A stretch of 64,000 bases of DNA from Planctomycetota bacterium (GTDB lineage: Bacteria; Planctomycetota; UBA8742; UBA2392), in contig QEVF01000019.1 of NCBI GenBank assembly GCA_003576915.1, positions 1 to 64,000 of the forward strand, in the 5' to 3' direction. The notes below the pieces were generated by a model, which was not told where the DNA came from, made no database searches, and saw nothing but the letters and a program-made list of their open reading frames with translations. Both the position numbers and the translations under genes were made by a program. Shown here one piece after another: positions 1 to 64,000 of the stretch. Numbering within the stretch: the stretch's first letter is position 1; each line of letters opens with the position of its first letter.

Positions 1-1293
1 GTGGGGGTGACGTTCTTGCCGCACCTGGAGCAGTGGTTTGGCCCCCAGGGACTGTATGAGGCGGGTGAGCTGGACTGGTGGCTGGCCCAGCCCGGCCGCT
101 GGTCGTTGTTCGACGCCCGCACCGACATCGTGGCGCTGCGCTGGGCCGCTGCGGGCCTCATGGCGGCCGCCTATGGCCTGATCTTCGGTTTGGGCACGCG
201 CCTTTGCGCCGTGGCGGCCTTCGTGCTGCTCACTTCCTTTCATCACCGCAACCCCAACATCCTGAACGCGGGCGACATTCTCCTTCGCAGCGGGCTGTTT
301 TACCTCGCCCTCATGCCGAGCTGGCGCGCCTGGAGCCTGGACCGTCTGCTGGCCGCAAAGTTGGGCTGGCGTGCCGCGCGTTCGTTCAAGGCCTGGCCCG
401 TGCGGCTGGCGCAGATTCAGCTTTGCCTGCTGTATCTGTTTACGGGCATCGAGAAGTGCCGACCGGGGCTTGGGGGTGACTGGCTCAGCGGCGAGGCCGT
501 GGGGCGCTCGCTGCGCTTTGTGACCATTGCGCGGGTGGACTGGTTTTCAGGCCTGCCCCTGTGGCTGTGCGCGCCCCTGACCTGGATAACGCTGGCATGG
601 GAACTTGCCTTTGGCGCGTTGGTATTATGGCGGCGGACGCGGCCCGCTGCCCTGGCCTTTGGGGTGCTGGTGCATGCGGGCATTTTCGCCACGATGGAGG
701 TGACCCATTTCAGCTTCACCATCCTGGCCTTCTACTGGCTGTTCGTTCCGGCGGGTGTGCTGATGGACATGCGCGGCCAAGCTGGCAGCGGCGAGCGGCG
801 CCTCCTGCGGGTGTTCTATGACACCATGTGTCCGGTGTGCAACCGGGCCAAGCGCACGCTGCAACGGCTGGACTGGCTGGGCCGTCTCAAGTTCGAAGAC
901 CTCCATGACCGCGCGCTCTGCGAAGCGGCGCTCAAGGGCGTAACTTATGCCGACCAGTTGCGGGCCATGTATGTCCTGCGTCCCGACAGCCGCCACTTTG
1001 CAGGCTTTGACGCCCTGCGCGCTTTGATGCCGGTGCTGCCCCTGTTCTGGATCTTCTGGCCGCTGTGGATGCTGGCGTGGCTGCCGGGCTTTTCGCACGC
1101 CGGCCGCGCCCTTTACCGCTACATCGCCAAGAACCGTTTCAAGTACGCAAGTTGCGACAGCGAGGTCTGCTCCCTGCACCTGAAGCTGCTGGCGGGGCGC
1201 GAAATGGACGACGAAGTGGTGCGCCAGGTCGTGGCGCTGCATGAGCGCTTCCGCCAGTCCCGGCCGCCGGACATGGCCTCGGGTCAGAAGTAG
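1..1293 (+). CDS. HTTM membrane domain fused to DCC (DUF393) thiol-oxidoreductase-like domain, 5' end probably outside window
   Basis: The first ~265 residues are hydrophobic helices of the HTTM type (vitamin-K-dependent-carboxylase-like membrane domain), with clear segments near residues 45-75, 130-150, 185-205 and 215-255. From about residue 268 a DCC/DUF393 domain follows, with the family motif as DTMCPVC (Cys277 and Cys280). HTTM and DCC domains are often neighbours or fused; their substrate is unknown, and a membrane-bound redox role is inferred from the CxxC. The reading frame is open to the window edge, and HTTM proteins normally have another helix before the FLPHLEQWFG segment, so the GTG at position 1 is probably not the true start. 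The gene converges on the beta-barrel gene, overlapping it by 10 bp. Confidence 0.8.
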   Translation: MGVTFLPHLEQWFGPQGLYEAGELDWWLAQPGRWSLFDARTDIVALRWAAAGLMAAAYGLIFGLGTRLCAVAAFVLLTSFHHRNPNILNAGDILLRSGLFYLALMPSWRAWSLDRLLAAKLGWRAARSFKAWPVRLAQIQLCLLYLFTGIEKCRPGLGGDWLSGEAVGRSLRFVTIARVDWFSGLPLWLCAPLTWITLAWELAFGALVLWRRTRPAALAFGVLVHAGIFATMEVTHFSFTILAFYWLFVPAGVLMDMRGQAGSGERRLLRVFYDTMCPVCNRAKRTLQRLDWLGRLKFEDLHDRALCEAALKGVTYADQLRAMYVLRPDSRHFAGFDALRALMPVLPLFWIFWPLWMLAWLPGFSHAGRALYRYIAKNRFKYASCDSEVCSLHLKLLAGREMDDEVVRQVVALHERFRQSRPPDMASGQK

Positions 1294-2738
1294 TAGGTGT
1301 AGCCTGCAATCAGGGCCATGGAGAAGTAGCCCTGACTGACCTTGGCGGTGTCGCCGGTAAGCAGCTTGGACTCCCGCACATTGGTGAAATTGACCGGCTG
1401 CTCGAACTGTCCGGCGCCGATGGAGAACTGGATGCCCGCGCTGAACTCGCTCCGGCCCGTGTTGAAGATGAGGCCGGTGGCGAGGTGGTAGAGATTCCAG
1501 CCCGTGGCGCCAAGCTTGAAGCCTTCGGTGTCGATCTCCTTCTTGACTGTGAAGTCTGTGCGGAAGCTGAAGGCGCCGGAGATGGTGTCCGTGAATTTCT
1601 GCTGGATGGCAGCCGCCACGTTCAGCGCCCCGCGCCGCTGGTCCAGTACCTGGAAGGCCTTGCGGCTGTCTGAGAAGCCGGGGATGCCGACGATGGGATT
1701 CTTGGAGGCAGGCCGCATGACGGCGTACTCGCCCACGGGCAGGTACCAGTCCACGGCCAGCGCGATACGGGTATAGGTAGGAGCCGTGTATTCGACGCCG
1801 AATCCGAACACCCAGGAACTGCGGAACTGGGCGCTGAGGCCCTCCTGACGGTCGTCGATGGCCAGGGATTCGCCCGTGCCGTTGCCGTCGGTGTCGAGGT
1901 CGTTGACGGTGTATTGGCCCGAGACGGTGCCGCTGCCGAACAGGCTCAGGCTGGGGGTCGTGACGGTCACGCCCGCCTTGAAGAAGCCGATGTCGAAGGC
2001 CAGCCCCGCCTTGAGCAGTGAGCGCACGTTGTAGTAGTCCACGTTGACGTTGTTCTCGCCGCTGTGCAGCGTGAAGGGCGCGCCTACGGCCCGTGTGGCG
2101 ACCTGGAAGCCCGTGTCTTCGAGGCGGATGCAGGCGTAGTGAGTGGCGCCGAAGGAAAGGTAGCGGTGAAAGCGGCAGGCGTAACTGAGCCCGGCCCAGT
2201 ATTCGGTCAGGTCCACGCGGATGCGCAGCTGGCCGCGGTAGTCCTCGTCGCCGGGAGAGCGGGCGTCGTCAATGACGTTTTCCGTGGCCTCGCGGCGCGC
2301 CGAGGCTGACGCGCTCCAGTATTGGCGGGAGATGATGTTGAAGCCAAAGGCGTGGCGCGGGGCACCCTCAAACAGAAAAATGCCCGAGGCCAGCAGCGGC
2401 ACAATGCGCACCTGGGTGGAGCCGATGTTGGTGCCGGTGCCGGCGCCGTTTTCGACGTTCAGGAAGTCGAGCTGGTAAAGGTCGGCGGTGGCCGAAAGCT
2501 GGGGGTTGCTGATGAAGCCGAGGCGCCCGGGGTTGTAGTAGCCCGCGCCGGTGTCGTCGCAGCCGGCGATCACGGCCCCGCCCAGCAGGGCCGATCGCCC
2601 CCCGTACTGGTGTACGTTGTAATGGGTGTCCTGGGCCCGCAGGCCCGCGGCGGCGCAGTGCAGCGCGGCTACCACAAGCCAGAGAAGTTGTCGACGGAAC
2701 AACGGGCGACAGGCGCCGCCTTTGGCGTGGATCGGCAT
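1284..2738 (-). CDS. outer-membrane beta-barrel protein, OmpP1/FadL-like
   Basis: 484 residues with an N-terminal signal peptide (hydrophobic stretch about 16-34, cleavage near LRAQ). The rest alternates polar and hydrophobic residues with many aromatics and Gly, as in beta-barrels, and the protein ends YYF; a terminal aromatic residue is the usual BAM-recognition feature of outer-membrane proteins. The early NPGRLGF segment resembles the FadL/OmpP1 family (transport of hydrophobic compounds), but this assignment is tentative. ATG is preceded by GGGGAG at a good distance. It lies 77 bp downstream of the LRR gene on the same strand, so the two may be co-transcribed. Substrate unknown. Confidence 0.7.
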   Translation of the reverse strand: MPIHAKGGACRPLFRRQLLWLVVAALHCAAAGLRAQDTHYNVHQYGGRSALLGGAVIAGCDDTGAGYYNPGRLGFISNPQLSATADLYQLDFLNVENGAGTGTNIGSTQVRIVPLLASGIFLFEGAPRHAFGFNIISRQYWSASASARREATENVIDDARSPGDEDYRGQLRIRVDLTEYWAGLSYACRFHRYLSFGATHYACIRLEDTGFQVATRAVGAPFTLHSGENNVNVDYYNVRSLLKAGLAFDIGFFKAGVTVTTPSLSLFGSGTVSGQYTVNDLDTDGNGTGESLAIDDRQEGLSAQFRSSWVFGFGVEYTAPTYTRIALAVDWYLPVGEYAVMRPASKNPIVGIPGFSDSRKAFQVLDQRRGALNVAAAIQQKFTDTISGAFSFRTDFTVKKEIDTEGFKLGATGWNLYHLATGLIFNTGRSEFSAGIQFSIGAGQFEQPVNFTNVRESKLLTGDTAKVSQGYFSMALIAGYTYYF

Positions 2739-2815
2739 GGGCTCTCCCCGAGTATGGGGACAGCATCAATCAGCATGAGTCGCCCGTCAATTCACATTCG
2801 CTGCGCGCCGGCGGC

Positions 2816-4714
2816 CTAGCCTTCGCGGCCGGAGGCGTCGCGCGGCTTTCCGCCTCGCAGAATGATGCCGGGATGGGAGGCATAGAAGGCCTTGAGGTCA
2901 GCGAGCGGCACGCCCTCGCAGAAGTAGAACGCCAGCTCACAGATCAGCTTGTTATTGCTGAAGTAGCCCAGGGCGGCGGCCGTCAGACCCGGCGCGCGAT
3001 AGAAAACGCAGTGAAGCAGCCCTTTGAGGCCGGCTAGTGACTTCGCCGACTGATCCGTGAGCTTGCTGCCCCCATACAGCCACACGTACTCGAGATTCTT
3101 GAGCTTGGCAAGGGAAGCAATGCCCGCATCGGTCACGGAGTCGCTCAGGGTCAGGCACAGGCATCGCAGCGAGGCGTTGGACGCCAGAGCTGACAGGCCG
3201 GCGTCCGTCAGTTGCGACGCGCTCTCCCGGGTGCCGTCCGCCTTGACGGTGACCAGCGAGATCGCCGCCAGAGAGCTGTGCTTCCTGAAAGCCGTCAGCG
3301 CGGCATCGGACAACGAGGCGCCGCACTCGACGTAAAGCTCGCGCAGCGTCTTGTTCGCGGCCATGGCGGAAATTCCGGCGTCGCTAATGCTCGGCGACTG
3401 GGTCACGACCACACTGAGCAGCCCCGCGCAGCGTGAGAGCAGCGCAAGGTGCTCGTCCGTGGCCTTGGTGAGCTTGAGCCAGACGATTTTGCGCGCGTTG
3501 AGCAGCGCCTTGAGACCATCGACCGTGGGCGAAAACCACAGTTCGACGGCGTCAGCCTCAACGTCGCAGTTGGCCATCTGCGCCTCGACATGGATATGGA
3601 CCAGTTTCTTGCACTTCACGATGGGCTGCATGCCTTTGCGCGGGTGGCGCGAGCCCACGCCGGCGTCGTACTGAACCCGCGCTTCGGTGCACATTTCAAG
3701 GTAGCCGACGGAGCGCATGGTCACGCCGGGCATGTTGTAGAGCGTCAGCGTCTTCAGCGCGGGCGCGTTGGCCAAATCGCTGATTCCGGCGTCGGTGATG
3801 GCCGGGCAGTTGTTGAGTTCCACCGAATTCAGCTTGGCAAACTCAGAGATCCTCGCAAAGGCCTCATCCTTGAGCCTGGCGCAGGCTTCAATGCGCAGGC
3901 TCATCAGTGCCTTGCACCCCGCAAGCAGCGCGAAGTTCTTGCCCGTGATCTGAGCGTGCAGCAGCGCCAGTTTCTGAAGCGGGGCCAGGGCCGCCAGCGC
4001 TGCCAGGGCCTCGTCGGTGAATACGCCGTCGCCGGCGTCAAAGGGGTCGGCATTGATTTCAAGCTCCGCCAGGTTCGGCGCGCCCGCCAGTGCGTTGAGC
4101 AGGCCCATGGGCGGCGTGAAGCCCCGCAGCGTGAGCTGGGTGAGGGTGGGGTGGGCACCGAGGCCCCCCCAGCCGGTTTCCGGGAACTTGCCGCCGCCGC
4201 GCAGTTCAAGGCGCTTGAGCACCTTCAACTTGGCCACATGCTCGCCGAACCTGCCGCAGGTCAGTTTGCTGCCGGAGAGGGACAGATGTTCCAGCGTGGC
4301 TGCCGCGCCCAGAGTCGAGACGAAGTCGAGCGAAACGCCTTCAAGGCCCTCCAGGTGCAGGCTGGTGAGCGACGGGCAGGCACAAAGCGCCTCAAGCTGG
4401 GCATTCTCCCTGAACTCGGTCTTGAGCCTGAGGCCGCGCAGTGTCTTGAACTCCGCAAGCCGCCGCAGACCGGCAGCAGTCAGCTTGCACCCCATGGCCT
4501 CGAAGTTGTTCAGGCTGGTCGCGGTCAGCAGCTTCGAAACGTGCTTGTCCTCAAGCACAAAGGGCAGCGACGTGCTGATGGACAGCGTCTTCTCGTTGAT
4601 CCTGGCAAGATCGGCCTCGCCGCTGATGACAACAAAACTGGACTCATCGATCTGCGCGTGGCAACAAGTCGCCAGGATTGCCGAAAGTATCCAGAGGGTC
4701 TGAGCTCGAACCAT
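2816..4714 (-). CDS. secreted leucine-rich-repeat protein
   Basis: 632 residues. A signal peptide (about residues 1-20, ending CHAQ) is followed by more than 15 tandem leucine-rich repeats of the cysteine-containing AMN1/F-box type, recognisable as the recurring LTDAGLSALA and ITDAGISDLA phrases. Such repeats build a curved solenoid used for protein binding; no catalytic domain is attached. The protein is presumably exported to the periplasm or cell surface. ATG is preceded by CTGGAG, and TACAAT about 30 nt upstream could be a -10 box. Ligand unknown. Confidence 0.8.
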   Translation of the reverse strand: MVRAQTLWILSAILATCCHAQIDESSFVVISGEADLARINEKTLSISTSLPFVLEDKHVSKLLTATSLNNFEAMGCKLTAAGLRRLAEFKTLRGLRLKTEFRENAQLEALCACPSLTSLHLEGLEGVSLDFVSTLGAAATLEHLSLSGSKLTCGRFGEHVAKLKVLKRLELRGGGKFPETGWGGLGAHPTLTQLTLRGFTPPMGLLNALAGAPNLAELEINADPFDAGDGVFTDEALAALAALAPLQKLALLHAQITGKNFALLAGCKALMSLRIEACARLKDEAFARISEFAKLNSVELNNCPAITDAGISDLANAPALKTLTLYNMPGVTMRSVGYLEMCTEARVQYDAGVGSRHPRKGMQPIVKCKKLVHIHVEAQMANCDVEADAVELWFSPTVDGLKALLNARKIVWLKLTKATDEHLALLSRCAGLLSVVVTQSPSISDAGISAMAANKTLRELYVECGASLSDAALTAFRKHSSLAAISLVTVKADGTRESASQLTDAGLSALASNASLRCLCLTLSDSVTDAGIASLAKLKNLEYVWLYGGSKLTDQSAKSLAGLKGLLHCVFYRAPGLTAAALGYFSNNKLICELAFYFCEGVPLADLKAFYASHPGIILRGGKPRDASGREG

Positions 4715-4814
4715 GGCGGACTCCAGCCGAGAGTCGCGTCATTGTACGGCTCCCCCTGAGCCCTGCGCAATCAGGGAAGACCGGGTGGCACTTTGCGCCT
4801 GCCTGTGCCGGCCG

Positions 4815-5831
4815 TTACTTCGAGAGCAGAAGCTCGCCGATCTGGATGGCGTTGAGCGCGGCACCCTTCATCAACTGGTCGCCCACGGCCCAGAGGCAAA
4901 GGCCCCTGTTGCCCTCTACGGAAATGTCCTGGCGGATGCGTCCCACGCCCACCTCGTTCTTCATCGTGCGCTCCAGCGGAATCGGGTAGACGTCTGCCTT
5001 GGGGTCGTCCTGCACCACCACGCCCGGCGCGGCCTTGAGCACTTCGCGGGCCTGCTCCGGCGTCACCGGCTTCTCGAATTCGAGGTTGAGCGAAACACTG
5101 TGCGAGCGCAGGACCGGCACGCGCACGCAGGTGGCCGTGGCGCGCAGGCTGTCGTGGTGCATGATCTTCTGGCCTTCCCAGAGGAATTTCATCTCTTCCT
5201 TGGTGTAGCCGTTGTCCGTGACCACGTCGATGCGGGGAATCACGTTGAAGGCAATCTGCTTGGGTGCGATCTTCACGGTCATGGGCCGCCCCGCCGCCCA
5301 ATCGCGCAACTGCTGCTCGAGTTCAGCCATGGCCTGGGCGCCCGCGCCCGAAATGGCCTGATAGCTGCTCATGACCGCGCGCTTGAGTCCGAACTTCCTG
5401 TGCAGAGGAAATGTCGGCATCAGCGCGACGATGGTCGTGCAGTTCGGATTGGCGATGATGCGGCGCTCGCCGTACCTGAAGGCGTCCTCGGGGTTGATTT
5501 CGGGCACCACCAGGGGGATTTCCTTCTCGTAACGGAAGGCGCTGGTGTTGTCGATAATGATCGCCCCGGCCTTCGCGGCCGCGGGCGCGAACTCCTTGCT
5601 GATGCTCCCGCCCGCGCTGAAGAACGCGTGCTCCACGCCCTTGAAGCTTTCGGCCGTGAGTTTCTCGACGGTGTATTCCTTGCCCGCGAACTTCAGCTTC
5701 TTGCCCGCGCTGCGTTCGCTGGCCAGCAACTTCAGGGACTTGATGGGATACTTGCGCAGCTCAAACAAACGCAGGAACTCGTCGCCCACGGCGCCCGTCG
5801 CGCCCACCACGGCCACATTCACGCTTCTCAT
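4815..5831 (-). CDS. asd: aspartate-semialdehyde dehydrogenase
   Basis: Reduces L-aspartyl-4-phosphate to aspartate semialdehyde with NADPH, the branch point to lysine/diaminopimelate, threonine and methionine. The 338-residue protein has the nucleotide-binding GATGAVG at residues 10-16, the catalytic Cys131 in NPNCTT, and the SSYQAISGAGAQAM segment typical of the bacterial enzyme. I start at the ATG at 5831 (GGAG just upstream) because the protein then begins directly with the Rossmann strand; an in-frame start at 5873 adds a tail that does not look like protein. It stands alone between a terminator hairpin of the next leftward gene and the LRR gene; no other lysine or threonine gene is near. 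Confidence 0.96.
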   Translation of the reverse strand: MRSVNVAVVGATGAVGDEFLRLFELRKYPIKSLKLLASERSAGKKLKFAGKEYTVEKLTAESFKGVEHAFFSAGGSISKEFAPAAAKAGAIIIDNTSAFRYEKEIPLVVPEINPEDAFRYGERRIIANPNCTTIVALMPTFPLHRKFGLKRAVMSSYQAISGAGAQAMAELEQQLRDWAAGRPMTVKIAPKQIAFNVIPRIDVVTDNGYTKEEMKFLWEGQKIMHHDSLRATATCVRVPVLRSHSVSLNLEFEKPVTPEQAREVLKAAPGVVVQDDPKADVYPIPLERTMKNEVGVGRIRQDISVEGNRGLCLWAVGDQLMKGAALNAIQIGELLLSK

Positions 5832-5883
5832 GACATTCTCCGTGCCCTGCGCCCCGGGGGCCAGGGTGCCCATGCCAAGGGCT

Positions 5884-5914
5884 CAAAACAAAACCGCCGC
5901 GACACCCGCGGCGG
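5884..5914 (-). terminator. Rho-independent terminator of the OB-fold lipoprotein gene
   Basis: On the minus strand an 8-bp GC-only hairpin (5894-5901 with 5907-5914, 5-nt loop) is followed by TTTTGTTTTG. It lies 109 bp past the stop of the lipoprotein gene and just upstream of asd, so it separates the two transcripts. This is the cleanest terminator in the first 10 kb. Confidence 0.8.
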
Positions 5915-6022
5915 CCAACAGCAAGCCAACCCGCGGGTCACGCGAGACGCTTCTTGCTCCACTTCCTGCCGTTGGCGTTCATGCCGCAGAGACTAGCACC
6001 GCGCAGGGCCTGCGCAAGCGGT

Positions 6023-6865
6023 TCAATCCTCCACGCAGCCGCGCAGCGTGCTGGACGTTGAGGAAATTGCGGCAAACGTGCTCTCCGGACCGGTGCAATA
6101 ACCGGTGATGCTTGCTTCGCTGCCGATGGCGTATTTCTCTTTCAGTTCTTCCTGTGTCTTGCGCATGAAGCAGGCCACGCCGCGACCACCTTCGAGGATC
6201 ACGACTCCGGTGTTCAAAAACCCGCCTACGGCCACACTGATCTCCTGCACCGTGCCCTTCACGGTGATCACGGAGTTGACGTAGGGGGGCGGGTCTCCCA
6301 GCGATTCGGCGGCCTTGAACTCCTCCGCCAGCACGGTGGCCGAGGCAGGAAAATCGGCCACTGTCGTGTTCGAGCTCAGCAATACCGCCTCCTCCACGCT
6401 GGCCCTTGCACCTTCAAACTTCAGCCTTCCCTTCACGCGACACAACCCGCCGATCACGACGAACATGATGCTGCCATTGCCCCGGTCGCGGTCTTCGACC
6501 CTGCAGGGAATTGTGTCTGTGCTTCCCCATATGCCTACATGGTAAACATCGTCGCGCTCCGTCGCTTCATCACCCCTGTCCCAGCGCGTCATGCGTCCCA
6601 CCAGCTCGATCACGGAGCCATCCATGGATCGGCGCGCGGCCTCATCCGCGTTCAGCAACGCGGCCGCGAGAAGCTTGTGCCGCGTCTCCTTGTCGGCGGC
6701 AAATTCACGGGGCGGAGGCGCGGGCGGCTCCTGGGTCACCTCGCGGGGCGCGGCCTTCAGCGCGCTGTTCTGCGCGTTCATCGGAACCCCGCTCGAAGGA
6801 TGGCACGCACTCAGGGTCAAGAGCACAAAGAGTGCGCAGGTGTGGCGTCGCGCAAAGCTGTTCAT
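6023..6865 (-). CDS. lipoprotein with tRNA_anti-like (OB-fold) domains
   Basis: 280 residues. A signal sequence ends in the lipobox LSAC (Cys21), so this is a predicted lipoprotein. Two similar segments follow (about residues 75-160 and 185-275; the phrases GSVIELVGRM and VITVKGTVQEI mark their first strands), matching the tRNA_anti-like family, an OB fold found in exported bacterial proteins of unknown function. Start at 6865 chosen because an upstream in-frame start at 6898 adds residues before the signal peptide. GC is slightly lower than its neighbours. Function unknown. Confidence 0.72.
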   Translation of the reverse strand: MNSFARRHTCALFVLLTLSACHPSSGVPMNAQNSALKAAPREVTQEPPAPPPREFAADKETRHKLLAAALLNADEAARRSMDGSVIELVGRMTRWDRGDEATERDDVYHVGIWGSTDTIPCRVEDRDRGNGSIMFVVIGGLCRVKGRLKFEGARASVEEAVLLSSNTTVADFPASATVLAEEFKAAESLGDPPPYVNSVITVKGTVQEISVAVGGFLNTGVVILEGGRGVACFMRKTQEELKEKYAIGSEASITGYCTGPESTFAAISSTSSTLRGCVED

Positions 6866-6964
6866 AGGACCCGCTCCCCACTGTGAGTTACCGTTCAAGG
6901 GCGCAGAGAGTCACTCAGGCTGCATTTTGTGTCGTGGCCGGAAAGACGTCAAAGGGCGCGCGGC

Positions 6965-8521
6965 CTACTCTTTTTTGGGCAACTTCATGTAGTTCTGGGT
7001 GGCCCAGAGCGCGAACTCCGTCTGCAATGAGTCCTGGCTGGTGCCGAGGTGCTTGAGCAGCCGCGCCAGGGTCTCCTCGTTGGTTTCGGGTTTTTCCTTC
7101 TTCTGGTAGCGCTCGTAGCTGTCCTTGTAGGCGTCTTCAAGGAAGGGGGCCAGCTTGTCCTTGTGCTTGGCAAGCAGATACTCCGTGTAGCAAAAGCCAA
7201 AGGCCGCGTGCAGCTCGGAGAATCCTGAAACCGTGGCCTTCGTCAGCTCCCCCAGGTTCAGCGATTTGCCCCCGGCAATGGCGAGAATGACCTTGAAGCG
7301 CCAGGCCGCCGCGTTCGTGCCCAGGCCCGGCATGGCGTCCACGCCGCCGCTGTCAATGATGGCGGTGCCCCGGATGGCCACAAACGTGGACTTGCAGGTC
7401 CCCATGGCGCGATTGCTCAAGGTGAAGCCCATGCCGCGATTGAGCCAGTAGAGCCGGTAGCCGCACTTTGCGGCGATGGTGAAGCTGCCGATTTCGTGGG
7501 CGATGCCGTCGCGCAGGGCGCTGTCATTCTCGGGGTAGGAGTAGAGCCAGACGTTTCCCGTGGGTTTGCGCGTGGCGTAGCCCCAGCCCTGCTCGGCCAC
7601 TTCCTTCTTGCGGGCGGGGTCGTCGATGCCCGCGCACTTGTCCACGAACTGTGCATAGTCGCGGCGCTGCTGGAAGAAGGTGTAGTGAAGACGTTTGGCG
7701 TCTTCCTTCGGGACTTCGCCGAGGTCCAGACCCAGGAGTTCGGCGGCCTTGCGCTGGGTGGCGTCGGCATAGGGGGTGAGGTTTCTGGCGATGTTTTCAG
7801 CCTGGGTGTCCATGCACACGTGAAAGAAGAAGCGCTCCCCACGCGCCTTGGAGAATTTGAGGCCCAGGGCTTCTTCGTAGGGGGTCTTCTCGCTGACCAT
7901 GACGGCGTCAGGAACCCCGCTGACCCAGGCGTTGCGCTGGTGGGCATAGTCGCTGTCCAGCGTGTGAATCCACAGGTCTTCGCTGGTGCCGGGCTTGGCG
8001 GCCTCCAGGCCCGCGGCCCGGTGCCCCTTTTCGTGCCAGGGGTCGATCAGCATCAGGTGGTGCAGGGCGAGGATGCGCTGCCGCGTCTCCAGAGTTGTGT
8101 CCGCCACAAACTCGTAAAGCTTGTCCGCGGCCTTGGACCTTGCCTCCCTCGTGTCTTCCCACACCTTGCGGTAGGCTTCGGGTTCCTTTTCGCGGCTGAC
8201 GGTATTGCTGCGCGGCATGCCGTAGTCATCTTTGTCGGCCACCCATTCGCCCTTCTTCTTCTTGAAGCCGAGGATCTTGCGGGTGTCCTTGTGCTCGCTG
8301 TCGTACATCAGGGCGTGGTTGAAGAAAGACTTGGCGTAGTTGTAGATGCCGCGGTCCTTGGCCTTGATGCCCATGTCGTAGCAGAGGTCGGCCAGTGCGG
8401 TCAGCTCCTTGGCGAGCTTCTTGTCGGGCGTGATGCCGAGGTCCTGCGCCTGAGCCTGGGGCCTCAGGGTGAAAGACAGCAGGCACAGGGCCAAGGTGGC
8501 GCTGAGACAAAGGCGTTTCAT
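6965..8521 (-). CDS. secreted protein resembling peptidase-MA-like (gluzincin) proteins, zinc site degenerate
   Basis: 518 residues with a signal peptide (about 1-26, RPQAQAQ). A TPR-like helical part (about 30-130, with the phrase NYAKSFFNHALMYD) is followed by a region resembling DUF1570/peptidase-MA proteins: AHEIGSF at His342-Glu343, and about 15 residues on YWLNRGMGF, which parallels the WLNEGLA helix of gluzincins. In active members the first motif is HExxH; here the second His is replaced, so proteolysis is unlikely. Start at 8521 rather than the in-frame 8611 because the signal peptide begins there. Fold assignment is inference from motif spacing. Confidence 0.55.
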   Translation of the reverse strand: MKRLCLSATLALCLLSFTLRPQAQAQDLGITPDKKLAKELTALADLCYDMGIKAKDRGIYNYAKSFFNHALMYDSEHKDTRKILGFKKKKGEWVADKDDYGMPRSNTVSREKEPEAYRKVWEDTREARSKAADKLYEFVADTTLETRQRILALHHLMLIDPWHEKGHRAAGLEAAKPGTSEDLWIHTLDSDYAHQRNAWVSGVPDAVMVSEKTPYEEALGLKFSKARGERFFFHVCMDTQAENIARNLTPYADATQRKAAELLGLDLGEVPKEDAKRLHYTFFQQRRDYAQFVDKCAGIDDPARKKEVAEQGWGYATRKPTGNVWLYSYPENDSALRDGIAHEIGSFTIAAKCGYRLYWLNRGMGFTLSNRAMGTCKSTFVAIRGTAIIDSGGVDAMPGLGTNAAAWRFKVILAIAGGKSLNLGELTKATVSGFSELHAAFGFCYTEYLLAKHKDKLAPFLEDAYKDSYERYQKKEKPETNEETLARLLKHLGTSQDSLQTEFALWATQNYMKLPKKE

Positions 8522-8617
8522 GGCATGGCTCTCCGCAAGTCGTGGCGACCCCAGTTTAGCAAGCCTTGGCCGGCCGTCGGGCAACGGGGTGCAAAGACCG
8601 CGCCCGATCAAACGGAA

Positions 8618-8641
8618 GGGGGCGCGCCTCAGCGCGCCCCC
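8618..8641 (-). terminator. strong GC hairpin downstream of VWA gene
   Basis: Perfect 10-bp stem (8618-8627 with 8632-8641) with the 4-nt loop CTCA, 19 bp past the VWA stop codon on the minus strand. The following minus-strand bases (CCTTCCGTTTGA) hold only a short T run, so termination may be inefficient or factor-assisted. Confidence 0.6.
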
Positions 8642-8659
8642 GCTTTACCCACAGAGAAG

Positions 8660-10306
8660 TTACCGCGCCGCAACGCCGGTACGGTCCACGTAGGTGCCGC
8701 CCGACATGTCGGAGAGGGCCCGCAGCAGCCCCCCGTCGTGGGGGCCGATGCCGACGGTGTGAATCACCGCCTTGCGGAAGGTATTCACCCGCTTGATCTC
8801 GTTGACGATGTTCTCCGGCTTGCACATCTTCCCGTTGCCCACGGCGGGCCCGATGGGGCCGTTGGGGCCCACCTTGCCCACATCGTTGATGTCGGAGCTG
8901 TCGTCGCTGACGGTGGGGAAGCCGTCCGTCAGGAAGTAAACCGTCTCAACGCCCAGTTGCATGCATTCGTCGTGCCAGGCCGGGTCCATCTTCTTCCAGT
9001 CGTGGAAGCCGCGCTCGGTGATGCTGAACGAGTCCATGAGCCCGCCGTGGATGTTGGTGAGCTGGCGCCAGTTGAGGGCCTCCACGGCTTTGATGAAACG
9101 GTTCTTGTTTTCGTCGGTGGCGGGCACGAGGTTCTTGACGCCCTGGATCAGCAGGCCGTGCTGGGTGTCGTAGATGACGACGTTGAACAGGAACTCGCGG
9201 TCGAGCTGCTTCAGCGTGTAGATGAGTTCGACCTTGGCGAGGTCAAGCTTGGTCTTGACCTTGGAGTAATCCGGCGGGTCGGGTTCGGGCTTCTCGTCCT
9301 TTTTGGAGTCGCCGTCCTTCTTGCCCTTCTCGCCCGTCGTGGGGCCTTCCTTCTTGGGCGGCGGGTTTTCCTTCTTGGGCTGGGGAGGCATGGCCGCGGG
9401 ATGCTGCATGGAGCCCGAGACGTCAATGCAGAACACGATGCGTTTGCCGACGGTCGCCATGCCGAAGAACTGGGGCACGCGGCGCTCGGCGGTTGTAGCG
9501 CCCTCGGGGTTGTCGCTGGCGGCCTTGTAGCCGCCCACGGAGATCCACCACTCCCAGAACTTGGGGTCCTGGTACATCTTCTCGCCGGTGATCTGCGACA
9601 GCGCCTTGACCGCGAAATAGGACAGGCGGTCGTTCTTCGTGTTCTTCAGGATGTTGATCAGGCCGCGCATGACATCATCGCGAACCTTCTTGTCGCTCTC
9701 GCGGTTGATGAGCTTGGGCGCGGCAAAGATGCCGCACATGGCCACGATCACGCCCTTTTCGTCCCAGTCGGGGTTCCAGGTGGCGAAGAGCTCGGCGATA
9801 ACGGGCGCCAGTTCCTTGCGCGCTCCCTCGCCGATGGCCTCGAGGCCGGCGGCCTTGAGGTTGAAGTCCTTGGGCTTGGAGGCCAGCACGCAGTCACGGA
9901 TGATGGCGTCGCCGCTTTCGGTGCGTCCGCGGGCCAGCCCCGTCAGAAGGTAATAGGCCGGAAAGATCTGCTCGGGCTTCGTCCACTTGGTGACGGTGTC
10001 GCGGGCGGATTGAAGGGCCTCGGCGTCCGTGAACTTGGCAAAGCATGCGCCCATGCGCACGGCGGTGTCCGTGTCCTTTTCGACCAGCAGGGCCTTGACG
10101 ATGAGGTCCAGGGCCTTCTTGTTGTTGACCTCGGCCGCGGCTTCAGCGCCCTTGGCGCGCTTTTCGGCGTCCTGGCTGGCCAGGTATTCGCCGGCACGAC
10201 GCAGAATCTCGTCGGCGCTCTGGGCCTCGCTCTGGCGGGCCGAGGCCACCAGCAGCAACCCGGCCGCCAGCAGCGGCAACGTGACATTGAACCATCTGGA
10301 GTGCAT
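8660..10306 (-). CDS. secreted HEAT-like plus von Willebrand factor A domain protein
   Basis: 548 residues. Signal peptide about 1-29; HEAT-like helical repeats about 35-250; then a VWA domain from about 287. The MIDAS metal site is intact as DVSGS (Asp295, Ser297, Ser299), so divalent-metal-dependent ligand binding is plausible. Directly after the MIDAS loop sits a Pro/Lys-rich insertion (about 301-345), probably disordered, before the domain resumes with KLDLAKVELIY. GGGAG precedes the ATG. Neighbours are also secreted proteins without assigned function. Ligand unknown. Confidence 0.85.
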   Translation of the reverse strand: MHSRWFNVTLPLLAAGLLLVASARQSEAQSADEILRRAGEYLASQDAEKRAKGAEAAAEVNNKKALDLIVKALLVEKDTDTAVRMGACFAKFTDAEALQSARDTVTKWTKPEQIFPAYYLLTGLARGRTESGDAIIRDCVLASKPKDFNLKAAGLEAIGEGARKELAPVIAELFATWNPDWDEKGVIVAMCGIFAAPKLINRESDKKVRDDVMRGLINILKNTKNDRLSYFAVKALSQITGEKMYQDPKFWEWWISVGGYKAASDNPEGATTAERRVPQFFGMATVGKRIVFCIDVSGSMQHPAAMPPQPKKENPPPKKEGPTTGEKGKKDGDSKKDEKPEPDPPDYSKVKTKLDLAKVELIYTLKQLDREFLFNVVIYDTQHGLLIQGVKNLVPATDENKNRFIKAVEALNWRQLTNIHGGLMDSFSITERGFHDWKKMDPAWHDECMQLGVETVYFLTDGFPTVSDDSSDINDVGKVGPNGPIGPAVGNGKMCKPENIVNEIKRVNTFRKAVIHTVGIGPHDGGLLRALSDMSGGTYVDRTGVAAR

Positions 10307-10433
10307 GCTTCGCTCCCTTGCTTGCCGCGCACCGCGGCCGCAACGCCAGGCGTTGCGCGAGTTGGGGTCGCCCCCGTGATGCGTCCGCCGGCCCTTGGGG
10401 CCTGCGGACTCCCTGGCCCAGTAAACTCTGCGG

Positions 10434-11642
10434 CTAGTTGCCCCGGCCGCCGGCTCCCCCGCCGAAATTCTGCGTCCAGTAGACGCCGCTGTGGCCCGCG
10501 CCGATGTGCACCCAGTTCCCGATCATGGCGCGATGGTGCTCGGCGGCACGATACCACTGCCACACGGCCTCCGCCCCGGTGCTGGAGCCCATGAGGCAGT
10601 TCTCGCCCACGCTGCCGCCGTAGCCCGCGCGCTTGCAGCGCTGCTGGGGCGTGACGCCGTCGGGGTGGCCGGGAATGTCGTGGCCGATGCGCCCGATCTT
10701 CTCCTGATACTTGCTGTGGCTGGTGGCGGCCTTGTACAGCGCAAGATTGATGGCCAGGGCGCCGCGGCCCAGCATCATGCGGTAATCGTTGAGCACCCGC
10801 ACGTGCGACTTGCTCTCGGCGTCGCAGTCGGCGTCGGGAATGGCTTCGTTGGCCGAAAGCACGCCCTTGTTGGCTTCGTACTCTTCTTTCTTGATGTCGA
10901 TGAGGGCCGAGCAGGCCTGACGCAGAAAGGCGTTGCCGTCAGCCACTCCGGCCTCCCACCTGCCCAGGGGCTCATCGATTCTGGCCAGCAGGGCCGCCAG
11001 CCGGTCCAGCCTGGCCGCGGGCCGGCTCAGGTCGGCGCGTTTCTTCTCAATCAGATAGTTGACGGGGTCGTTCCAGACATCAAAGAGGGGCTTGCAGGCC
11101 TTGTCCACCTCGGGCTGGAGTTTGCAGTCGTCGGCCTCGGTGTAGCGGGGGTCCATGATGGCCTTCAGCGCCAGGGGCCGGTTCTCGACCAGCACGCGAC
11201 GCAGGCTGTCGCGCGTGGCCTTGACGTCCTTGAGGCAGGCAGCGGCCAGCTTGGCGCCCTCTTTCTCTTTGTAGCCTTCGAAGGTCTTGGAGACCTTGGC
11301 GCGCAGCGTGGCATCGCCGCCAATGGCGACAACGAGACGCTCGACGGCCTCATCGACGAGCTGGACCTCTTCAGGCTTCTCGCTGTCCCACAGGCGCTTG
11401 ATGGTCGCAATCCAGCCGCTGGCCGTTTCCGGCAGCTTGGGCGCCTCGGGCTCGGCGGCCTTGGTGGGCTCGGGCTTGGCGTCGGGGTCTTTGCCTTCTT
11501 TGATGGCCTTCTCGCGCCGCTGCTTCTCGCGCATGGCCTTGTAGAAATCTTCTTCGTCGTCGGCCAGAACAACGCCGGGTGCTGCCAAGGAAGCCAGCAA
11601 GCCCGCAACGGCCGCCAGTCGCTTCAATCGGGAAATACCCAT
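10434..11642 (-). CDS. secreted CAP (SCP/PR1) domain protein
   Basis: 402 residues: signal peptide (about 1-27), a charged Lys/Glu-rich stretch (about 30-80) likely coiled or disordered, a helical middle, and a C-terminal CAP domain (about 265-398) recognisable from the GGSVGENCLMG and HHRAMIGNW segments. CAP domains occur in secreted proteins of all domains of life; bacterial roles are mostly unknown. The ATG is preceded by GGAG; TACAAT lies about 55 nt upstream on the same strand. A second, unrelated CAP gene lies near 46 kb. Confidence 0.82.
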   Translation of the reverse strand: MGISRLKRLAAVAGLLASLAAPGVVLADDEEDFYKAMREKQRREKAIKEGKDPDAKPEPTKAAEPEAPKLPETASGWIATIKRLWDSEKPEEVQLVDEAVERLVVAIGGDATLRAKVSKTFEGYKEKEGAKLAAACLKDVKATRDSLRRVLVENRPLALKAIMDPRYTEADDCKLQPEVDKACKPLFDVWNDPVNYLIEKKRADLSRPAARLDRLAALLARIDEPLGRWEAGVADGNAFLRQACSALIDIKKEEYEANKGVLSANEAIPDADCDAESKSHVRVLNDYRMMLGRGALAINLALYKAATSHSKYQEKIGRIGHDIPGHPDGVTPQQRCKRAGYGGSVGENCLMGSSTGAEAVWQWYRAAEHHRAMIGNWVHIGAGHSGVYWTQNFGGGAGGRGN

Positions 11643-11794
11643 AAATGCCGCTCCAATGGCGCGACGTTTGTGCCCAAACTTCTTCCCGATGCCATTGTAA
11701 CGGATTGATTAACCAAATGGTTCAGTGAATCGGACCCGATACAGCGGATTTTCCCGCTGCCCGATTCCTGGCTGAAGCGCGGCACGGGCTTGGC

Positions 11795-12532
11795 TCAGGC
11801 AGGTTCGAGGGTCGCCGCAGGCTTTTGCGCCAGGCAGAGCAGGCTTACGCCAAAGGGCAGGTCGCTAAAGCCTACCAGCAACTTCTCCAGGGCAAACGCT
11901 GCAAACAGCGCGGCGTTCACGGGCGCCATGGGCAGTTTGTCGGTGTCGCTTTCCTTCTCTTTGCCGCGCGAGAGCACGCGCGCCAGCGCCACCACGGGCA
12001 AGAGCGCGCAGTTGATGGGCGTCAGGCGCACGATTTCAAAGCCGGCGTTCAACACGCGCGAGCGCAGCTCCTCGTAGCGATAGCGCCGAACGTGGTGCAG
12101 CGCGCGGTCGTGGGCGCTGAACAGGGCGGGATGTTGCGGCACCGTGAACAGGGCAAAGCCGCCGGGGCGCAGCACGCGCCACACTTCCGTCAACGCGGCC
12201 GCGTCATTTTCAATGTGTTCGAGGGTGTCGAGGCAGGTCAGCAGGTCGAGGCAGGCGCTTTGCAGCGGCAGGCGCGTGAGGTCGGCCTGCACGAGTTTGG
12301 TCAAGCCGCGCTTGCGGGCAAACTTCAGGGCTTCGCCGGAGAGATCGGCGCCGAATTGCACGCGCTGTGGCAGCGCGGAAAGCGTCATGCCTGTGCCGCA
12401 GGAGCAATCAAGCCCCCGGCCGCCTTGGGGGACATAGCGGTCCAGTACCGAGGTGACCACGGCCAGTCGGGCGCGAAACCACCAGTGGCGCGTCTCGACG
12501 GCGTGCATTCTTTCGTATTCGGAAAGTTGCAT
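11795..12532 (-). CDS. class I SAM-dependent methyltransferase
   Basis: 245 residues. Motif I is LDCSCGTGMTL near residues 40-50, followed by the acidic end of strand 2 (GADLSGEALKFA) and the DLLTCLDTLEHIEND segment of the Methyltransf_11 family. The substrate cannot be read from sequence; such enzymes next to polyprenyl-phosphate glycosyltransferases often modify quinones, lipids or surface glycans. The ATG has no clear Shine-Dalgarno; the region between it and the upstream glycosyltransferase stop is a long imperfect inverted repeat (12539-12617). The glycosyltransferase is on the same strand, 92 bp upstream. Confidence 0.85.
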   Translation of the reverse strand: MQLSEYERMHAVETRHWWFRARLAVVTSVLDRYVPQGGRGLDCSCGTGMTLSALPQRVQFGADLSGEALKFARKRGLTKLVQADLTRLPLQSACLDLLTCLDTLEHIENDAAALTEVWRVLRPGGFALFTVPQHPALFSAHDRALHHVRRYRYEELRSRVLNAGFEIVRLTPINCALLPVVALARVLSRGKEKESDTDKLPMAPVNAALFAAFALEKLLVGFSDLPFGVSLLCLAQKPAATLEPA

Positions 12533-12538
12533 AAACTT

Positions 12539-12617
12539 GAGAGATCGAGAGTTTGAGAGATGGAGCGATTGCTGTCCATGGTAATGCTGTTGCCATCTCT
12601 CAGAATCTCAATCTCTC
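12539..12617. repeat. imperfect inverted repeat with 25-nt arms
   Basis: Arm 12539-12563 and arm 12593-12617 are reverse complements at 22 of 25 positions, separated by 29 nt. The arms are built from GAGAGAT-like units and are purine-rich on one strand, unlike the surrounding GC-rich DNA. The element fills nearly the whole gap between the glycosyltransferase stop and the methyltransferase start, so it would lie in the leader of the methyltransferase transcript. It could be a small miniature element or a regulatory fold. Confidence 0.75.
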
Positions 12618-12624
12618 CCGCTGT

Positions 12625-13386
12625 TCATGCCGGGGTCAATTCCGTGGCGGGTGTTGCCTTGCGTTCGCGGCCCTCGTAGCGGCCCGTGCGCCAGCGCGCC
12701 CGGATGCGCATCACGCTGCGCAGCATACGCAGGCCGTCGCGCAACAGGCGCACCTTGCTGCCGGCGATCTCCGTCCAGTTCACGGGCACTTCATCGATGC
12801 GCAGCCCCAGCTTGCGCCCCAGATAAAGCACCTCGACGTCAAAGGCAAAGCCGTCCTCCCGGGCCATGCCAAAGAGCCTCTGGGTGGCCTCGGCCGTGAA
12901 GAGCTTGAAGCCGCATTGGGTGTCGCGGATGCCCGAAATGGCGCCCAGGCGCACAGCCCGGTTGAACCAGCGGCCGAGAAAGCGTCTCAGAGGGCTGGCC
13001 GTGACCACGGTGCCTTCACCCTCGCGCGAGCCAATGGCCACCTGCGCCCCCGCCTGGATGGCGCGCTCCAGCCGCGCCAGTTCTTCGATGGCGGTGGCGC
13101 CGTCGGCGTCGGCAAACAGGCGCAGGGCGCCGTGAGCGGCGAGCATGCCCGCGCGGACGGCGGCCCCCTTGCCGCAGTTGCGCTGCAGTGCAATCAGTCT
13201 CAAGTTGGGGTGAGCCGAGCAGCGCGAAAGCACGACCTGGCGCGTCTGGTCCTGGCTGCCGTCATCGACGACGATGACCTCGAAGCGGCGGCCCTGAAGG
13301 CGTTGCAGCACATCATCGAGGAAGCGGGGCAGGCGCTTTTCCTCGTTGTAGGCGGGAATCACGACGGACAGCTCAAGCTCGGCCAT
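12625..13386 (-). CDS. family 2 glycosyltransferase, dolichyl-phosphate beta-glucosyltransferase type
   Basis: 253 residues, a single GT-A domain. Nucleotide-sugar site segments VVIPAYNEEKRL and VVDDGSQDQT at the start, the metal-binding acidic motif ADADGA, and the GIRDTQCGFKLF segment characteristic of the Alg5/DPG-synthase subgroup. These enzymes move a sugar from a UDP-sugar to a polyprenyl phosphate at the inner membrane; no membrane helices follow here, so it is the short form. The start ATG lies 6 nt after a TATCAT box with no Shine-Dalgarno, implying a leaderless mRNA, divergent from bshC. Confidence 0.87.
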   Translation of the reverse strand: MAELELSVVIPAYNEEKRLPRFLDDVLQRLQGRRFEVIVVDDGSQDQTRQVVLSRCSAHPNLRLIALQRNCGKGAAVRAGMLAAHGALRLFADADGATAIEELARLERAIQAGAQVAIGSREGEGTVVTASPLRRFLGRWFNRAVRLGAISGIRDTQCGFKLFTAEATQRLFGMAREDGFAFDVEVLYLGRKLGLRIDEVPVNWTEIAGSKVRLLRDGLRMLRSVMRIRARWRTGRYEGRERKATPATELTPA

Positions 13387-13392
13387 GGCGCG

Positions 13393-13398
13393 ATGATA
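13393..13398 (-). promoter_or_regulatory. -10 box of glycosyltransferase gene, leaderless spacing
   Basis: Reads TATCAT on the minus strand, exactly 6 nt (CGCGCC) before the ATG at 13386. With a normal 6-7 nt distance from -10 box to transcription start, transcription would begin at or next to the start codon. No Shine-Dalgarno is present. Confidence 0.5.
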
Positions 13399-13448
13399 GA
13401 AGCAATTGCGGCAGGGGGAACGAGGCAGCGAAAAGCACTCACGCGCGC

Positions 13449-13454
13449 TATAAC
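13449..13454 (+). promoter_or_regulatory. -10 box of bshC, leaderless spacing
   Basis: TATAAC followed by 6 nt (GGCGCC) and then the ATG at 13461; no Shine-Dalgarno. It mirrors the TATCAT box of the divergent glycosyltransferase gene inside a 74-bp intergenic region. No convincing -35 hexamer is seen. Confidence 0.5.
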
Positions 13455-13460
13455 GGCGCC

Positions 13461-15044
13461 ATGCGTTACCTGGGATTTGAACAGCAGAAGCTGGGCGGCG
13501 GCAACGAGCTGGGCCAGCGCTACCTGACGGACTTCCCGCGCCTGGAGCCGTTCTACGCTGCGGACTACCGCTCGGCCCAGAGCCTGGCCAGCCACGCCAT
13601 CAAGCTGCACGGCCGCACCTGGCGCTCGCGCTTTGACCGCGCGCTCACGGCCGAGCTGGTGTCGGCCTACCTCGAGCCCTTCAACCCTCCGCCCGCGGCG
13701 CAAGCCTCGCTCAAGAAGCTGGCCGACCGACAGAGCCTTTGCGTCTTGACGGGTCAACAGGCAGGCCTGGGGGGCGGGCCCCTGCTCACACTTTACAAGG
13801 CCGTGACGGCGGTGCGGCTTGCGGCCGAAATGGAAGCCGCGCTGGCGCTGCCTGTGGTGCCCCTGTTCTGGGTGGCCAGCGACGACAGCGACGTCGAGGA
13901 GGTCAACCGTTTTCGCGTGCTGCAGGAGGGCCGCCTCACCAAGTTCAGGTTCAGCATGGCCGCGGGCAAGACGCCCGTGCGTGACCTGGCCCTGCCGCCT
14001 CCGTCCGACGCCCAGTGGGCCAGGCTGCTGGCCCTGCTGTCGGAGGGCCCAAAGACGGCCGAGGCCAAAGAACTGCTGACCAGCGCCGCAGGCCTCGACT
14101 TCGGCACGGCGTTTTCCCGCCTGCTTCTGCGCCTGCTGGGTCCCCTGGGGTTGCTGGTCATTGAGCCCAAGGCGCTGGTGCAGCACCCGGCGTGGCGCCG
14201 GATCATTGCCGCGGAGATCGACCAGCGCGAGGCCCACCGCCTGCTGCTGCGCCGCGCCGCCGACCGCTTTGAGGCTCAGGGTCTCAGCGCCGGGGTGCCG
14301 GTGACCAACCAGCTCAACCTGTTCCGGCACGTCAAGGGTGAGCGCCGCCGCATTTCAGACGAAGGAGTAAAGCTGAAGATCGACGGCAGCGAGTCGCCCA
14401 TGACCAAGTCGGCGCTGGTGTCGGCCCTCAAGTCCGACCCCGCGGGTTTTTCGCCCAGCGCCCTGCTGCGGCCCGTGATCCAGAACGCGATTTTCCCGAC
14501 GCTGGCCTATGTCGGGGGACAGGCTGAAATCGCCTATCATGGCCTGCTCAAGGGCCTGCACCGCGCCACCCAGACCTTCATGCCCGCGCTGTTCCCGCGC
14601 ATTTCCATGACCCTGGTGCAGTCTTCAGATATGCGCGAGTTTGCCGACCTGCTGGCCTTCCGCAGCCGTCTGCAGTGGCGCCAGAACGAGGCGGGGGTCC
14701 TGTTTGACACCGCCGAGCGCGGCGTGCGGGCTTCCTTTGCCGCGCTCAAGCAGGACCTGGGCGCCCTGGCCAAGCCCCTGGCCTCGGAGGTGTCGCGGCT
14801 GGAGGTGAAGACGCTCCAGAGCCTGACGGACGTGCGCGGCCGCGTGAAGCGTGAACCCCTGGCCGTGAGCAAAGAGTCGGCCCCGGCGGCGCGGCTGCTG
14901 GAGCGCTATTTCCCCGAGGGTGAGTTGCAGGAGCGGGAGCTGACCTGGCTGGGTGAATACGCGCGCCTGGGCGACAAGCTGCTGGAGACCGTGCAGGGCC
15001 TGCCCAACATCTTCGACTTCCGCCACCACGCCGCCGAGGTCTAG
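13461..15044 (+). CDS. bshC: bacillithiol synthase (cysteine-adding enzyme BshC)
   Basis: 527 residues, the usual BshC length. Joins cysteine to glucosaminyl-malate in the last step of bacillithiol synthesis, a low-molecular-weight thiol that replaces glutathione. Family landmarks: CVLTGQQAGLGGGPLLTLYK near residue 95-115, PVVPLFWVASDDSDVEEVN near 130-150, and a C-terminal helical coiled-coil arm with the long basic/acidic helices from about 400. bshA and bshB are not in this window. Divergent from the glycosyltransferase with a compact 74-bp shared promoter region. Confidence 0.93.
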   Translation: MRYLGFEQQKLGGGNELGQRYLTDFPRLEPFYAADYRSAQSLASHAIKLHGRTWRSRFDRALTAELVSAYLEPFNPPPAAQASLKKLADRQSLCVLTGQQAGLGGGPLLTLYKAVTAVRLAAEMEAALALPVVPLFWVASDDSDVEEVNRFRVLQEGRLTKFRFSMAAGKTPVRDLALPPPSDAQWARLLALLSEGPKTAEAKELLTSAAGLDFGTAFSRLLLRLLGPLGLLVIEPKALVQHPAWRRIIAAEIDQREAHRLLLRRAADRFEAQGLSAGVPVTNQLNLFRHVKGERRRISDEGVKLKIDGSESPMTKSALVSALKSDPAGFSPSALLRPVIQNAIFPTLAYVGGQAEIAYHGLLKGLHRATQTFMPALFPRISMTLVQSSDMREFADLLAFRSRLQWRQNEAGVLFDTAERGVRASFAALKQDLGALAKPLASEVSRLEVKTLQSLTDVRGRVKREPLAVSKESAPAARLLERYFPEGELQERELTWLGEYARLGDKLLETVQGLPNIFDFRHHAAEV

Positions 15045-15313
15045 CAGGCCGGCCGGGCATGGCCAGCGGGTGCCTTGGAGTCTGCGTCACAGCGATTCTT
15101 GCGCGCCGCCGGCGGGTTTTCGGGCTTCATTTGTGCCATGGCAACGCCGTCCCGGCGATGCAGAGACGTCGGCCGTAGGCCGAAGCCACATGGCGCCAAA
15201 GCGAGTCAGAAGTCCCCTGGTCGCGACGGTTCGTAGGAGTTGGTGTGTTATCGGTAGTGACCGTAGTATGATTCCATCCCCGAAAACCGAGTTTGAACCG
15301 GCGAGAGCAAATC

Positions 15314-17575
15314 ATGGGCGGGAAATGGGCTTTGGGCCTCTGCGGACTTGTGGTCGGACTGCTGGCCGGCATTGGATTGGGTTGGTGGCTTGCATCGCAG
15401 GGGCAAGCAGGCCAAACCTCCGCGCCCGCTACAGTGGCCGACGGAACCAGGGTCGATGACAGGCCGCCCGCGGCGTCTTCTGTTAACCGGCCCAAGGTCA
15501 AGGCCGAGGTGCCCGAGGGGCCCGCTGCCGCGTCAGGCGTCGTCGAGACACCGCCGCCCCGCAAAGCGGACTTGCCGGCCCCGGACGCCGAACTGTCGGG
15601 CTCGGTGGTGTTTGACGACGGTAAGGTAGCCGCGGGGTTGCGCCTGCGGGCGCTGCCGGAAGTGGCGGATTCCGTGCCCCTTTGGGTGAAGGACGCCTGG
15701 GACCTCGAGCGCCGCATGGAGTACGAGGCGGCCATGGCCAGAACCCGCTTCGAAGCGGCGACGGAAACTACGACCGACGATGCCGGCAGCTTTGTCCTGC
15801 CCGTCAGCTCCGCGAGCCGATACCAGATTCGATGCCTTGATCCCCAAGTCGTGCTGGTGTGGGGCTCAACGGTTCACGTCACGTTTTCCGCCCCGACCAA
15901 GGACATTACCCTCAAGGCCCTGCGCCTTGTTGAGGTCCATGTGGAGGTGAAATACGAGGACAACACGGCGCCCGCCACGGCCAACCTTTCCCTCACGTGG
16001 TCCGGGGCACCCTTCCAGGCGGGAAGCATGGTCTGGAGTGCCGCGCAAAGGAAGTTCCTGTTGCCTGCGGGAAAGATCGCGCTGAGCGCCCGACTGCCCC
16101 AGGATCCCTCGACGGAAGGCAGCACCTCGTTGACTTTGCCTGTGGATCAGGCTGCGCCCGAAGTCGTCATCGTTCTCAAGCGGCCCCTGGGGCTGACTGT
16201 CACTGTGATCCAACCCAGCCCATACTATGCCGATGTGGGCTGCGGCATTTTGGGGGAAGAGCACGCCAAGACCGAGTCGATGCTGCTTTTGTCGATTCCC
16301 CGGCTTGGCCACGTGGGGCAACGCATTCCCCCCAACCAGTACTTCTTCAAGGCGCCGGAGAAGGGCAACTATCTGGTGCTGGTCCACGTGAATTCGGCCT
16401 TCATTCTTCATCGCGCGAATCTGGCCGTGACGGGCGGCGCCCAGAACCTGACCATTGAGCTGCAGGCACCGAAGCGCGACGAACACATGGTTGTTCGCCT
16501 GTTCTCGCCGGATGGCAAACCGGTGGGCGGGGCCAAAGTGATGATGGCACTGGACCATCCCGACGTGAGCATAGGCGACTTGTCACTCTTCATGGCGGCG
16601 GGCGCCGGCGAATACTGGATACGTCGGCCCGAGCCGGAGTTGGCGCGCTTTGAGATGTTCGCTCCCGCCGAAGAATGCGGACTGTCCATTCGCGCCACCC
16701 ATCGGCAATGGGGAACGGTGTTCAAGAGCGTGCCCTTCAACGCGAAGGAGGCGGACATCCACTTTGGGGGCGTGGGCGACGTGACGGTCAGGATCAGCAA
16801 TCTGCCCGCCGAACCCGTGGCAAACGTAGTGGTGTCAGTCGTCCCTGAGGGGGCCGCGGCGAGGCGCGAGATCAGCCTGTCCCACTTCCAGGAGCGTCCG
16901 GCCTCTGCGCCGACGGCGCCCGGCCGATCCCCTTTGCAGGCCGTGACACAGTTTCGCGGCGTGCCGGTGGGCCCGGCGACTCTGTATCTCTTCAAGCTCA
17001 TTGGGGCGGGCCAGAGCGGCGTAGTGCTGGCGTCGAAGACCATTTCGGTTACGGCGACCGGCGTCGAGGAAACTCTGGAGCTTCCGGGCCTCTATGACCT
17101 CGTCGTGATTCCGGACGCTCCCCTGGGCCGCCTGGACATGACACTCAGTCGTGGAGACGGCTGGACCACCATGATCAAGCTGGAAGACGGCACCTGCGTG
17201 GCGCGCCAATTGCCGGAGGGGGACTACCTCATTTCTGTCGGCGGACGCGGCATGATGGCGGTGAGGTTGCCGGCCTCGGGCCCGGTGAAGTTCGAGCCCA
17301 AGCCGGCCCATGCACTTCGTGTCAGCAGGTACGACGCGCTGGGCATCTATTACCGGGCGGGCCTGCGTGTCGGCGATGTCATCACGGCTTTCGACGGTCA
17401 GGCCCTGGAAGAATCACAAGACCTCCGCGCCTTGCGCCGGGAGGCTGCGAAGCGACAGACCCTGACCCTGGATGTGGTGCGGGACGGCAAGCTCGTTCAG
17501 GTCGTGCTGCGTGAAAGCGGCTGGCAGGCGCCCTTTGCGGGCGGCGAAGGCCTCTCGGGCATCCGCACCCGCTGA
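15314..17575 (+). CDS. membrane-anchored protein with carboxypeptidase-regulatory-like and C-terminal PDZ domains
   Basis: 753 residues. One N-terminal membrane helix (about 6-27), then a Pro/Ala-rich linker, beta-rich segments of carboxypeptidase-regulatory-like/Ig type (about 95-660), and a C-terminal PDZ domain (about 675-745) seen in YYRAGLRVGDVITAFDGQAL. No protease domain is attached, so the PDZ probably binds C-termini of partner proteins in the periplasm. I use the ATG at 15314; an in-frame TTG lies 21 nt upstream. TATGAT about 50 nt upstream is a possible -10 box. Architecture is similar to the protein at 39068-40666, which lacks the PDZ. Confidence 0.7.
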   Translation: MGGKWALGLCGLVVGLLAGIGLGWWLASQGQAGQTSAPATVADGTRVDDRPPAASSVNRPKVKAEVPEGPAAASGVVETPPPRKADLPAPDAELSGSVVFDDGKVAAGLRLRALPEVADSVPLWVKDAWDLERRMEYEAAMARTRFEAATETTTDDAGSFVLPVSSASRYQIRCLDPQVVLVWGSTVHVTFSAPTKDITLKALRLVEVHVEVKYEDNTAPATANLSLTWSGAPFQAGSMVWSAAQRKFLLPAGKIALSARLPQDPSTEGSTSLTLPVDQAAPEVVIVLKRPLGLTVTVIQPSPYYADVGCGILGEEHAKTESMLLLSIPRLGHVGQRIPPNQYFFKAPEKGNYLVLVHVNSAFILHRANLAVTGGAQNLTIELQAPKRDEHMVVRLFSPDGKPVGGAKVMMALDHPDVSIGDLSLFMAAGAGEYWIRRPEPELARFEMFAPAEECGLSIRATHRQWGTVFKSVPFNAKEADIHFGGVGDVTVRISNLPAEPVANVVVSVVPEGAAARREISLSHFQERPASAPTAPGRSPLQAVTQFRGVPVGPATLYLFKLIGAGQSGVVLASKTISVTATGVEETLELPGLYDLVVIPDAPLGRLDMTLSRGDGWTTMIKLEDGTCVARQLPEGDYLISVGGRGMMAVRLPASGPVKFEPKPAHALRVSRYDALGIYYRAGLRVGDVITAFDGQALEESQDLRALRREAAKRQTLTLDVVRDGKLVQVVLRESGWQAPFAGGEGLSGIRTR

Positions 17576-17616
17576 ACCCGTCCGCTGCAACAGGGTCCCG
17601 CGCGCGGGCGGGGTTG

Positions 17617-18237
17617 CTACTTCTTGCGTTCAAACGTGCGGAAGCTGCCGGTGTTGGTGTCGTCGCCCATGAACAGCAAGTCGGCGTCTCCGGTCGCGTC
17701 GCGGGCCAGCATCACGTTGCAGCTCTGGATCTGGCCGTCCATCAGCAGGATCAGGTGCGGCGTTCCGCTGCTCGACACCAGCAGAAAGTCGCTCAGGGCG
17801 CTCATCTTCTCGGCGCGCAATTCGCAACGCCCCGCCAGAAAGGCCGTCTGCGCGTCGCGGCGCAGCCAGTCCCCCACGTCCTGGCCGCGCTCCTTGTCCA
17901 GCCACAGGCAGTGTTTTTCCACGGCCGCGACCACGCGGGCGGTTGCCTCGGCATCGGCGCTGAAGATCAGCTCGTAGGGCGGCACCTCGGCCTCTTTCAT
18001 GAGGCGCCGGGTGAGGTCTTTGTGCGTCACCCAATGGCCCAGCAGCTCGCAGGCCACCACGCACTGAGGGTCTTTCACCACGCTGACCTTGCCCCACTCG
18101 CCCAGCTTGTACTCCCGCGGGGCAAGGTCATGGGTCCAGAACGCGCGCCCGTGAGGCGTTGACGGCAACGCCCTCACGTCGCCCTGGACCAGCAGCAGCG
18201 CGGCCAGGGCGGCCGTAATCGATGCGAAGCGGAACAT
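17617..18237 (-). CDS. secreted protein, tandem paralogue A
   Basis: 206 residues with a signal peptide (about 1-22). It is related to the gene immediately upstream: both contain a C-terminal block of the form VMLARDxxGDxDLLFxGxDxN followed by SF and a terminal RKK. No known domain recognised. Start at 18237, where the signal peptide begins; longer in-frame starts run into the neighbouring gene. The two genes are 13 bp apart, clearly one transcript. The DxxGDxD pattern with acidic spacing could bind calcium, but this is speculation. Converges on the PDZ gene. Confidence 0.72.
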   Translation of the reverse strand: MFRFASITAALAALLLVQGDVRALPSTPHGRAFWTHDLAPREYKLGEWGKVSVVKDPQCVVACELLGHWVTHKDLTRRLMKEAEVPPYELIFSADAEATARVVAAVEKHCLWLDKERGQDVGDWLRRDAQTAFLAGRCELRAEKMSALSDFLLVSSSGTPHLILLMDGQIQSCNVMLARDATGDADLLFMGDDTNTGSFRTFERKK

Positions 18238-18250
18238 GTCGGACTCCCTG

Positions 18251-18829
18251 CTACTTCTTGCGCTTGAGCGCGGTGAAGCTCTGGTTGTTGTAGTCGCCGC
18301 CCACAAACAGCAGATCGCCGTCGCCCTTGAGATCGCGGGCCAGCATCACGCTGAAGCTCTCCAGGTCGTCTTCGTTCTCGAGGATGATCACGTAGGGGTT
18401 GCCGCGGTAGTTCACCAGAATGAAGGCAAACGACTCGGCGCGCTCGCCCTGCTTCACGGCGAGTTCCCCCGAAGCATAGACCAGGGTGCAGGCGCGTTTT
18501 AGCTCATCAAGGCGTGCGTCGGCCTTCTTCTCGCCGGAGGCAAAGAACTTCTCGAGGAAGCGGGTCATGAGCGCGGTGTGCTTGTCGCTCTTCTTGAAGT
18601 CGAACGTGAGGACTTCGCCCTCGCGCGGCGCGCGCTGCGTGAGTCGTGTTGTCAGTTCGGCGTCCAGCTCCCAGGCACCCCAGATCTCGCTGGCGACAAC
18701 GTTCTCTTCGTCGGTCACGAAGTTGAGCTTGCCAGGCTCCCCGGGTTTGGGCGGGTCACCCGCGAAGATGATGCCCGCCCCCGCGGTGAGGGCCACCAGG
18801 CACAGCGCCGCAACGATACGTGTCAGCAT
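18251..18829 (-). CDS. secreted protein, tandem paralogue B
   Basis: 192 residues, signal peptide about 1-23. Shares with paralogue A the early VVASE/VVACE segment and the C-terminal block VMLARDLKGDGDLLFVGGD ending KRKK; the middle has diverged. Function unknown; the pair looks like a local duplication. The ATG is preceded on the minus strand by GAGGAG, and only 9 bp separate the gene from the O-methyltransferase stop codon, so all three leftward genes form one operon headed by the O-methyltransferase. Confidence 0.72.
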   Translation of the reverse strand: MLTRIVAALCLVALTAGAGIIFAGDPPKPGEPGKLNFVTDEENVVASEIWGAWELDAELTTRLTQRAPREGEVLTFDFKKSDKHTALMTRFLEKFFASGEKKADARLDELKRACTLVYASGELAVKQGERAESFAFILVNYRGNPYVIILENEDDLESFSVMLARDLKGDGDLLFVGGDYNNQSFTALKRKK

Positions 18830-18838
18830 GGAAACTCC

Positions 18839-19963
18839 TCAGGCCTTCACGGCCTCGATGATGTTGACGGGGCTTTGCGTGGCCATGACGCCGGCCAGTT
18901 TCAGCCCCGCCTGCTTGAAAAGGTCGGCAAACTGGCGTTCCGTGCGCTCGCAGCCGCCCGGAGTCATGGCCAGCATGTTCAGGTCCATCAGGTGCGACAT
19001 GTGGGGCCCCGGCTCCGCGGGCACCATCATTTCACAGACCAGCACCCGCCCCGCGGGCTGCATGGCGCCTGCAATGTTCGAGAGAATCTTTACGCAGCGC
19101 TCGTCGTCCCAGTCGTGGATGATGTGCTTGAGCAGATAGGCGTCCCCCCCCTCGGGGGCGAAATCAAAGAAGCTGCCGCTGACAATCTCCACGCGGTCCT
19201 TCACGGGCGCGAGATGCTCGCCCGCTCCCTTCACCACCTGCGGCAGGTCAAACAGCACGCCTTGGGCCGCCGGCGCGTGCTTCAGCACCGTGGCCAGCAG
19301 CAGGCCGTGGCCGCCGCCGACATCGACGATGCGCTGAAAACTCTTGAAGTCGTAGGCCTTCGCAATGGCGCTCCCCGTCATGCCCGTGAAGGAGGTCATG
19401 GCCGCGTTGAAGACCTGCCCCTCCTCGATATTCCTGGCGTAGTAAGTGAACAGGTCGGCGCCCAGAGTCTTCTCCGCCACAGACACGCCCTGCACGACGG
19501 CCTCGTCAAAGCGCCCCCAGGGAAGCCAGTGCGAGGGCGTGGTGATCATGACGGCCATGTCCCTCAAAGAGCCGGGTACGTCCTTGCGCAGAAGGTTGGA
19601 CAGGGGCGTGAGAGCGAACACGCCGGGCTTTGGCTCGGCGTAAACGCCCGCTGAAGTCAGGGCGCGCATCATGCGATGCAGGGTCTTCTGGTGGGCGCCC
19701 ACCGCCTTGGCCAGATCAATGTAATACAGCGGACCTCTGGCCAAGGCGTCCGACACGCCAAGCTTGGCCGCGGCCGAAATGGCGCGGCTGACCATGAAGC
19801 CCATAAGCTGGCCCATGAGCTGCACCTCAGGCGGGGGCTCGGCCTGGGGCCGTCGCGCCTTGACCATGGGGGTCTTGGGGCGGGCCTTGCGTGCAGTTTT
19901 CGCCGTCACGCGGCGTACGGGCTTGCGAGCCTGCCGCCGCTTCACGCTTCTCTTGCGTGCCAT
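18839..19963 (-). CDS. O-methyltransferase (COMT/acetylserotonin type) with basic N-terminal tail
   Basis: 374 residues. The first ~40 residues are almost only Lys, Arg, Ala and Pro. A dimerisation winged-helix domain follows (about 48-130), then the catalytic domain with SAM motif VDVGGGHG and the LKHIIHDWDDE segment holding the catalytic His of this family. It methylates a hydroxyl on an unidentified small aromatic compound. The tail resembles histone-H1/AlgP-like tails and is not part of the family; it might hold the enzyme on nucleic acid or a polyanion. GAGGTG precedes the ATG. First gene of an operon with two secreted paralogues. Confidence 0.85.
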   Translation of the reverse strand: MARKRSVKRRQARKPVRRVTAKTARKARPKTPMVKARRPQAEPPPEVQLMGQLMGFMVSRAISAAAKLGVSDALARGPLYYIDLAKAVGAHQKTLHRMMRALTSAGVYAEPKPGVFALTPLSNLLRKDVPGSLRDMAVMITTPSHWLPWGRFDEAVVQGVSVAEKTLGADLFTYYARNIEEGQVFNAAMTSFTGMTGSAIAKAYDFKSFQRIVDVGGGHGLLLATVLKHAPAAQGVLFDLPQVVKGAGEHLAPVKDRVEIVSGSFFDFAPEGGDAYLLKHIIHDWDDERCVKILSNIAGAMQPAGRVLVCEMMVPAEPGPHMSHLMDLNMLAMTPGGCERTERQFADLFKQAGLKLAGVMATQSPVNIIEAVKA

Positions 19964-20121
19964 GCATCACCTCGTTCAGGCAGGATAGGTTGCTTGCGGG
20001 GTGGAACATAGCCGCGCCTGCCAGGTTTTATTGCGGTGAAAATCTGTTTTCCGTGCAGGCTTCTACGGTGCGGGGGCTGTCGCCTCGCCGGTTAATCTCT
20101 GATCAAACCAGGGAGGAAGCC

Positions 20122-20730
20122 ATGAAGCCGGAAAGCAATCTGTCGGGCCGGGTACGCGAATACTGCGAGCGCGTTCACCTGATCAACGAGGCCGTCACTC
20201 GCATCTACCTCAAGCTTGGCGGCCAGGCCCTTGAACGTTCTCTGGCGGCCTGCGAGCGCACCGTGGCTGTTGCGCTGCGCTGCCGGGAATCCGAGGCGAG
20301 GCTGCTGGCTCAGAATCCCGACGCCCGCTACGACCCCAAGGCCCGCCCCCTGGTCAGCGTATCCGCGGGCCTTGCCGCGGCGCGGGAACTTTACCGTTAC
20401 CTGCGGGAGCGCGAAGCGCTGCGTTCGCAGGCGCGAGCCCAGGTGGACGCGGCGCTGGAAACGCTGCAGCCCGCCGGCATGGCCGAACTGAAGGAAGTGC
20501 TGAATTCGCTGTGTCCGCCGGATGCCGATGAGACGCTGGCCGATGAAGAACGGGAGCTGGTGGAACAGGAAGTGAGGCTCCTGGGCGCCGAATTGCCCGA
20601 GCTTGAGCCGGCCAAGCGGCAGGCGCGGGTGGAACAATCGGCGCTGCTGTTGCGATCCCTGATGCCGGCCAGGGCCCGGGGCGCGGAAGAACTGCTTAGA
20701 AACCGGCTTCAGGCGGCGCTGGCGGCGTGA
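20122..20730 (+). CDS. hypothetical helical protein
   Basis: 202 residues, rich in Ala, Arg, Glu and Leu, predicted almost fully helical, no signal peptide or membrane segment and no family recognised. The ATG at 20122 follows a strong Shine-Dalgarno (GGGAGGAAG), so it is preferred over the longer open frame from 19891. Its last 22 bp overlap the end of the MarR gene on the other strand. Cytoplasmic; role unknown. Confidence 0.65.
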   Translation: MKPESNLSGRVREYCERVHLINEAVTRIYLKLGGQALERSLAACERTVAVALRCRESEARLLAQNPDARYDPKARPLVSVSAGLAAARELYRYLREREALRSQARAQVDAALETLQPAGMAELKEVLNSLCPPDADETLADEERELVEQEVRLLGAELPELEPAKRQARVEQSALLLRSLMPARARGAEELLRNRLQAALAA

Positions 20731-21218
20731 TGCGAAGATGTCTTGCCATGGCGGGCGTCTTCAAGGGCGGTTAGACGTGCCAGCAGGGCGGTGATCTGCC
20801 GGTCAATGACCTTGGCTTCCTTGTCGCCCAGCAGGCTGAAAATTTCGCCGGCAAAGCCCTCCTGCGCGTCGTAGAGGTGGGCCAGCATTTCCGCGCCCTT
20901 GACGCTCAAGGTGGCAATGCGTTCACGGCGGTCTTCGCCGCGGCGCTGGCCCATGAGCCCCAGGCCCGAAAGCTTGCGGATGGCCACCGTCACGCTGGGC
21001 AGGGTAATGCCAAGCTGTCGGGCGATGGCGCTGTGGCGGGCGGAGTAGTCAGGCGCGGCATAGAGCAGCTTGAGGATTTCGTAGTGGGTGGGGGCAAGGT
21101 GCCAGGGTGTGAGCCGTTCTTCCAGGGCGCGGTCGTAGCGCTTGGCCAGGCGCAGAAGCTGTGTGCCCAGTCGGGCGCGTTCGTCGGCGTTGAGGCTGAA
21201 GTTGCGCGGCAGTGGCAT
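20709..21218 (-). CDS. MarR-family transcriptional regulator
   Basis: 169 residues. Winged helix-turn-helix: THYEILKLLYAAPDYSARHSAIARQLGITLPSV (recognition helix about 65-80), then the wing GLGLMGQRRGEDRRERIATLS with the DxRxxxxxLT/S-type pattern of MarR proteins. Acts as a homodimeric repressor, normally responding to phenolics or oxidants. No target operator was identified; the upstream 230 bp hold the structured repeat copy A. GGAG precedes the ATG. Convergent 22-bp overlap with the helical protein gene. Confidence 0.88.
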   Translation of the reverse strand: MPLPRNFSLNADERARLGTQLLRLAKRYDRALEERLTPWHLAPTHYEILKLLYAAPDYSARHSAIARQLGITLPSVTVAIRKLSGLGLMGQRRGEDRRERIATLSVKGAEMLAHLYDAQEGFAGEIFSLLGDKEAKVIDRQITALLARLTALEDARHGKTSSHHAASAA

Positions 21219-21287
21219 GGCGGCGTCTCCGGGCGGCGATGCTTCATCGTCTAAGTTTGGGCCGCACTTGAGATAAATCGTGGGCGT

Positions 21288-21420
21288 CTTGCAGGCGGGG
21301 GATGGCTTGCGCCTTTCAGGCGGCTGAAAGGCCGCCTGAAATGGAGGTGGGGCCAGATTCCCTTTGGCCCGGCCGAGGTGAAAGAGTGGCCGGATGCCAC
21401 GGTTTCACCAGCCTGCAAGC
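21288..21420 (+). repeat. structured repeat element, copy A (candidate RNA)
   Basis: Three hairpins in a row on the + strand. H1: 21314-21324 with 21331-21341 (11 bp, loop TGAAAG). H2: 21346-21354 with 21366-21374 (one G-G mismatch, loop AGATTCCCTTT). H3: 21377-21383 with 21403-21409, enclosing 21386-21390 with 21396-21400 around loop CGGAT. An outer 9-bp stem (21288-21296 with 21411-21419) closes the whole unit. A related copy is at 51943-52078. It lies between the MarR start and the 3' end of the leftward lipoprotein gene. No open reading frame of note. Confidence 0.75.
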
Positions 21421-21448
21421 GGCCTTGGAAGGAGGCGACGCCGGGGCA

Positions 21449-22960
21449 TCAGTACTTGAACTTGTTCTCGGCCCACCAGGCCTTCCACTTCTTGGAGTCG
21501 AACGTGGCGCCAACGCCCGTCAAGCTTGCCATGGCGCGCAGGCGGGCGCGATGGAGGCCAAGGCCGCAGGTTTCCAGGTCCTCGCCGAGGAGGAGGTCAC
21601 CGACGACGCGGAGCTGCTTCTTCTCCACCAGTTGGGCGGCCAGGAAGAGATCCTGGGGACGGTTCTTGGAAATGGACTCGCTGATGGCCTGGATAGGGCG
21701 GTCCTGGGCGGACGACAGGTCGAAGTCCGCCGGAAAGACTTTTACGCTGCGGGCCGGGAAGGCAATGGGTCGCAGGATAATGGGCCGGTCCTCGCCGTCT
21801 TGCGCGCCATAGACGCGCAAAGCCGCGCGGGCCGTGACTTGGCCCAGGGTGTATTTGACGGGGCCATCGACGTCGAGGGAATTGAGGCCCGTCAGCTCGA
21901 CGCTGATTTCGTAGCTGTCGTTGGGTTGAAGGGTCAGCGTGCCCCGGGCGGCCACCGGCAGAAGCACCCGGCCCTCCGTCGCCAGCGAGTTGCCCTGATA
22001 GTCCAGTTGCTCGTATCGCACGTTGAGTTCGACGATGCTTTCCTTGCCCGGCCCGTCGCCCAGCCAGAGCTTGACGACTTGCGTGGAAACGTTCTTGAGG
22101 TAGCACTTGATCGACAGGGGTGTCACAAAGCCGGCGCCACGCTCAGGCTTTGCATAGTGCAGCGCGTCAGGTTCAAGGCTCATGGTACCGGCAATGAGGG
22201 TGGCGGACTGGCCCTGGCTGCGGGCCTGAAGCAGAACGTCCTCAAAATCCGGGCGCAGGCGCGACTCGGGCATGAGCGTGAGCGCGGCCTGGGCGATGCG
22301 CTTGGCCCGCTCGTGGTCTCCCATGGCCAGGGCCTGGCGGGCGTCGGCCAGGCGCTGCGACAGAAAGCGCTCGACCTGGGCCAGGTCATAGCTGCCGGGC
22401 TCATCCTGGTAGCGCGGCGTTTCTTCGAGGCCTTCGCTGCCGGCGCCGCCGCGCCGCCTGGGGGCTTCGGGCGGGCGCGGGGGTTTGCCTTCCTCGCGCA
22501 CCGTGGCGGCGGGGGTTTCCGCGACGGGGGGAGCCGCCTCCTCGATGCGGTTCACAACGTAGGCGAGGTCAAGCTGAAGTTCGGGGTCTTCGATGGAGCG
22601 CAGGTAGGGAAGATAGCGCGGGCCCAGGGCCACCAATGCTTCGAGCAGTTCGTGGCGCTTTGCGGCCTCGGTGGTGCGGGTCAATTCATAGACGAGCAAG
22701 GCGGCCCTGGCCCGCTCCTCCGTTGACAGGGCGGTGTCCTGGGGCGTGTCGGGGCCTGGCTCGGCATCCCGGGGACCACCCTCGTCGTCCACGGCGGTAA
22801 AGGGTTTGCGCGCGGCTCCGTCTTCGGGTGCGGGTCCGGAGACGCAGGCTGCCAGAAGCAGGGCGAGCACCAGTGAAATCAGAAGTCGAGCCAACGCGGC
22901 TCTCCGAGGGGTTCGACAGGGGCGCGGCACGGGCACAAGTCTAGCCTTGGCCGGTGCCAA
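21449..22960 (-). CDS. putative lipoprotein, unknown function
   Basis: Up to 503 residues with a hydrophobic segment and lipobox LLAAC near residue 39. An ATG start (22960) gives an unusually long basic pre-segment; a TTG about 60 nt downstream, preceded by CGGAGAG, would give a standard short lipoprotein signal and may be the true start. After a disordered acidic/Pro-rich region (about 45-180) come helical repeats and a C-terminal domain (about 300-503) ending KWKAWWAENKFKY. No family recognised. Its 3' end faces structured repeat A. Confidence 0.65.
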   Translation of the reverse strand: MAPAKARLVPVPRPCRTPRRAALARLLISLVLALLLAACVSGPAPEDGAARKPFTAVDDEGGPRDAEPGPDTPQDTALSTEERARAALLVYELTRTTEAAKRHELLEALVALGPRYLPYLRSIEDPELQLDLAYVVNRIEEAAPPVAETPAATVREEGKPPRPPEAPRRRGGAGSEGLEETPRYQDEPGSYDLAQVERFLSQRLADARQALAMGDHERAKRIAQAALTLMPESRLRPDFEDVLLQARSQGQSATLIAGTMSLEPDALHYAKPERGAGFVTPLSIKCYLKNVSTQVVKLWLGDGPGKESIVELNVRYEQLDYQGNSLATEGRVLLPVAARGTLTLQPNDSYEISVELTGLNSLDVDGPVKYTLGQVTARAALRVYGAQDGEDRPIILRPIAFPARSVKVFPADFDLSSAQDRPIQAISESISKNRPQDLFLAAQLVEKKQLRVVGDLLLGEDLETCGLGLHRARLRAMASLTGVGATFDSKKWKAWWAENKFKY

Positions 22961-22972
22961 CCGAAAGGAGGC

Positions 22973-24799
<1,827 letters not shown>

Positions 24800-24919
24800 G
24801 TCTGGGTGTCAGGTTCCAGGTTGAGGGCGCCGGGCTGGGCCCTATGAGTGATTCGACAAAACACTGCCGCTGCTTGAACCTGTCCCTTCAGGGAGCGGCG
24901 ATTTCCCAATGCCGCGGGC

Positions 24920-25171
24920 CTAACCTCGCTTGTCCAGCAGGCTCTCGGCGATGTCGTCCAGCAGCATGTACTCGATATCGCGGACGCGGGCAATTTGCTC
25001 TCGGGAAAGTTCGGACTCCTCGCCCCGGGAAACCAGCGCCATGAGCTCCTGGTCGAGCTTTTCGTACTGGTCGCGCTTGAGGCGCGGCCGGCCCCGGCCA
25101 TAGAGATTGTAGAGAATGAGGTAATTCTCGTAGTAGTAGTCGTAAACGTTGCTGCTGCTGTTCAAGTCCAC
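24920..25171 (-). CDS. small conserved-looking cytoplasmic protein
   Basis: About 83 residues from a GTG at 25171; a TTG at 25219 would add 16 residues. No ATG and no good Shine-Dalgarno, so the start is uncertain. The sequence has an aromatic stretch (VYDYYYENYLILYNLYGRGR) and a charged helical second half ending ESLLDKRG. The coding strand is preferred because the long open frame on the same strand in another phase is low in complexity. Family not recognised. It lies between glmS and the divergent CorC-like gene, and its order suggests a transcript separate from glmS. Confidence 0.5.
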   Translation of the reverse strand: MDLNSSSNVYDYYYENYLILYNLYGRGRPRLKRDQYEKLDQELMALVSRGEESELSREQIARVRDIEYMLLDDIAESLLDKRG

Positions 25172-25262
25172 ATCCCGCGCTGGTCGATGGTATGGTAGCC
25201 TTTTCGACGGCAGGCACAACTTGCGGCTGGTTAGCCCGCACTAACAGGAAGGTGGGAGCACG

Positions 25263-26576
25263 TTGAGCGAGCAGGCATGGGCCATGGCGGTGGGGGGCGC
25301 GGTGGTGGCGGCCAGCGCGGCCTTCATGTGTTACGTCTCGGTCGTGGACGAGGCGCTGCACAACTACAACCTCGCCCGTATGGTGGAACTCATCGGTGAC
25401 GACGATCCCAAGCGCAAGTCCCGCTTCGAAGTCCTGACCCGCAAAGACGACGACCTGATCCAGGCGGCCAGCATCGGCCGCGTCATCGGCTTCATGATCC
25501 ATTACGCGGCCTGGATGGTGCTTATCGGCACCGAGTTCGGCAGCTTTCTGCTGCTGGACCTGGCCGAGGCCGCCGTGCTTTCGGTCGTTTCGGCCATCCT
25601 GTTCACGGTCATTGCACCGCCGCTGCTGATCCGCAAGCGCTATGAGGAGACGCTGCTGCGCCTGATGCCGGGCTTTCGCCTGGCCGCCCTGCCCCTGCGC
25701 CCCGTAACCATGATCGGCAGCGTGTTCCGCCGCATGGGCGCCCGCATCGAGGGTGCCAAGCCTGACGGCAAGCCCCAGGAATCGTTCCATGACGATCTGG
25801 CCGACCGCCTCGAAGAGGGCGCCATGGAGGGCGTGGTAGACGACGAGCAGCGCGAGATGATCCACAACGTGGTCGAACTGGGCAACACTCCCGCGGCCAA
25901 GGCCATGATCCCCCGCACCGACATGGTCTGCGCCAACCTCGATGAGGGCCTGGCCGCGGCCCTCAGGCTCTCAGTTGAGCGAGGACATGCCCGCGTGCCG
26001 GTTTACCAGGGCAGCCGCGACCACATTGTCGGCATCCTGATGGTGCGCGACCTCACGGGTTACATTGGCCGTTCCGACTCATTGCCGGAACTGAAGGCCG
26101 TGATGCGGCCGCCGCGCTACTGGCCCGAGAGCATCACCCTGGCTGACCTGCTCGAGCAGATGAGGCGCGAACGCCTGAGCATTGGCGTGCTGGTCGATGA
26201 GCACGGCGGCACGGCAGGGCTGATCACGCTCGAGGACATCCTCGAGGAGATTGTCGGCGACATACGCGACGAGTTTGACCGCGACGAAACCAAGAAGCGC
26301 CACACCAGCATTGTGGCCTTCTCCAATGATCAGGCCGAGGCCGACGGGGACGTGGATATCGACGAAATCAACCGCCGGCTCGAACTGGCCCTGCCCGAGA
26401 GCCCCGACTACAACAGCCTGGCCGGCTTTCTCATCCAGCGCCTTGGGCACATGCCCGCTGTGGGCGAAAGCCACCACGAGGGCCGGTTCAAGTTCACGGT
26501 GCTGGCGGGCGACGAGCGCCGCATCCGCCGAGTCGGCATCATGCGCCTCTTGCCCCAGCCCAACGAAGCAAGCTAG
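25263..26576 (+). CDS. CNNM/CorC-HlyC-type membrane protein with CBS pair
   Basis: 437 residues. Three hydrophobic segments in the first ~140 residues (CNNM/DUF21 transmembrane domain), a tandem CBS pair (about 200-325, with MIPRTDMV and GLITLEDILEEIVGDI), and a C-terminal CorC_HlyC transporter-associated domain (about 350-430). Proteins of this family bind ATP/Mg through the CBS domains and are linked to Mg2+/Co2+ export. The start is a TTG preceded by GGTGGGAG; an in-frame ATG 21 nt later is the alternative. Its 3' end overlaps the convergent MFS gene by 4 bp. Confidence 0.88.
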   Translation: MSEQAWAMAVGGAVVAASAAFMCYVSVVDEALHNYNLARMVELIGDDDPKRKSRFEVLTRKDDDLIQAASIGRVIGFMIHYAAWMVLIGTEFGSFLLLDLAEAAVLSVVSAILFTVIAPPLLIRKRYEETLLRLMPGFRLAALPLRPVTMIGSVFRRMGARIEGAKPDGKPQESFHDDLADRLEEGAMEGVVDDEQREMIHNVVELGNTPAAKAMIPRTDMVCANLDEGLAAALRLSVERGHARVPVYQGSRDHIVGILMVRDLTGYIGRSDSLPELKAVMRPPRYWPESITLADLLEQMRRERLSIGVLVDEHGGTAGLITLEDILEEIVGDIRDEFDRDETKKRHTSIVAFSNDQAEADGDVDIDEINRRLELALPESPDYNSLAGFLIQRLGHMPAVGESHHEGRFKFTVLAGDERRIRRVGIMRLLPQPNEAS

Positions 26577-28036
26577 CCGCCCATGGAGTTCGTGGCCGCG
26601 CCCCGTGCTTTGAGGCGCTTGTCGAGCAGCGTCATCACCACGGCGGCGCCAAAGAACAGCGCCATGGATCCAGCGAAGATCGGCAGCACCTGGCCCTCAA
26701 ACAGCCACAGCAACCCAAAGGCCAGCGGAAAGCCCACGCTCGCCCGCACGCCCACCAGCGCCGCATGGGTGGATGTGTAAGGCAGGGGGTTGCCGTTGCG
26801 CGCAAAGGCCACGGGGCCGAGATTCCAGACGAAGTGGATGAAGGCCATGGCCACGCCAAAGAGCGCAAAGGCTCCGTAGGCCGCCCACATGGCTGCGTCC
26901 TGATCGTGGGCGGCAATCAGCGCCGTGACGCCCAGCAGGGCCGGGTAGAGCATGAGCATCACGAAGGGGACGCGCGTCACTACCGTCACGCGCCGCCCCG
27001 AGGCGAACTTGACGATGATGGGCGCAGCCACCAGGTGCATGACCTGCACCAGCACCACGGTGGTCGTCGAGAACTCAATGTAGCTGGCGTCGAGCGTGTT
27101 CTTGAAGAACAGGGGCACCACGGCGGCAATCATCATGAAGGCTGTGCCGTAAAGGAAGAAGCCGAACTCGTAGAGCCGGAAATCCGGGTCGCGCTTGAGC
27201 AGGCTTCGTGCCTGGGACCAGGCGCGCGCCACGCGCTCGCGCAGGGGCGGGGCCTCGTCGTTCTCTTCCTCGCCGGGGCGAAAACGCAGGCGGATGCGCC
27301 AGAAGTAGAGCATGCCCACGAAGCCGATCACACCGGCGATGGGGTACAGGATCGTGTAGTTGTCCGGGTGCCCGTTGAGGTGGATGTCGCCAATCAAGGG
27401 CAATCCGGTGACGTGAAAGCCGTCCAGCAGCGCGCCTGCCACCAGGGCGCCGGCCATGGTCGATATCTCCGCGGCCACGCTGTACCAGGTGAAGATGCGC
27501 CCCCGCGCCGCCGGAGAGCAGTTGGCGCCCCAGATGTGGTTGAGCGCAGGCGCAATGCCGGAACTCACGATGGACTGGAATGCCACCAGGGCCACGAACA
27601 TGAAGGGGTTTGTGAACAGTGCCACGGAGGCGACAATCAGCCGCCCGAAGAACGCGGCAAACAGCCAGTAACTGCGCCGCCGCCGCACCCGCCCGCCACT
27701 GGAGTAGACCATGGCAAAAGCCATGAGGATCGAGGGCAGCATCTGCATCAGCGTGCTGATGGCCTCTTCCCAGTTCTCATGACCGCGGCCCAGGGCCTTG
27801 AGCGCGACGTAGACGTTCATGCTGCACAAGCCGCCGAACACTCCCTCGAAGACCGCGCCCATCACGCCCTGGCGCAGCGTGCGGCGCTCGATCTCATCGG
27901 AGAAAGCGCGGCTGCGGGCGCCCAGGGGGCCCTTGCCGCCCCAGTCAGGCGCAAGCCGCTGCTGGTCGTGGAGGGTGACGCGGTGACGCTCGCTGGGAGG
28001 CGGAGGCTTGAGCGGCGTCAGGATGGGGCTCTGCAT
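26573..28036 (-). CDS. major facilitator superfamily transporter
   Basis: 487 residues with about 12 hydrophobic helices starting near residue 70, and an extra soluble N-terminal stretch of ~65 residues. The loop after an early helix is basic (GGRVRRRRSYW) in the position of the MFS inter-helix motif A. A central acidic loop (PGEEENDEAPPL) separates the two six-helix halves. Substrate unknown. I start at the ATG at 28036; the frame is open to 28189 but that part is non-protein-like and overlaps promoter/terminator DNA. Downstream of efp on the same strand but separated by a strong hairpin. Confidence 0.83.
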   Translation of the reverse strand: MQSPILTPLKPPPPSERHRVTLHDQQRLAPDWGGKGPLGARSRAFSDEIERRTLRQGVMGAVFEGVFGGLCSMNVYVALKALGRGHENWEEAISTLMQMLPSILMAFAMVYSSGGRVRRRRSYWLFAAFFGRLIVASVALFTNPFMFVALVAFQSIVSSGIAPALNHIWGANCSPAARGRIFTWYSVAAEISTMAGALVAGALLDGFHVTGLPLIGDIHLNGHPDNYTILYPIAGVIGFVGMLYFWRIRLRFRPGEEENDEAPPLRERVARAWSQARSLLKRDPDFRLYEFGFFLYGTAFMMIAAVVPLFFKNTLDASYIEFSTTTVVLVQVMHLVAAPIIVKFASGRRVTVVTRVPFVMLMLYPALLGVTALIAAHDQDAAMWAAYGAFALFGVAMAFIHFVWNLGPVAFARNGNPLPYTSTHAALVGVRASVGFPLAFGLLWLFEGQVLPIFAGSMALFFGAAVVMTLLDKRLKARGAATNSMGG

Positions 28037-28142
28037 TTCAGTTCGCAGCCGTCTCCCCGTGGGGGCCGGTGCGCCGGTAAATCGCGCGCAAGCATAATGC
28101 GGCGCGCCAAAAGTGGAAGGGCGGCAGGGATGACCAAAGCAA

Positions 28143-28168
28143 CCGGGCGGCGCCTTGGCGCCGCCCGG
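28143..28168 (-). terminator. efp terminator hairpin
   Basis: Perfect 12-bp GC stem (28143-28154 with 28157-28168) 24 bp past the efp stop on the minus strand, followed by TTGCTTTGG. Separates efp from the MFS gene. Confidence 0.65.
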
Positions 28169-28191
28169 AAATTGCTGCGGGTAAGGCACCC

Positions 28192-28755
28192 TTAATCGTT
28201 GACGCGCTCCATGAATTCGCCGGTTCGCGTGTCCACCTTGACCTTGTCGCCCTGGTTGATGTGGTTCGGGACCTTGATCTGAAGGCCGGTTTCAAGTGTG
28301 GCCGGCTTGAACACGTTGCTGACCGAGTTGCCGCGGATGCCCGGCTCGGCCTGGGCGATGGTCAGCACCACGCTGGCCGGCAGTTCCAGCGAAACCACCT
28401 TGCCCTCATGGAAGCAGATCTTCACTTCGTCGTTCTCGCGCAGGTAGTTCGCGGCTTCGCCCACGATGTCGGCCGGAATTTCCGGCTGCTCATAGGTCTC
28501 GTTGTCCATGAACACGAACACGTCGCCCTGCTTGTAAAGGAACTGCATGGGCTTGGTGTCGAGGTAGGCTTCCTCGAACTTGTCGTCGGGGTTGATGCGC
28601 CGCTGCGAGCCAATGCCCGTCATCAGGTCCTTGAACTTGATCTGGACAATGCCGCGCCAGTTGCCCGGCGTGATGTGCTCGAAGTTGGTGATGCGGACGA
28701 GCTTGCCATCGAGAATGATGACCTTGCCCACACGCAATTCAGTCGCCTTGATCAC
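28192..28755 (-). CDS. efp: elongation factor P, with Asn at the usual modified position
   Basis: 187 residues, normal EF-P length with three beta-barrel domains. Rescues ribosomes stalled at polyproline. The tip loop of domain I, PGK in E. coli (Lys34, beta-lysylated), reads TPGNWRG here: Asn32 takes the lysine position, so lysine-based modification is impossible. The rest is well conserved, including the C-terminal PNHINQGDKVKVDTRTGEFMERV signature. No epmA/earP-type modifying enzyme is in the window. GGGAG precedes the ATG. Confidence 0.93.
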   Translation of the reverse strand: MIKATELRVGKVIILDGKLVRITNFEHITPGNWRGIVQIKFKDLMTGIGSQRRINPDDKFEEAYLDTKPMQFLYKQGDVFVFMDNETYEQPEIPADIVGEAANYLRENDEVKICFHEGKVVSLELPASVVLTIAQAEPGIRGNSVSNVFKPATLETGLQIKVPNHINQGDKVKVDTRTGEFMERVND

Positions 28756-28889
28756 GGAATCTCCCGGCCAGAACAGGGGCGCTAGAGATAGCGGGGCGGG
28801 TCTGGACTGTCAACCGGGGGGAAGGCTGTTTCAGACTTCACCGCGGCGGCAGGGCCGCTATCATCGCGCGCACTTCACCGGAGAACGTC

Positions 28890-29279
28890 ATGGAGTCGCG
28901 CACGATTGAAACGTCGGAGGCCCCGCAGTTCCCCTCCATCCTCAGCCAGGCCCGCGTGGTGGGCAACCTGCTTTTCATTGGAGGCCAGGTTTCCATGAAG
29001 CCGGGCACGCGGGAAGTTTTTGGCACAGACATCCGCGACCAGGTGCGCCAGACGCTGGAGAACATCCGCGCCATCTGCGAGGCGGCGGGCTCGAACCTCT
29101 CGCGTGTGGTGAAGACCACGATCTTCCTGACCGACATGCGGCACTACGCGGCCATGAACGAGATTTACAAGCAGTTCTTCAAGCACCCCATGCCCGCCCG
29201 CAGTTGCGTGGCGGTGGCGGGACTGGCCCTGCCCTCCATGCTCGTCGAGATCGAGGCGGTGGCGGAAATACCGAAGTAG
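28890..29279 (+). CDS. RidA-family (YjgF/YER057c/UK114) protein
   Basis: 129 residues, the normal family size. RidA proteins are trimers that hydrolyse reactive enamine/imine intermediates made by PLP enzymes. Conserved family features: the GGQVSMKPGTREVFG loop, the QVRQTLENIRAICEAAGSN helix, and PARSCVAVAGLALPSMLVEIEAVA at the end with the Arg that binds the substrate carboxylate. Good Shine-Dalgarno (GGAGAA). Divergent from efp with a 134-bp spacer; fumC follows 102 bp later on the same strand and may be co-transcribed. Confidence 0.92.
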   Translation: MESRTIETSEAPQFPSILSQARVVGNLLFIGGQVSMKPGTREVFGTDIRDQVRQTLENIRAICEAAGSNLSRVVKTTIFLTDMRHYAAMNEIYKQFFKHPMPARSCVAVAGLALPSMLVEIEAVAEIPK

Positions 29280-29381
29280 TCTATCCCCAAAAGACCTCAT
29301 GCCGCTGATGAGGCGGCGGGTCATGCTATTGAACCAAAACGACGGCCGCGGCTTGGTGCCGGTGGATACGGAGACACGATC

Positions 29382-30782
29382 ATGAGCGAATATCGCATCG
29401 AGAAGGATTCCATGGGCGAGATGCAGGTGCCCAAGAACGCACTTTGGGGCGCCTCCACGGCGCGGGCCGTCCAGAACTTCCCCGTCTCGGGCCAGACCGG
29501 CAGCACCCTGCCCGACCTGATCAAGTCCTACGGCTACCTCAAAAAGGCCTGCGCGCTGGCCAACCGCGATGTCAAGGCGCTGGACGCCAAGATCGCCGAT
29601 GCCATCGCCCGTGCCGCCGATGAAATGATCGAGGGCAAGCACAACAGGGAGTTTGTCGTTGACGTCTTCCAGGCGGGCGCGGGCACAAGCATCAACATGA
29701 ACGCCAACGAGGTGCTGGCCACGCGCGCCATGCAGCTTGATCCCACGGTGAAGGTCAACCCCAACGACCACGTCAACTACGGGCAGAGCACCAACGACAC
29801 CTTTCCCACCGTGCTGCACCTCAGCGCGCTGCTGGCCTTTCCCCGGCTCGATAGCGGCCTCAAGGCCGTGCAGGAAGCCTGTGAGAAGAAGGGCAAGGAG
29901 TGGGCCCGCGTCATCAAGTCCGGTCGCACCCATTTGCAGGATGCGGTTCCGATCACGCTGGGTCAGGAGTTCATGAGCTGGCGCAACTGCGTTCGCCATG
30001 TACGGCAGAATCTGAAGGAAGCCGCCGACAAACTTCTGGAGCTTGCCCTGGGCGGCAGCGCCATTGGCAGCGGCCTGAACACGGCCGACGGATATCGGCC
30101 CGTGGCCTACAAGTACCTGCAGCAGTTCACGGGGCTGAAGGTGCGCGAGCCGGAAGACCCCTTTGAGGCCGTGAACTCGCGCTGGGCCTTCTTGAACTTC
30201 AGCGCGGCCATTCGCACGGCCGCCGTGGAACTCACCCGCGTCACCAATGACATCCGGCTGCTGTCATGCGGCCCCACGACGGGGCTTGACGAGTTCCGAC
30301 TCAAGCCCGTGCAGCCGGGCTCCAGCATCATGCCGGGCAAGATCAACCCCAGTAATCCGGAGTGCATGAACCAGTTGCTCTATCAGGTGCTGGGCAACGA
30401 TCACACGGTTTATCTGTGCGCGATGGCGGGCCAGCTGGATTTGAACGTCATGATGCCGACCATGTGCTGCACGACGCTCTGGAGCATGAACTGGCTGGCG
30501 AACTTCCTGCCCAAGTTCGCGGAAGACACGGTGGCCGGCTGCACCCTCAACGCCGAGCGCTGCCAGAACTACCTTGAGACCAGCCAGGCGCTCGTGACCG
30601 TGCTCAACCCGATCATCGGCTATGCCAACGCCGCCAAGATCGCCAAGGAGACCCTGACGACGGGCAAGACGCCCAAGCAGTTGATCCGCGAACACGGCAT
30701 CCTTACGCCGGAGCAGGAGAAGAAGTACTACGACATCGACTACCTGACCCGGCGCTACCCGCAAGCCGGCTTTGACTCGTAG
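29382..30782 (+). CDS. fumC: class II fumarate hydratase
   Basis: 466 residues, full length. Interconverts fumarate and malate in the TCA cycle without an iron-sulfur cluster. Signature loop GSSIMPGKINPSNPECMNQ (about residues 306-324) carries the conserved serine and lysine; NDHVNYGQSTNDTFPT and SGRTHLQDAVPITLGQE are also intact. The related aspartase shares this fold, but the overall match is to fumarase. GGAG lies upstream of the ATG, and a hairpin (30814-30833) follows the stop. mdh, the next enzyme of the cycle, lies 6.6 kb away. Confidence 0.94.
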   Translation: MSEYRIEKDSMGEMQVPKNALWGASTARAVQNFPVSGQTGSTLPDLIKSYGYLKKACALANRDVKALDAKIADAIARAADEMIEGKHNREFVVDVFQAGAGTSINMNANEVLATRAMQLDPTVKVNPNDHVNYGQSTNDTFPTVLHLSALLAFPRLDSGLKAVQEACEKKGKEWARVIKSGRTHLQDAVPITLGQEFMSWRNCVRHVRQNLKEAADKLLELALGGSAIGSGLNTADGYRPVAYKYLQQFTGLKVREPEDPFEAVNSRWAFLNFSAAIRTAAVELTRVTNDIRLLSCGPTTGLDEFRLKPVQPGSSIMPGKINPSNPECMNQLLYQVLGNDHTVYLCAMAGQLDLNVMMPTMCCTTLWSMNWLANFLPKFAEDTVAGCTLNAERCQNYLETSQALVTVLNPIIGYANAAKIAKETLTTGKTPKQLIREHGILTPEQEKKYYDIDYLTRRYPQAGFDS

Positions 30783-30813
30783 GACGCTTTGAAGGATTGA
30801 AGGAGCGGAGTGC

Positions 30814-30833
30814 GGGGCGCCCACAGGCGCCCC
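30814..30833 (+). terminator. hairpin downstream of fumC
   Basis: 8-bp stem (30814-30821 with 30826-30833), loop CACA, 32 bp after the fumC stop. No T tract follows. The -10 box of the next gene lies directly behind it, so the hairpin marks the boundary between two transcripts. Confidence 0.5.
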
Positions 30834-30839
30834 CTCTGC

Positions 30840-30845
30840 TAGAAT
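30840..30845 (+). promoter_or_regulatory. -10 box of hypothetical gene, leaderless spacing
   Basis: TAGAAT followed by 6 nt (CGACGC) and the ATG at 30852; no Shine-Dalgarno in between. Same arrangement as bshC, the glycosyltransferase and the TPR gene. Confidence 0.45.
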
Positions 30846-30851
30846 CGACGC

Positions 30852-31331
30852 ATGCGCCAGGCTACCACCAAGAACGCCCGCAAGGTCACCATCGTCGAAA
30901 TCAAGAAGTTCGACGAGGCCCTCCAGAGCGTGCCCAAGGCGCCCTTTGGCGCCCTGGTCGTTCTGCCCGGCGCCGAGCTCGGTCTCTACAAGAAGGCCCA
31001 GATCAGGGCCGCGCGCATCCTCGCCACCCATCTCATGGAGTGCGGCTGCTCCTGGATTACGCTCCATGGCGGGCGCCAGACCGACGCCATCTTGGCCCAG
31101 TTCGACGAGGCCGTGGTCGATTACCAGCTCGCGGGCCACCCCGACGCCGAGTGCGGCTCTTCCGGCGACCCCAACAACGACCTCGAAGAGAGCGTGCGGG
31201 AGGCCGTCTACTGGGGCAAGGCCCAGTATGAAGGCGCCCTGGGCGACCTGCTCTGCGTCATCGTGGCCGACGAGCCCGCCCCCTGGGGCGACCGGGTTGA
31301 AAGTCTTGTGCAATCCGTCGAAGACCTGTAA
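30852..31331 (+). CDS. hypothetical cytoplasmic protein
   Basis: 159 residues, no signal peptide or membrane segment. A basic start (MRQATTKNARKVTIVEIKKF) leads into an alternating alpha/beta pattern: ALVVLP strand, a helix with an ATHLMECGCSWITLHGG turn, and LLCVIVADE strand near the end. Compact single domain; no family recognised with confidence. Probably leaderless. The DUF2179 gene begins 9 bp after its stop, so the two form an operon. Confidence 0.72.
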   Translation: MRQATTKNARKVTIVEIKKFDEALQSVPKAPFGALVVLPGAELGLYKKAQIRAARILATHLMECGCSWITLHGGRQTDAILAQFDEAVVDYQLAGHPDAECGSSGDPNNDLEESVREAVYWGKAQYEGALGDLLCVIVADEPAPWGDRVESLVQSVEDL

Positions 31332-31340
31332 CTAATCTGC

Positions 31341-31880
31341 GTGGACTGGGACGTCATTCTGCTGGCCGCGCTTGTCTTTGCCGCCCGTCTCTGTGACGTG
31401 GCGCTGGGCACCTTGCGCCATGCCCTTGTGGTGGGGGGGCACCGCGGGCTGGTCTGGCTCATTGCCTTTCTTGAGTCGCTGGTGTGGGTCTTTGCCATCT
31501 CCCGCGTCATCACGAACATCTCTCAGCCCGCCGTGGCCATCGCGTTTGCGCTGGGCTTTGCCTCGGGAACCTTCGTGGGCATGACCGTGGAACGCTTCAT
31601 CAAGCTGGGTGAGCAGGTCGTGCGCATCTTCACCACCCAGGGAGACGAAGTCGCGCGCCGCCTTCGCGAGCGCGGCCATCGCGTGACCCAGTTCGAGGGC
31701 AGGGGCCGGGACGGCCGGGTGGACTTGCTGTTTATCCAGGTCGCCCGGCGCAAAGCGGCCCAGGCCGTGAAGGATGCCCGTGCAGTAGATGCCTGCTGCT
31801 TCTACGTGATTGACGACGTTCGTGCCGCGGCCGTAGGGCGCCAGGGTTCGGGGCCGGCCACGCCCGACATGCAGAAGTAG
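31341..31880 (+). CDS. DUF2179/UPF0316-type membrane protein
   Basis: 179 residues: three membrane helices in the first ~85 residues (RLCDVALGTLRHALVVGGHRG lies in the family's characteristic first loop) followed by a soluble C-terminal DUF2179-like domain (about 95-165). Start is GTG at 31341, 9 bp after the upstream stop. DUF2179 proteins are proposed to sense small nucleotides at the membrane, but nothing is proven. Converges directly on the DoxX gene, with which it shares no bases. Confidence 0.82.
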   Translation: MDWDVILLAALVFAARLCDVALGTLRHALVVGGHRGLVWLIAFLESLVWVFAISRVITNISQPAVAIAFALGFASGTFVGMTVERFIKLGEQVVRIFTTQGDEVARRLRERGHRVTQFEGRGRDGRVDLLFIQVARRKAAQAVKDARAVDACCFYVIDDVRAAAVGRQGSGPATPDMQK

Positions 31881-32297
31881 CTATCTCTTGGCCGTGCGTC
31901 GCGCCGCCAGGTAAGCGTCAAGCGAGTAGCGACCGCCGCCCGTCAGAAACAGCACGGTGTAGACCGTCAGGTACATCAGGGCCAGCTCCTTGCGGATCAG
32001 CGGATCGTCGGCGTGCACGATGAAGGCGGCCACCGCCATCGTGACCCAGAGCGGAATGACGGCGATGCGCGTGCCCAGACCCGCCATCACAAACAGGGAG
32101 GCCACGAACTCAGCCAGGGCCGCAAGCACCAGGCTGGGTGTCTCGCCGATGCCCAGGGGGTCCGCGAACTTGAAATTGCCGGAAAACAGCATCGAGAGCT
32201 TCGACCATCCGTGGGTCAGCATCAGGCCGCCGGAAGCCAGCCGCAGGACCAGCAGGCCGATGGACTGGCCCAGTTCGCCAAAGAGCCTTTTGAACAT
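31881..32297 (-). CDS. DoxX-family membrane protein
   Basis: 138 residues, four predicted membrane helices. The RLASGGLMLTHGWSKL segment in helix 1 is characteristic of DoxX, and GIGETPSLVLAALAEFVASLFVMAGL of helix 2. Family members are small inner-membrane proteins linked to respiratory redox or stress responses. The ATG at 32297 has AGGATCCC before it; longer in-frame starts reach into the divergent amidase promoter region and are rejected. Stop codon lies immediately after the DUF2179 gene end. Confidence 0.88.
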   Translation of the reverse strand: MFKRLFGELGQSIGLLVLRLASGGLMLTHGWSKLSMLFSGNFKFADPLGIGETPSLVLAALAEFVASLFVMAGLGTRIAVIPLWVTMAVAAFIVHADDPLIRKELALMYLTVYTVLFLTGGGRYSLDAYLAARRTAKR

Positions 32298-32386
32298 GGG
32301 ATCCTCGCTGCGAGCCGGGTTCATTGTGGCTGCCGGTCGTCGTCGCGCAAGGTAAACTCGGACCTGATTTGAAACTTGAGGGTGCC

Positions 32387-35300
32387 ATGAAACCACTCGC
32401 AATCTCGTGCGCGCTGGCCGTTGCACTGCTGTTCTGCCTGGCCCCGGACGGGGAAGTCAGGGCTGACCCGCACCTCAGGCCCAGCGCGGGATCGCTTTCC
32501 GGGCGTCGCATTTTCGTCAGTCCCGGCCACGGCTGGTATCTGCACAGCACTCTGGGCTGGACGACGCAGCGCGGAAACGTCAACGGTCTGGTCGAAGATT
32601 TCAGCAACGCGCTGCTGGCCATCGACTATGTCATTCCCTATCTCACGAATGCCGGGGCGCAGGTGGTGTGCGCCCGCGAGCGCAGCTTCAACACGCAGGA
32701 GTTCTTTGGCGACAACGGCGACACCACTTACACCAGTTCCGGCACCTGGACCAACAGCAGCAATGTCAGCGGCTATTACGGCACGAATTATCGCTGGGCG
32801 AGCACCAGCCTGACGGAGAGCGCGGTTTCGCGCTGGACCTTCGACATTACGGCGGAAGGGCGCTATCCGGTCTATGTGCGCTACACGGCGGGCAGCGATC
32901 GTGCCACGGACGCGCTTTACCGCGTGTTCCACGCCGGCGGCACGGCCAGCGTGCCGGTGAACCAGAGCATCCAGGGCGGCCGCTGGCTCTATCTCGGCGA
33001 GTGGGAGTTCAATGCGGCCAGCGATGCCATCATCGAGCTGTCCAACCAGAGCGCAACCACGGGCAAGGTCGTCATCGCCGATGGCGTCCGTGTCGGCGGC
33101 GGCACGGGCCAGAGCGGCCACCCGCGCTACGAAGAGCAGAGCACCTACTGGGCCGAGCTTGTGGGAGCCCCCAGCAGCGTTTACAACGCCGGCGACGTCA
33201 GTTGCCGCCCCCTGCACATGGAATGGTGGGGAGGCTTTGACCTGTTCCTTTCCATGCACAGCAACGCCAGCGGCCAGACCCCGCCCTCGAGCGCGCGCGG
33301 CACGGTGACCTACACTTACAACAACGGCGGCAGCACCCAGCATTCTTCGGCGCTGCTGGCGCAGAGCGTCGCCTTCGCCCAGCTCATCAATGACCAGATC
33401 GTGGACGACATGCGCGCCCTGCACGACTCCACCTGGGTGGATCGCGGCCTGAACAGCGCCAACTTCGGCGAGTTGCGCAGCGCCACCAGTTGCCCCAGCG
33501 CGCTGGTGGAAACGGCCTTCCACGACAACATTCAGGATGCCGCGTGGCTGCGCAGCCCCAAGGGCAAGCACACCATGGGCCGCGCCATCTACAAGGCCGT
33601 GGCCCGCTACTTCAACGCGGGGGCCACCATTTTGCCCCTACCGCCGGTCAACCTGCGCATGATCAACTCGGGCAGCGGGCAGGTCACCCTGAGCTGGTCG
33701 GCGCAGAATGACCCCCTTGAAGCCAGTGCCGTTCCGGCCGGCTACCGGGTCTATCTCTCGAATGACGGCTTTGCCTTCGATGATGGGCGCGCGGCCAGCG
33801 GCGCCTCCAGCCATGTGATCACGGGGCTGGCGCCCGGCCAGACGGTCTTTGCGAAGGTTACGGCGTTGAATGCCGGCGGCGAAAGCCTGGCCAGCGAAGT
33901 GCTCTGCGCCCGCACCCCTGACGCCCAGGCCGGCACCCTGCCCACCCCGTTGCTGATTGTCAGCGGCTACGACCGCTACGACGAATTCACCTACTACCAG
34001 CAGGGCAGCGGCCTGAGCACCGGCGACCTCCATGTGCGCAACACCTTTGACACCGTGCGCCGCCACGCGCTGAGCGCGGGCAAGGCCACCACGGCGCAAG
34101 GCGGCACCTGGCATTTCGATTCTGCCAGCAACGAGGCCGTCATCAGCGGCAGTGTCAGCCTGACGAACTATGCCGCCGTGGACTGGGTGCTCGGCAACGA
34201 GAGCACGGCCGACGAAACGTTCTCCGCCGCCGAGCAGTCCCTGGTCAGCGCCTTTCGCACCGGCGGCGGGGCCCTGCTGGTCAGTGGCAGCGAGATCGGC
34301 TGGGATTTGGACCGTTCCAGCGGGCCCACGAGCGCCGATCGCGCCTTTTACAACAGCGTGCTCAAGGCCGATTATGTCGCCGATTCCAGCAACGATTGGA
34401 CAGTCGATGGCGTCAGCGGCAGCATCTTTGCAGGCTTGAGTAACGTCGCCTTCGACAACGGCAACGGCTTTTCGTACACCGTGGGCTACCCCGATGTGCT
34501 GGCCGTCAGCGGCGGCAGCACGGCGTGCCTGACCTACAGCGCGGGCGTGATTGCGGGAGTCCAGTTTGCCTCGCCGCCTCTGGTGAACCTTGGCTTTCCG
34601 CTGGAGACGTTGAACAATTCGGCCACGCGCGACGACATGATGCAGCGCATCCTGCGCTTCCTCACGCCGGCCTACAGCGGCATCTCCGGAAGCGCGGGAG
34701 TGAGCGTCGTGACTGCCTCGTTGCCCAATGCCACCGTGGGCCTTAGTTACTCTCAGACGCTGCAGGCCACGGGGGGCACAGCACCCTACACATGGGATAT
34801 CACGGCCGGCGCCCTTCCTCCCGGCCTCACCCTCAGTACGGCGGGCCTGCTTTCCGGCACGCCCGCGGCTGCCGGCACGTTCAACTTTACCGTGCGTGCC
34901 CGTGACAGCGCGCTTTCCCCCGGCACAAGACCCCTGACACTGATTGTCGACCCCAGCGGCTCGCCCGGCGGGCCCGTTGTGGTCGCTACCACAACGCTGC
35001 CCAACGGCATCGTCGGGCAGGCCTACTCGCAGGGCCTCAGCGCCTCGGGCGGCCAGCCGCCCTATACGTGGGCCGTGATCGCGGGCAGCCTGCCGGCGGG
35101 GCTCACGCTCTCGTCCAACGGTGTCATCTCCGGCACGCCCGGAAGCGCCATCGTGGCCAACTTCACTGTGCGCGCAACAGACAGCGCCGCCTCGCCCCAG
35201 CAGGGCAGCGCGGCACTGACCTTGACCGTGGGCACGTCGACGGGCGGCCTGTTCATCACGACGGCAGGCCTGCCCTCGGGAACTGCAGGCAGCGGCTATG

Positions 35301-35629
35301 CGTCGCAGCTTGCGGCCACGGGCGGCGTGGCGCCCCTGGTCTGGGATGTCACGGCGGGCTTCCTGCCCCCGGGCCTGAACCTGAACCAGAGCACGGGTGA
35401 GATCTCCGGAATCCCCACGGCCGCGGGAAGCTATGCGTTCACCGTTACGGTCACGGATGCCGCGCTGGCGACGGACAGCCGCGGCCTGTCCATCGCTGTG
35501 GGCAATGGCTCCAGCGACGACGGCGGCGGCTGCACCGCAGGCGACACGCCGGCAATTTCGCGCTATGCCCTGGCGGCGGCGCTGGCATTGCTGGTGCTGG
35601 CGGCCGGGCAGAGGCGGCGCATGGCCTGA
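32387..35629 (+). CDS. giant secreted N-acetylmuramoyl-L-alanine amidase with Ig-like repeats and GGGC-type C-terminal sorting signal
   Basis: 1080 residues. Signal peptide (1-26); zinc amidase (Amidase_3) fold with ligands and base in place: His48 (SPGHGW), Glu70, His291 (SMHSNA) and Glu375 (VETAFHDN). A beta-sandwich of golvesin/xanthan-lyase type (about 95-245) is inserted between Glu70 and His291. Then a fibronectin-III-like domain (about 415-500), an alpha/beta domain starting LLIVSGYDRYDEF (about 515-760), three putative-Ig (He_PIG) repeats (from about 769, 863 and 955), and a C-terminal GGGCT, hydrophobic helix and RRR. Cleaves peptidoglycan stem peptides; the tail probably anchors it in the envelope. 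Confidence 0.88.
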   Translation: MKPLAISCALAVALLFCLAPDGEVRADPHLRPSAGSLSGRRIFVSPGHGWYLHSTLGWTTQRGNVNGLVEDFSNALLAIDYVIPYLTNAGAQVVCARERSFNTQEFFGDNGDTTYTSSGTWTNSSNVSGYYGTNYRWASTSLTESAVSRWTFDITAEGRYPVYVRYTAGSDRATDALYRVFHAGGTASVPVNQSIQGGRWLYLGEWEFNAASDAIIELSNQSATTGKVVIADGVRVGGGTGQSGHPRYEEQSTYWAELVGAPSSVYNAGDVSCRPLHMEWWGGFDLFLSMHSNASGQTPPSSARGTVTYTYNNGGSTQHSSALLAQSVAFAQLINDQIVDDMRALHDSTWVDRGLNSANFGELRSATSCPSALVETAFHDNIQDAAWLRSPKGKHTMGRAIYKAVARYFNAGATILPLPPVNLRMINSGSGQVTLSWSAQNDPLEASAVPAGYRVYLSNDGFAFDDGRAASGASSHVITGLAPGQTVFAKVTALNAGGESLASEVLCARTPDAQAGTLPTPLLIVSGYDRYDEFTYYQQGSGLSTGDLHVRNTFDTVRRHALSAGKATTAQGGTWHFDSASNEAVISGSVSLTNYAAVDWVLGNESTADETFSAAEQSLVSAFRTGGGALLVSGSEIGWDLDRSSGPTSADRAFYNSVLKADYVADSSNDWTVDGVSGSIFAGLSNVAFDNGNGFSYTVGYPDVLAVSGGSTACLTYSAGVIAGVQFASPPLVNLGFPLETLNNSATRDDMMQRILRFLTPAYSGISGSAGVSVVTASLPNATVGLSYSQTLQATGGTAPYTWDITAGALPPGLTLSTAGLLSGTPAAAGTFNFTVRARDSALSPGTRPLTLIVDPSGSPGGPVVVATTTLPNGIVGQAYSQGLSASGGQPPYTWAVIAGSLPAGLTLSSNGVISGTPGSAIVANFTVRATDSAASPQQGSAALTLTVGTSTGGLFITTAGLPSGTAGSGYASQLAATGGVAPLVWDVTAGFLPPGLNLNQSTGEISGIPTAAGSYAFTVTVTDAALATDSRGLSIAVGNGSSDDGGGCTAGDTPAISRYALAAALALLVLAAGQRRRMA

Positions 35630-35677
35630 TGCAGGCTTGAGGCAGCACCACAAGGGCGCCACAGACGGGTGAGGTTC

Positions 35678-36325
35678 ATGTTCACGGGAATCATTGAAGC
35701 CGCTTTGACTGTCGTTGACGTTGCGCCCGCCGGGGGCGTGACGCGTCTGACACTTGACCTGTCAAGCCTCGCGGATGCGGCATCCATCAGACTGGGAGAC
35801 AGCGTGGCCATCAACGGCTGCTGCCTGACCGTGGCGAAGCTGGCCGGGGGGCGGGCGACCTTTGAGGCCATTCCTGAAACGCTGAAGCTAACGAACCTCG
35901 GTGCGCTCAAGAAGGGATCTCGGGTGAATGTCGAGCGCGCGCTCAAGGCCGGCGCGCGCCTGGATGGCCACCTCGTGCAGGGCCACGTGGACGGTGTAGG
36001 CAGCATTGCCGAGATCAAGGGCGACCAGGGCGAGCGCCGCGTGAAAGTGAAGTGCGGCGGCGATTTCGCGCGACAGTGCGTGCACAAGGGCAGCGTGTGC
36101 CTGGACGGGATTTCACTGACGATTGCCGAGCTTGGCCCTGACTGGTTCACGGTCGCCATCATTCCGCACACCTGGGATGTCACGAACCTGCAGGCGCGAA
36201 GGGCGGGCGATGAAGTCAACCTCGAGGCCGATGCCATCGGCAAGTATGTTCTCGCCCACATGCAGCGGATGTTTCCCGCGGGCACCATCGACGAGAAGCT
36301 GCTCAGGAACGCCGGGTGGAAGTAG
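35678..36325 (+). CDS. ribE: riboflavin synthase, alpha subunit
   Basis: 215 residues, made of two similar lumazine-binding domains (about 1-97 and 98-200). Dismutates two 6,7-dimethyl-8-ribityllumazines to riboflavin. Starts MFTGIIE as the family does, so the ATG at 35678 is used rather than the GTG 9 nt upstream; the second domain has the matching LDGHLVQGHVDGVG segment. No other rib gene and no FMN riboswitch is visible nearby. It begins 48 bp after the amidase stop on the same strand. A miniature inverted-repeat element follows 24 bp after its stop. Confidence 0.95.
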   Translation: MFTGIIEAALTVVDVAPAGGVTRLTLDLSSLADAASIRLGDSVAINGCCLTVAKLAGGRATFEAIPETLKLTNLGALKKGSRVNVERALKAGARLDGHLVQGHVDGVGSIAEIKGDQGERRVKVKCGGDFARQCVHKGSVCLDGISLTIAELGPDWFTVAIIPHTWDVTNLQARRAGDEVNLEADAIGKYVLAHMQRMFPAGTIDEKLLRNAGWK

Positions 36326-36349
36326 CCGACGCAGCCTTCGCCCCCTGCG

Positions 36350-36497
36350 CTAGCAGGCCGCTGAAAAAGTCGAAATGCCGACTTTTTCAGCGGAAGGCAA
36401 AGGCCAAAGTGCCGGGCAAAGCCCGTCACTTTGCCGGCCCGTGCGGTCGCGCGGGCCGGGCAGACTGCCGAAAAGGACTTTTTCAGCAGTCTGCTAG
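36350..36497. mobile_element. 148-bp MITE-like element with 22-bp terminal inverted repeats
   Basis: Left end 36350-36371 and right end 36476-36497 are reverse complements at 20 of 22 positions; both outermost four bases are CTAG, which may be a target duplication. Inside lies a perfect 11-bp hairpin (36361-36371 with 36380-36390) that reuses the left end, and a GC-rich fold near 36433-36460. There is no open reading frame and no transposase in the window, so it would need a partner in trans. It sits between convergent ribE and the FdhD-like gene. Confidence 0.82.
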
Positions 36498-37267
36498 AGC
36501 ACCCGCCAGGGGGCGGAGTAGACGTTGAGTTGGCCGCCGATGGATGTCGTGCAGATGCACAGGTACTGCTGATTGGCCAGCTCAATGGCGGCGTTGCTGG
36601 GCGGCGCGGCGGTAATGGCAAAACTGACCCCGGCCCGGGCCAGGCGCAGAGTTATCTGCTTGGTCAGGCCGAAGTTGGCGAGCGCGATGCGGTTTTCAGG
36701 CTTGACGCCGCTGGCCACGAGTTCGCCCAGGGCGCGATAGAGCGCGTTGACGCGATGAAAGCCTTCGCCATAGCTCAGGATTTCGTCGGGTTGCGCAAAC
36801 GCCGCGAGGTAGCACATCTTCTCGCTGCTCTTCAGGCTGAGGAACAGCTTCTTGAAGGAGGCAGCAAGCTTCTGGATGGCTTCAGGCTTGAGGCTGAGCG
36901 TGGAGTCCACTTTGCGTGAGACTTCGGGCTCGGCCAGTCGTCCCCAGGGGCCGCTGAGCGCGCGTGCCGCCATGCGGCTTGCCGCTTTTGGCGCGACGGT
37001 GGCGCGGATGATGTGGTGCTTGAGGTCCGTCTCGATGGCCACGAACTCGCGCTCGCTCTCGAGCATGCCCTCGCCCACCAGAAAGCCGATGACCAGGCTC
37101 TTGACGCGGTGGGGGGCGCAGTAAAGCGAGGTTTCAAACTGGTCGTTGACGCTGAGCGTGAACTCCTGCTCGCTGGGCACATACTCGCTGAAGGCGGAAC
37201 TGAGGCCTCCCTCGTCAAACTTGATGACCTCGACCTTGGCGAGTCCCGCCGTTGTTTCCGTGTTCAC
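36494..37267 (-). CDS. FdhD-like protein lacking the CxxC motif
   Basis: 257 residues. FdhD carries sulfur from IscS to the molybdenum cofactor of formate dehydrogenase. Recognisable here are the VNDQFETSLYCAPHRVKSLVIGFLVGEGML segment, HRVNALYRALGELVASG, and the ending GQLNVYSAPWR. The loop that holds the catalytic cysteine pair in FdhD (CGxCG) reads ALSGPWGRL, with no Cys. GTG start at 37267 (CCGGAG before it) chosen because the upstream frame crosses the mdh terminator. The stop TAG lies inside the MITE-like terminal repeat. No formate dehydrogenase gene nearby, so its function is uncertain. Confidence 0.7.
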   Translation of the reverse strand: MNTETTAGLAKVEVIKFDEGGLSSAFSEYVPSEQEFTLSVNDQFETSLYCAPHRVKSLVIGFLVGEGMLESEREFVAIETDLKHHIIRATVAPKAASRMAARALSGPWGRLAEPEVSRKVDSTLSLKPEAIQKLAASFKKLFLSLKSSEKMCYLAAFAQPDEILSYGEGFHRVNALYRALGELVASGVKPENRIALANFGLTKQITLRLARAGVSFAITAAPPSNAAIELANQQYLCICTTSIGGQLNVYSAPWRVL

Positions 37268-37354
37268 GCGTGGCTCCGGGATGGGGCGAAGTGCGCACAG
37301 CGCACTCTGCTTTATCGGACGAACACCCCCGCCACTTGAGCGCGGCCAAGAAAA

Positions 37355-37376
37355 GGGCGCGGCTATCGCCGCGCCC
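37355..37376 (-). terminator. mdh Rho-independent terminator
   Basis: 9-bp perfect GC stem (37355-37363 with 37368-37376), then TTTTCTTGG on the minus strand, 35 bp past the mdh stop. Separates mdh from the FdhD-like gene. Confidence 0.82.
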
Positions 37377-37410
37377 CTGTTGTTCAGGCTGTTGAACATT
37401 GAGCGCCGGA

Positions 37411-38358
37411 TTACAGGCCCAGCACCTGCTTGCACTCTTCAATGGCCTTGGCGACGTGTTCGTTGCTGCGGGCCAGCAGGGCTTTCTCGGCGTCGTTGAG
37501 CTTGAGTTCGATGATCTTCTCAAGGCCATTCCTGCCGAGCACGCAGGGCACGCCCTGCCAGCTCCCCTTGAGGCCGTACTCTCCCTCGAGCAGCACGCAG
37601 GCCGGCAGGATGCGGCGCTGGTCCTTCACGATGCTCTCAACCATGGCCACGACGCTTGAACCCGGCGCGTAGTAGGCGCTGCCGGTCTTCAGCAGGTTGA
37701 CGATCTCCGCGCCGCCGTTTTGCGTGCGCTTGTTGATCGCGTCGATCTTGTCCTGCGGCAGCAGGTCCGTGATCGGGATGCCGCTGACCGTTGTGTAGCG
37801 CGGCAGCGGCACCATGGTGTCGCCGTGGCCGCCCAGAACCATGGGCGAGATGTCCTTCACGCTGACGTTCAGGGCTTCGGCCACGAAGCTGGCCATGCGC
37901 GCGCTGTCCAGCACGCCCGCCATGCCCAGCACCCGGTTCTTGGGAAAGCCCGAGCGCTTGTGGGCCAGGAAGGTCATGACGTCCAGGGGGTTGGTCACCA
38001 TGATGAGGATGGCGTTGGGCGCGTGCTCCTTCACGGCGTCAATCACGCCGTTGACGATGCCCGCGTTGGTCTTGAGCAGGTCGTCGCGGCTCATGCCCGG
38101 CTTGCGCGCAATGCCGCTCGTCACCACGACGACGTCGCTTCCCTTGACATCCTTGATCTCGTTGCTGCCCGTGATCTTCGCGTCAAAGCGCTCCACGGGT
38201 GAACTCTCGAACATGTCGAGCGCCTTGCCCTTGGGCATGTCCGGCACGATGTCAATCAGGGTGATGTCGCCGAGTTCCTTGTCGGCCATGCGCTGCGCCA
38301 CGGTGGAACCCACAAAGCCGGCGCCAACGACGGAAAGTCTGGGACGCGAGAATGCCAT
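37411..38358 (-). CDS. mdh: malate dehydrogenase (LDH-like type)
   Basis: 315 residues. Oxidises malate to oxaloacetate with NAD. N-terminal Rossmann motif GAGFVGSTVA; substrate-binding region GIARKPGMSRDDLLKTNAGIV with its two Arg; VLGMAGVLDSARM; and the catalytic His in LGGHGDTMVPL. The sequence pattern matches the LDH-like tetrameric malate dehydrogenases. The ATG at 38358 with GAGGG upstream is preferred; an in-frame ATG at 38379 adds seven residues. Single-gene transcript ending at a strong terminator. Confidence 0.95.
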   Translation of the reverse strand: MAFSRPRLSVVGAGFVGSTVAQRMADKELGDITLIDIVPDMPKGKALDMFESSPVERFDAKITGSNEIKDVKGSDVVVVTSGIARKPGMSRDDLLKTNAGIVNGVIDAVKEHAPNAILIMVTNPLDVMTFLAHKRSGFPKNRVLGMAGVLDSARMASFVAEALNVSVKDISPMVLGGHGDTMVPLPRYTTVSGIPITDLLPQDKIDAINKRTQNGGAEIVNLLKTGSAYYAPGSSVVAMVESIVKDQRRILPACVLLEGEYGLKGSWQGVPCVLGRNGLEKIIELKLNDAEKALLARSNEHVAKAIEECKQVLGL

Positions 38359-38498
38359 GTTCAGAGCCCTCAATATCAAGTGACTGGATGCACGTTTGGA
38401 AGAATGCCCGGTGCCGCCAAGGCCCGCATTTCAAGCCCGTTGCGCGGCACCGGCGGCGCGCAGACGCTAGGCTGCCGCTTGAGGGCAGTCAAGGCCTT

Positions 38499-38532
38499 GC
38501 CGCTTCCTTTAAGCGGCTTCAAACGCTATAAT
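38499..38532 (+). promoter_or_regulatory. rhodanese promoter with overlapping inverted repeat
   Basis: A consensus -10 TATAAT lies at 38527-38532. Seven-base inverted repeat arms (38499-38505 and 38511-38517, CCTTT between) cover the place where the -35 element would be (38504-38509, TTCCTT, a poor match). The arrangement is that of an operator over a promoter, or a weak terminator hairpin; orientation is + because the rhodanese gene starts 64 bp downstream. Confidence 0.5.
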
Positions 38533-38596
38533 TATTTTCCCGCAGCAGACTTTGAAATCGGACGAATCCGAAGTGCCTCGGACCCCAGGAGCCCTC

Positions 38597-39001
38597 ATGC
38601 AACTGCCACCGCGCCTCAGACCTACCGAAGCTGCTACAATCCTTGAACCGCTGACTGTCGCTGCAAAGACCGCCAAGAAGAAGGCCGCCACGAAGAAGGT
38701 CACGGCCGTGAAGGTCAAGAAGGACGCCAAGACCGGCCTGACACTCATTGACGTTCGCATGCCCCAGGAAATCACCTCCGGTACCATCCCCGGTGCCCGG
38801 CAGATCCCCCTGGATAACATCCTTCAGACCGTGCCCAGCGAGATTCCTGATCCTGCCGCTCCCGTCGTGGTTTACTGCAAGAGCGGCATGCGCGGCGGCA
38901 TGGCCCAAGGCGCGCTGCGCAAGCTGGGCTACACAAACGTTTCGAACATCGTCGGCGGTTTTGACGCCTGGCAGAAGGCCGGCCTGCCCGTCATGCAGTA
39001 A
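38597..39001 (+). CDS. rhodanese-domain sulfurtransferase with lysine-rich N-terminal tail
   Basis: 134 residues. One rhodanese domain (about 45-134) with active-site Cys94 in VVYCKSGMRGG, preceded by LTLIDVRMPQE (substrate-side strand). Transfers sulfane sulfur to a thiol acceptor. The first ~40 residues include a lysine/alanine-rich stretch (AAKTAKKKAATKKVTAVKVKK), unusual for rhodaneses and reminiscent of histone H1 tails. ATG at 38597 with AGGAG six nt before; a longer TTG frame exists upstream. The last 60 bp lie in a 100-bp segment that recurs at 41540, giving a partial second copy of the C-terminus. Confidence 0.88.
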   Translation: MQLPPRLRPTEAATILEPLTVAAKTAKKKAATKKVTAVKVKKDAKTGLTLIDVRMPQEITSGTIPGARQIPLDNILQTVPSEIPDPAAPVVVYCKSGMRGGMAQGALRKLGYTNVSNIVGGFDAWQKAGLPVMQ

Positions 39002-39041
39002 CTCGGCAACTCAGCGCGGCGGGCGGCCCTGGCGGTCGCCG
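38942..39041 (+). repeat. 100-bp direct repeat, left copy
   Basis: Identical at every base to 41540-41639. Contains the last 60 bp of the rhodanese gene and the following 40 bp. The copies are 2,598 bp apart and bracket the lower-GC region. At the right edge the sequences diverge after GTCGCCG (T versus C). Confidence 0.95.
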
Positions 39042-39067
39042 TTCAGGCACGTAGCAAGTTGTCGCGA

Positions 39068-40666
39068 TTAGGGTTTCAGTTCACTTACATCTACGTAGAC
39101 CGTCTGGGCGGAACTCCAGTCGGTCAACTCGACTTCACGCGAAACAACCATACCGCCCGATTCCAACGTAACTGCGACAACATACTGCCTGCAAGGCAAC
39201 CCCCGGAGAACGTAAGTCTCTCCGTCGACGATCGGCGGTGGAACTACGACATAGCTGCTGAAGCGCTGACCCACTCCAACTCGATAACGTTGTCCAGACG
39301 ACATCCCGGTCAGGATGACTGTAATTTCGCCTTTTGCCCGGTGCAGAACCACATCTCCCAAGTCAGTATCTTCTCCTGATTTGATCTGCACAGAGACGCG
39401 GGAGAGCTCGAAACCCCACGCCTCCACGGACAACTCGATGTTCCCCGGTGGAAGCCCTGTCAAGTGGACGTTCCCTGTTTCATCGGAGACATTGCCTGCC
39501 CCAAGGCGCGGTTTCCCTTGACTGTAAGAAACTAACCTTGATCCAATTACGGCACAACCATTGGCTATTGGCTTCCCGCCCGGGTCTAGTATGCGGAGCT
39601 TCGCCCCCCCGGACGGTTTTAAGGCAACGACGATCTCGACCGTTTGTCCGGAGGGCACGGTAACCCATTCAGAACGCCCTGCAAGTGGTCCGGTGACGGA
39701 GACCCTGTAACTTTGGCCTGATCTCAGGCTGCCCGAATCCCAGCTTGACGTATACGCTTCACGCAAAGGGAAGGTGCTCGCAGCGCCAACCGCCGGCTCA
39801 AGAATTAGGGTGCAATCGCCTGGAACTTGTGTCTCGCCAAATGTGACGCGGAGCCCTCCTGCTTCGGGAGAGCGGAACGCCACCAATACGAGTTCCTGTC
39901 CCGAGACGATCTGTGCGGCATCAATACGGTGAATTGACTTGCTATAACCGGAACGCTTGCAGGCGAGAGTGAAAACGAGTGCCATCTCGGCGGGCACCTT
40001 CGGAATCTCGGCTGTCCCCTCTGTCGAAAGTGAAAAGCTCAGTGCAAAGCTGTAATTGCGGCTGACAGCAGCTTTGCCACGTGTCATTACCGCGTTAGCG
40101 GCCTCGCAGACTTCTCCCAATCCTGTAACCGGCACGCCGTCATCATACACGGCCCTGATTTTGACCGTCGCAGCCCTTTGGACCTTCAACTCAAGGGACT
40201 GGTCCATGGTGCAGATGGCCTCCACGGGCGCAGCGAACCAGTGATCGTCTATTACATCCACGCGGACACGAGAACCTTTTTCACAGGAAATGTCGCACGA
40301 CCCGTCTGCTCGTGTTGTCCGAGTCTTGACAACATCACCCATTCGCTTCTCAAGCAGTGAAAGACGAAAGCTCACTGTGACGTCCGATATCGCGTCGCCG
40401 CGGGAGTTCCTGCAACGCACCACAATGTTAATGACTGCCCGGGATGGAAGCGGTGTAGATGTTGATTCCCGCTCCCCGGCGAGAGGTTGTTCGATACTCT
40501 GCTTCCTGGACAAATTGCCGCTGGGTTCGCTTTCGATTTCGGTCGCCCCACCGGATTGTTGGGATGAATCATCGACACGAGGCGTGGAGTATCGGTGTGT
40601 AAGCCATCCCACGCTCAACAGCAGCGCAAGGACACACGGGAGCACAACTCTTGCTTTGTGACGCAT
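39068..40666 (-). CDS. secreted or membrane-anchored protein with carboxypeptidase-regulatory-like domains
   Basis: 532 residues. N-terminal hydrophobic helix (about 8-26), a Ser/Glu/Gln-rich linker, then repeated beta-sandwich segments typical of carboxypeptidase-regulatory-like (CarboxypepD_reg) domains, marked by phrases such as GEVCEAAN, PGGKPIANGCAVIGSR and GLPPGNIELSVEAWGF. No enzyme domain. Related in layout to the PDZ protein at 15314 but without the PDZ. Base composition is visibly lower in GC than flanking genes. The ATG at 40666 lies 20 bp after the stop of the next gene upstream; an in-frame GTG/ATG 12 codons earlier is possible. Confidence 0.62.
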   Translation of the reverse strand: MRHKARVVLPCVLALLLSVGWLTHRYSTPRVDDSSQQSGGATEIESEPSGNLSRKQSIEQPLAGERESTSTPLPSRAVINIVVRCRNSRGDAISDVTVSFRLSLLEKRMGDVVKTRTTRADGSCDISCEKGSRVRVDVIDDHWFAAPVEAICTMDQSLELKVQRAATVKIRAVYDDGVPVTGLGEVCEAANAVMTRGKAAVSRNYSFALSFSLSTEGTAEIPKVPAEMALVFTLACKRSGYSKSIHRIDAAQIVSGQELVLVAFRSPEAGGLRVTFGETQVPGDCTLILEPAVGAASTFPLREAYTSSWDSGSLRSGQSYRVSVTGPLAGRSEWVTVPSGQTVEIVVALKPSGGAKLRILDPGGKPIANGCAVIGSRLVSYSQGKPRLGAGNVSDETGNVHLTGLPPGNIELSVEAWGFELSRVSVQIKSGEDTDLGDVVLHRAKGEITVILTGMSSGQRYRVGVGQRFSSYVVVPPPIVDGETYVLRGLPCRQYVVAVTLESGGMVVSREVELTDWSSAQTVYVDVSELKP

Positions 40667-40686
40667 GCCGATGCCCCCCGCCGCTC

Positions 40687-41454
40687 CTATGGCAGCGTCC
40701 ACGATCCAACCGGGAACCCGAAAGAGTCAAACACAAGGAGCGTGCCATTCCACCCCGGCGTTGCAGGATTGGTGTGGAAAATCGTGGTGGACAGGCTGGC
40801 GTTCTGTTCGCCATTGTTGTGGATGTACTGCTTGCCTCGCGCATACATATAAAAGACCAAAATGCTCCCGGTGTACGCTTGGGAGCAGTAGCAGTTGACT
40901 GTCAATGGATTATCTTGACTACCAGACCAGGCTGTGGGGATGTACTTGTGGTCCAAGTAGCCCCCCGTGGGATAAGTAATCGGCGTTGAACCACCTCCAA
41001 CCGCTGCGTATGTACTTTGCGACGAACTACTAATGTTGTCGACTGCTGTTTGCATTTCAGTAAACGCGCTGAAATCCCCGCGAACTTCCGCAGTGCAGGT
41101 CGTTTCCGCACGAACATTTCCACCCGTTGATCTCTGACGCGACACGATTATCTTAGCGTTGATATCGCTGTGAAAGGCAGCATCGATAATCCACGTTGCG
41201 TTTGGGTCATCGATTGAGCCCTGAAAACGCTTATCGGCCCAAGTCGTCACCCAGTTATTGTAGGTGACCCCGCTTTGTGCATTTCCTAGACTTCCACTCC
41301 CCAGAACCCAGACGTAGCCGCTATGTCCAGTGATGCCTCCAATAGCAGGTGACAGCCAGCCACTCGACACAGTTCCGGATTGGCTTGCTGAAACCGAAGT
41401 AACAGCGACGAACATCAGAGCTAGAAATCCCAATGACTTGAAAATTTTAACCAT
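40687..41454 (-). CDS. secreted protein of unknown function in lower-GC insertion
   Basis: 255 residues: signal peptide (about 1-23, SVSASQ), then a Ser/Thr/Asn/Gly-rich beta-type sequence with many aromatics (WVLGSGSLG, YMYARGKQYIH, HTNPATPGWNGTLLVFDSFGFPVGSW) and two cysteine-containing spots. No family recognised; the composition fits an extracellular protein. AGGAG five nt before the ATG. Upstream on the same strand TATAGT and a T-rich stretch (41490-41500) may hold its promoter. It precedes the 532-residue gene in one operon. Low-GC composition suggests horizontal acquisition. Confidence 0.62.
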   Translation of the reverse strand: MVKIFKSLGFLALMFVAVTSVSASQSGTVSSGWLSPAIGGITGHSGYVWVLGSGSLGNAQSGVTYNNWVTTWADKRFQGSIDDPNATWIIDAAFHSDINAKIIVSRQRSTGGNVRAETTCTAEVRGDFSAFTEMQTAVDNISSSSQSTYAAVGGGSTPITYPTGGYLDHKYIPTAWSGSQDNPLTVNCYCSQAYTGSILVFYMYARGKQYIHNNGEQNASLSTTIFHTNPATPGWNGTLLVFDSFGFPVGSWTLP

Positions 41455-41539
41455 AACCGCTCCTATATGCTATCATGAAGCAAAACTATAACCTGGTCTA
41501 GCGATTTTGAAGTGCGGCGTCAAATAGGAAATTGATACG

Positions 41540-41639
41540 TCGAACATCGTCGGCGGTTTTGACGCCTGGCAGAAGGCCGGCCTGCCCGTCATGCAGTAAC
41601 TCGGCAACTCAGCGCGGCGGGCGGCCCTGGCGGTCGCCG
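41540..41639 (+). repeat. 100-bp direct repeat, right copy
   Basis: Exact copy of 38942-39041. It carries a fragment coding the last 19 residues of the rhodanese (SNIVGGFDAWQKAGLPVMQ) plus a stop, and runs into the hydrolase N-terminus. The left-hand junction differs by two bases in an otherwise shared ACGT(TT)CGAAC context. Confidence 0.95.
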
Positions 41640-41692
41640 CCGAAAGCGTCAGTGTCCTTTACTGCCCCGGGCTTGACGGCAATGCCAGAGAG

Positions 41693-42358
41693 ATGGAGCC
41701 CGTGGTCGAGCTCTTGCCGGACCACGTCAGGGTTGAGCCCTTCTATTACCCCACCCTGCCCCGGGTTTCGTTTGAGGAACTCGCCCGGCTCATTGCCATT
41801 CGCCTTCAGGAGCGCCCCGGTGGCCGGCGCTTGCTGGCCGGTTGCTCCTTTGGCGGTGCCGTGGCGCAGATGGTTGCCCTGCTCCAGCCCGGCTGCCTCG
41901 ACGGGCTGTTTCTCGTTGTCACGTTCAACCACGAGGCCGAGGCCTTCGCGTCGATGCTGGGTCGCGCGGCCGTGAAAGTGCTTCCCGATTTTGTGCTGCG
42001 CCCCGTTACGCGGGCGTTGGCGCGCTGGAAGCTCGCGGGGGGGCTGGACGAGGAGTCCAACGAGCGTTTTCTCAAGAGCATCACCAGCGTGGACCCCAGG
42101 CTTCTGGCCGCGCGCCTGGCGATGCTCAAGGGTTTCGATGTGCGGGCCAGGCTGGGGGAGATCAAGATTCCGGTGGATGTGGTCTACTCGAGTGACGATC
42201 CCATCAGTGCGAGTCCTGCCCAGCTTGAAGGGTGGAAACGGTTGCCCGAGGGGCGCGTCAGCGGGGTCAAAGGCGGGCACGTGGCCCAGCGCCAGGCGCC
42301 CGAGGACATCGCCCGCCTGCTCTTGGCCTGGATCGAACGGGTGACGGGGGCGAAATGA
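41693..42358 (+). CDS. alpha/beta hydrolase, first gene of hyuAB operon
   Basis: 221 residues from the first ATG, but the open frame runs back to 41600 and the residues SVSVLYCPGLDGNAREM before it look like a genuine first strand, so the start (non-ATG, possibly the CTG at 41627) is upstream and partly inside the repeat copy. The nucleophile elbow is GCSFGG; a candidate catalytic His is in KGGHVAQRQAPED. Its TGA overlaps the ATG of hyuA (ATGA), so the two are translationally coupled. Probably hydrolyses an amide or ester linked to the hydantoinase/oxoprolinase substrate. Confidence 0.72.
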   Translation: MEPVVELLPDHVRVEPFYYPTLPRVSFEELARLIAIRLQERPGGRRLLAGCSFGGAVAQMVALLQPGCLDGLFLVVTFNHEAEAFASMLGRAAVKVLPDFVLRPVTRALARWKLAGGLDEESNERFLKSITSVDPRLLAARLAMLKGFDVRARLGEIKIPVDVVYSSDDPISASPAQLEGWKRLPEGRVSGVKGGHVAQRQAPEDIARLLLAWIERVTGAK

Positions 42359-44358
42359 CAGCCATGCCCATCATCGCGGCCATTGATACCGGCGGCACCT
42401 TCACCGATGCCGTGCGCTTTGACGGCCGCAGCCTGACCCGCGCCAAGGTTCCCACCACGCCCGAAGACCCCAGCCGCGGCGTGGCCCAGGCGCTGGCGCA
42501 ACTGGGCGGCGCCGACTTGCTCATTCACGGCACGACCACCGCCACCAATGCGCTGCTTGAGGGCAGGCTGGCCCCCATTGCCTTCATCACCACGCGCGGC
42601 ATGGGCGACGTGCTGGCCATTGGCCGCCAGAACCGCGACCCGCGCGACCTTTACGCTCTGGCCCCGCGCCAGAGAAACGAACTGGTGCCGCGCTCGCATC
42701 GCCTGGAAGTGGGCGAGCGGCTGGGGCCTCAGGGCCAAGTTGAGCTTGCATTGACCGCCGGTGAAATCGAAGCCGCACGCCAGGCCGTGGCCGCGCTGAA
42801 GCCACAGGCCGTGGCTGTCTGCCTGCTGCACTCTTATGCGAACCCTGCCCACGAGCGTGCGCTGGCCGACGGCTTGCGCGAGCTTGGCATCCCCGTCGTG
42901 CTCTCCAGCGAGCTTGCACCGGAGTTCCGCGAGTACGAGCGTTCGCTGGTCACGGCGGCCAACGCGGGCCTGATACCGCTGCTGCGCACCTACATCGCCG
43001 CGTTGGAGCAACGGGTGGCGCCGTCGCGCGTGGTGATCATGCACAGCGCCGGCGGCTGGCTTCCCGCCGAGATTGCGGCCCGAGAACCCGTGAAGCTGGC
43101 GCTCAGCGGACCGGCCGGCGGCATTGCCGGGGTGCGCGCCGTGCTGGACGCCGAGGGTTACGAGAGCGGCCTGGCCTTTGACGTGGGCGGAACGAGCACG
43201 GACGTGTCGCTCGTGACACAGAAGACGCGCCTGCGCCCTGTCACCGAGGTCGCGGGCCTGCCGTTGCGCACGCCCTCGCTGGACATTCACACCATCGGCG
43301 CGGGGGGAGGCTCGCTGGCCTGGCTGGATGCAGCCGGTGCTCTACAGGTTGGGCCGCAGAGCGCAGGCGCCACGCCGGGCCCGGCCTGCTACGGGCGCGG
43401 CGGCACCGCAGCGACCCTGACCGACGCGCTAGTCGTGCTCGGGCGGCTGCCGGGATCTCTCAAGCTGGGCGGATCTCTGGAGTTGAAGCACGACCTCGCA
43501 CAGCGGGCCTGCGCTGAACTGCGGATGGACCCCGCAGGCAGAGGCCGGGAGATCCGCGCCACCGCGGCCGCCATCGTGCGTGTCGCCCTGGCCGGCATCG
43601 AACGCGCCCTGCGCCGCGTAACCGTCGAGCGCGGCGTGGACCCGCGCCGCCTGCCTCTCGTTCCCTTCGGCGGCGCCGGATCGCTGTTGGCCTGCGAGCT
43701 GGCCGAGTTGTTGGATATGAGGACGATTCTCGTGCCCCGCGACCCCGGCCTGCTGTGTGCCCTGGGCATGCTGAAGACCCCCGCCTCGCGCGACTTTGCG
43801 CGGACCCTTCTGCTCAACGGGGCTGACCGGCGCTGTCTGTCAAAGGCCCGGCGCGCGGCCCGTGAACTCAAGGTGCGCGGCAGGAAGGAGTTGCGCGCCT
43901 GCCGGCTTCAGGGACCCTTTCGGAGCGCGGCTTCTCTGGATGTCCGCTACCTGGGCCAGAGCTTTGAACTGAACGTTCCCCTGATGGCGGACTGGCGGCG
44001 CCGGTTTGATGAAGCGCATCGGCGCGAGTTCGGCGACGCCTACGGCGCGCGCGGCGCCGAGATTGTCAACGTGCGTGTTCGCGTCTGGGCCGAGCATCCG
44101 ATTCGCATTCCCGCGCCGAAGCTGCCGCGGGCAAAGCCGCGGGCCGCGATGTGGGGCGGCGTGCCGGTGTTTGAGCGCGACGCCCTGCCGCCGGGCTTCA
44201 GTCTGAGCGGCCCCGCCATCGTGACCGAGTTGTCGAGCTGCCTGTGGCTGGCCGAAGGCTGGAAGCTGGAAGTGAAGAAGAGCGGCGCGTTGATGTTGAC
44301 GCGGCAGGCAGGTCCGCGCCAAAGGCTGGGGTCGGATTCGGGGTCGGGGTTGAATTGA
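42355..44358 (+). CDS. hyuA: hydantoinase/5-oxoprolinase subunit A
   Basis: 667 residues: Hydant_A_N then Hydantoinase_A domain. The N-terminal IAAIDTGGTFTDAV is the ATP-phosphate loop of this ASKHA-fold family; DVGGTSTDVSLV repeats it in the second lobe near residue 280. Together with HyuB it opens cyclic amides (5-oxoproline or N-substituted hydantoin) with ATP. The substrate cannot be read from the sequence. ATG overlaps the hydrolase stop; hyuB starts 13 bp after its own stop. The C-terminal part ends in a less conserved, low-complexity stretch. Confidence 0.88.
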   Translation: MTAMPIIAAIDTGGTFTDAVRFDGRSLTRAKVPTTPEDPSRGVAQALAQLGGADLLIHGTTTATNALLEGRLAPIAFITTRGMGDVLAIGRQNRDPRDLYALAPRQRNELVPRSHRLEVGERLGPQGQVELALTAGEIEAARQAVAALKPQAVAVCLLHSYANPAHERALADGLRELGIPVVLSSELAPEFREYERSLVTAANAGLIPLLRTYIAALEQRVAPSRVVIMHSAGGWLPAEIAAREPVKLALSGPAGGIAGVRAVLDAEGYESGLAFDVGGTSTDVSLVTQKTRLRPVTEVAGLPLRTPSLDIHTIGAGGGSLAWLDAAGALQVGPQSAGATPGPACYGRGGTAATLTDALVVLGRLPGSLKLGGSLELKHDLAQRACAELRMDPAGRGREIRATAAAIVRVALAGIERALRRVTVERGVDPRRLPLVPFGGAGSLLACELAELLDMRTILVPRDPGLLCALGMLKTPASRDFARTLLLNGADRRCLSKARRAARELKVRGRKELRACRLQGPFRSAASLDVRYLGQSFELNVPLMADWRRRFDEAHRREFGDAYGARGAEIVNVRVRVWAEHPIRIPAPKLPRAKPRAAMWGGVPVFERDALPPGFSLSGPAIVTELSSCLWLAEGWKLEVKKSGALMLTRQAGPRQRLGSDSGSGLN

Positions 44359-44371
44359 GCCCGGGGACGTT

Positions 44372-45964
44372 ATGGCAAACATTTCGCAAGCCGCGGAGAT
44401 CAGCGTGTTTCATCACGCGCTGGTGGGGGCCGCTGAGGAAATGGGCGAGGTGCTCAAGCGCAGCGCGTTTTCGCCCAATATCAAAGAACGGCAGGACTAC
44501 TCCTGCGCACTGTTTGACGCTCAGGGGCGCCTTCTGGCCCAGGCCGCCCATCTGCCCGTGCACCTGGGCTCGATGCCCGCCAGCGTGGAGGCCGTGGTGA
44601 AGGCCCTGGGTCCCCGGCTCAAGTCGGGCACCTGCGCGGTAGTGAACGATCCCTATCGTGGAGGCACCCACCTGCCGGATATCACGTTGGTGGCGCCGGT
44701 GTTCGCCGGCGGCCGCCTGCTGGGATATGCCGCCAACCGGGCCCACCACGCGGACATCGGGGGCGGAGCGCCCGGCAGCATGTCACCCCAGACGGACCTG
44801 ATCGCCGAAGGTCTGGTCCTTCCCCCCATGTTGCTCGATGACGCCGCCCTGTCGCTGATTCTCGCCAACACGCGCACGCCTGAAGAGCGCGAAGGGGACC
44901 TGGCGGCCCAGCGCGCCGCCTGCGCCCGGGGAGTCTCCCGCCTTCAGGAGTTGCAGCGCAGAGAGGGCCGCGCATTCAATCGGCGCTGCGCGGGGCTGCT
45001 GGCCCACAGCCGCGCCCTGATGCTGCACTCGCTGGCAAAGTTGAAGGCGGGCGTCTATAGCGCCGAAGACGTGATGGACGACGACGGCGCGGGCGCTGCG
45101 GACATTCGCATCCGGCTCAGGCTCACGGTGGGGCGTAAGGGCCTCCGGTTTGACTTTTCGGGTTCAGCGCCGCAGGTGCGTGGCGGCATCAACGCCGTTC
45201 TCGCCGTAACGCAAAGTGCCTGCTACTACGCGGCGCTCTGTTTCTGTGAGCCGGTGCCGCCCGTCAACGCCGGTTGCTTCGAATGCGTCAACGTGTTTGC
45301 CCCCGAGGGCAGCATCGTGAACGCGCGCAGACCCGCTGCGGTTGCCGGCGGCAACGTCGAGACGAGTCAACGCATCGTTGATGTCTGCCTGAGCGCGCTG
45401 TCGAAGGCGGCCGGGGGCAGAGGTTGCGCGCAAAGCCAGGGCACGATGAACAACGTGACCATTGGCGGCGGGGGCGAGAAACCGTTCACCTACTACGAGA
45501 CCGTTGCAGGCGGCTGCGGGGCCACGCGCGAACGCCAAGGCGCCAGCGCCACCCACTCGCACATGACCAACACGCTCAACACGCCCATCGAGGCGCTGGA
45601 GCACGCCTATCCGCTGCGCGTGGAGGAGTATTCGCTTCGGGCAGGGGCGCAGCATGGCGACCGCAGGGAGCGAGCCGAGGTGGACACACTGCCTTCGCAC
45701 GGCAGGTCCCTGCAACCGGCGTGCGTTCTTGGCGGTGCGGGCGTGGTGCGCCGCATTCGCGCGCTGGTGCCGTGTGAGTTTGGCCTGTTGACGGAGCGCC
45801 GCCTGCACCCGCCGCGCGGGCTCCATGGCGCGCCCGACGGCGAAGTGGGACAGAATACGCTGATTCGCGGAGGTAATAAGCAAAGCCTGCCGCCAAAGTG
45901 CAGCGGCAGGCTGGAAGCGGGCGATGCCCTGGAAATCAGGACCCCAGGCGGCGGCAGCGCCTAA
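44372..45964 (+). CDS. hyuB: hydantoinase/5-oxoprolinase subunit B
   Basis: 530 residues, close to the usual 510-560 of HyuB. Markers: LKRSAFSPNIKERQDYSCALFD, NDPYRGGTHLPDITLV, GGGAPGSMSPQTDL, NVETSQRIVDVCLSAL, and the C-terminal GDALEIRTPGGG. Forms the catalytic partner of HyuA. The last ~75 bp contain a perfect 10-bp hairpin and overlap the convergent CAP gene by 29 bp, so the reading frame also serves as a transcription terminator region for the other strand. Confidence 0.9.
   Translation: MANISQAAEISVFHHALVGAAEEMGEVLKRSAFSPNIKERQDYSCALFDAQGRLLAQAAHLPVHLGSMPASVEAVVKALGPRLKSGTCAVVNDPYRGGTHLPDITLVAPVFAGGRLLGYAANRAHHADIGGGAPGSMSPQTDLIAEGLVLPPMLLDDAALSLILANTRTPEEREGDLAAQRAACARGVSRLQELQRREGRAFNRRCAGLLAHSRALMLHSLAKLKAGVYSAEDVMDDDGAGAADIRIRLRLTVGRKGLRFDFSGSAPQVRGGINAVLAVTQSACYYAALCFCEPVPPVNAGCFECVNVFAPEGSIVNARRPAAVAGGNVETSQRIVDVCLSALSKAAGGRGCAQSQGTMNNVTIGGGGEKPFTYYETVAGGCGATRERQGASATHSHMTNTLNTPIEALEHAYPLRVEEYSLRAGAQHGDRRERAEVDTLPSHGRSLQPACVLGGAGVVRRIRALVPCEFGLLTERRLHPPRGLHGAPDGEVGQNTLIRGGNKQSLPPKCSGRLEAGDALEIRTPGGGSA
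45884..45912 (-). terminator. CAP-gene terminator inside hyuB coding sequence
   Basis: 10-bp perfect stem (45884-45893 with 45903-45912, 9-nt loop) followed on the minus strand by TTTGCTTATT. It lies 24 bp past the CAP stop codon, yet is still within the hyuB reading frame. Confidence 0.6.
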
Positions 45965-47138
45965 GCCGCGCCAGCGCAAGCCCGGCCAGCGCAAGCCATG
46001 CCAGCATGCCCGTGGCAAAGGGGGCCTCCTGCGTTGTGCAGCCTCCGCCGCCGGAATCCGACGAAGAAGCGGGAGTCCCGCCGCCGCCACCGCCGCCCGA
46101 GCCGCCGCCGCTGCCGGTTCCGCTGGTGCCGCCGCTGCCGGGGCCGGGGTTGGTGCTGCCGTTCTGGACGGCGCTGCCCGCCAGAGCCCCCCATGCGCCG
46201 AAGTTGACATCCACGTTCACGTTGCCCTGGCGGAAGTCCACGGCCACGTTGTTGGTGGACAGCGTGACCTGAGCGTAGGTCGGGCCCCCGAAACTGCCGC
46301 CGCTGCAGGTCAAAGTCCAGGTGGCAGGGTTGAGGTTCAGCCAGTACATGCCGGCGGAGTTGGTGGTGGCGTTGACGACGACCGAGCCGCCGCCATTGGC
46401 CGAAACGGTCACGCCCCCGAGGCCTTCGCCCAGGTCATAGCGGCCGTTGCTGTTGCTGTCGTTGTAGACAAAGCCGCAGATGAAGTAGACGGTCGTGTCG
46501 CGCACGCCCGTATGGATGGACCAATAGGCGCCGCTGCCGTCAGGCGGTGTGCTGGAACTGAAGGGCATCTCGGGCCTGAAACCCTCGGCGTAGCCCGTGC
46601 CGATTTCCCGGAACTGGCGATAGAAATTGATCTCGCTCGACGATCCACCCCAGGCCAGCAGGTGATAGCGGTGGCCGGGCGGGCTCACGCCGGAATCAAC
46701 AATCAGCGCGCGAATGGCGTTGGGGGCGGAGTAGCTGATGCCGCCGCTGCTGGGAGTGAACTGACAGGCCAGGGACTCAAGGTTGTTGGCGGCGTTGGGG
46801 AAGCTGGAAATGAGCGGATATCCGGCGTTGCGCACCATCAGGTTGGGTTGGTTGCCGGTAATGGCGCTGGTGTGGGCGAAATAGCCGTTTTGAGCCATCT
46901 CCGTCGAGTGAAAGCGCGACGAAGTCACCAGCCGCTCGTTGAGCGCCAGCGGGCTTGCCGGGGTGATGCCGGCCAGAATGCCGCCCAGCGAGTTGGCGCT
47001 GTCGTAGGCCTGCGGGTTGGCTCTCGCCCGGTTGATTTCGTAGATCGCCAGCGCCTCGGTGTTGCTGGGCGGGGTTTCGACGGAGGACTGCGCAATCAAC
47101 GGTGAAGCGAGCAGCACTGCCAGCAGGGCTAGGCGCAT
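45936..47138 (-). CDS. secreted CAP-domain protein with SdrD-B-like domain and GGGGCT C-terminal sorting signal
   Basis: 400 residues. Signal peptide (about 1-18), CAP/SCP domain (about 28-215, with SSRFHSTEMAQNGYFAHTS, the family's conserved His region), then an SdrD B-like beta domain (about 225-315, YNDSNSNGRYDLGEGLGG). A Gly/Ser/Thr-rich linker precedes GGGGCT, one hydrophobic helix and a basic RRCRR tail, like MYXO-CTERM-type sorting signals. Shine-Dalgarno AGGAG, and TACAAT at 47178-47183 is a likely -10 box. Role of the CAP domain unknown. Confidence 0.83.
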   Translation of the reverse strand: MRLALLAVLLASPLIAQSSVETPPSNTEALAIYEINRARANPQAYDSANSLGGILAGITPASPLALNERLVTSSRFHSTEMAQNGYFAHTSAITGNQPNLMVRNAGYPLISSFPNAANNLESLACQFTPSSGGISYSAPNAIRALIVDSGVSPPGHRYHLLAWGGSSSEINFYRQFREIGTGYAEGFRPEMPFSSSTPPDGSGAYWSIHTGVRDTTVYFICGFVYNDSNSNGRYDLGEGLGGVTVSANGGGSVVVNATTNSAGMYWLNLNPATWTLTCSGGSFGGPTYAQVTLSTNNVAVDFRQGNVNVDVNFGAWGALAGSAVQNGSTNPGPGSGGTSGTGSGGGSGGGGGGGTPASSSDSGGGGCTTQEAPFATGMLAWLALAGLALARLRRCRRLGS

Positions 47139-47177
47139 GGGTTCTCCTGAATGCCCAGCCTCTTTCTACGCGAAAGT

Positions 47178-47183
47178 ATTGTA
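47178..47183 (-). promoter_or_regulatory. -10 box of secreted CAP gene
   Basis: TACAAT on the minus strand, about 39 nt before the ATG. A clear -35 element was not identified. Confidence 0.4.
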
Positions 47184-47261
47184 GCACAAACTCCAAGGTC
47201 TGCAGCACCGGCCCGCAAACCTGGAGGGTCCGCCGTTATCCCGGTTCCAGGGGGCCGCGCC

Positions 47262-48422
47262 TTACGGGCGCAGCTTCTTCATTTCGGCGATGATGGCGTC
47301 GCACTCTTGCTCGGTGTTATAGAAGTGCGGGCTGACGCGAATGCCGCCCTTGGGGCGGTAGTCGATCACAAAGCCGCGCCGGATGAGCTCCTGCTCGGCC
47401 TTGTCGGCGCCGGGCCAGTCGATGCAGACGGTGCCGCCGCGTCGCTTGGGGTCCAGCGGCGTGTTGACCTTGAAGCCTGCGGCCAGCGCCTGCTCGATCA
47501 GGCGCGAAGTCAGGCGCTGGCTCTTCTCGCGGATTTTCTCGACGCCCACCTGCCTGATGATCTCGTAACCGGGGCGGCACGAATAGAGCGCAACCACGGG
47601 CGGTGTGCCGGTGCTGGCGCGCCAGACGCCTTCGTGCGGCGTGAACTCCATCTCGAACTTGAAGGGCCGCGCGTGGCTGATCCAGCCCGTGAGCGCGGGG
47701 TCGTAGTCCTTGATCAGATCGGGGCGGATGTAGAGGTAGCAGACGTTGGGCCCGCCGCAGACCCATTTCACGGAGCCGCCGACGACGTAATCGACGCCCA
47801 TCTTCGTCACGTCGAAGGGGACGGTGCCGATGCTCTGGTAGACATCAAGCAGGACCTTGGCGCCGACCTTGTGGGCCTTTTCGATGATGGGCTGCACGTC
47901 CTGCAGGTAGCTGCTGCGGAAATAGACGTGGGAAATCGGCACCAGCGCGGTTTTCTCGGTGATGGCGTCGCAGATCTTCTGCACGTCCACGCCGATGCCG
48001 TCGTCGCTTTCCACCATGGTGATCTTCGCGCCGTAGCGCGCCCACTCCTGCACGACGTAATGGGGGCTGGTGAACTGCATCGTGTCGTACACGATGCCAT
48101 TGCGCTTCTTTGTGAAGTCGATGCTCGAAAGTACCTGCGCCGTCAGCGTGGCTACGTTGAGGTGCAGCATTACGCTGCCCTTGGGCGCCCCCATGACGCT
48201 GCCGATGAGGTCAGCGGTGAGTTCGCAGTCATGCAGCCAGCCCGAGCCGTCGGGATAGTGCCAGGCCACGACGCCGTCTTCGTTCCACATGTCGGCGAAG
48301 TGCTTGACGCCTTCGTAGACGCGGCGGGGCATGGCGCCCAGCGAGTTGTTGATCAGGTAGGTCTTGCGCGAAAGGATGGGGAACTCCTCGCGCCATTGGA
48401 GCAGGGGATCGGTTTGCGGCAT
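47262..48422 (-). CDS. kynureninase-like PLP enzyme (aminotransferase class V fold)
   Basis: 386 residues. Fold-type-I PLP enzyme: FPILSRKTYLINNSLGAMP near the N-terminus, LHLNVATLTAQVLSS, and the PLP-lysine motif VVGGSVKWVCGGPNVCYLYI (about residues 220-239). Overall order matches kynureninase (Trp/kynurenine breakdown, releasing anthranilate and alanine), but the loop after the lysine differs from the KYLNGGPG of true kynureninases, so another beta-hydrolysing or desulfurising reaction is possible. A tryptophan-dioxygenase-like gene lies 3.8 kb away on the same strand. GAGGCG precedes the ATG. Confidence 0.72.
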   Translation of the reverse strand: MPQTDPLLQWREEFPILSRKTYLINNSLGAMPRRVYEGVKHFADMWNEDGVVAWHYPDGSGWLHDCELTADLIGSVMGAPKGSVMLHLNVATLTAQVLSSIDFTKKRNGIVYDTMQFTSPHYVVQEWARYGAKITMVESDDGIGVDVQKICDAITEKTALVPISHVYFRSSYLQDVQPIIEKAHKVGAKVLLDVYQSIGTVPFDVTKMGVDYVVGGSVKWVCGGPNVCYLYIRPDLIKDYDPALTGWISHARPFKFEMEFTPHEGVWRASTGTPPVVALYSCRPGYEIIRQVGVEKIREKSQRLTSRLIEQALAAGFKVNTPLDPKRRGGTVCIDWPGADKAEQELIRRGFVIDYRPKGGIRVSPHFYNTEQECDAIIAEMKKLRP

Positions 48423-48556
48423 GTCAGCGCCTCACGAACTACACGGCATTTATCCACGGAAGGACAGGTAAGGACACGGAAAAAGCCCTTAGTAAGTTTG
48501 CCTTGACGCTTTCCTGTGTTGGGTAACAATCAGCAGGCTCGGTCAGGAACGATCTC

Positions 48557-49825
48557 ATGTTCTTTCGAGAGACATTCGCAAAAGCACTTCGCAGGGCCGT
48601 TGCAGACTTGAATCGGTTTGGCCAACACATGTCGAAGTTTAGAGACTACAAGGTCAAGGGCGAAGGGGATGCCCAAGCCATCGTCGAGGCGCTCGACGTA
48701 CTGGAGAAAGTGCAATCGGCGCCAACAGAGACGTTCAGCCCATTGCATCGGATAGCCGCGTTTCTTCAGAGTGCCGAAGATCGAGAGGCCTTTCGCTTCC
48801 TTAGAAAGCACGCCATTCCGCGCTTGATTCGCGTTGTCACAGCCAAGTGGGACCAGCAGGAACTAAGAGATGATCTGATGTTCTGCATCCAGCAACTGGC
48901 GCTTTACCAGACAGAAGAGAGTGTGCCGGTGGTGGTGCGCGCGATGCATGAGTGGCCCGACGGCTATCTCTGGCGCTCCATAATGCACTTCTTCGCGGAA
49001 CAGGAATCGCCCCAAGCCGATCTGCTTATCCGAACGATTGGACACAACATTCCCAAGGGGAACTCCGGCGTGGCTTACCTCGAGTGCGTCAACACTCGCG
49101 CCCACGAGTACGGGATGGCTCCGCATCCATTCGCCAGTGAAAACGGCATTCGGTTCCTGAAGGATCTCTTGAAGGACCAGGAATCTGACAACGCAATTTC
49201 AGCGGCGGTGGCAATTCCCTTTCTTCCGGAGGCGCCCCGAAGTGAACTCCTGTCCCTGGCCCTCGAACACAGCAACTGGGAAGTTCATCTCGAGGCCGCC
49301 TGGGCCATGGCAAGAGTGGGAAACGAGAATGGTTTCAAGCTGATGGTTGAACTCTCGAAGGACGTACACAAATTCATCAGAGTGGCGCGATACCTGCATG
49401 AACTCGGCAGGTACTACTTGCTGCCGTTCGAGACTCAGTCAGAAGACTTTCAGGCCATGGCCGAGATGTCCAATTGGCTCCAGCATCCGAATGAACTCGG
49501 GCGGGTGCCCGATGAACTCATTCAAGTTGATACACGAAAGATTTTCTGGCCGCCAACCAATGACACGCGCCGCGTCTGGCTGTTTCGCTTTTCCTGCAAA
49601 CCTGCAGACGGGGCTGAGCCAAACGAGTATGAATTGGGCGTCGGCATGGTGGGAAGCGTCACCTGGGCTATGCTCGAAACATCGACGGCAAGCATGAAGC
49701 CCGAAGAGGTCTATGCTTTGCATTGCTGCTGGGAGCTGCAGCAGAATGACGATGATCTGGCCCCGGAGGAGATTGACATTCAGGCCGGCCTGAAAATCCT
49801 GCGCAAATACAATCCAGAGATGTGA
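48557..49825 (+). CDS. HEAT-repeat-like protein of unknown function
   Basis: 422 residues. Mostly helical; segments such as DDLMFCIQQLALYQTEESVPVVVRAMHEWPDGYLWRSI and VHLEAAWAMARVGNENGFKLMVELSKD look like HEAT/armadillo pairs (about 90-310). The C-terminal third (RKIFWPPTNDTRRVWLFRF) is beta-richer. No signal peptide. GC content is clearly lower than its flanks and codon use differs, suggesting acquisition from elsewhere. AGGAACG precedes the ATG. Confidence 0.7.
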   Translation: MFFRETFAKALRRAVADLNRFGQHMSKFRDYKVKGEGDAQAIVEALDVLEKVQSAPTETFSPLHRIAAFLQSAEDREAFRFLRKHAIPRLIRVVTAKWDQQELRDDLMFCIQQLALYQTEESVPVVVRAMHEWPDGYLWRSIMHFFAEQESPQADLLIRTIGHNIPKGNSGVAYLECVNTRAHEYGMAPHPFASENGIRFLKDLLKDQESDNAISAAVAIPFLPEAPRSELLSLALEHSNWEVHLEAAWAMARVGNENGFKLMVELSKDVHKFIRVARYLHELGRYYLLPFETQSEDFQAMAEMSNWLQHPNELGRVPDELIQVDTRKIFWPPTNDTRRVWLFRFSCKPADGAEPNEYELGVGMVGSVTWAMLETSTASMKPEEVYALHCCWELQQNDDDLAPEEIDIQAGLKILRKYNPEM

Positions 49826-49870
49826 ACGCGTGTCCTTTGGCGTGCATGCCAAGTTGCAGGAGCGAAGGCC

Positions 49871-50077
49871 CTAGCGCTTTTTGCCCTGGCTGAGCCACGC
49901 GCCGAGGATGGCAACGCCCACCCCGGCGCCGAGCAGGCCCCAGCGTTCCGGCGGCCATTTGCTGAACGAGGTGAATCCCAGGTCAAGGTTGATGCCCTGG
50001 CTCATGCCAAAGACATCCATCAGCGCGCAGACCACCAGGCCCACGCCCACCAGTATCAAAATCAGTCCAGGCTTCAT
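49871..50077 (-). CDS. small two-helix membrane protein
   Basis: 68 residues with two membrane helices (about 4-20 and 47-62) joined by a loop containing FGMSQGINLDLGFTSFSKWPPERW, then a basic end QGKKR. A strong Shine-Dalgarno (AAGGAGG) precedes the ATG, which makes it a real gene despite its size. Resembles DUF3185-type small membrane proteins, but the match is by eye only. Single gene between two convergent/divergent larger genes. Confidence 0.72.
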   Translation of the reverse strand: MKPGLILILVGVGLVVCALMDVFGMSQGINLDLGFTSFSKWPPERWGLLGAGVGVAILGAWLSQGKKR

Positions 50078-50124
50078 GGGCGCCTCCTTGCGCCCTCAAC
50101 GTACACGGGCCAAGCCCCCATGGC

Positions 50125-50130
50125 TATACT
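50125..50130 (+). promoter_or_regulatory. -10 box of TPR gene, leaderless spacing
   Basis: TATACT followed by 6 nt (GCGCCG) and the ATG at 50137, with no Shine-Dalgarno. Same spacing as at bshC, the glycosyltransferase and the gene at 30852. Confidence 0.5.
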
Positions 50131-50136
50131 GCGCCG

Positions 50137-51849
50137 ATGAGCGCGGCCCGGGTCTCCGACCTGCAGTTCTCCCATCAACTGGCGCACCAGGCCATCCACG
50201 ACGCCCTCGAGCCCAAGTTCCGCGCCCGGCTCCACGCCCTTGCCCTCGACATCCTTGAAGAACTCCACCCCCGCTCGCCGCCGGGCCTGGCCCACGAACT
50301 GGCTTGGCACGCCGCCCAGGCCCTTCATCATCCGCCCGACGGTCGTCGGCCTGAGCTTGAGCGGCGTCAGTTTGAATACCTGAAGCAGATCGCGGCCGAG
50401 GCGGCCCTGGGCGTGCGCTACGACGAAATCCGCAGCGCTTTCACCGCCGTCTGCGACCACCCCCGGGCCGACGACGCGGCCCGGCTTGCCGCCTTGATGG
50501 CATGGGGCGACTGTGCCTGGCGCCTGGGCCAATCCGCCGAGGCCGCCCAGCGCTACCGTGCCGCGCTGCAACTTGCCGAGAAGCTCGCGCGCCTTGCTGA
50601 CCGCTTCCATTGCCTGAACAACCTCGGCGTGCATCTGCGCGAGTGTGGCGAGATGGAAGAGGCCGAGTCGCTCCTGCAGGCGGCATTGGCCCTGGCCCGA
50701 GAGCTCAAAGAGCCGCGCCTGGAGATCCGCGCGCTGGGCAACATCGTGGGTTACCTGCACGCCGCCGGGCGTGCGGGCGAGGCGCTGATCATCAGCGAGC
50801 GCACCTATGCCTTGAGTGTGGAGTCCGGCGATGGCGTGCTCCAGGCCCTGAGCCTCTCCAATCTGGCAACCTTTCAACATCACCTGGGCCGCTTCCGGGA
50901 AGCCGAGGCCAATTACGAACGGGCCGCCGCCATGTTGCGCGAACTGGGGCGGCCCCAGCAGCAGGCCATCGTGTTTGGCAATCTGGCCATCCTCAAGCGC
51001 GGCCAGGGCGCCATGGAAGAGGGTCACCGGCTGCTGGAGGAAGCCCTGCAGGCGGCGCGACACGCGGGCCTCAAGCGCTACCAGGCGCAGTTCACGGGAC
51101 AATTGGCGTCGGATTTCGCGCGGCAGGGCCTGGACGATCAGGCGCAGGCCATGCACCTGCAAGCGCGGGCGACTTTGCGCGAGGTGGGGGACCGCCATGG
51201 CGAAGGTCTGGCGACGGGCAATCACGCCATCTTTGCCCGCGACCGGGGCGAACTGGCACGCAGCATGTCGCTCTTCGCCGAGGCCGATGAACTCATGGAC
51301 GGCGGCAGCGGCCGGGACATGCAGGCCGCCATGCGGGGCGTGCGCGCGGCCCTGCGCACCTTGCTTGGAGACTTTGCCGGGGCCGAGAGCGACCTTGAGT
51401 TCGTGGACCTGTTTCTGAGTCCCAGGTCCTTCGGCACGCTCTATCTGGAATACGCCCTTATTCCACGCATCCGGCTGGCCTTGGCCCGCGCTGCGGAACC
51501 CGCACTGGACGCCGCGGAGTTCGAGAAGGCCCTCGTCCTGGCAGACGCTCTGGAGGCCGAGCGTCAGCGCCTGAACGTGCTCGACACCACCGAGCTGGGC
51601 GAGATCTGCCTCGAAGTTGTCTCACTCATCCGGCAGGCGAAGGCCCGCCTGGCCGGGGCGGAGCCACCCTTGTGCTGGCGCGGCTATGCCCCCGCGCGCC
51701 TTGACCCTCGCTTGCGCCTGGCACTGCTGGAGCGCCTGCGGCAGTACGAGCCCCAGAAACATGCCCAACTGGTGCAGGACGGGCGCCTGCACCAGGCGAT
51801 GCTCGAAGGAACACCGGGGCTGCCGCTGCCCGACTGGCGCGGCGTCTAG
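50137..51849 (+). CDS. tetratricopeptide-repeat protein
   Basis: 570 residues, cytoplasmic, no signal peptide. From about residue 110 to 420 the sequence is a series of 34-40-residue helix pairs of TPR type (for example HCLNNLGVHLRECGEMEEAESLLQAALALARELKEPRLEI and QARATLREVGDRHGEGLATGN). The N-terminal 100 residues resemble the domain of TPR ATPase/regulator proteins but carry no P-loop. Likely a protein-interaction scaffold. The C-terminal ~60 residues (AGAEPPLCWRGYAPARLD) are not TPR. Confidence 0.82.
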   Translation: MSAARVSDLQFSHQLAHQAIHDALEPKFRARLHALALDILEELHPRSPPGLAHELAWHAAQALHHPPDGRRPELERRQFEYLKQIAAEAALGVRYDEIRSAFTAVCDHPRADDAARLAALMAWGDCAWRLGQSAEAAQRYRAALQLAEKLARLADRFHCLNNLGVHLRECGEMEEAESLLQAALALARELKEPRLEIRALGNIVGYLHAAGRAGEALIISERTYALSVESGDGVLQALSLSNLATFQHHLGRFREAEANYERAAAMLRELGRPQQQAIVFGNLAILKRGQGAMEEGHRLLEEALQAARHAGLKRYQAQFTGQLASDFARQGLDDQAQAMHLQARATLREVGDRHGEGLATGNHAIFARDRGELARSMSLFAEADELMDGGSGRDMQAAMRGVRAALRTLLGDFAGAESDLEFVDLFLSPRSFGTLYLEYALIPRIRLALARAAEPALDAAEFEKALVLADALEAERQRLNVLDTTELGEICLEVVSLIRQAKARLAGAEPPLCWRGYAPARLDPRLRLALLERLRQYEPQKHAQLVQDGRLHQAMLEGTPGLPLPDWRGV

Positions 51850-51916
51850 TCTCCGTCCGGTGAATACTTCTGCAACGCAGGGCTGTGCGGCCCCTTCGGG
51901 CACTTTGTGTTCCCCG

Positions 51917-51940
51917 GCAGGCCGTTGAAGTACGGCCTGC
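51917..51940 (+). terminator. hairpin after TPR gene
   Basis: Perfect 9-bp stem (51917-51925 with 51932-51940, loop TGAAGT) 68 bp past the TPR stop codon. No T tract follows; structured repeat copy B begins just downstream. Low-confidence terminator. Confidence 0.4.
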
Positions 51941-51942
51941 GC

Positions 51943-52078
51943 ACGCAAGCCAGGGACAGTTGGCGCGACTCAAGCGGCCGAAGCGCCGCTTCAAGTGGAG
52001 GTCGGGCCTGATTCACTTTGGCCCGACCGGGTTGAGAAAGTGGCCGGATGCCGCCCATTCAACAATCTGCCAGGTGGC
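51943..52078 (+). repeat. structured repeat element, copy B (candidate RNA)
   Basis: Aligns with copy A (21288-21420) without large gaps in the core. H1: 51972-51978 with 51985-51991. H2: 52000-52008 with 52020-52028, nine perfect pairs. H3: 52031-52036 with 52058-52063 enclosing 52040-52044 with 52050-52054 around CGGAT. Two pairs changed on both sides relative to A: G-C to A-T in H1 and G-C to T-A in H3. The outer stem of copy A is not clear here. It fills the only intergenic gap over 300 bp (51850-52226), between the TPR gene and the convergent dioxygenase gene; nothing else is visible in the gap except the preceding hairpin. Confidence 0.75.
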
Positions 52079-52226
52079 TCGGCCGCGCCTCCGGCTCAAT
52101 GTCCGCCATCGCGCCCGCAGGTGCCCGCGAAAAACGGTTCACGGGGCAGCGTCCAGGGCGCACTTGCGATTGCCTTGCGGCTGCTGCTCGTGGCGGGCTG
52201 ACCGTGGTTGCGTTCTTCTCGCTGCG

Positions 52227-52946
52227 CTACTGGTACGCGCCGCCGCCCTGCGGGCGGTACTTGGCGTTGTAGGCGTTGGTGGTCCGGTTGATGACGGCCC
52301 AGATCTCGGGGAAGAACGAGAGGTGGGCGTTTTCCTTCAGTGCGCTGGCGGGGATGCCCTTGAGACTCATCACGGCGTCGCCGATGATGCGCTTCACGAG
52401 TTGGAAGTGGCGGTAGCGCCAGTGCATCAACTCCTGATCGAGTTCGCTCATCGCGATCGTGAGTTCGAAGAGGTCCACCAGGCCGTGGGGGTCCTGGTGA
52501 ATCTGGTCCAGGGTCTTCTTGTGGCGCTTGAGACAGGCGGAGTAGGCCTCCCACAGTTTCTCGGGCTGGTCGAGCAGCTTGTTGAACCCCGGGCTTTCCT
52601 GGCCGCTGCCTTTGCCCAGGCCCATGCGGATCTTGTGGTAGTCCCAGGGCGCGAGCGACATCGGGAACTTCAGGCTGTCGCCCAGAAACTCGATCATGCT
52701 TGCGCTGCGCTTGATGAAGCGAGTGGCGTCGCGCAGCTTGTCTGACTGCACCCAGGCCACGGACTGTTCCAGGTGCTGTATGACGATCTTGAGCCAGAGC
52801 TCCATGGCCTGATGCACGGTCTGGAACAGCAGCTCCTCTTCGTTGGCCCATTCGCCGGGCCCCTTCTGGAGCCGGTAAAGCTCCTGCGTGCGGATGTACT
52901 TCTCGTAGTCCGTACTGCCGTCACCGTAAATCACCGGGTCTGCCAT
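52227..52946 (-). CDS. tryptophan 2,3-dioxygenase-like heme protein, divergent active site
   Basis: 239 residues. TDO family features: TDYEKYIRTQELYRLQ, the LLFQTVHQAMELWLK helix and the heme-His region WRYRHFQLVKRIIG. Two substrate-binding features of authentic TDO are missing: the SGFQSxQYR segment reads SGQESPGFN (no Arg) and the GTGGSSG loop after the heme His is replaced by unrelated sequence. It probably binds heme but may not use tryptophan. AGGGG precedes the ATG. A REP-like double hairpin begins 10 bp upstream of the start. Confidence 0.72.
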   Translation of the reverse strand: MADPVIYGDGSTDYEKYIRTQELYRLQKGPGEWANEEELLFQTVHQAMELWLKIVIQHLEQSVAWVQSDKLRDATRFIKRSASMIEFLGDSLKFPMSLAPWDYHKIRMGLGKGSGQESPGFNKLLDQPEKLWEAYSACLKRHKKTLDQIHQDPHGLVDLFELTIAMSELDQELMHWRYRHFQLVKRIIGDAVMSLKGIPASALKENAHLSFFPEIWAVINRTTNAYNAKYRPQGGGAYQ

Positions 52947-52956
52947 GTTGTCCCCT

Positions 52957-53004
52957 GTAGGGACGCGGCTCTGCCGCGTCCGGGCGAGTCGCGCCCGCCC
53001 CTAC
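52957..53004. repeat. REP-like double hairpin
   Basis: Ends GTAGG and CCTAC are inverted, enclosing a 9-bp hairpin (52961-52969 with 52973-52981) and a 5-bp one (52982-52986 with 52992-52996). Such GTAGGGGCG-type palindromic units occur as dispersed intergenic repeats in many genomes. It lies between the divergent dioxygenase-like and ispF genes, in the leader of either. Confidence 0.6.
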
Positions 53005-53056
53005 CCAAGTCCGCTCGGCGGGCATACTATCGCGCGCGGCAGAAAGGGGAATCGCC

Positions 53057-53530
53057 ATGCCCGTTGGAATCGGCTATGACATCCACCGCCTCGTTGAGGG
53101 CCGCAAGCTCATGCTCGGGGGCGTGCACGTGCCCTATGAGCGCGGCTGCCTGGGCCACAGCGACGCGGACCCCCTGCTGCATGCCATCACGGACGCGCTG
53201 CTGGGCGCGGCAGGCAAGGGCGATATCGGCGAGCACTTCCCGGATACCGACCCCCGGTGGAAGGACGCTGACAGCGCCAGGCTGCTCAAGACCGTGGGGG
53301 ACCTGATCAAGGAAGCCGGCTTCGAGATCGAGAACATCGATGCCAACGTGATTGCCGAGGCGCCCAAGCTGGGCAAGTTCAAGCGCAAGATGGAAGCCCG
53401 CATCGCCGATGTGCTCGAGATCCGCACGGCCCAGGTCAACATCAAGGCGCGCACCAACGAGGGCTGTGACGCCTTAGGACGCAAAGAAGCGATTGCCGCG
53501 CAGGCCGTGGTCAGTCTGGTCAAGAGGTAA
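53057..53530 (+). CDS. ispF: 2-C-methyl-D-erythritol 2,4-cyclodiphosphate synthase
   Basis: 157 residues, normal length for this trimeric enzyme of the MEP isoprenoid pathway. Zinc ligands Asp8, His10 (YDIHR) and His42 (HSDADPLLHAIT) are present, plus GDIGEHFPDTDPRWKDAD and the C-terminal NIKARTNEGCDALGRKE signature. AAAGGGG lies upstream of the ATG. cysS follows on the same strand; another MEP gene (ispD) is not in the window. Confidence 0.96.
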   Translation: MPVGIGYDIHRLVEGRKLMLGGVHVPYERGCLGHSDADPLLHAITDALLGAAGKGDIGEHFPDTDPRWKDADSARLLKTVGDLIKEAGFEIENIDANVIAEAPKLGKFKRKMEARIADVLEIRTAQVNIKARTNEGCDALGRKEAIAAQAVVSLVKR

Positions 53531-53645
53531 GGCGGTGCTGGGTTATGGTTTTGGGTGTTGGGAACAGCCAGAACCTGAAACCCAGCACCCGACACTTCGG
53601 ACCGCGCTGATGCGTCATATTGATGAGAACGCAGGCAAAGACCCT

Positions 53646-55373
53646 ATGTCCGTACTGAAGCTCAAGAACAGCTACACCCGCCAGATCGAGGTCTTCGAGC
53701 CCCTCTTTCCCGGTCGCGCGCTCATGTATTCCTGCGGGCCCACGGTCTACTCCTTTGCCCACATCGGCAACTTCCGCAGCTTCCTGTTCTCCGACGTGCT
53801 GCGGCGCGTGCTGGAGCGCAACGGGTACGAGGTCCGGCATGTCATGAACATCACGGACGTCGGCCACATGACCGAAGACCACCTCGCCGACGCCCAGGGC
53901 GAGGACAAACTTGCCAAAGCCGCGCGCGAGCTGGGCAGCGATCCCTTCAAGGTTGCCCAACACTTCGAGAAAGCCTTTGTCGAAGACGCGCGGGCCCTGC
54001 GCCTGAAGCTCTACCTTGGCGGAGAGGCGGCTGAGCCCGGCCAACACCCCCGCGCCACGGAGCACATCCCTGAGATGCTGGCCATGATCCAGAAGCTGCT
54101 GGAGCGCGGCTATGCTTACCTTGACAGCGCGGGGCAGGTCTATTTCGAGGTGGCCAAGTTCCCTGAGTATGGGCAGTTGAGCGGAAAGAAGGTTGAAGAA
54201 CTGGAGGCGGGCGCGCGTGTGGAAGTGCGCGAGGAGAAGAAGGCGCCGGAGGATTTTGCGCTCTGGAAGGTGGACCCCAAGCACCTCATGCAATGGGATC
54301 CGCACAGTGAAAGAGGCTGGCGCCCCGAAGACTGGAAGCGCTTTGGCGAACTCGCGCCCCAAGGCGTGGATGCGCGGATCCGGCCCGGATTTCCCGGCTG
54401 GCACATTGAGTGCAGCGCCATGAGCCGCGCCCACCTCGGCGCAACCATCGATATTCACACGGGGGGCGAGGACAACATGTTCCCGCACCATGAGTGCGAG
54501 ATTGCGCAGAGTTACGGGGCCTATGGCTTTACCGTGCCCGGCCCGCACGGCGCCGCGGACGAACATCATGCGCGCAAGACCTTCGCGCGATACTGGCTGC
54601 ATGGCCGCCATCTGCTGGTGGACAACCGCAAGATGAGCAAGCGCGACGGCACGTTCTTCACGGCCCGCGATCTGTTCGACCCCGCGTCCAGCGGACGACC
54701 TGATCTGGCGGCCAAGCTCCAGGCGCTGGGTTTCAAGGGCGGCCGGGTGCCGCCTGCCGTGCTGCGCTATGCCCTGATTTCGAATCAGTACACCCAGCCC
54801 ATGAACTTTACGCTCGACCTGCTGGCCCAGGCGAGGGCCAGCGTGGAGCGCATCCAGCGCTGCTTTGAGCGCCTGCGCGAGATTGTGGGCCCCGCCACGG
54901 ACGCTGATATTGAGGGTCCGGCCGGCGACCGCGTGCTCAGCCTGGTGGATGACCAGGAGCGCGCCTTTGACGATGCGCTCAATGACAACCTGAATACGCC
55001 AAACGCGCTTGCCGCGGTCTTCAAGGCCGTGGGCGAACTCAACGCCATGGAGTTGGGCAAGGCGGAGGCCGTTGAGGGCCTGCGCCTGCTCGAGAGCTTT
55101 GACGAAGTGCTCGACGTGCTGGACCGCCGCGAGAGATCCGGCCTGCTCACGCGCCAGGAGATTGACGCGCGTCTGGAGCGGCCCCTGCCGGAGTTTGAGA
55201 GCCTGGCCACGGCCGATCTCGATTCAGCTTCCGTGGCCGGATTTGTGGCGCTGCGACAGGCGGCGCGCAAAGCCAGGGACTTCAAGCGGGGCGATGCCAT
55301 CCGCGACGGCCTGAAGGCGCGGGGTGTGCTGATCGAGGACACCTCGCAAGGCGTGCGCTGGAAACTTGAGTGA
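53646..55373 (+). CDS. cysS: cysteinyl-tRNA synthetase
   Basis: 575 residues. Class I synthetase with AHIGN (HIGH signature), the KMSKR (KMSKS) loop in NRKMSKRDGTFFTARDLF, and zinc ligands in YSCGPTVYSF and GWHIECSAM / GGEDNMFPHHECEIAQ. The C-terminal DALR-type helical domain is present and ends VRWKLE. Start is uncertain: ATG at 53646 gives the family-like MSVLKLKN, while ATG 53610 adds 12 residues; neither has a strong Shine-Dalgarno. It follows ispF by about 115 bp. Its stop abuts the stop of the convergent DUF3592-like gene. Confidence 0.93.
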   Translation: MSVLKLKNSYTRQIEVFEPLFPGRALMYSCGPTVYSFAHIGNFRSFLFSDVLRRVLERNGYEVRHVMNITDVGHMTEDHLADAQGEDKLAKAARELGSDPFKVAQHFEKAFVEDARALRLKLYLGGEAAEPGQHPRATEHIPEMLAMIQKLLERGYAYLDSAGQVYFEVAKFPEYGQLSGKKVEELEAGARVEVREEKKAPEDFALWKVDPKHLMQWDPHSERGWRPEDWKRFGELAPQGVDARIRPGFPGWHIECSAMSRAHLGATIDIHTGGEDNMFPHHECEIAQSYGAYGFTVPGPHGAADEHHARKTFARYWLHGRHLLVDNRKMSKRDGTFFTARDLFDPASSGRPDLAAKLQALGFKGGRVPPAVLRYALISNQYTQPMNFTLDLLAQARASVERIQRCFERLREIVGPATDADIEGPAGDRVLSLVDDQERAFDDALNDNLNTPNALAAVFKAVGELNAMELGKAEAVEGLRLLESFDEVLDVLDRRERSGLLTRQEIDARLERPLPEFESLATADLDSASVAGFVALRQAARKARDFKRGDAIRDGLKARGVLIEDTSQGVRWKLE

Positions 55374-56069
55374 TCAGCGCTCCCAGGGCGCGGCGTCGGG
55401 GTTGGCGCGTTTGGGCAAGGGCTTGTAGGGCGTGGCGGAGGGGGGCAAGCCGGGCGATCCGACGGGCGCGGCATAGCCCGGGGGCAGGTGGGCGGGCGGC
55501 GGCCCCCAGCGCGTGCCCGGCGGGTAGCCGCCGGGCGGCGTGAACTCAGCGGCGGAGGCCCTTTTCAGGTTCCACCAGCCGCCGGCCAGCAAGACCAGAC
55601 CTACCAGCGCGCCCACGCCAAGAAACACCATGGCCGTGTACTCCTTGTTCGCGATCTGGCCCTTGACGACCTCCTGCAGCGTGAACTTGGCCGGGTCGTT
55701 GTAGGAGCAGAGCACGGTGGCCGCGCGGGGGCTGTGCACGGTGGCATTGCAGAACCGCGTGTATCCTTCATGATTGACTTCGATTTCGTCCACGACATCG
55801 GTCCCGCCGGGGTGCCGGTAGTGCACGGCGAGATAATACTGTGTGGTGCTGCCTCGGCGGGAGCGGCGGGTTTCCGCGCGAGCCGCGACCACCTCGCCCT
55901 GCACCCGCTGCCCATAGTCGCGAAGCTCTTCCAGATCGCTCTGCCCCAGAAAAATGATCCCGGCGGCCAGGGCGGTAATGGCCAAAATGACGGCCCCGAA
56001 GACGAGTTGGACCTTGGCTCCGGCCCTGGTGGGAGGGCCGCTTTTGCGGCTGTACCAGCGATAGGGCAT
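55374..56069 (-). CDS. DUF3592-like membrane protein
   Basis: 231 residues. Two membrane helices (about 24-42 and 147-165) surround a beta-rich extracytoplasmic domain (about 45-135, with GQRVQGEVVAARAETR and TTQYYLAVHYRH), as in DUF3592 proteins. The C-terminal 60 residues are Pro/Gly-rich (GGYPPGTRWGPPPAHLPPGYAAPVG) and likely disordered and cytoplasmic. Function unknown. Good GGAGGAG before the ATG. Ends directly at the cysS stop. Confidence 0.78.
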   Translation of the reverse strand: MPYRWYSRKSGPPTRAGAKVQLVFGAVILAITALAAGIIFLGQSDLEELRDYGQRVQGEVVAARAETRRSRRGSTTQYYLAVHYRHPGGTDVVDEIEVNHEGYTRFCNATVHSPRAATVLCSYNDPAKFTLQEVVKGQIANKEYTAMVFLGVGALVGLVLLAGGWWNLKRASAAEFTPPGGYPPGTRWGPPPAHLPPGYAAPVGSPGLPPSATPYKPLPKRANPDAAPWER

Positions 56070-56145
56070 GGCAATCTCCTCCTGCTGAATCTATCCCACG
56101 ACCGGCGCAGCGGCCGCTACTTTTCGATTCGGAGATTGGAACGCT

Positions 56146-57453
56146 TCATTTTCCGATGCAGAACCGCGTGAAGATGAAGTCGAGTACCTCACCGGGCGCA
56201 TGCTGAAGCAGCGCTTCGTCCAGATCTCGCAGCGCGCGGCGCACGAGCGCCGCGGTTGCCTCCGGCGCATCCTGGCTCACACCCTGCGCCGCGCGAAACA
56301 GAGTCTCCTGCGCGCGGCGGGCCCCTTCGCGCAACGTGGAGTGGGGGGCAGCTCCGGCGGCAGCCAGCCGCGCCTCAATGGCCCGTGCCAGCGCCGGAAG
56401 GCCCGCGCCCGTGCGGGCTGAGACGGCCAGGCACTCCATGGGCGCCTGAAGCATCGCCGAACCCGGCGTCAGGTCGGCCTTGGTCCAGACCCAGAGGCAA
56501 CGTGCCGGCACGCCCGGGTCGTCGCGCGAAAGAATCTCAAGCTCTGTCTGCAATTCGGGTGCCTGCCCCGGGGCGCAAAGCAGGAGCAGGATATCGGCCT
56601 GCCGCGCCGCATCGCGTGCGCGTTGCGCAAAGCGGCCGCAATCGCTGTCGGCAGATCCTACGCCGCTGAGGTCCACGAGTTCAGCGGTGATGTCGCCGAA
56701 CCGGGCAGCAGCCGAGACAGGATCCCTGGTCGTGCCCGGAACTTCACTGACCAGGGAGCGGCGCCTGCCCAGCAGCGCGTTGAACAGGGAAGACTTGCCG
56801 GCGTTGGGCGCGCCGAAGAGAGCCACTTGGGGCATCGCGCGGCGAGGGCGGGCATGGGGAGCGGAGCCGAGGCGAGTCAGCTCTTCACTGATGCGCAGGA
56901 GCCTTTGAGCCAGCGCCGCAAAGGGGGGCGTTTCAATCTCATCTTCGCTGAAGTCAAAGGCAACTTCGTAGGAGGCGCTGAGGGCGCGCAGCGCTTCGGC
57001 CAGGGCGGAGAGGGCGCGGGCGAAGTCGCCCCGCAGGTCCCCCAGGGCTTCGCGGCGCTGGGCATCGGTCTGGGCGTTGATCAGGGCATGGACGGCCTCG
57101 GCGCGGGAGAGGTCAAGCTTTCCGGCTTCCAGCGCCCGGCGCGTGAACTCGCCGGCGACGGCGGGCCGCAGACCCCGGGCGGCGAGCCAACGTTCCACGG
57201 CCGCAACCAGCAGGGGGTTGCCGGGGAGGGCCAGTTCCAGGCTGTCCTGGCCGGTGTAGGTGTGGGGCGCGCGGGCCATCCACAGGCGCAGGGGCAAAGG
57301 GCCCGGCCCGGTGTCCAGCGTGGCGGCGGCCGTGGCGTTTTCCCATGTCAGGCCCAGGCTCCGGGCCAGTGCAGCGCAGGCCGGGCCGCTGACGCGTATC
57401 CAGGCCACAGGCGCAGGCTGTGGCGGGGTGGCTAGGGCATAGATGGTGTCCAC
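56146..57453 (-). CDS. mnmE: tRNA modification GTPase MnmE, with altered G3 region
   Basis: 435 residues, start GTG (DTIYALATPP is the family N-terminus). With MnmG, MnmE places a carboxymethylaminomethyl group on U34 of some tRNAs. N-terminal folate-binding domain, helical domain, G domain, and the essential C-terminal CIGK with its Cys are present. G1 GAPNAGKSS, G2 GTTRD, G4 TKAD are conserved, but G3 (DTAGLRE... in the family) reads DLSGVGSADSDCG, and the Glu known as 282 in E. coli is Gly. Downstream of yidC in the usual yidC-mnmE order, 37 bp apart. Confidence 0.88.
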   Translation of the reverse strand: MDTIYALATPPQPAPVAWIRVSGPACAALARSLGLTWENATAAATLDTGPGPLPLRLWMARAPHTYTGQDSLELALPGNPLLVAAVERWLAARGLRPAVAGEFTRRALEAGKLDLSRAEAVHALINAQTDAQRREALGDLRGDFARALSALAEALRALSASYEVAFDFSEDEIETPPFAALAQRLLRISEELTRLGSAPHARPRRAMPQVALFGAPNAGKSSLFNALLGRRRSLVSEVPGTTRDPVSAAARFGDITAELVDLSGVGSADSDCGRFAQRARDAARQADILLLLCAPGQAPELQTELEILSRDDPGVPARCLWVWTKADLTPGSAMLQAPMECLAVSARTGAGLPALARAIEARLAAAGAAPHSTLREGARRAQETLFRAAQGVSQDAPEATAALVRRALRDLDEALLQHAPGEVLDFIFTRFCIGK

Positions 57454-57490
57454 GCCCTGATTGTCGGGACACGCGCCGGAAATGTCGAGT

Positions 57491-59533
57491 CTACTTTGAA
57501 GCGTGATAGGCGGGCTTGGCGTCCTCGGCCCCGGATTTCGGCTTGGGGGGATCGACGATGCCTTTGGCAATCAGGTAGCGCTTGATGATCTTGGTTTCGG
57601 CCAGCGAATAGAGGCTCGACACGATGAAATACAGGGCAAAGCCTGATGCGAACGAATAGAACATCAGGCCCATGATGGGAAAAACACATCCCATCTGCTT
57701 CTGCATGGCCGCCTGCTGCGGATCGTCGGGTTTGGGCTGCATCTTCATCTGAATCACAGACAGCGCAATCCACGCCATGGGCAGCAGGTTGATGGTGAAG
57801 ATTCCGTTGTGCGTCAGGAATCCCTGCAGGAAGCCGGGGAGCCAGTGCATGGCCAGCGAAAAGGGTATGGTGGCGTCGGGCAGGCTCAAGTCATGCAACC
57901 ACGCAAAACCGGCCTGACGCAGGAAAAAGCTGTTGGCGAAGGTCTGGTAAAGGCCGATGAAGATCGGCATCTGCATCAGCACCGGCAGGCAGCCGCCGAA
58001 GGGGAAGAAGCCGACGTTCTCGCTGCGCATGATGTCGCGCGTTTCCTGCAGCATGGCCAACTGGCTGTCGCGGTCCTTGCGTGAGGCGTATTTCTCCTTC
58101 AGGGCATCCAGGCGCGGCTTTACCACCTTCATCTTCTTGGTGTAGATGGCCATGGACTTCTGGCCTTTGAAGCTCAAGGGACTCAGCAGCATGCGCACGA
58201 TGAGCGTCAGGACGATGACAGCCAATCCCGGCCCCATCAAGCCGGACATGGACTTGAGCAGCCAGGCCAGGGGCGCCGTGACAATCCACGGCCAGCCGGG
58301 CGGGGCCAGTTCGGTCCAGTGGTTGGGCTGTTCGGTGTCCTTGGCCGGGGCGACATCCCAGGCCTGTTCCAGGGCGGCCTTGTCGCGGGGGCCGGCGTAG
58401 AACATCAGGCGCGCCTTTGCCTTGCCGGGGGCGCCGCCCGCGGCCTTGCCTACGTCCAGTTTGGGCGCCATGAGCGAGCAGGCGGCCACGTTCTCGCCGC
58501 CGACACGCCAGGGCTTGATGTGTCCGGAGTGCTGCGTGCTCGGGAAGTCGGGGTCGCTGGCGAAGAATGCCAGGAAATAGCGGGTGCGCAGGCCGTGGGC
58601 AACCAGGAACATGCCGTCCTTGTCGGAGCTGTCCTGCCAGACGCTGTCCACGGCGTCGACCGCGGCCTTGCCCTCATCGGCGCGATCTTCATTGAAGTCT
58701 TCCAGTGTCTTCTGGTAGCCGTGGACACTGGCGCCGCCCTTGTCTTTGGTCCAGCGCTTGTTTTCCGTGCTGCCGTAGAGCGCCACGCGGGAGTAGTCGC
58801 CGCTGTTCTTGATGTTGTCGTTGGTGATGCCGGGCGGCCCCCAGAGGCCCACGACCTTCTCCAGCGACTTTTCGCCGTGGTTTTCAATCTCGATTTCGGC
58901 GTCAATACGGTAGGTGCCCTGGCGCAGCGTGAAGCGTTTGACGATGGCCGTGCCGTCGCTCTCAAGCTTGCCGGCGGGCGGAAAGCGGAAACTCACACTC
59001 TGGTTGCCCTGGCCGTCGGTCGTCACCGCACCCGCTTCCCAGCGCGAGGTGTTGCGCAATGCGTCGTTATCGTCGAGCTTGAGCGCAAAGGCGGCCACCC
59101 ACTTGGGGTCATCGCTGGGCGTGATCAGCTCCAGGCCCTCGGTGGGGTGGATGGTCGGGTCGTCGGGCGTCTTGAGGAACACCGCTTCACCCTGGGCGTT
59201 GACGAACTTCAGGCTGTCCAGGGCGCCGCCGCGCTCGCTGAAAACGGCGGTCAGCTTGTCGTTGGCCAGGGTCCGTGTGGCGGCCTGGCTGCGGCGCAGC
59301 GGGTCAAAGCCGCGCTCCTTTTCCGCGGCCGTAGGCTCGCTGGTGCGCTGGGAACCCGGCGAAGGGTCGCTGACTTTGGGAGGCTCCCTGGATTCACCGG
59401 GAGTGTTGGCTGGAGCTTTGGCCGCATTGTCGGCCGGCGGCCGCTTGGGGGCCAGCCAGGTCTGGAGGCCGAAGAACACCGCCAGCACGACCGCAATCGT
59501 GACAATCATCTGTATCCACGACTTGCGATCCAT
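57491..59533 (-). CDS. yidC: membrane protein insertase YidC
   Basis: 680 residues, Gram-negative-type YidC: N-terminal helix (about 8-29), a large periplasmic beta-sandwich (about 60-410), and the conserved five-helix insertase core (about 420-660), with WPWIVTAPLAWLLKSMSG, GCLPVLMQMPIFIGLYQTF and MGCVFPIMGLMFYSFASGFALYF. Inserts and folds inner-membrane proteins with or without Sec. GGAGAG precedes the ATG. Forms an operon with mnmE, as in many bacteria; the preceding rpmH/rnpA genes are not in the window. Confidence 0.95.
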   Translation of the reverse strand: MDRKSWIQMIVTIAVVLAVFFGLQTWLAPKRPPADNAAKAPANTPGESREPPKVSDPSPGSQRTSEPTAAEKERGFDPLRRSQAATRTLANDKLTAVFSERGGALDSLKFVNAQGEAVFLKTPDDPTIHPTEGLELITPSDDPKWVAAFALKLDDNDALRNTSRWEAGAVTTDGQGNQSVSFRFPPAGKLESDGTAIVKRFTLRQGTYRIDAEIEIENHGEKSLEKVVGLWGPPGITNDNIKNSGDYSRVALYGSTENKRWTKDKGGASVHGYQKTLEDFNEDRADEGKAAVDAVDSVWQDSSDKDGMFLVAHGLRTRYFLAFFASDPDFPSTQHSGHIKPWRVGGENVAACSLMAPKLDVGKAAGGAPGKAKARLMFYAGPRDKAALEQAWDVAPAKDTEQPNHWTELAPPGWPWIVTAPLAWLLKSMSGLMGPGLAVIVLTLIVRMLLSPLSFKGQKSMAIYTKKMKVVKPRLDALKEKYASRKDRDSQLAMLQETRDIMRSENVGFFPFGGCLPVLMQMPIFIGLYQTFANSFFLRQAGFAWLHDLSLPDATIPFSLAMHWLPGFLQGFLTHNGIFTINLLPMAWIALSVIQMKMQPKPDDPQQAAMQKQMGCVFPIMGLMFYSFASGFALYFIVSSLYSLAETKIIKRYLIAKGIVDPPKPKSGAEDAKPAYHASK

Positions 59534-59614
59534 GAACTCTCCGGCTGTCCTCGACGCGGCTCTTCAGCCTGCTAAAACGGGGCAAAGGTTTAGTCTGTCA
59601 GGCGGCCCCCGTCA

Positions 59615-60535
59615 ATGCAGAGCCTCGAACTCGAAGTTTCTCAACCGCCCCTGGGCGCCACCCTGTTCGTGCCTGCCAAGCCGCGGGCGGCCGCTGTGAT
59701 CCTGCAGGGCAGCGGCGTCCATGACCGCGACGGCGCCATGGCCGCCTTCAATTTTCCCAGCACGCTTTACAGGCGGCTGGCGCGCGACCTGGCCGAGCGC
59801 TGCGGCCTGGCCGTTTTGCGCTACGACAAGCGCGGGGCCCACCACGCCGCCGATGCTTTGTGCGACTACTCCGTAACTTCACGGCTGGCCGATGCCGAGG
59901 CTGCGCTCATGGTTCTAAGCGGCCGCCCGGAGATTGCAGGGTTGCCGCGCTTTCTGGTCGGGCACAGCGAAGGGGCCATGCTGGCGGCCCGCCTTGCACA
60001 GAACCGGCCGGGGATGGCGGACGGAGTCATTTCGCTGGCGGCGCCGTTTGGCAACGTGTTCGAGCTGAATCGCTTTCGGGCGCGCAAGCTGGCCTTGGGC
60101 CGCACGCCGGAAGTTCGCGCCCGGGGCGAGGCAGCGCTCGACTTCTACGGCAGACTCGAGGCGATGTTCAAGGCCGGCCGCTCGCTGGGCCCCGCCGAGT
60201 TCCGGCAGTTCGCCCTGCCCTGGCTTGGGTCGGGCTACGCCGGCTGGGAGAGTTACGACTGGCTGCGCCAGCACTGGCAGGGGGTGCTCGAGAGCGATCC
60301 CACGCTTGAGGGCCTTTCGATGCTGGTCGTGCAGGGCGGACGGGACAATCGCCTGTGGGACGACAACGTGGAGCGCTGGCGGCAGTGGTGCGAGGAGCGG
60401 CCGCTGGCAGCTTTCCTTGAACTGCCGGACATGGGCCATGATCTCAATGACGCGCGGCGCAAGGCCTTTGTCATCCACGAAGAACTGGTGCCGGCCCTGG
60501 CCCGCTGGCTGGAAAACAGAACGGGGCGCGCCTGA
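59615..60535 (+). CDS. alpha/beta hydrolase
   Basis: 306 residues. Serine-hydrolase elbow GHSEG (about residue 115-119); preceded by the oxyanion strand AAAVILQGSGVHDRDG and followed by a late Asp (VVQGGRDNRLWDDN) and His (DMGHDLND). Together these give a complete Ser-Asp-His triad by position. It resembles carboxylesterase/acyl-peptidase-type hydrolases; substrate unknown. No signal peptide. The Shine-Dalgarno is weak. Its stop codon lies in the loop of a bidirectional terminator hairpin shared with the convergent kinase gene. Divergent from yidC. Confidence 0.82.
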   Translation: MQSLELEVSQPPLGATLFVPAKPRAAAVILQGSGVHDRDGAMAAFNFPSTLYRRLARDLAERCGLAVLRYDKRGAHHAADALCDYSVTSRLADAEAALMVLSGRPEIAGLPRFLVGHSEGAMLAARLAQNRPGMADGVISLAAPFGNVFELNRFRARKLALGRTPEVRARGEAALDFYGRLEAMFKAGRSLGPAEFRQFALPWLGSGYAGWESYDWLRQHWQGVLESDPTLEGLSMLVVQGGRDNRLWDDNVERWRQWCEERPLAAFLELPDMGHDLNDARRKAFVIHEELVPALARWLENRTGRA

Positions 60536-60545
60536 GGCACGCCCC
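60523..60545. terminator. bidirectional terminator hairpin with stop codon in loop
   Basis: Stem 60523-60532 with 60536-60545, one mismatch (C29-A39), loop TGA which is the hydrolase stop codon. It ends 20 bp before the kinase stop on the other strand, so it can serve both convergent genes. Confidence 0.5.
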
Positions 60546-60565
60546 GGTCGTGCGGCAGCAAGCAC

Positions 60566-61633
60566 CTATTTCACTGGAGCCTTGGCCGCGGGTTTGGCGG
60601 CCTGCTTGAATTCAGGGAACAGGTTCTGCAGGTATTCGCTGAGCGTGTTGAAGGTGGGACCGTAGCCGCCCTTGTAGATGTAGTACTCCAGGTCTGTTGC
60701 GGCTTCGCCCGCGTCCTGGTAGCGCTTGGACTTGTCGCGCTCGAGCATTTTGTCGATTACGCGCTGCAGGTCGTCATCAACGTTGGGGTTGTAGTGGGAG
60801 ATGGGCGGAATGGGCTTCTTCTGCACGTTCTCAATGCAGACGAGGGTGTCGTCGTCGGCGAAGATGTTGCGCCCCGCCAGCAGTTCGTAAAGCACGACGC
60901 CCAGCGAGAAAATGTCTGAACGGCCGTCGGTCTGTTCGAAGGCCGCCTGCTCGGGGCTCATGTACTGGACCTTGCCCATGAGCACGTCGCCTTCGCGGTC
61001 GCGCATGAGGTTGCGGGCCTTGGCAATGCCGAAGTCGGTCAGCTTCACCACGCCTTCGGCCTCGATCATGATGTTCTTGGGGCTGATGTCGCGGTGCACC
61101 ACGCCCAGAAGTTCGCCGTCGCGGTTGCGCTTCTTGTGGGCGTACTCCAGCGCCCGCGCCACGCGGCTGATGATGTAGACGCACAGCTCGGTGGGAATGC
61201 GCTTGCGATACTGCTGGTGGCGCTCGATGAACTGCTCAAGGTTCACGCCGTGGATGAACTCCATGGCCATGTAGTACTGCCGGCCGGACTTGCCCAACTG
61301 GTAAATCTGCACGATGTGCTGGTGGATCAAGTCAGCGACGAGCTTGGCCTCGCCGATGAACATTTCGACGAACTCCGTGTTGCTCGTGAAGTCCTCGAGG
61401 ATGGTCTTGATGGCCATTCGCTTCTCGAAGCCCTCGGCCCCGAGCTGGTAGGCTTCGTACACCGCGCCCATGCCGCCCTCGGCCAGCTTGCGCACGAGGC
61501 GAAACGAGTTCTGGTCCGTGATCGTGCCCAGTTCAGACAGCGACTTCTCAGTCTTCTTGAAGAGGCCCAAAGCGCCCCCCGTTTTCTTGAGTTGGACGCA
61601 ACTGCGCGTCCTGACAGTGATCGGCCCGCCCAA
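60566..61633 (-). CDS. cytoplasmic Ser/Thr protein kinase
   Basis: Up to 355 residues. Hanks-type kinase with Gly-rich loop LAEGGMGAVYEAY, catalytic Lys in MAIKTIL, HRDISPKNIMI catalytic loop and KLTDFGIAK metal loop, plus MSPEQAAFEQTDGRSDIFSLGVVLYELL. No transmembrane segment or sensor domain; the C-terminus is Ala/Lys-rich. The HRDISPKN form is common in Myxococcota and Planctomycetota kinases. Start uncertain: the TTG at 61633 is the first; TTG at 61570, 4 nt after GGGGGG, gives a shorter protein beginning GLFKKTEKSLSEL. Substrate unknown; the divergent signal-peptidase-like gene follows at 34 bp. Confidence 0.88.
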   Translation of the reverse strand: MGGPITVRTRSCVQLKKTGGALGLFKKTEKSLSELGTITDQNSFRLVRKLAEGGMGAVYEAYQLGAEGFEKRMAIKTILEDFTSNTEFVEMFIGEAKLVADLIHQHIVQIYQLGKSGRQYYMAMEFIHGVNLEQFIERHQQYRKRIPTELCVYIISRVARALEYAHKKRNRDGELLGVVHRDISPKNIMIEAEGVVKLTDFGIAKARNLMRDREGDVLMGKVQYMSPEQAAFEQTDGRSDIFSLGVVLYELLAGRNIFADDDTLVCIENVQKKPIPPISHYNPNVDDDLQRVIDKMLERDKSKRYQDAGEAATDLEYYIYKGGYGPTFNTLSEYLQNLFPEFKQAAKPAAKAPVK

Positions 61634-61666
61634 AAACGCCCGAACACTATTCCAGAGTGGACGTTA

Positions 61667-62338
61667 ATGTTCAAGGCACCTCGGCCGGGAAGTCGGGGGC
61701 CGGCCCGATGGGTGAACATGGCTCAACTCCCACAGCCCGCCGCACCCGCAAAGCCTCTGGTGCTGCCCAGGCCCAGGCCGGACGTCGCGCCCGAGGCCAT
61801 CAGGCCCGCCTTTGCCGTGCGCTACAGGTTGCTGCTGCGCCTCGTTCGTGCAGGCCTGACGCTGACCGTCCTGGGCCTCATGGCCTTTGCCTGGATCAAC
61901 TACACTTACTTCACCGTGCCCGGAGAGCGCGACTCGCAGCCGGTGCTGTTTGACATTTCCAGGGGCGACGCCCTGATCCTGGCCCGCTATCGCCCCTGGC
62001 GCGAGCCTATGGTCGGAGACATCGTCTTCTACCGCGCTCCGCAGGCCGCCGCCGATGACGCCTTCCTTATCGGCCGCATCGAAGGCGTGCCGGGAGAGAC
62101 CGTGCGGCGTCGCGGACCCACCATGACCGTGGGGGGGCGCGAGCCCCTTGCCGTCGGCTTTGAGCTGAGCCCTGACGCACCCGTCAAGGACGGCGACATC
62201 ATCGCCGAGGGCTGTTACCTCGTGCTGGTTGATTCGGATGCCGTGGCCTACACGGACAGCCGCACCCACGGCTACATCGGGCGCGATCAGATTGAGTATC
62301 GCCTCGCCCTAAACCTGGCCCACTACTGGTCGAAGTAA
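61667..62338 (+). CDS. signal-peptidase-I-like (S26) protein with degenerate catalytic residues
   Basis: 223 residues from ATG 61667 (ATG 61718 is possible). One membrane helix near residues 55-80 (RYRLLLRLVRAGLTLTVLGLMAFAWINY), then an S26 beta domain. A serine is at the expected place (Ser90 in RDSQPVLF, normally SMxPTL). The catalytic Lys (KR in YIKRVIGLPGD) is replaced: LIGRIEGVPGE, with Gly136 there. The box E equivalent (VDSDAVAYTDSRTHGYIG) is retained. Probably not an active signal peptidase; may be a binding or chaperone-like relative. Confidence 0.7.
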   Translation: MFKAPRPGSRGPARWVNMAQLPQPAAPAKPLVLPRPRPDVAPEAIRPAFAVRYRLLLRLVRAGLTLTVLGLMAFAWINYTYFTVPGERDSQPVLFDISRGDALILARYRPWREPMVGDIVFYRAPQAAADDAFLIGRIEGVPGETVRRRGPTMTVGGREPLAVGFELSPDAPVKDGDIIAEGCYLVLVDSDAVAYTDSRTHGYIGRDQIEYRLALNLAHYWSK

Positions 62339-62427
62339 ACCTCGCATTGCGAAGTTCGCCGCCACAGCCATCGTGCCCTGGTTTTTCGCTGTTTCGTTTG
62401 CCGCGCCGGTTACTAGTCTCACCCGCC

Positions 62428-63183
62428 ATGTTCACCCGGTACGGACTGCGCGAGTTCGCGATTTACGGTTTTGGGGTGCCCGCCTGCGGCTTCATGCTGG
62501 CCTGGCTGGCCTGGGCCTGGTTGCCGCGATTTGTGCCCGGCCACGGGGGGCTGATCGTGGCCGGCGTGCTGGCCCTGTTGAGCCTTTGCTGGATGCTTTT
62601 CAACCTGAACTTCTTTCGCGATCCGCCCCGGACCATCCCCGGAGACGAGTTCACGGTGGTCAGCCCCGCGGACGGCACAGTCACGGATGTCGGCGAGCGC
62701 GAGGAGCAGGAGTATTTCAAGGCGAGGGTCCAGAGCCTCGGCATCTTCCTGAGCGTGTTTGACGTCCATGTCAACCGGGCCCCCCTTGAGGGCACGGTGG
62801 ACTACCTTCAGCACAAGGACGGCAAGTACCTCGATGCCCGCCACCCCGATTGCAGCACGCTTAACGAATCACAGAACATCGGCTTCAAGAGCATCTGGGG
62901 CCCGCGCTTTCTGGTGCGCCAGATTACGGGCCTGATCGCCAGGCGTATCGTATGCCCCCTGAAGGAAGGCGACAGGTGCGGTCGCGGCGAGCGCTTTGGC
63001 ATGATCAAGTTCGGCAGCCGAACGGAGCTCTACCTTGACGCGGCCTTCGAGATCGAGTGGAAAGTCAAGGTCGGAGACAAGGTCAAGGGCGGGGCCACGG
63101 TCGTGGCCGTGATCAAGAAGGCCGGCAACGTGGTATCGAAGCACGATGTGCCGATGACCTCCTCGGCCCTGCCCTGGAAGTAG
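62428..63183 (+). CDS. psd: phosphatidylserine decarboxylase (PSD-like proenzyme)
   Basis: 251 residues, the short form of the family. Two membrane helices near the N-terminus (about 8-27 and 34-52), then VSPADGTVTDV, SVFDVHVNRAPLEGTVDY, and the self-cleavage site region GMIKFGSRTELYLD, where the GS pair makes the pyruvoyl group. Converts phosphatidylserine to phosphatidylethanolamine at the inner membrane. Start ATG at 62428; the longer frame from 62347 begins with low-complexity residues. Follows the signal-peptidase-like gene at 89 bp. A secreted-protein gene follows at 14 bp. Confidence 0.93.
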   Translation: MFTRYGLREFAIYGFGVPACGFMLAWLAWAWLPRFVPGHGGLIVAGVLALLSLCWMLFNLNFFRDPPRTIPGDEFTVVSPADGTVTDVGEREEQEYFKARVQSLGIFLSVFDVHVNRAPLEGTVDYLQHKDGKYLDARHPDCSTLNESQNIGFKSIWGPRFLVRQITGLIARRIVCPLKEGDRCGRGERFGMIKFGSRTELYLDAAFEIEWKVKVGDKVKGGATVVAVIKKAGNVVSKHDVPMTSSALPWK

Positions 63184-63197
63184 AAAGGGGAGAATCC

Positions 63198-64000
63198 ATG
63201 AGAACTGCAATGGTCGTTGCATTGGCCCTGCTGGCGCTCTGCCTGCCAACCCAGGCCCAGGACAAGCCACAGCCTCAGAAGATCACGCTGCGCAGCTACG
63301 GAGAGTCCTCGCAGTCAGTGCTGGAGGCCTTCGCGGCACAGTTGGGCTACGGCGTTGTATTGCCCGACGCATCCGACGATACGGGCGGATCTCTCGAGGA
63401 TCCCTGCTGGCTGTCGCTCAAGGATGCCGGCGTTGAACAGGCCGCGGCGGCCCTTTCTCGCGCCTTTGGCCTGCGCGTGTCCATTCACCACGACCTCAAG
63501 AAGGTGTCGGCCCGCAGCTTCATGACCACGCCCCGGCGCGTGACGCGCGGCTACGACGTCAGCGTGCTCTGTGCGCGCTACGTGGACTATGTCAACCGCT
63601 TCAACGGTGCCAAGCCGGCCAAGGGATTTGTGGAGCGCCCGGCCTCGGCCCACCTGCTGGATCACCTGCTCGGTGTCATGGAGGTCGCGGGCCTGCGGGG
63701 CGACGCCGGGAGCGCGGCGGGCCAGCGTCTGCTGTTCTCGCTGGAGGAGTCCGAGCATGCGCAACTCAGGGAGCTGCTCGGATTGCTGATGAACGACAAA
63801 GGGGGCGCGAGCGCGGCCTGCGCCGCCCAGCGCCAGACCCTGGACGCGCTGGAGCGGGTCACGTGGGAGGAAGAGATAACGGAGCGCCCCGTGGCCAGCG
63901 TTCTGGCGGCGGTGTTTGCCAAGGCCGGCCGCGATTTCGTGATCAGCCATGCCATGGCCCGCGATCTGGGCGAGGCCCACATCAACCGCGCCCGAGCCGA
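63198..64000 (+). CDS. secreted protein, 3' end outside window
   Basis: At least 267 residues; the frame stays open to the window end. A signal peptide (about 1-21, TQAQD) is followed by a segment of repeated helix-strand units: VLEAFAAQLGYGVVLPD, AAALSRAFGLRVSIHHD, VLAAVFAKAGRDFVISHAMARD. These look like two or more copies of a ~65-residue secretin/TonB-short (STN)-like fold, in which a small alpha/beta unit mediates contacts in the periplasm. Shine-Dalgarno GGGGAG is clear. Follows psd by 14 bp in one operon. Confidence 0.78.
   Translation, partial: MRTAMVVALALLALCLPTQAQDKPQPQKITLRSYGESSQSVLEAFAAQLGYGVVLPDASDDTGGSLEDPCWLSLKDAGVEQAAAALSRAFGLRVSIHHDLKKVSARSFMTTPRRVTRGYDVSVLCARYVDYVNRFNGAKPAKGFVERPASAHLLDHLLGVMEVAGLRGDAGSAAGQRLLFSLEESEHAQLRELLGLLMNDKGGASAACAAQRQTLDALERVTWEEEITERPVASVLAAVFAKAGRDFVISHAMARDLGEAHINRARA

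Follow-up and report, generated by a model that had tools for sequence, protein, structure and literature searches.

How did a two-gene operon come to lie directly behind a rhodanese gene, between two exact copies of the same 100 bp? The window, by which we mean the whole 64-kb stretch of DNA that was analysed, belongs to a draft assembly of 59 contigs, here called G000. An earlier note on this sequence had read the region as an insertion, and its description of the site was borne out. Self-comparison of the window confirmed that the direct repeat is identical over its 100 bp, with 2598 bp from start to start, and no other direct repeat of at least 32 bp at 85% identity or more was found within the window. 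The left copy does end an intact rhodanese gene, whose ATG start is placed as in the relative G001 (a longer frame opens at 38552) and whose terminator hairpin is also seen in G001 and G002. The right copy is, as claimed, a rhodanese tail cut off from its gene; it precedes an alpha/beta hydrolase gene, which additionally lacks its start codon. The features are collected in the table.

Features of the insertion site in the window (positions are those of the whole stretch)
Feature	Position	Strand	Evidence
Rhodanese gene, intact, insertion target	38597..39001	+	Pfam Rhodanese 1.6e-19; orthologue at the G001 empty site
Left copy of the target duplication	38942..39041	+	Exact repeat; last 60 bp of the rhodanese gene and most of the terminator hairpin
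Inserted DNA, GC 54.4%	39042..41539	.	Missing between rhodanese and hydrolase in six relatives; GC
Gene B: membrane anchor, linker and chain of beta-sandwich domains (predicted)	39068..40702	-	Pfam CarboxypepD_reg 3.2e-10; AlphaFold2 model; fold matches
Gene A: predicted secreted beta-rich protein, no known family	40687..41454	-	No Pfam, NCBIfam or PHROG match; model pLDDT 81
A-B operon leader and presumed promoter region, without homopolymer tract	41455..41539	-	Sequence
Right copy of the target duplication, the severed rhodanese tail	41540..41639	+	Exact repeat
Alpha/beta hydrolase gene, start codon missing in G000	41640..42358	+	41 bp absent relative to G002; first remaining ATG 41693
hyuA, next in the conserved order, context	42352..44358	+	Pfam Hydantoinase_A 4.7e-76; order conserved in the family

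The 2498 bp between the copies are of foreign composition. The two leftward genes were rightly described as being of lower GC: the insert has a GC content of 54.4% against 64.6% for the window, and a comparison of codon usage, proposed at the time, gave GC3 values of 0.56–0.58 for genes A and B and of 0.74–0.89 for the neighbouring genes. No Rfam element or tRNA was found at the insertion site.

Both genes are predicted to encode cell-surface proteins. Protein A has a signal-like N-terminus and a beta-rich model; no match to it was found in Pfam, NCBIfam or PHROGs, and its only fold matches, lectin- or GH12-like, were insignificant and were rejected. Protein B, whose ATG start is probably at 40666, is predicted to be a membrane-anchored stalk of Ig/CarboxypepD-like domains. 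Its transmembrane helix is joined by a disordered linker to beta-sandwich domains arranged in a chain (AlphaFold2 model, pLDDT 83). The CarboxypepD_reg domain occurs in 26 of 30 members of the B family, and the best fold matches of B include Gram-positive pilins and adhesin stalks, with low whole-chain TM-scores. By Pfam the cargo comprises A and B, with no restriction-modification domain. The plasmid or phage relatives that the earlier note had proposed to look for did not appear among plasmids (B), phages (A) or the viral contigs of IMG/VR (both), and PHROGs and NCBIfam gave none either; phage or plasmid cargo was therefore rejected.

In six relatives (G001, G010, G003, G012, G008 and G005) the site is empty. 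The rhodanese and hydrolase genes are directly adjacent there, 79–114 bp apart with a hairpin-like stretch between them, which supports both the insertion reading and the proposed natural order rhodanese-hydrolase-hyuA. The order mdh-rhodanese-hydrolase-hyuA is conserved in the family genomes in which the locus was read. In four further relatives (G009, G013, G014 and G007; loci L012, L013, L015 and L019) the gap between rhodanese and hydrolase is filled by a metallo-beta-lactamase-like gene, in some together with a TetR-like gene (both named by eye), and this unit has no long flanking repeats. The gap therefore takes insertions repeatedly.

The same insertion is carried by G002, another species of the same genus (a Planctomycetota MAG, contig JABARW010000078). 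Its two repeat copies differ from each other at two positions (∼98% alike), and relative to G000 it has four extra bases (CGCT) after the left copy and 41 extra bases (including ATGGCCGAAAGC) after the right copy. In G000 both copies end at one point, after GTCGCC, and the 41 bp missing on the right include the hydrolase start codon. The two gaps in G000 could reflect gene conversion between the copies, a real double deletion or a local assembly error. When G000 was aligned with G002 (L176), identity was ∼99% over a tract that is centred on the insertion (34.4–42.5 kb) and fell to 81–94% beyond it on the right and 87–95% immediately on the left. This pattern suggests that the insertion-bearing block was probably exchanged later between the two lineages by homologous recombination. 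A further 99% tract lies at 27.7–30 kb.

The A-B operon is a recurrent unit. Sixty-two B loci were examined across 16 genomes of the Planctomycetota family; apart from the window and its G002 counterpart, they were selected by homology to B and not by repeats. Most have an A-like gene upstream. Outside this one family, no match to B was found at 1e-40 in a draw of 294 genomes of the phylum. No closely matching donor was found. Eleven of the 62 loci are bracketed by direct repeats of their own, 27–243 bp long, which amount to ten independent events: the window (100 bp) together with L009 (107/108 bp, the same event), L051 (243 bp), L166 (197 bp), L066 (93 bp), L058 (54 bp), L080 (51 bp), L073 (49 bp), L077 (44 bp), L070 (31 bp) and L078 (27 bp). 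The inserts match the extent of the operon closely, at 2.0–3.5 kb; random fragments would not obviously do so, a point against the illegitimate insertion proposed below. At a threshold of E ≤ 1e-9, flanking repeats were seen at 10 of the 62 B loci, compared with 19 of 1000 random placements in ∼1.1 Mb of control sequence, and the random matches cluster at a few places that include tandem paralogues and one true insertion with other cargo. L068, with a 141-bp terminal overlap, and L173, with a 77% repeat, were left out of this comparison and of the count of target duplications. The remaining 51 loci have no clear flanking repeat, perhaps because long duplication is just one route among several or because old repeats have decayed.

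Empty counterparts with a single copy of the repeat were found for four sites: that of the window, those of L051 and L066, which are uninterrupted in G000, and that of L166, which is empty in G010. Each A-B insertion site has a repeat of different sequence, drawn from the local host DNA. The two L066 copies have GGAGC and a shorter spacer in common, changes that the empty site in G000 lacks; the copies therefore arose by duplication within the host lineage and diverged afterwards. Nearly all repeats derive from the 3′ terminus of a host gene. Read by eye, nine of the ten independent ones contain a stop codon belonging to an adjacent gene, and the remaining one is a terminator that directly follows such a codon. 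The repeats of L051 and L073, also read by eye, each cover the ends of two convergent genes and so leave both genes intact. The orientation of A-B relative to the target gene is mixed. The gene-end pattern looks like selection for harmless insertions, acting on a process with little sequence preference.

In the inserts read there was no mobility gene, transposase or integrase, in agreement with the earlier observation that the window insert lacks an integrase, and the inserts share neither terminal inverted repeats nor an end motif. An insertion sequence or transposon was rejected, since there are no terminal inverted repeats and the duplications are long and variable rather than short and constant; the earlier note had likewise held that 100 bp is too long for an IS target duplication. 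The same geometry occurs with other cargo. A 203-bp repeat (97.5%) from the end of an ATPase-like gene flanks G000:C14:206726-210920 (L124), and a 93-bp repeat (90%) from the end of an acyl-CoA-synthetase-like gene flanks G014:C1:1172595-1173526 (L137). The window and its relatives thus match the pattern described as insertion with long target duplication.

We consider it likely that the self-contained A-B operon was acquired horizontally and entered the site behind the rhodanese gene in an illegitimate event, in which ∼100 bp of the target were duplicated. Two staggered joints would be made in the target: one would coincide with a stop codon or terminator or lie directly beyond it, and the other would lie 27–243 bp away. 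The incoming DNA would bridge them, either because replication switches template onto the incoming DNA and then back upstream, or by fill-in of two spaced nicks. We infer such a step, by template switching or by spaced-nick fill-in, as the preferred reading. The duplication would keep the target gene whole, so the insertion would survive selection, and recombination between the repeats could excise the operon without a scar. Many of the sister copies probably encode phase-variable surface proteins, a property that would promote their repeated acquisition and loss. Every genome of the family has ComEC, so uptake of DNA would be possible. Ku was absent from 10 of the 11 family genomes tested, among them the repeat-bearing G000, G002, G003, G007 and G008 (G014 stood outside this set); Ku-dependent end joining was rejected because these five genomes lack it.

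The earlier note had suggested that either gene conversion or the integration, by a single crossover, of a circle equipped with the same 100 bp would fit. A circle with A-B and a copy of the rhodanese end would yield flanking direct repeats of whatever length, ComEC is found throughout the family, and the A-B unit of L068 sits on a circle-like contig. That contig (G012:C63, 5441 bp) has an exact 141-bp terminal overlap, which may mean a circle or a tandem array, and besides A and B contains a transporter-like gene and a transposase-like gene with inverted repeats. However, for each of the ten sites the circle would have had to pick up the end of another host gene, since the repeat differs from site to site and is local sequence; several repeats (27–54 bp) are short for homologous recombination; and the changes shared by the L066 copies, absent from the empty site, place the duplication in the host lineage. 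We therefore regard such a pre-equipped circle as quite unlikely, although a circle could account for spread where the site stays the same. Alternatively, A-B might be recognized by a specific enzyme, provided in trans, that inserts it at gene ends by long staggered cuts. The recurrence within one gene family, the close fit of the inserts to the operon and the gene-end targets agree with this, and 15 of the 16 genomes carry a retron-like reverse transcriptase gene, mostly as a single copy (at L124 it occupies 18585–19964, with counterparts that are usually single-copy across the family). Yet no terminal motif or inverted repeats were found, the repeats range in length from 27 to 243 bp, the pattern is shared by unrelated cargo, and G002 has three such insertions with no match to the reverse transcriptase. 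Such a dedicated enzyme seems rather improbable to us. With some doubt, but a little more readily, we can entertain the A-B operons as a dedicated and undescribed class of mobile cassette: transposase-less, phase-variable surface operons that would move within one Planctomycetota family by a specific process directed to gene ends, with 27–243-bp duplications that leave the neighbours intact and permit loss without a scar.

Tyrosine-integrase genomic islands also integrate at the 3′ ends of genes, duplicating the gene end and restoring the target gene, as happens here. The A-B inserts differ in lacking an integrase and a constant att core and in using many different targets. That they are islands which used gene 3′ ends as att sites and have since lost the integrase is highly improbable, given that the inserts read contain no integrase, the repeats have no common core and each insert is the size of a single operon. 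The earlier note had also insisted that an assembly misjoin at the 100-bp overlap be excluded. In a draft assembly, the exact identity of the copies and their odd coincident ends in G000 would fit a misjoin. A misjoin is very unlikely, since G002, a different species, shows this arrangement and both joints on a contig of its own, with repeat copies that have diverged from each other and with other bases at both edges; the shared geometry of nine other sites leaves it barely credible.

Insertion with long target duplication has been described by Nobusato et al. (2000, Gene 259:99) and Furuta et al. (2010, NAR 38:2428), mainly for restriction-modification genes of Helicobacter pylori; it was reported 25 years ago, and its mechanism is given as unsettled in the accounts that cite it (PMC1643837, PMC3154945). 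According to these accounts, the H. pylori insertions, like those found here, place cargo without mobility genes between long direct copies of the local target, and a relative has the empty site with one copy. The cargo differs, being mainly restriction-modification genes in H. pylori and here a surface-protein operon family of Planctomycetota, in ten independent events at gene 3′ ends. Transposed genes of Arabidopsis, which moved without a transposon, likewise have flanking repeats, of more than 15–30 bp, often single at the orthologous empty site; Arabidopsis is a eukaryote, however, and some of its repeats are also found at the parental site, suggesting circles (PMC2869330). The insertion type is thus already known; the novelty lies in its cargo and host lineage, in its recurrence and in the association with promoter tracts. 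With no fewer than ten events within a single gene family, besides other cargo and empty sites, the mechanism becomes testable. These events also suggest a route by which a group of free-living bacteria acquires exchangeable surface proteins in the absence of transposons.

Homopolymers of at least 8 nt (8–26 nt) lie upstream of A at 23 of the 62 loci (e.g. L170, L048, L061 with G15, L063 and L087), 15 of them among the first 42 loci and 8 among the later 20. Their density in the first set was 0.19 per kb, compared with 0.011–0.013 per kb elsewhere (the control sequence was that used for the repeats). The tracts mostly lie between −35-like and −10-like hexamers, as in TTGACA-aatt-G17-a-TATACT at L170. 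These hexamers matched the −35/−10 consensus with a mean of 7.9 of 12, against 6.07 of 12 for random positions in the same regions, and none of 5000 resamplings scored as high. In one orthologous pair, L048 and L049, the tracts are G9 and G6 in the consensus of draft assemblies. The contigs of L081 and L169 start inside a homopolymer tract.

Homopolymer tracts are known to cause promoter phase variation, for example in opc of Neisseria. As there, a poly-G or poly-A/T tract lies between −35-like and −10-like hexamers upstream of a surface-protein operon; unlike there, the A-B tracts are predicted from sequence and the window copy has none. Judged by their arrangement, the tract-bearing A-B loci probably have phase-variable promoters that would switch the operon on and off. 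No tract lies upstream of A in the window itself, so phase variation of that copy is unsupported. A literature search turned up no account of phase variation at homopolymeric tracts in Planctomycetes, and the present data predict promoter phase variation in Planctomycetota. Homopolymer tracts also lie immediately upstream of other predicted secreted proteins, at L105 1312 (545 aa) and G000:C33:53264 (L128; 352 aa), so tracts of this kind in promoters may extend beyond A-B.
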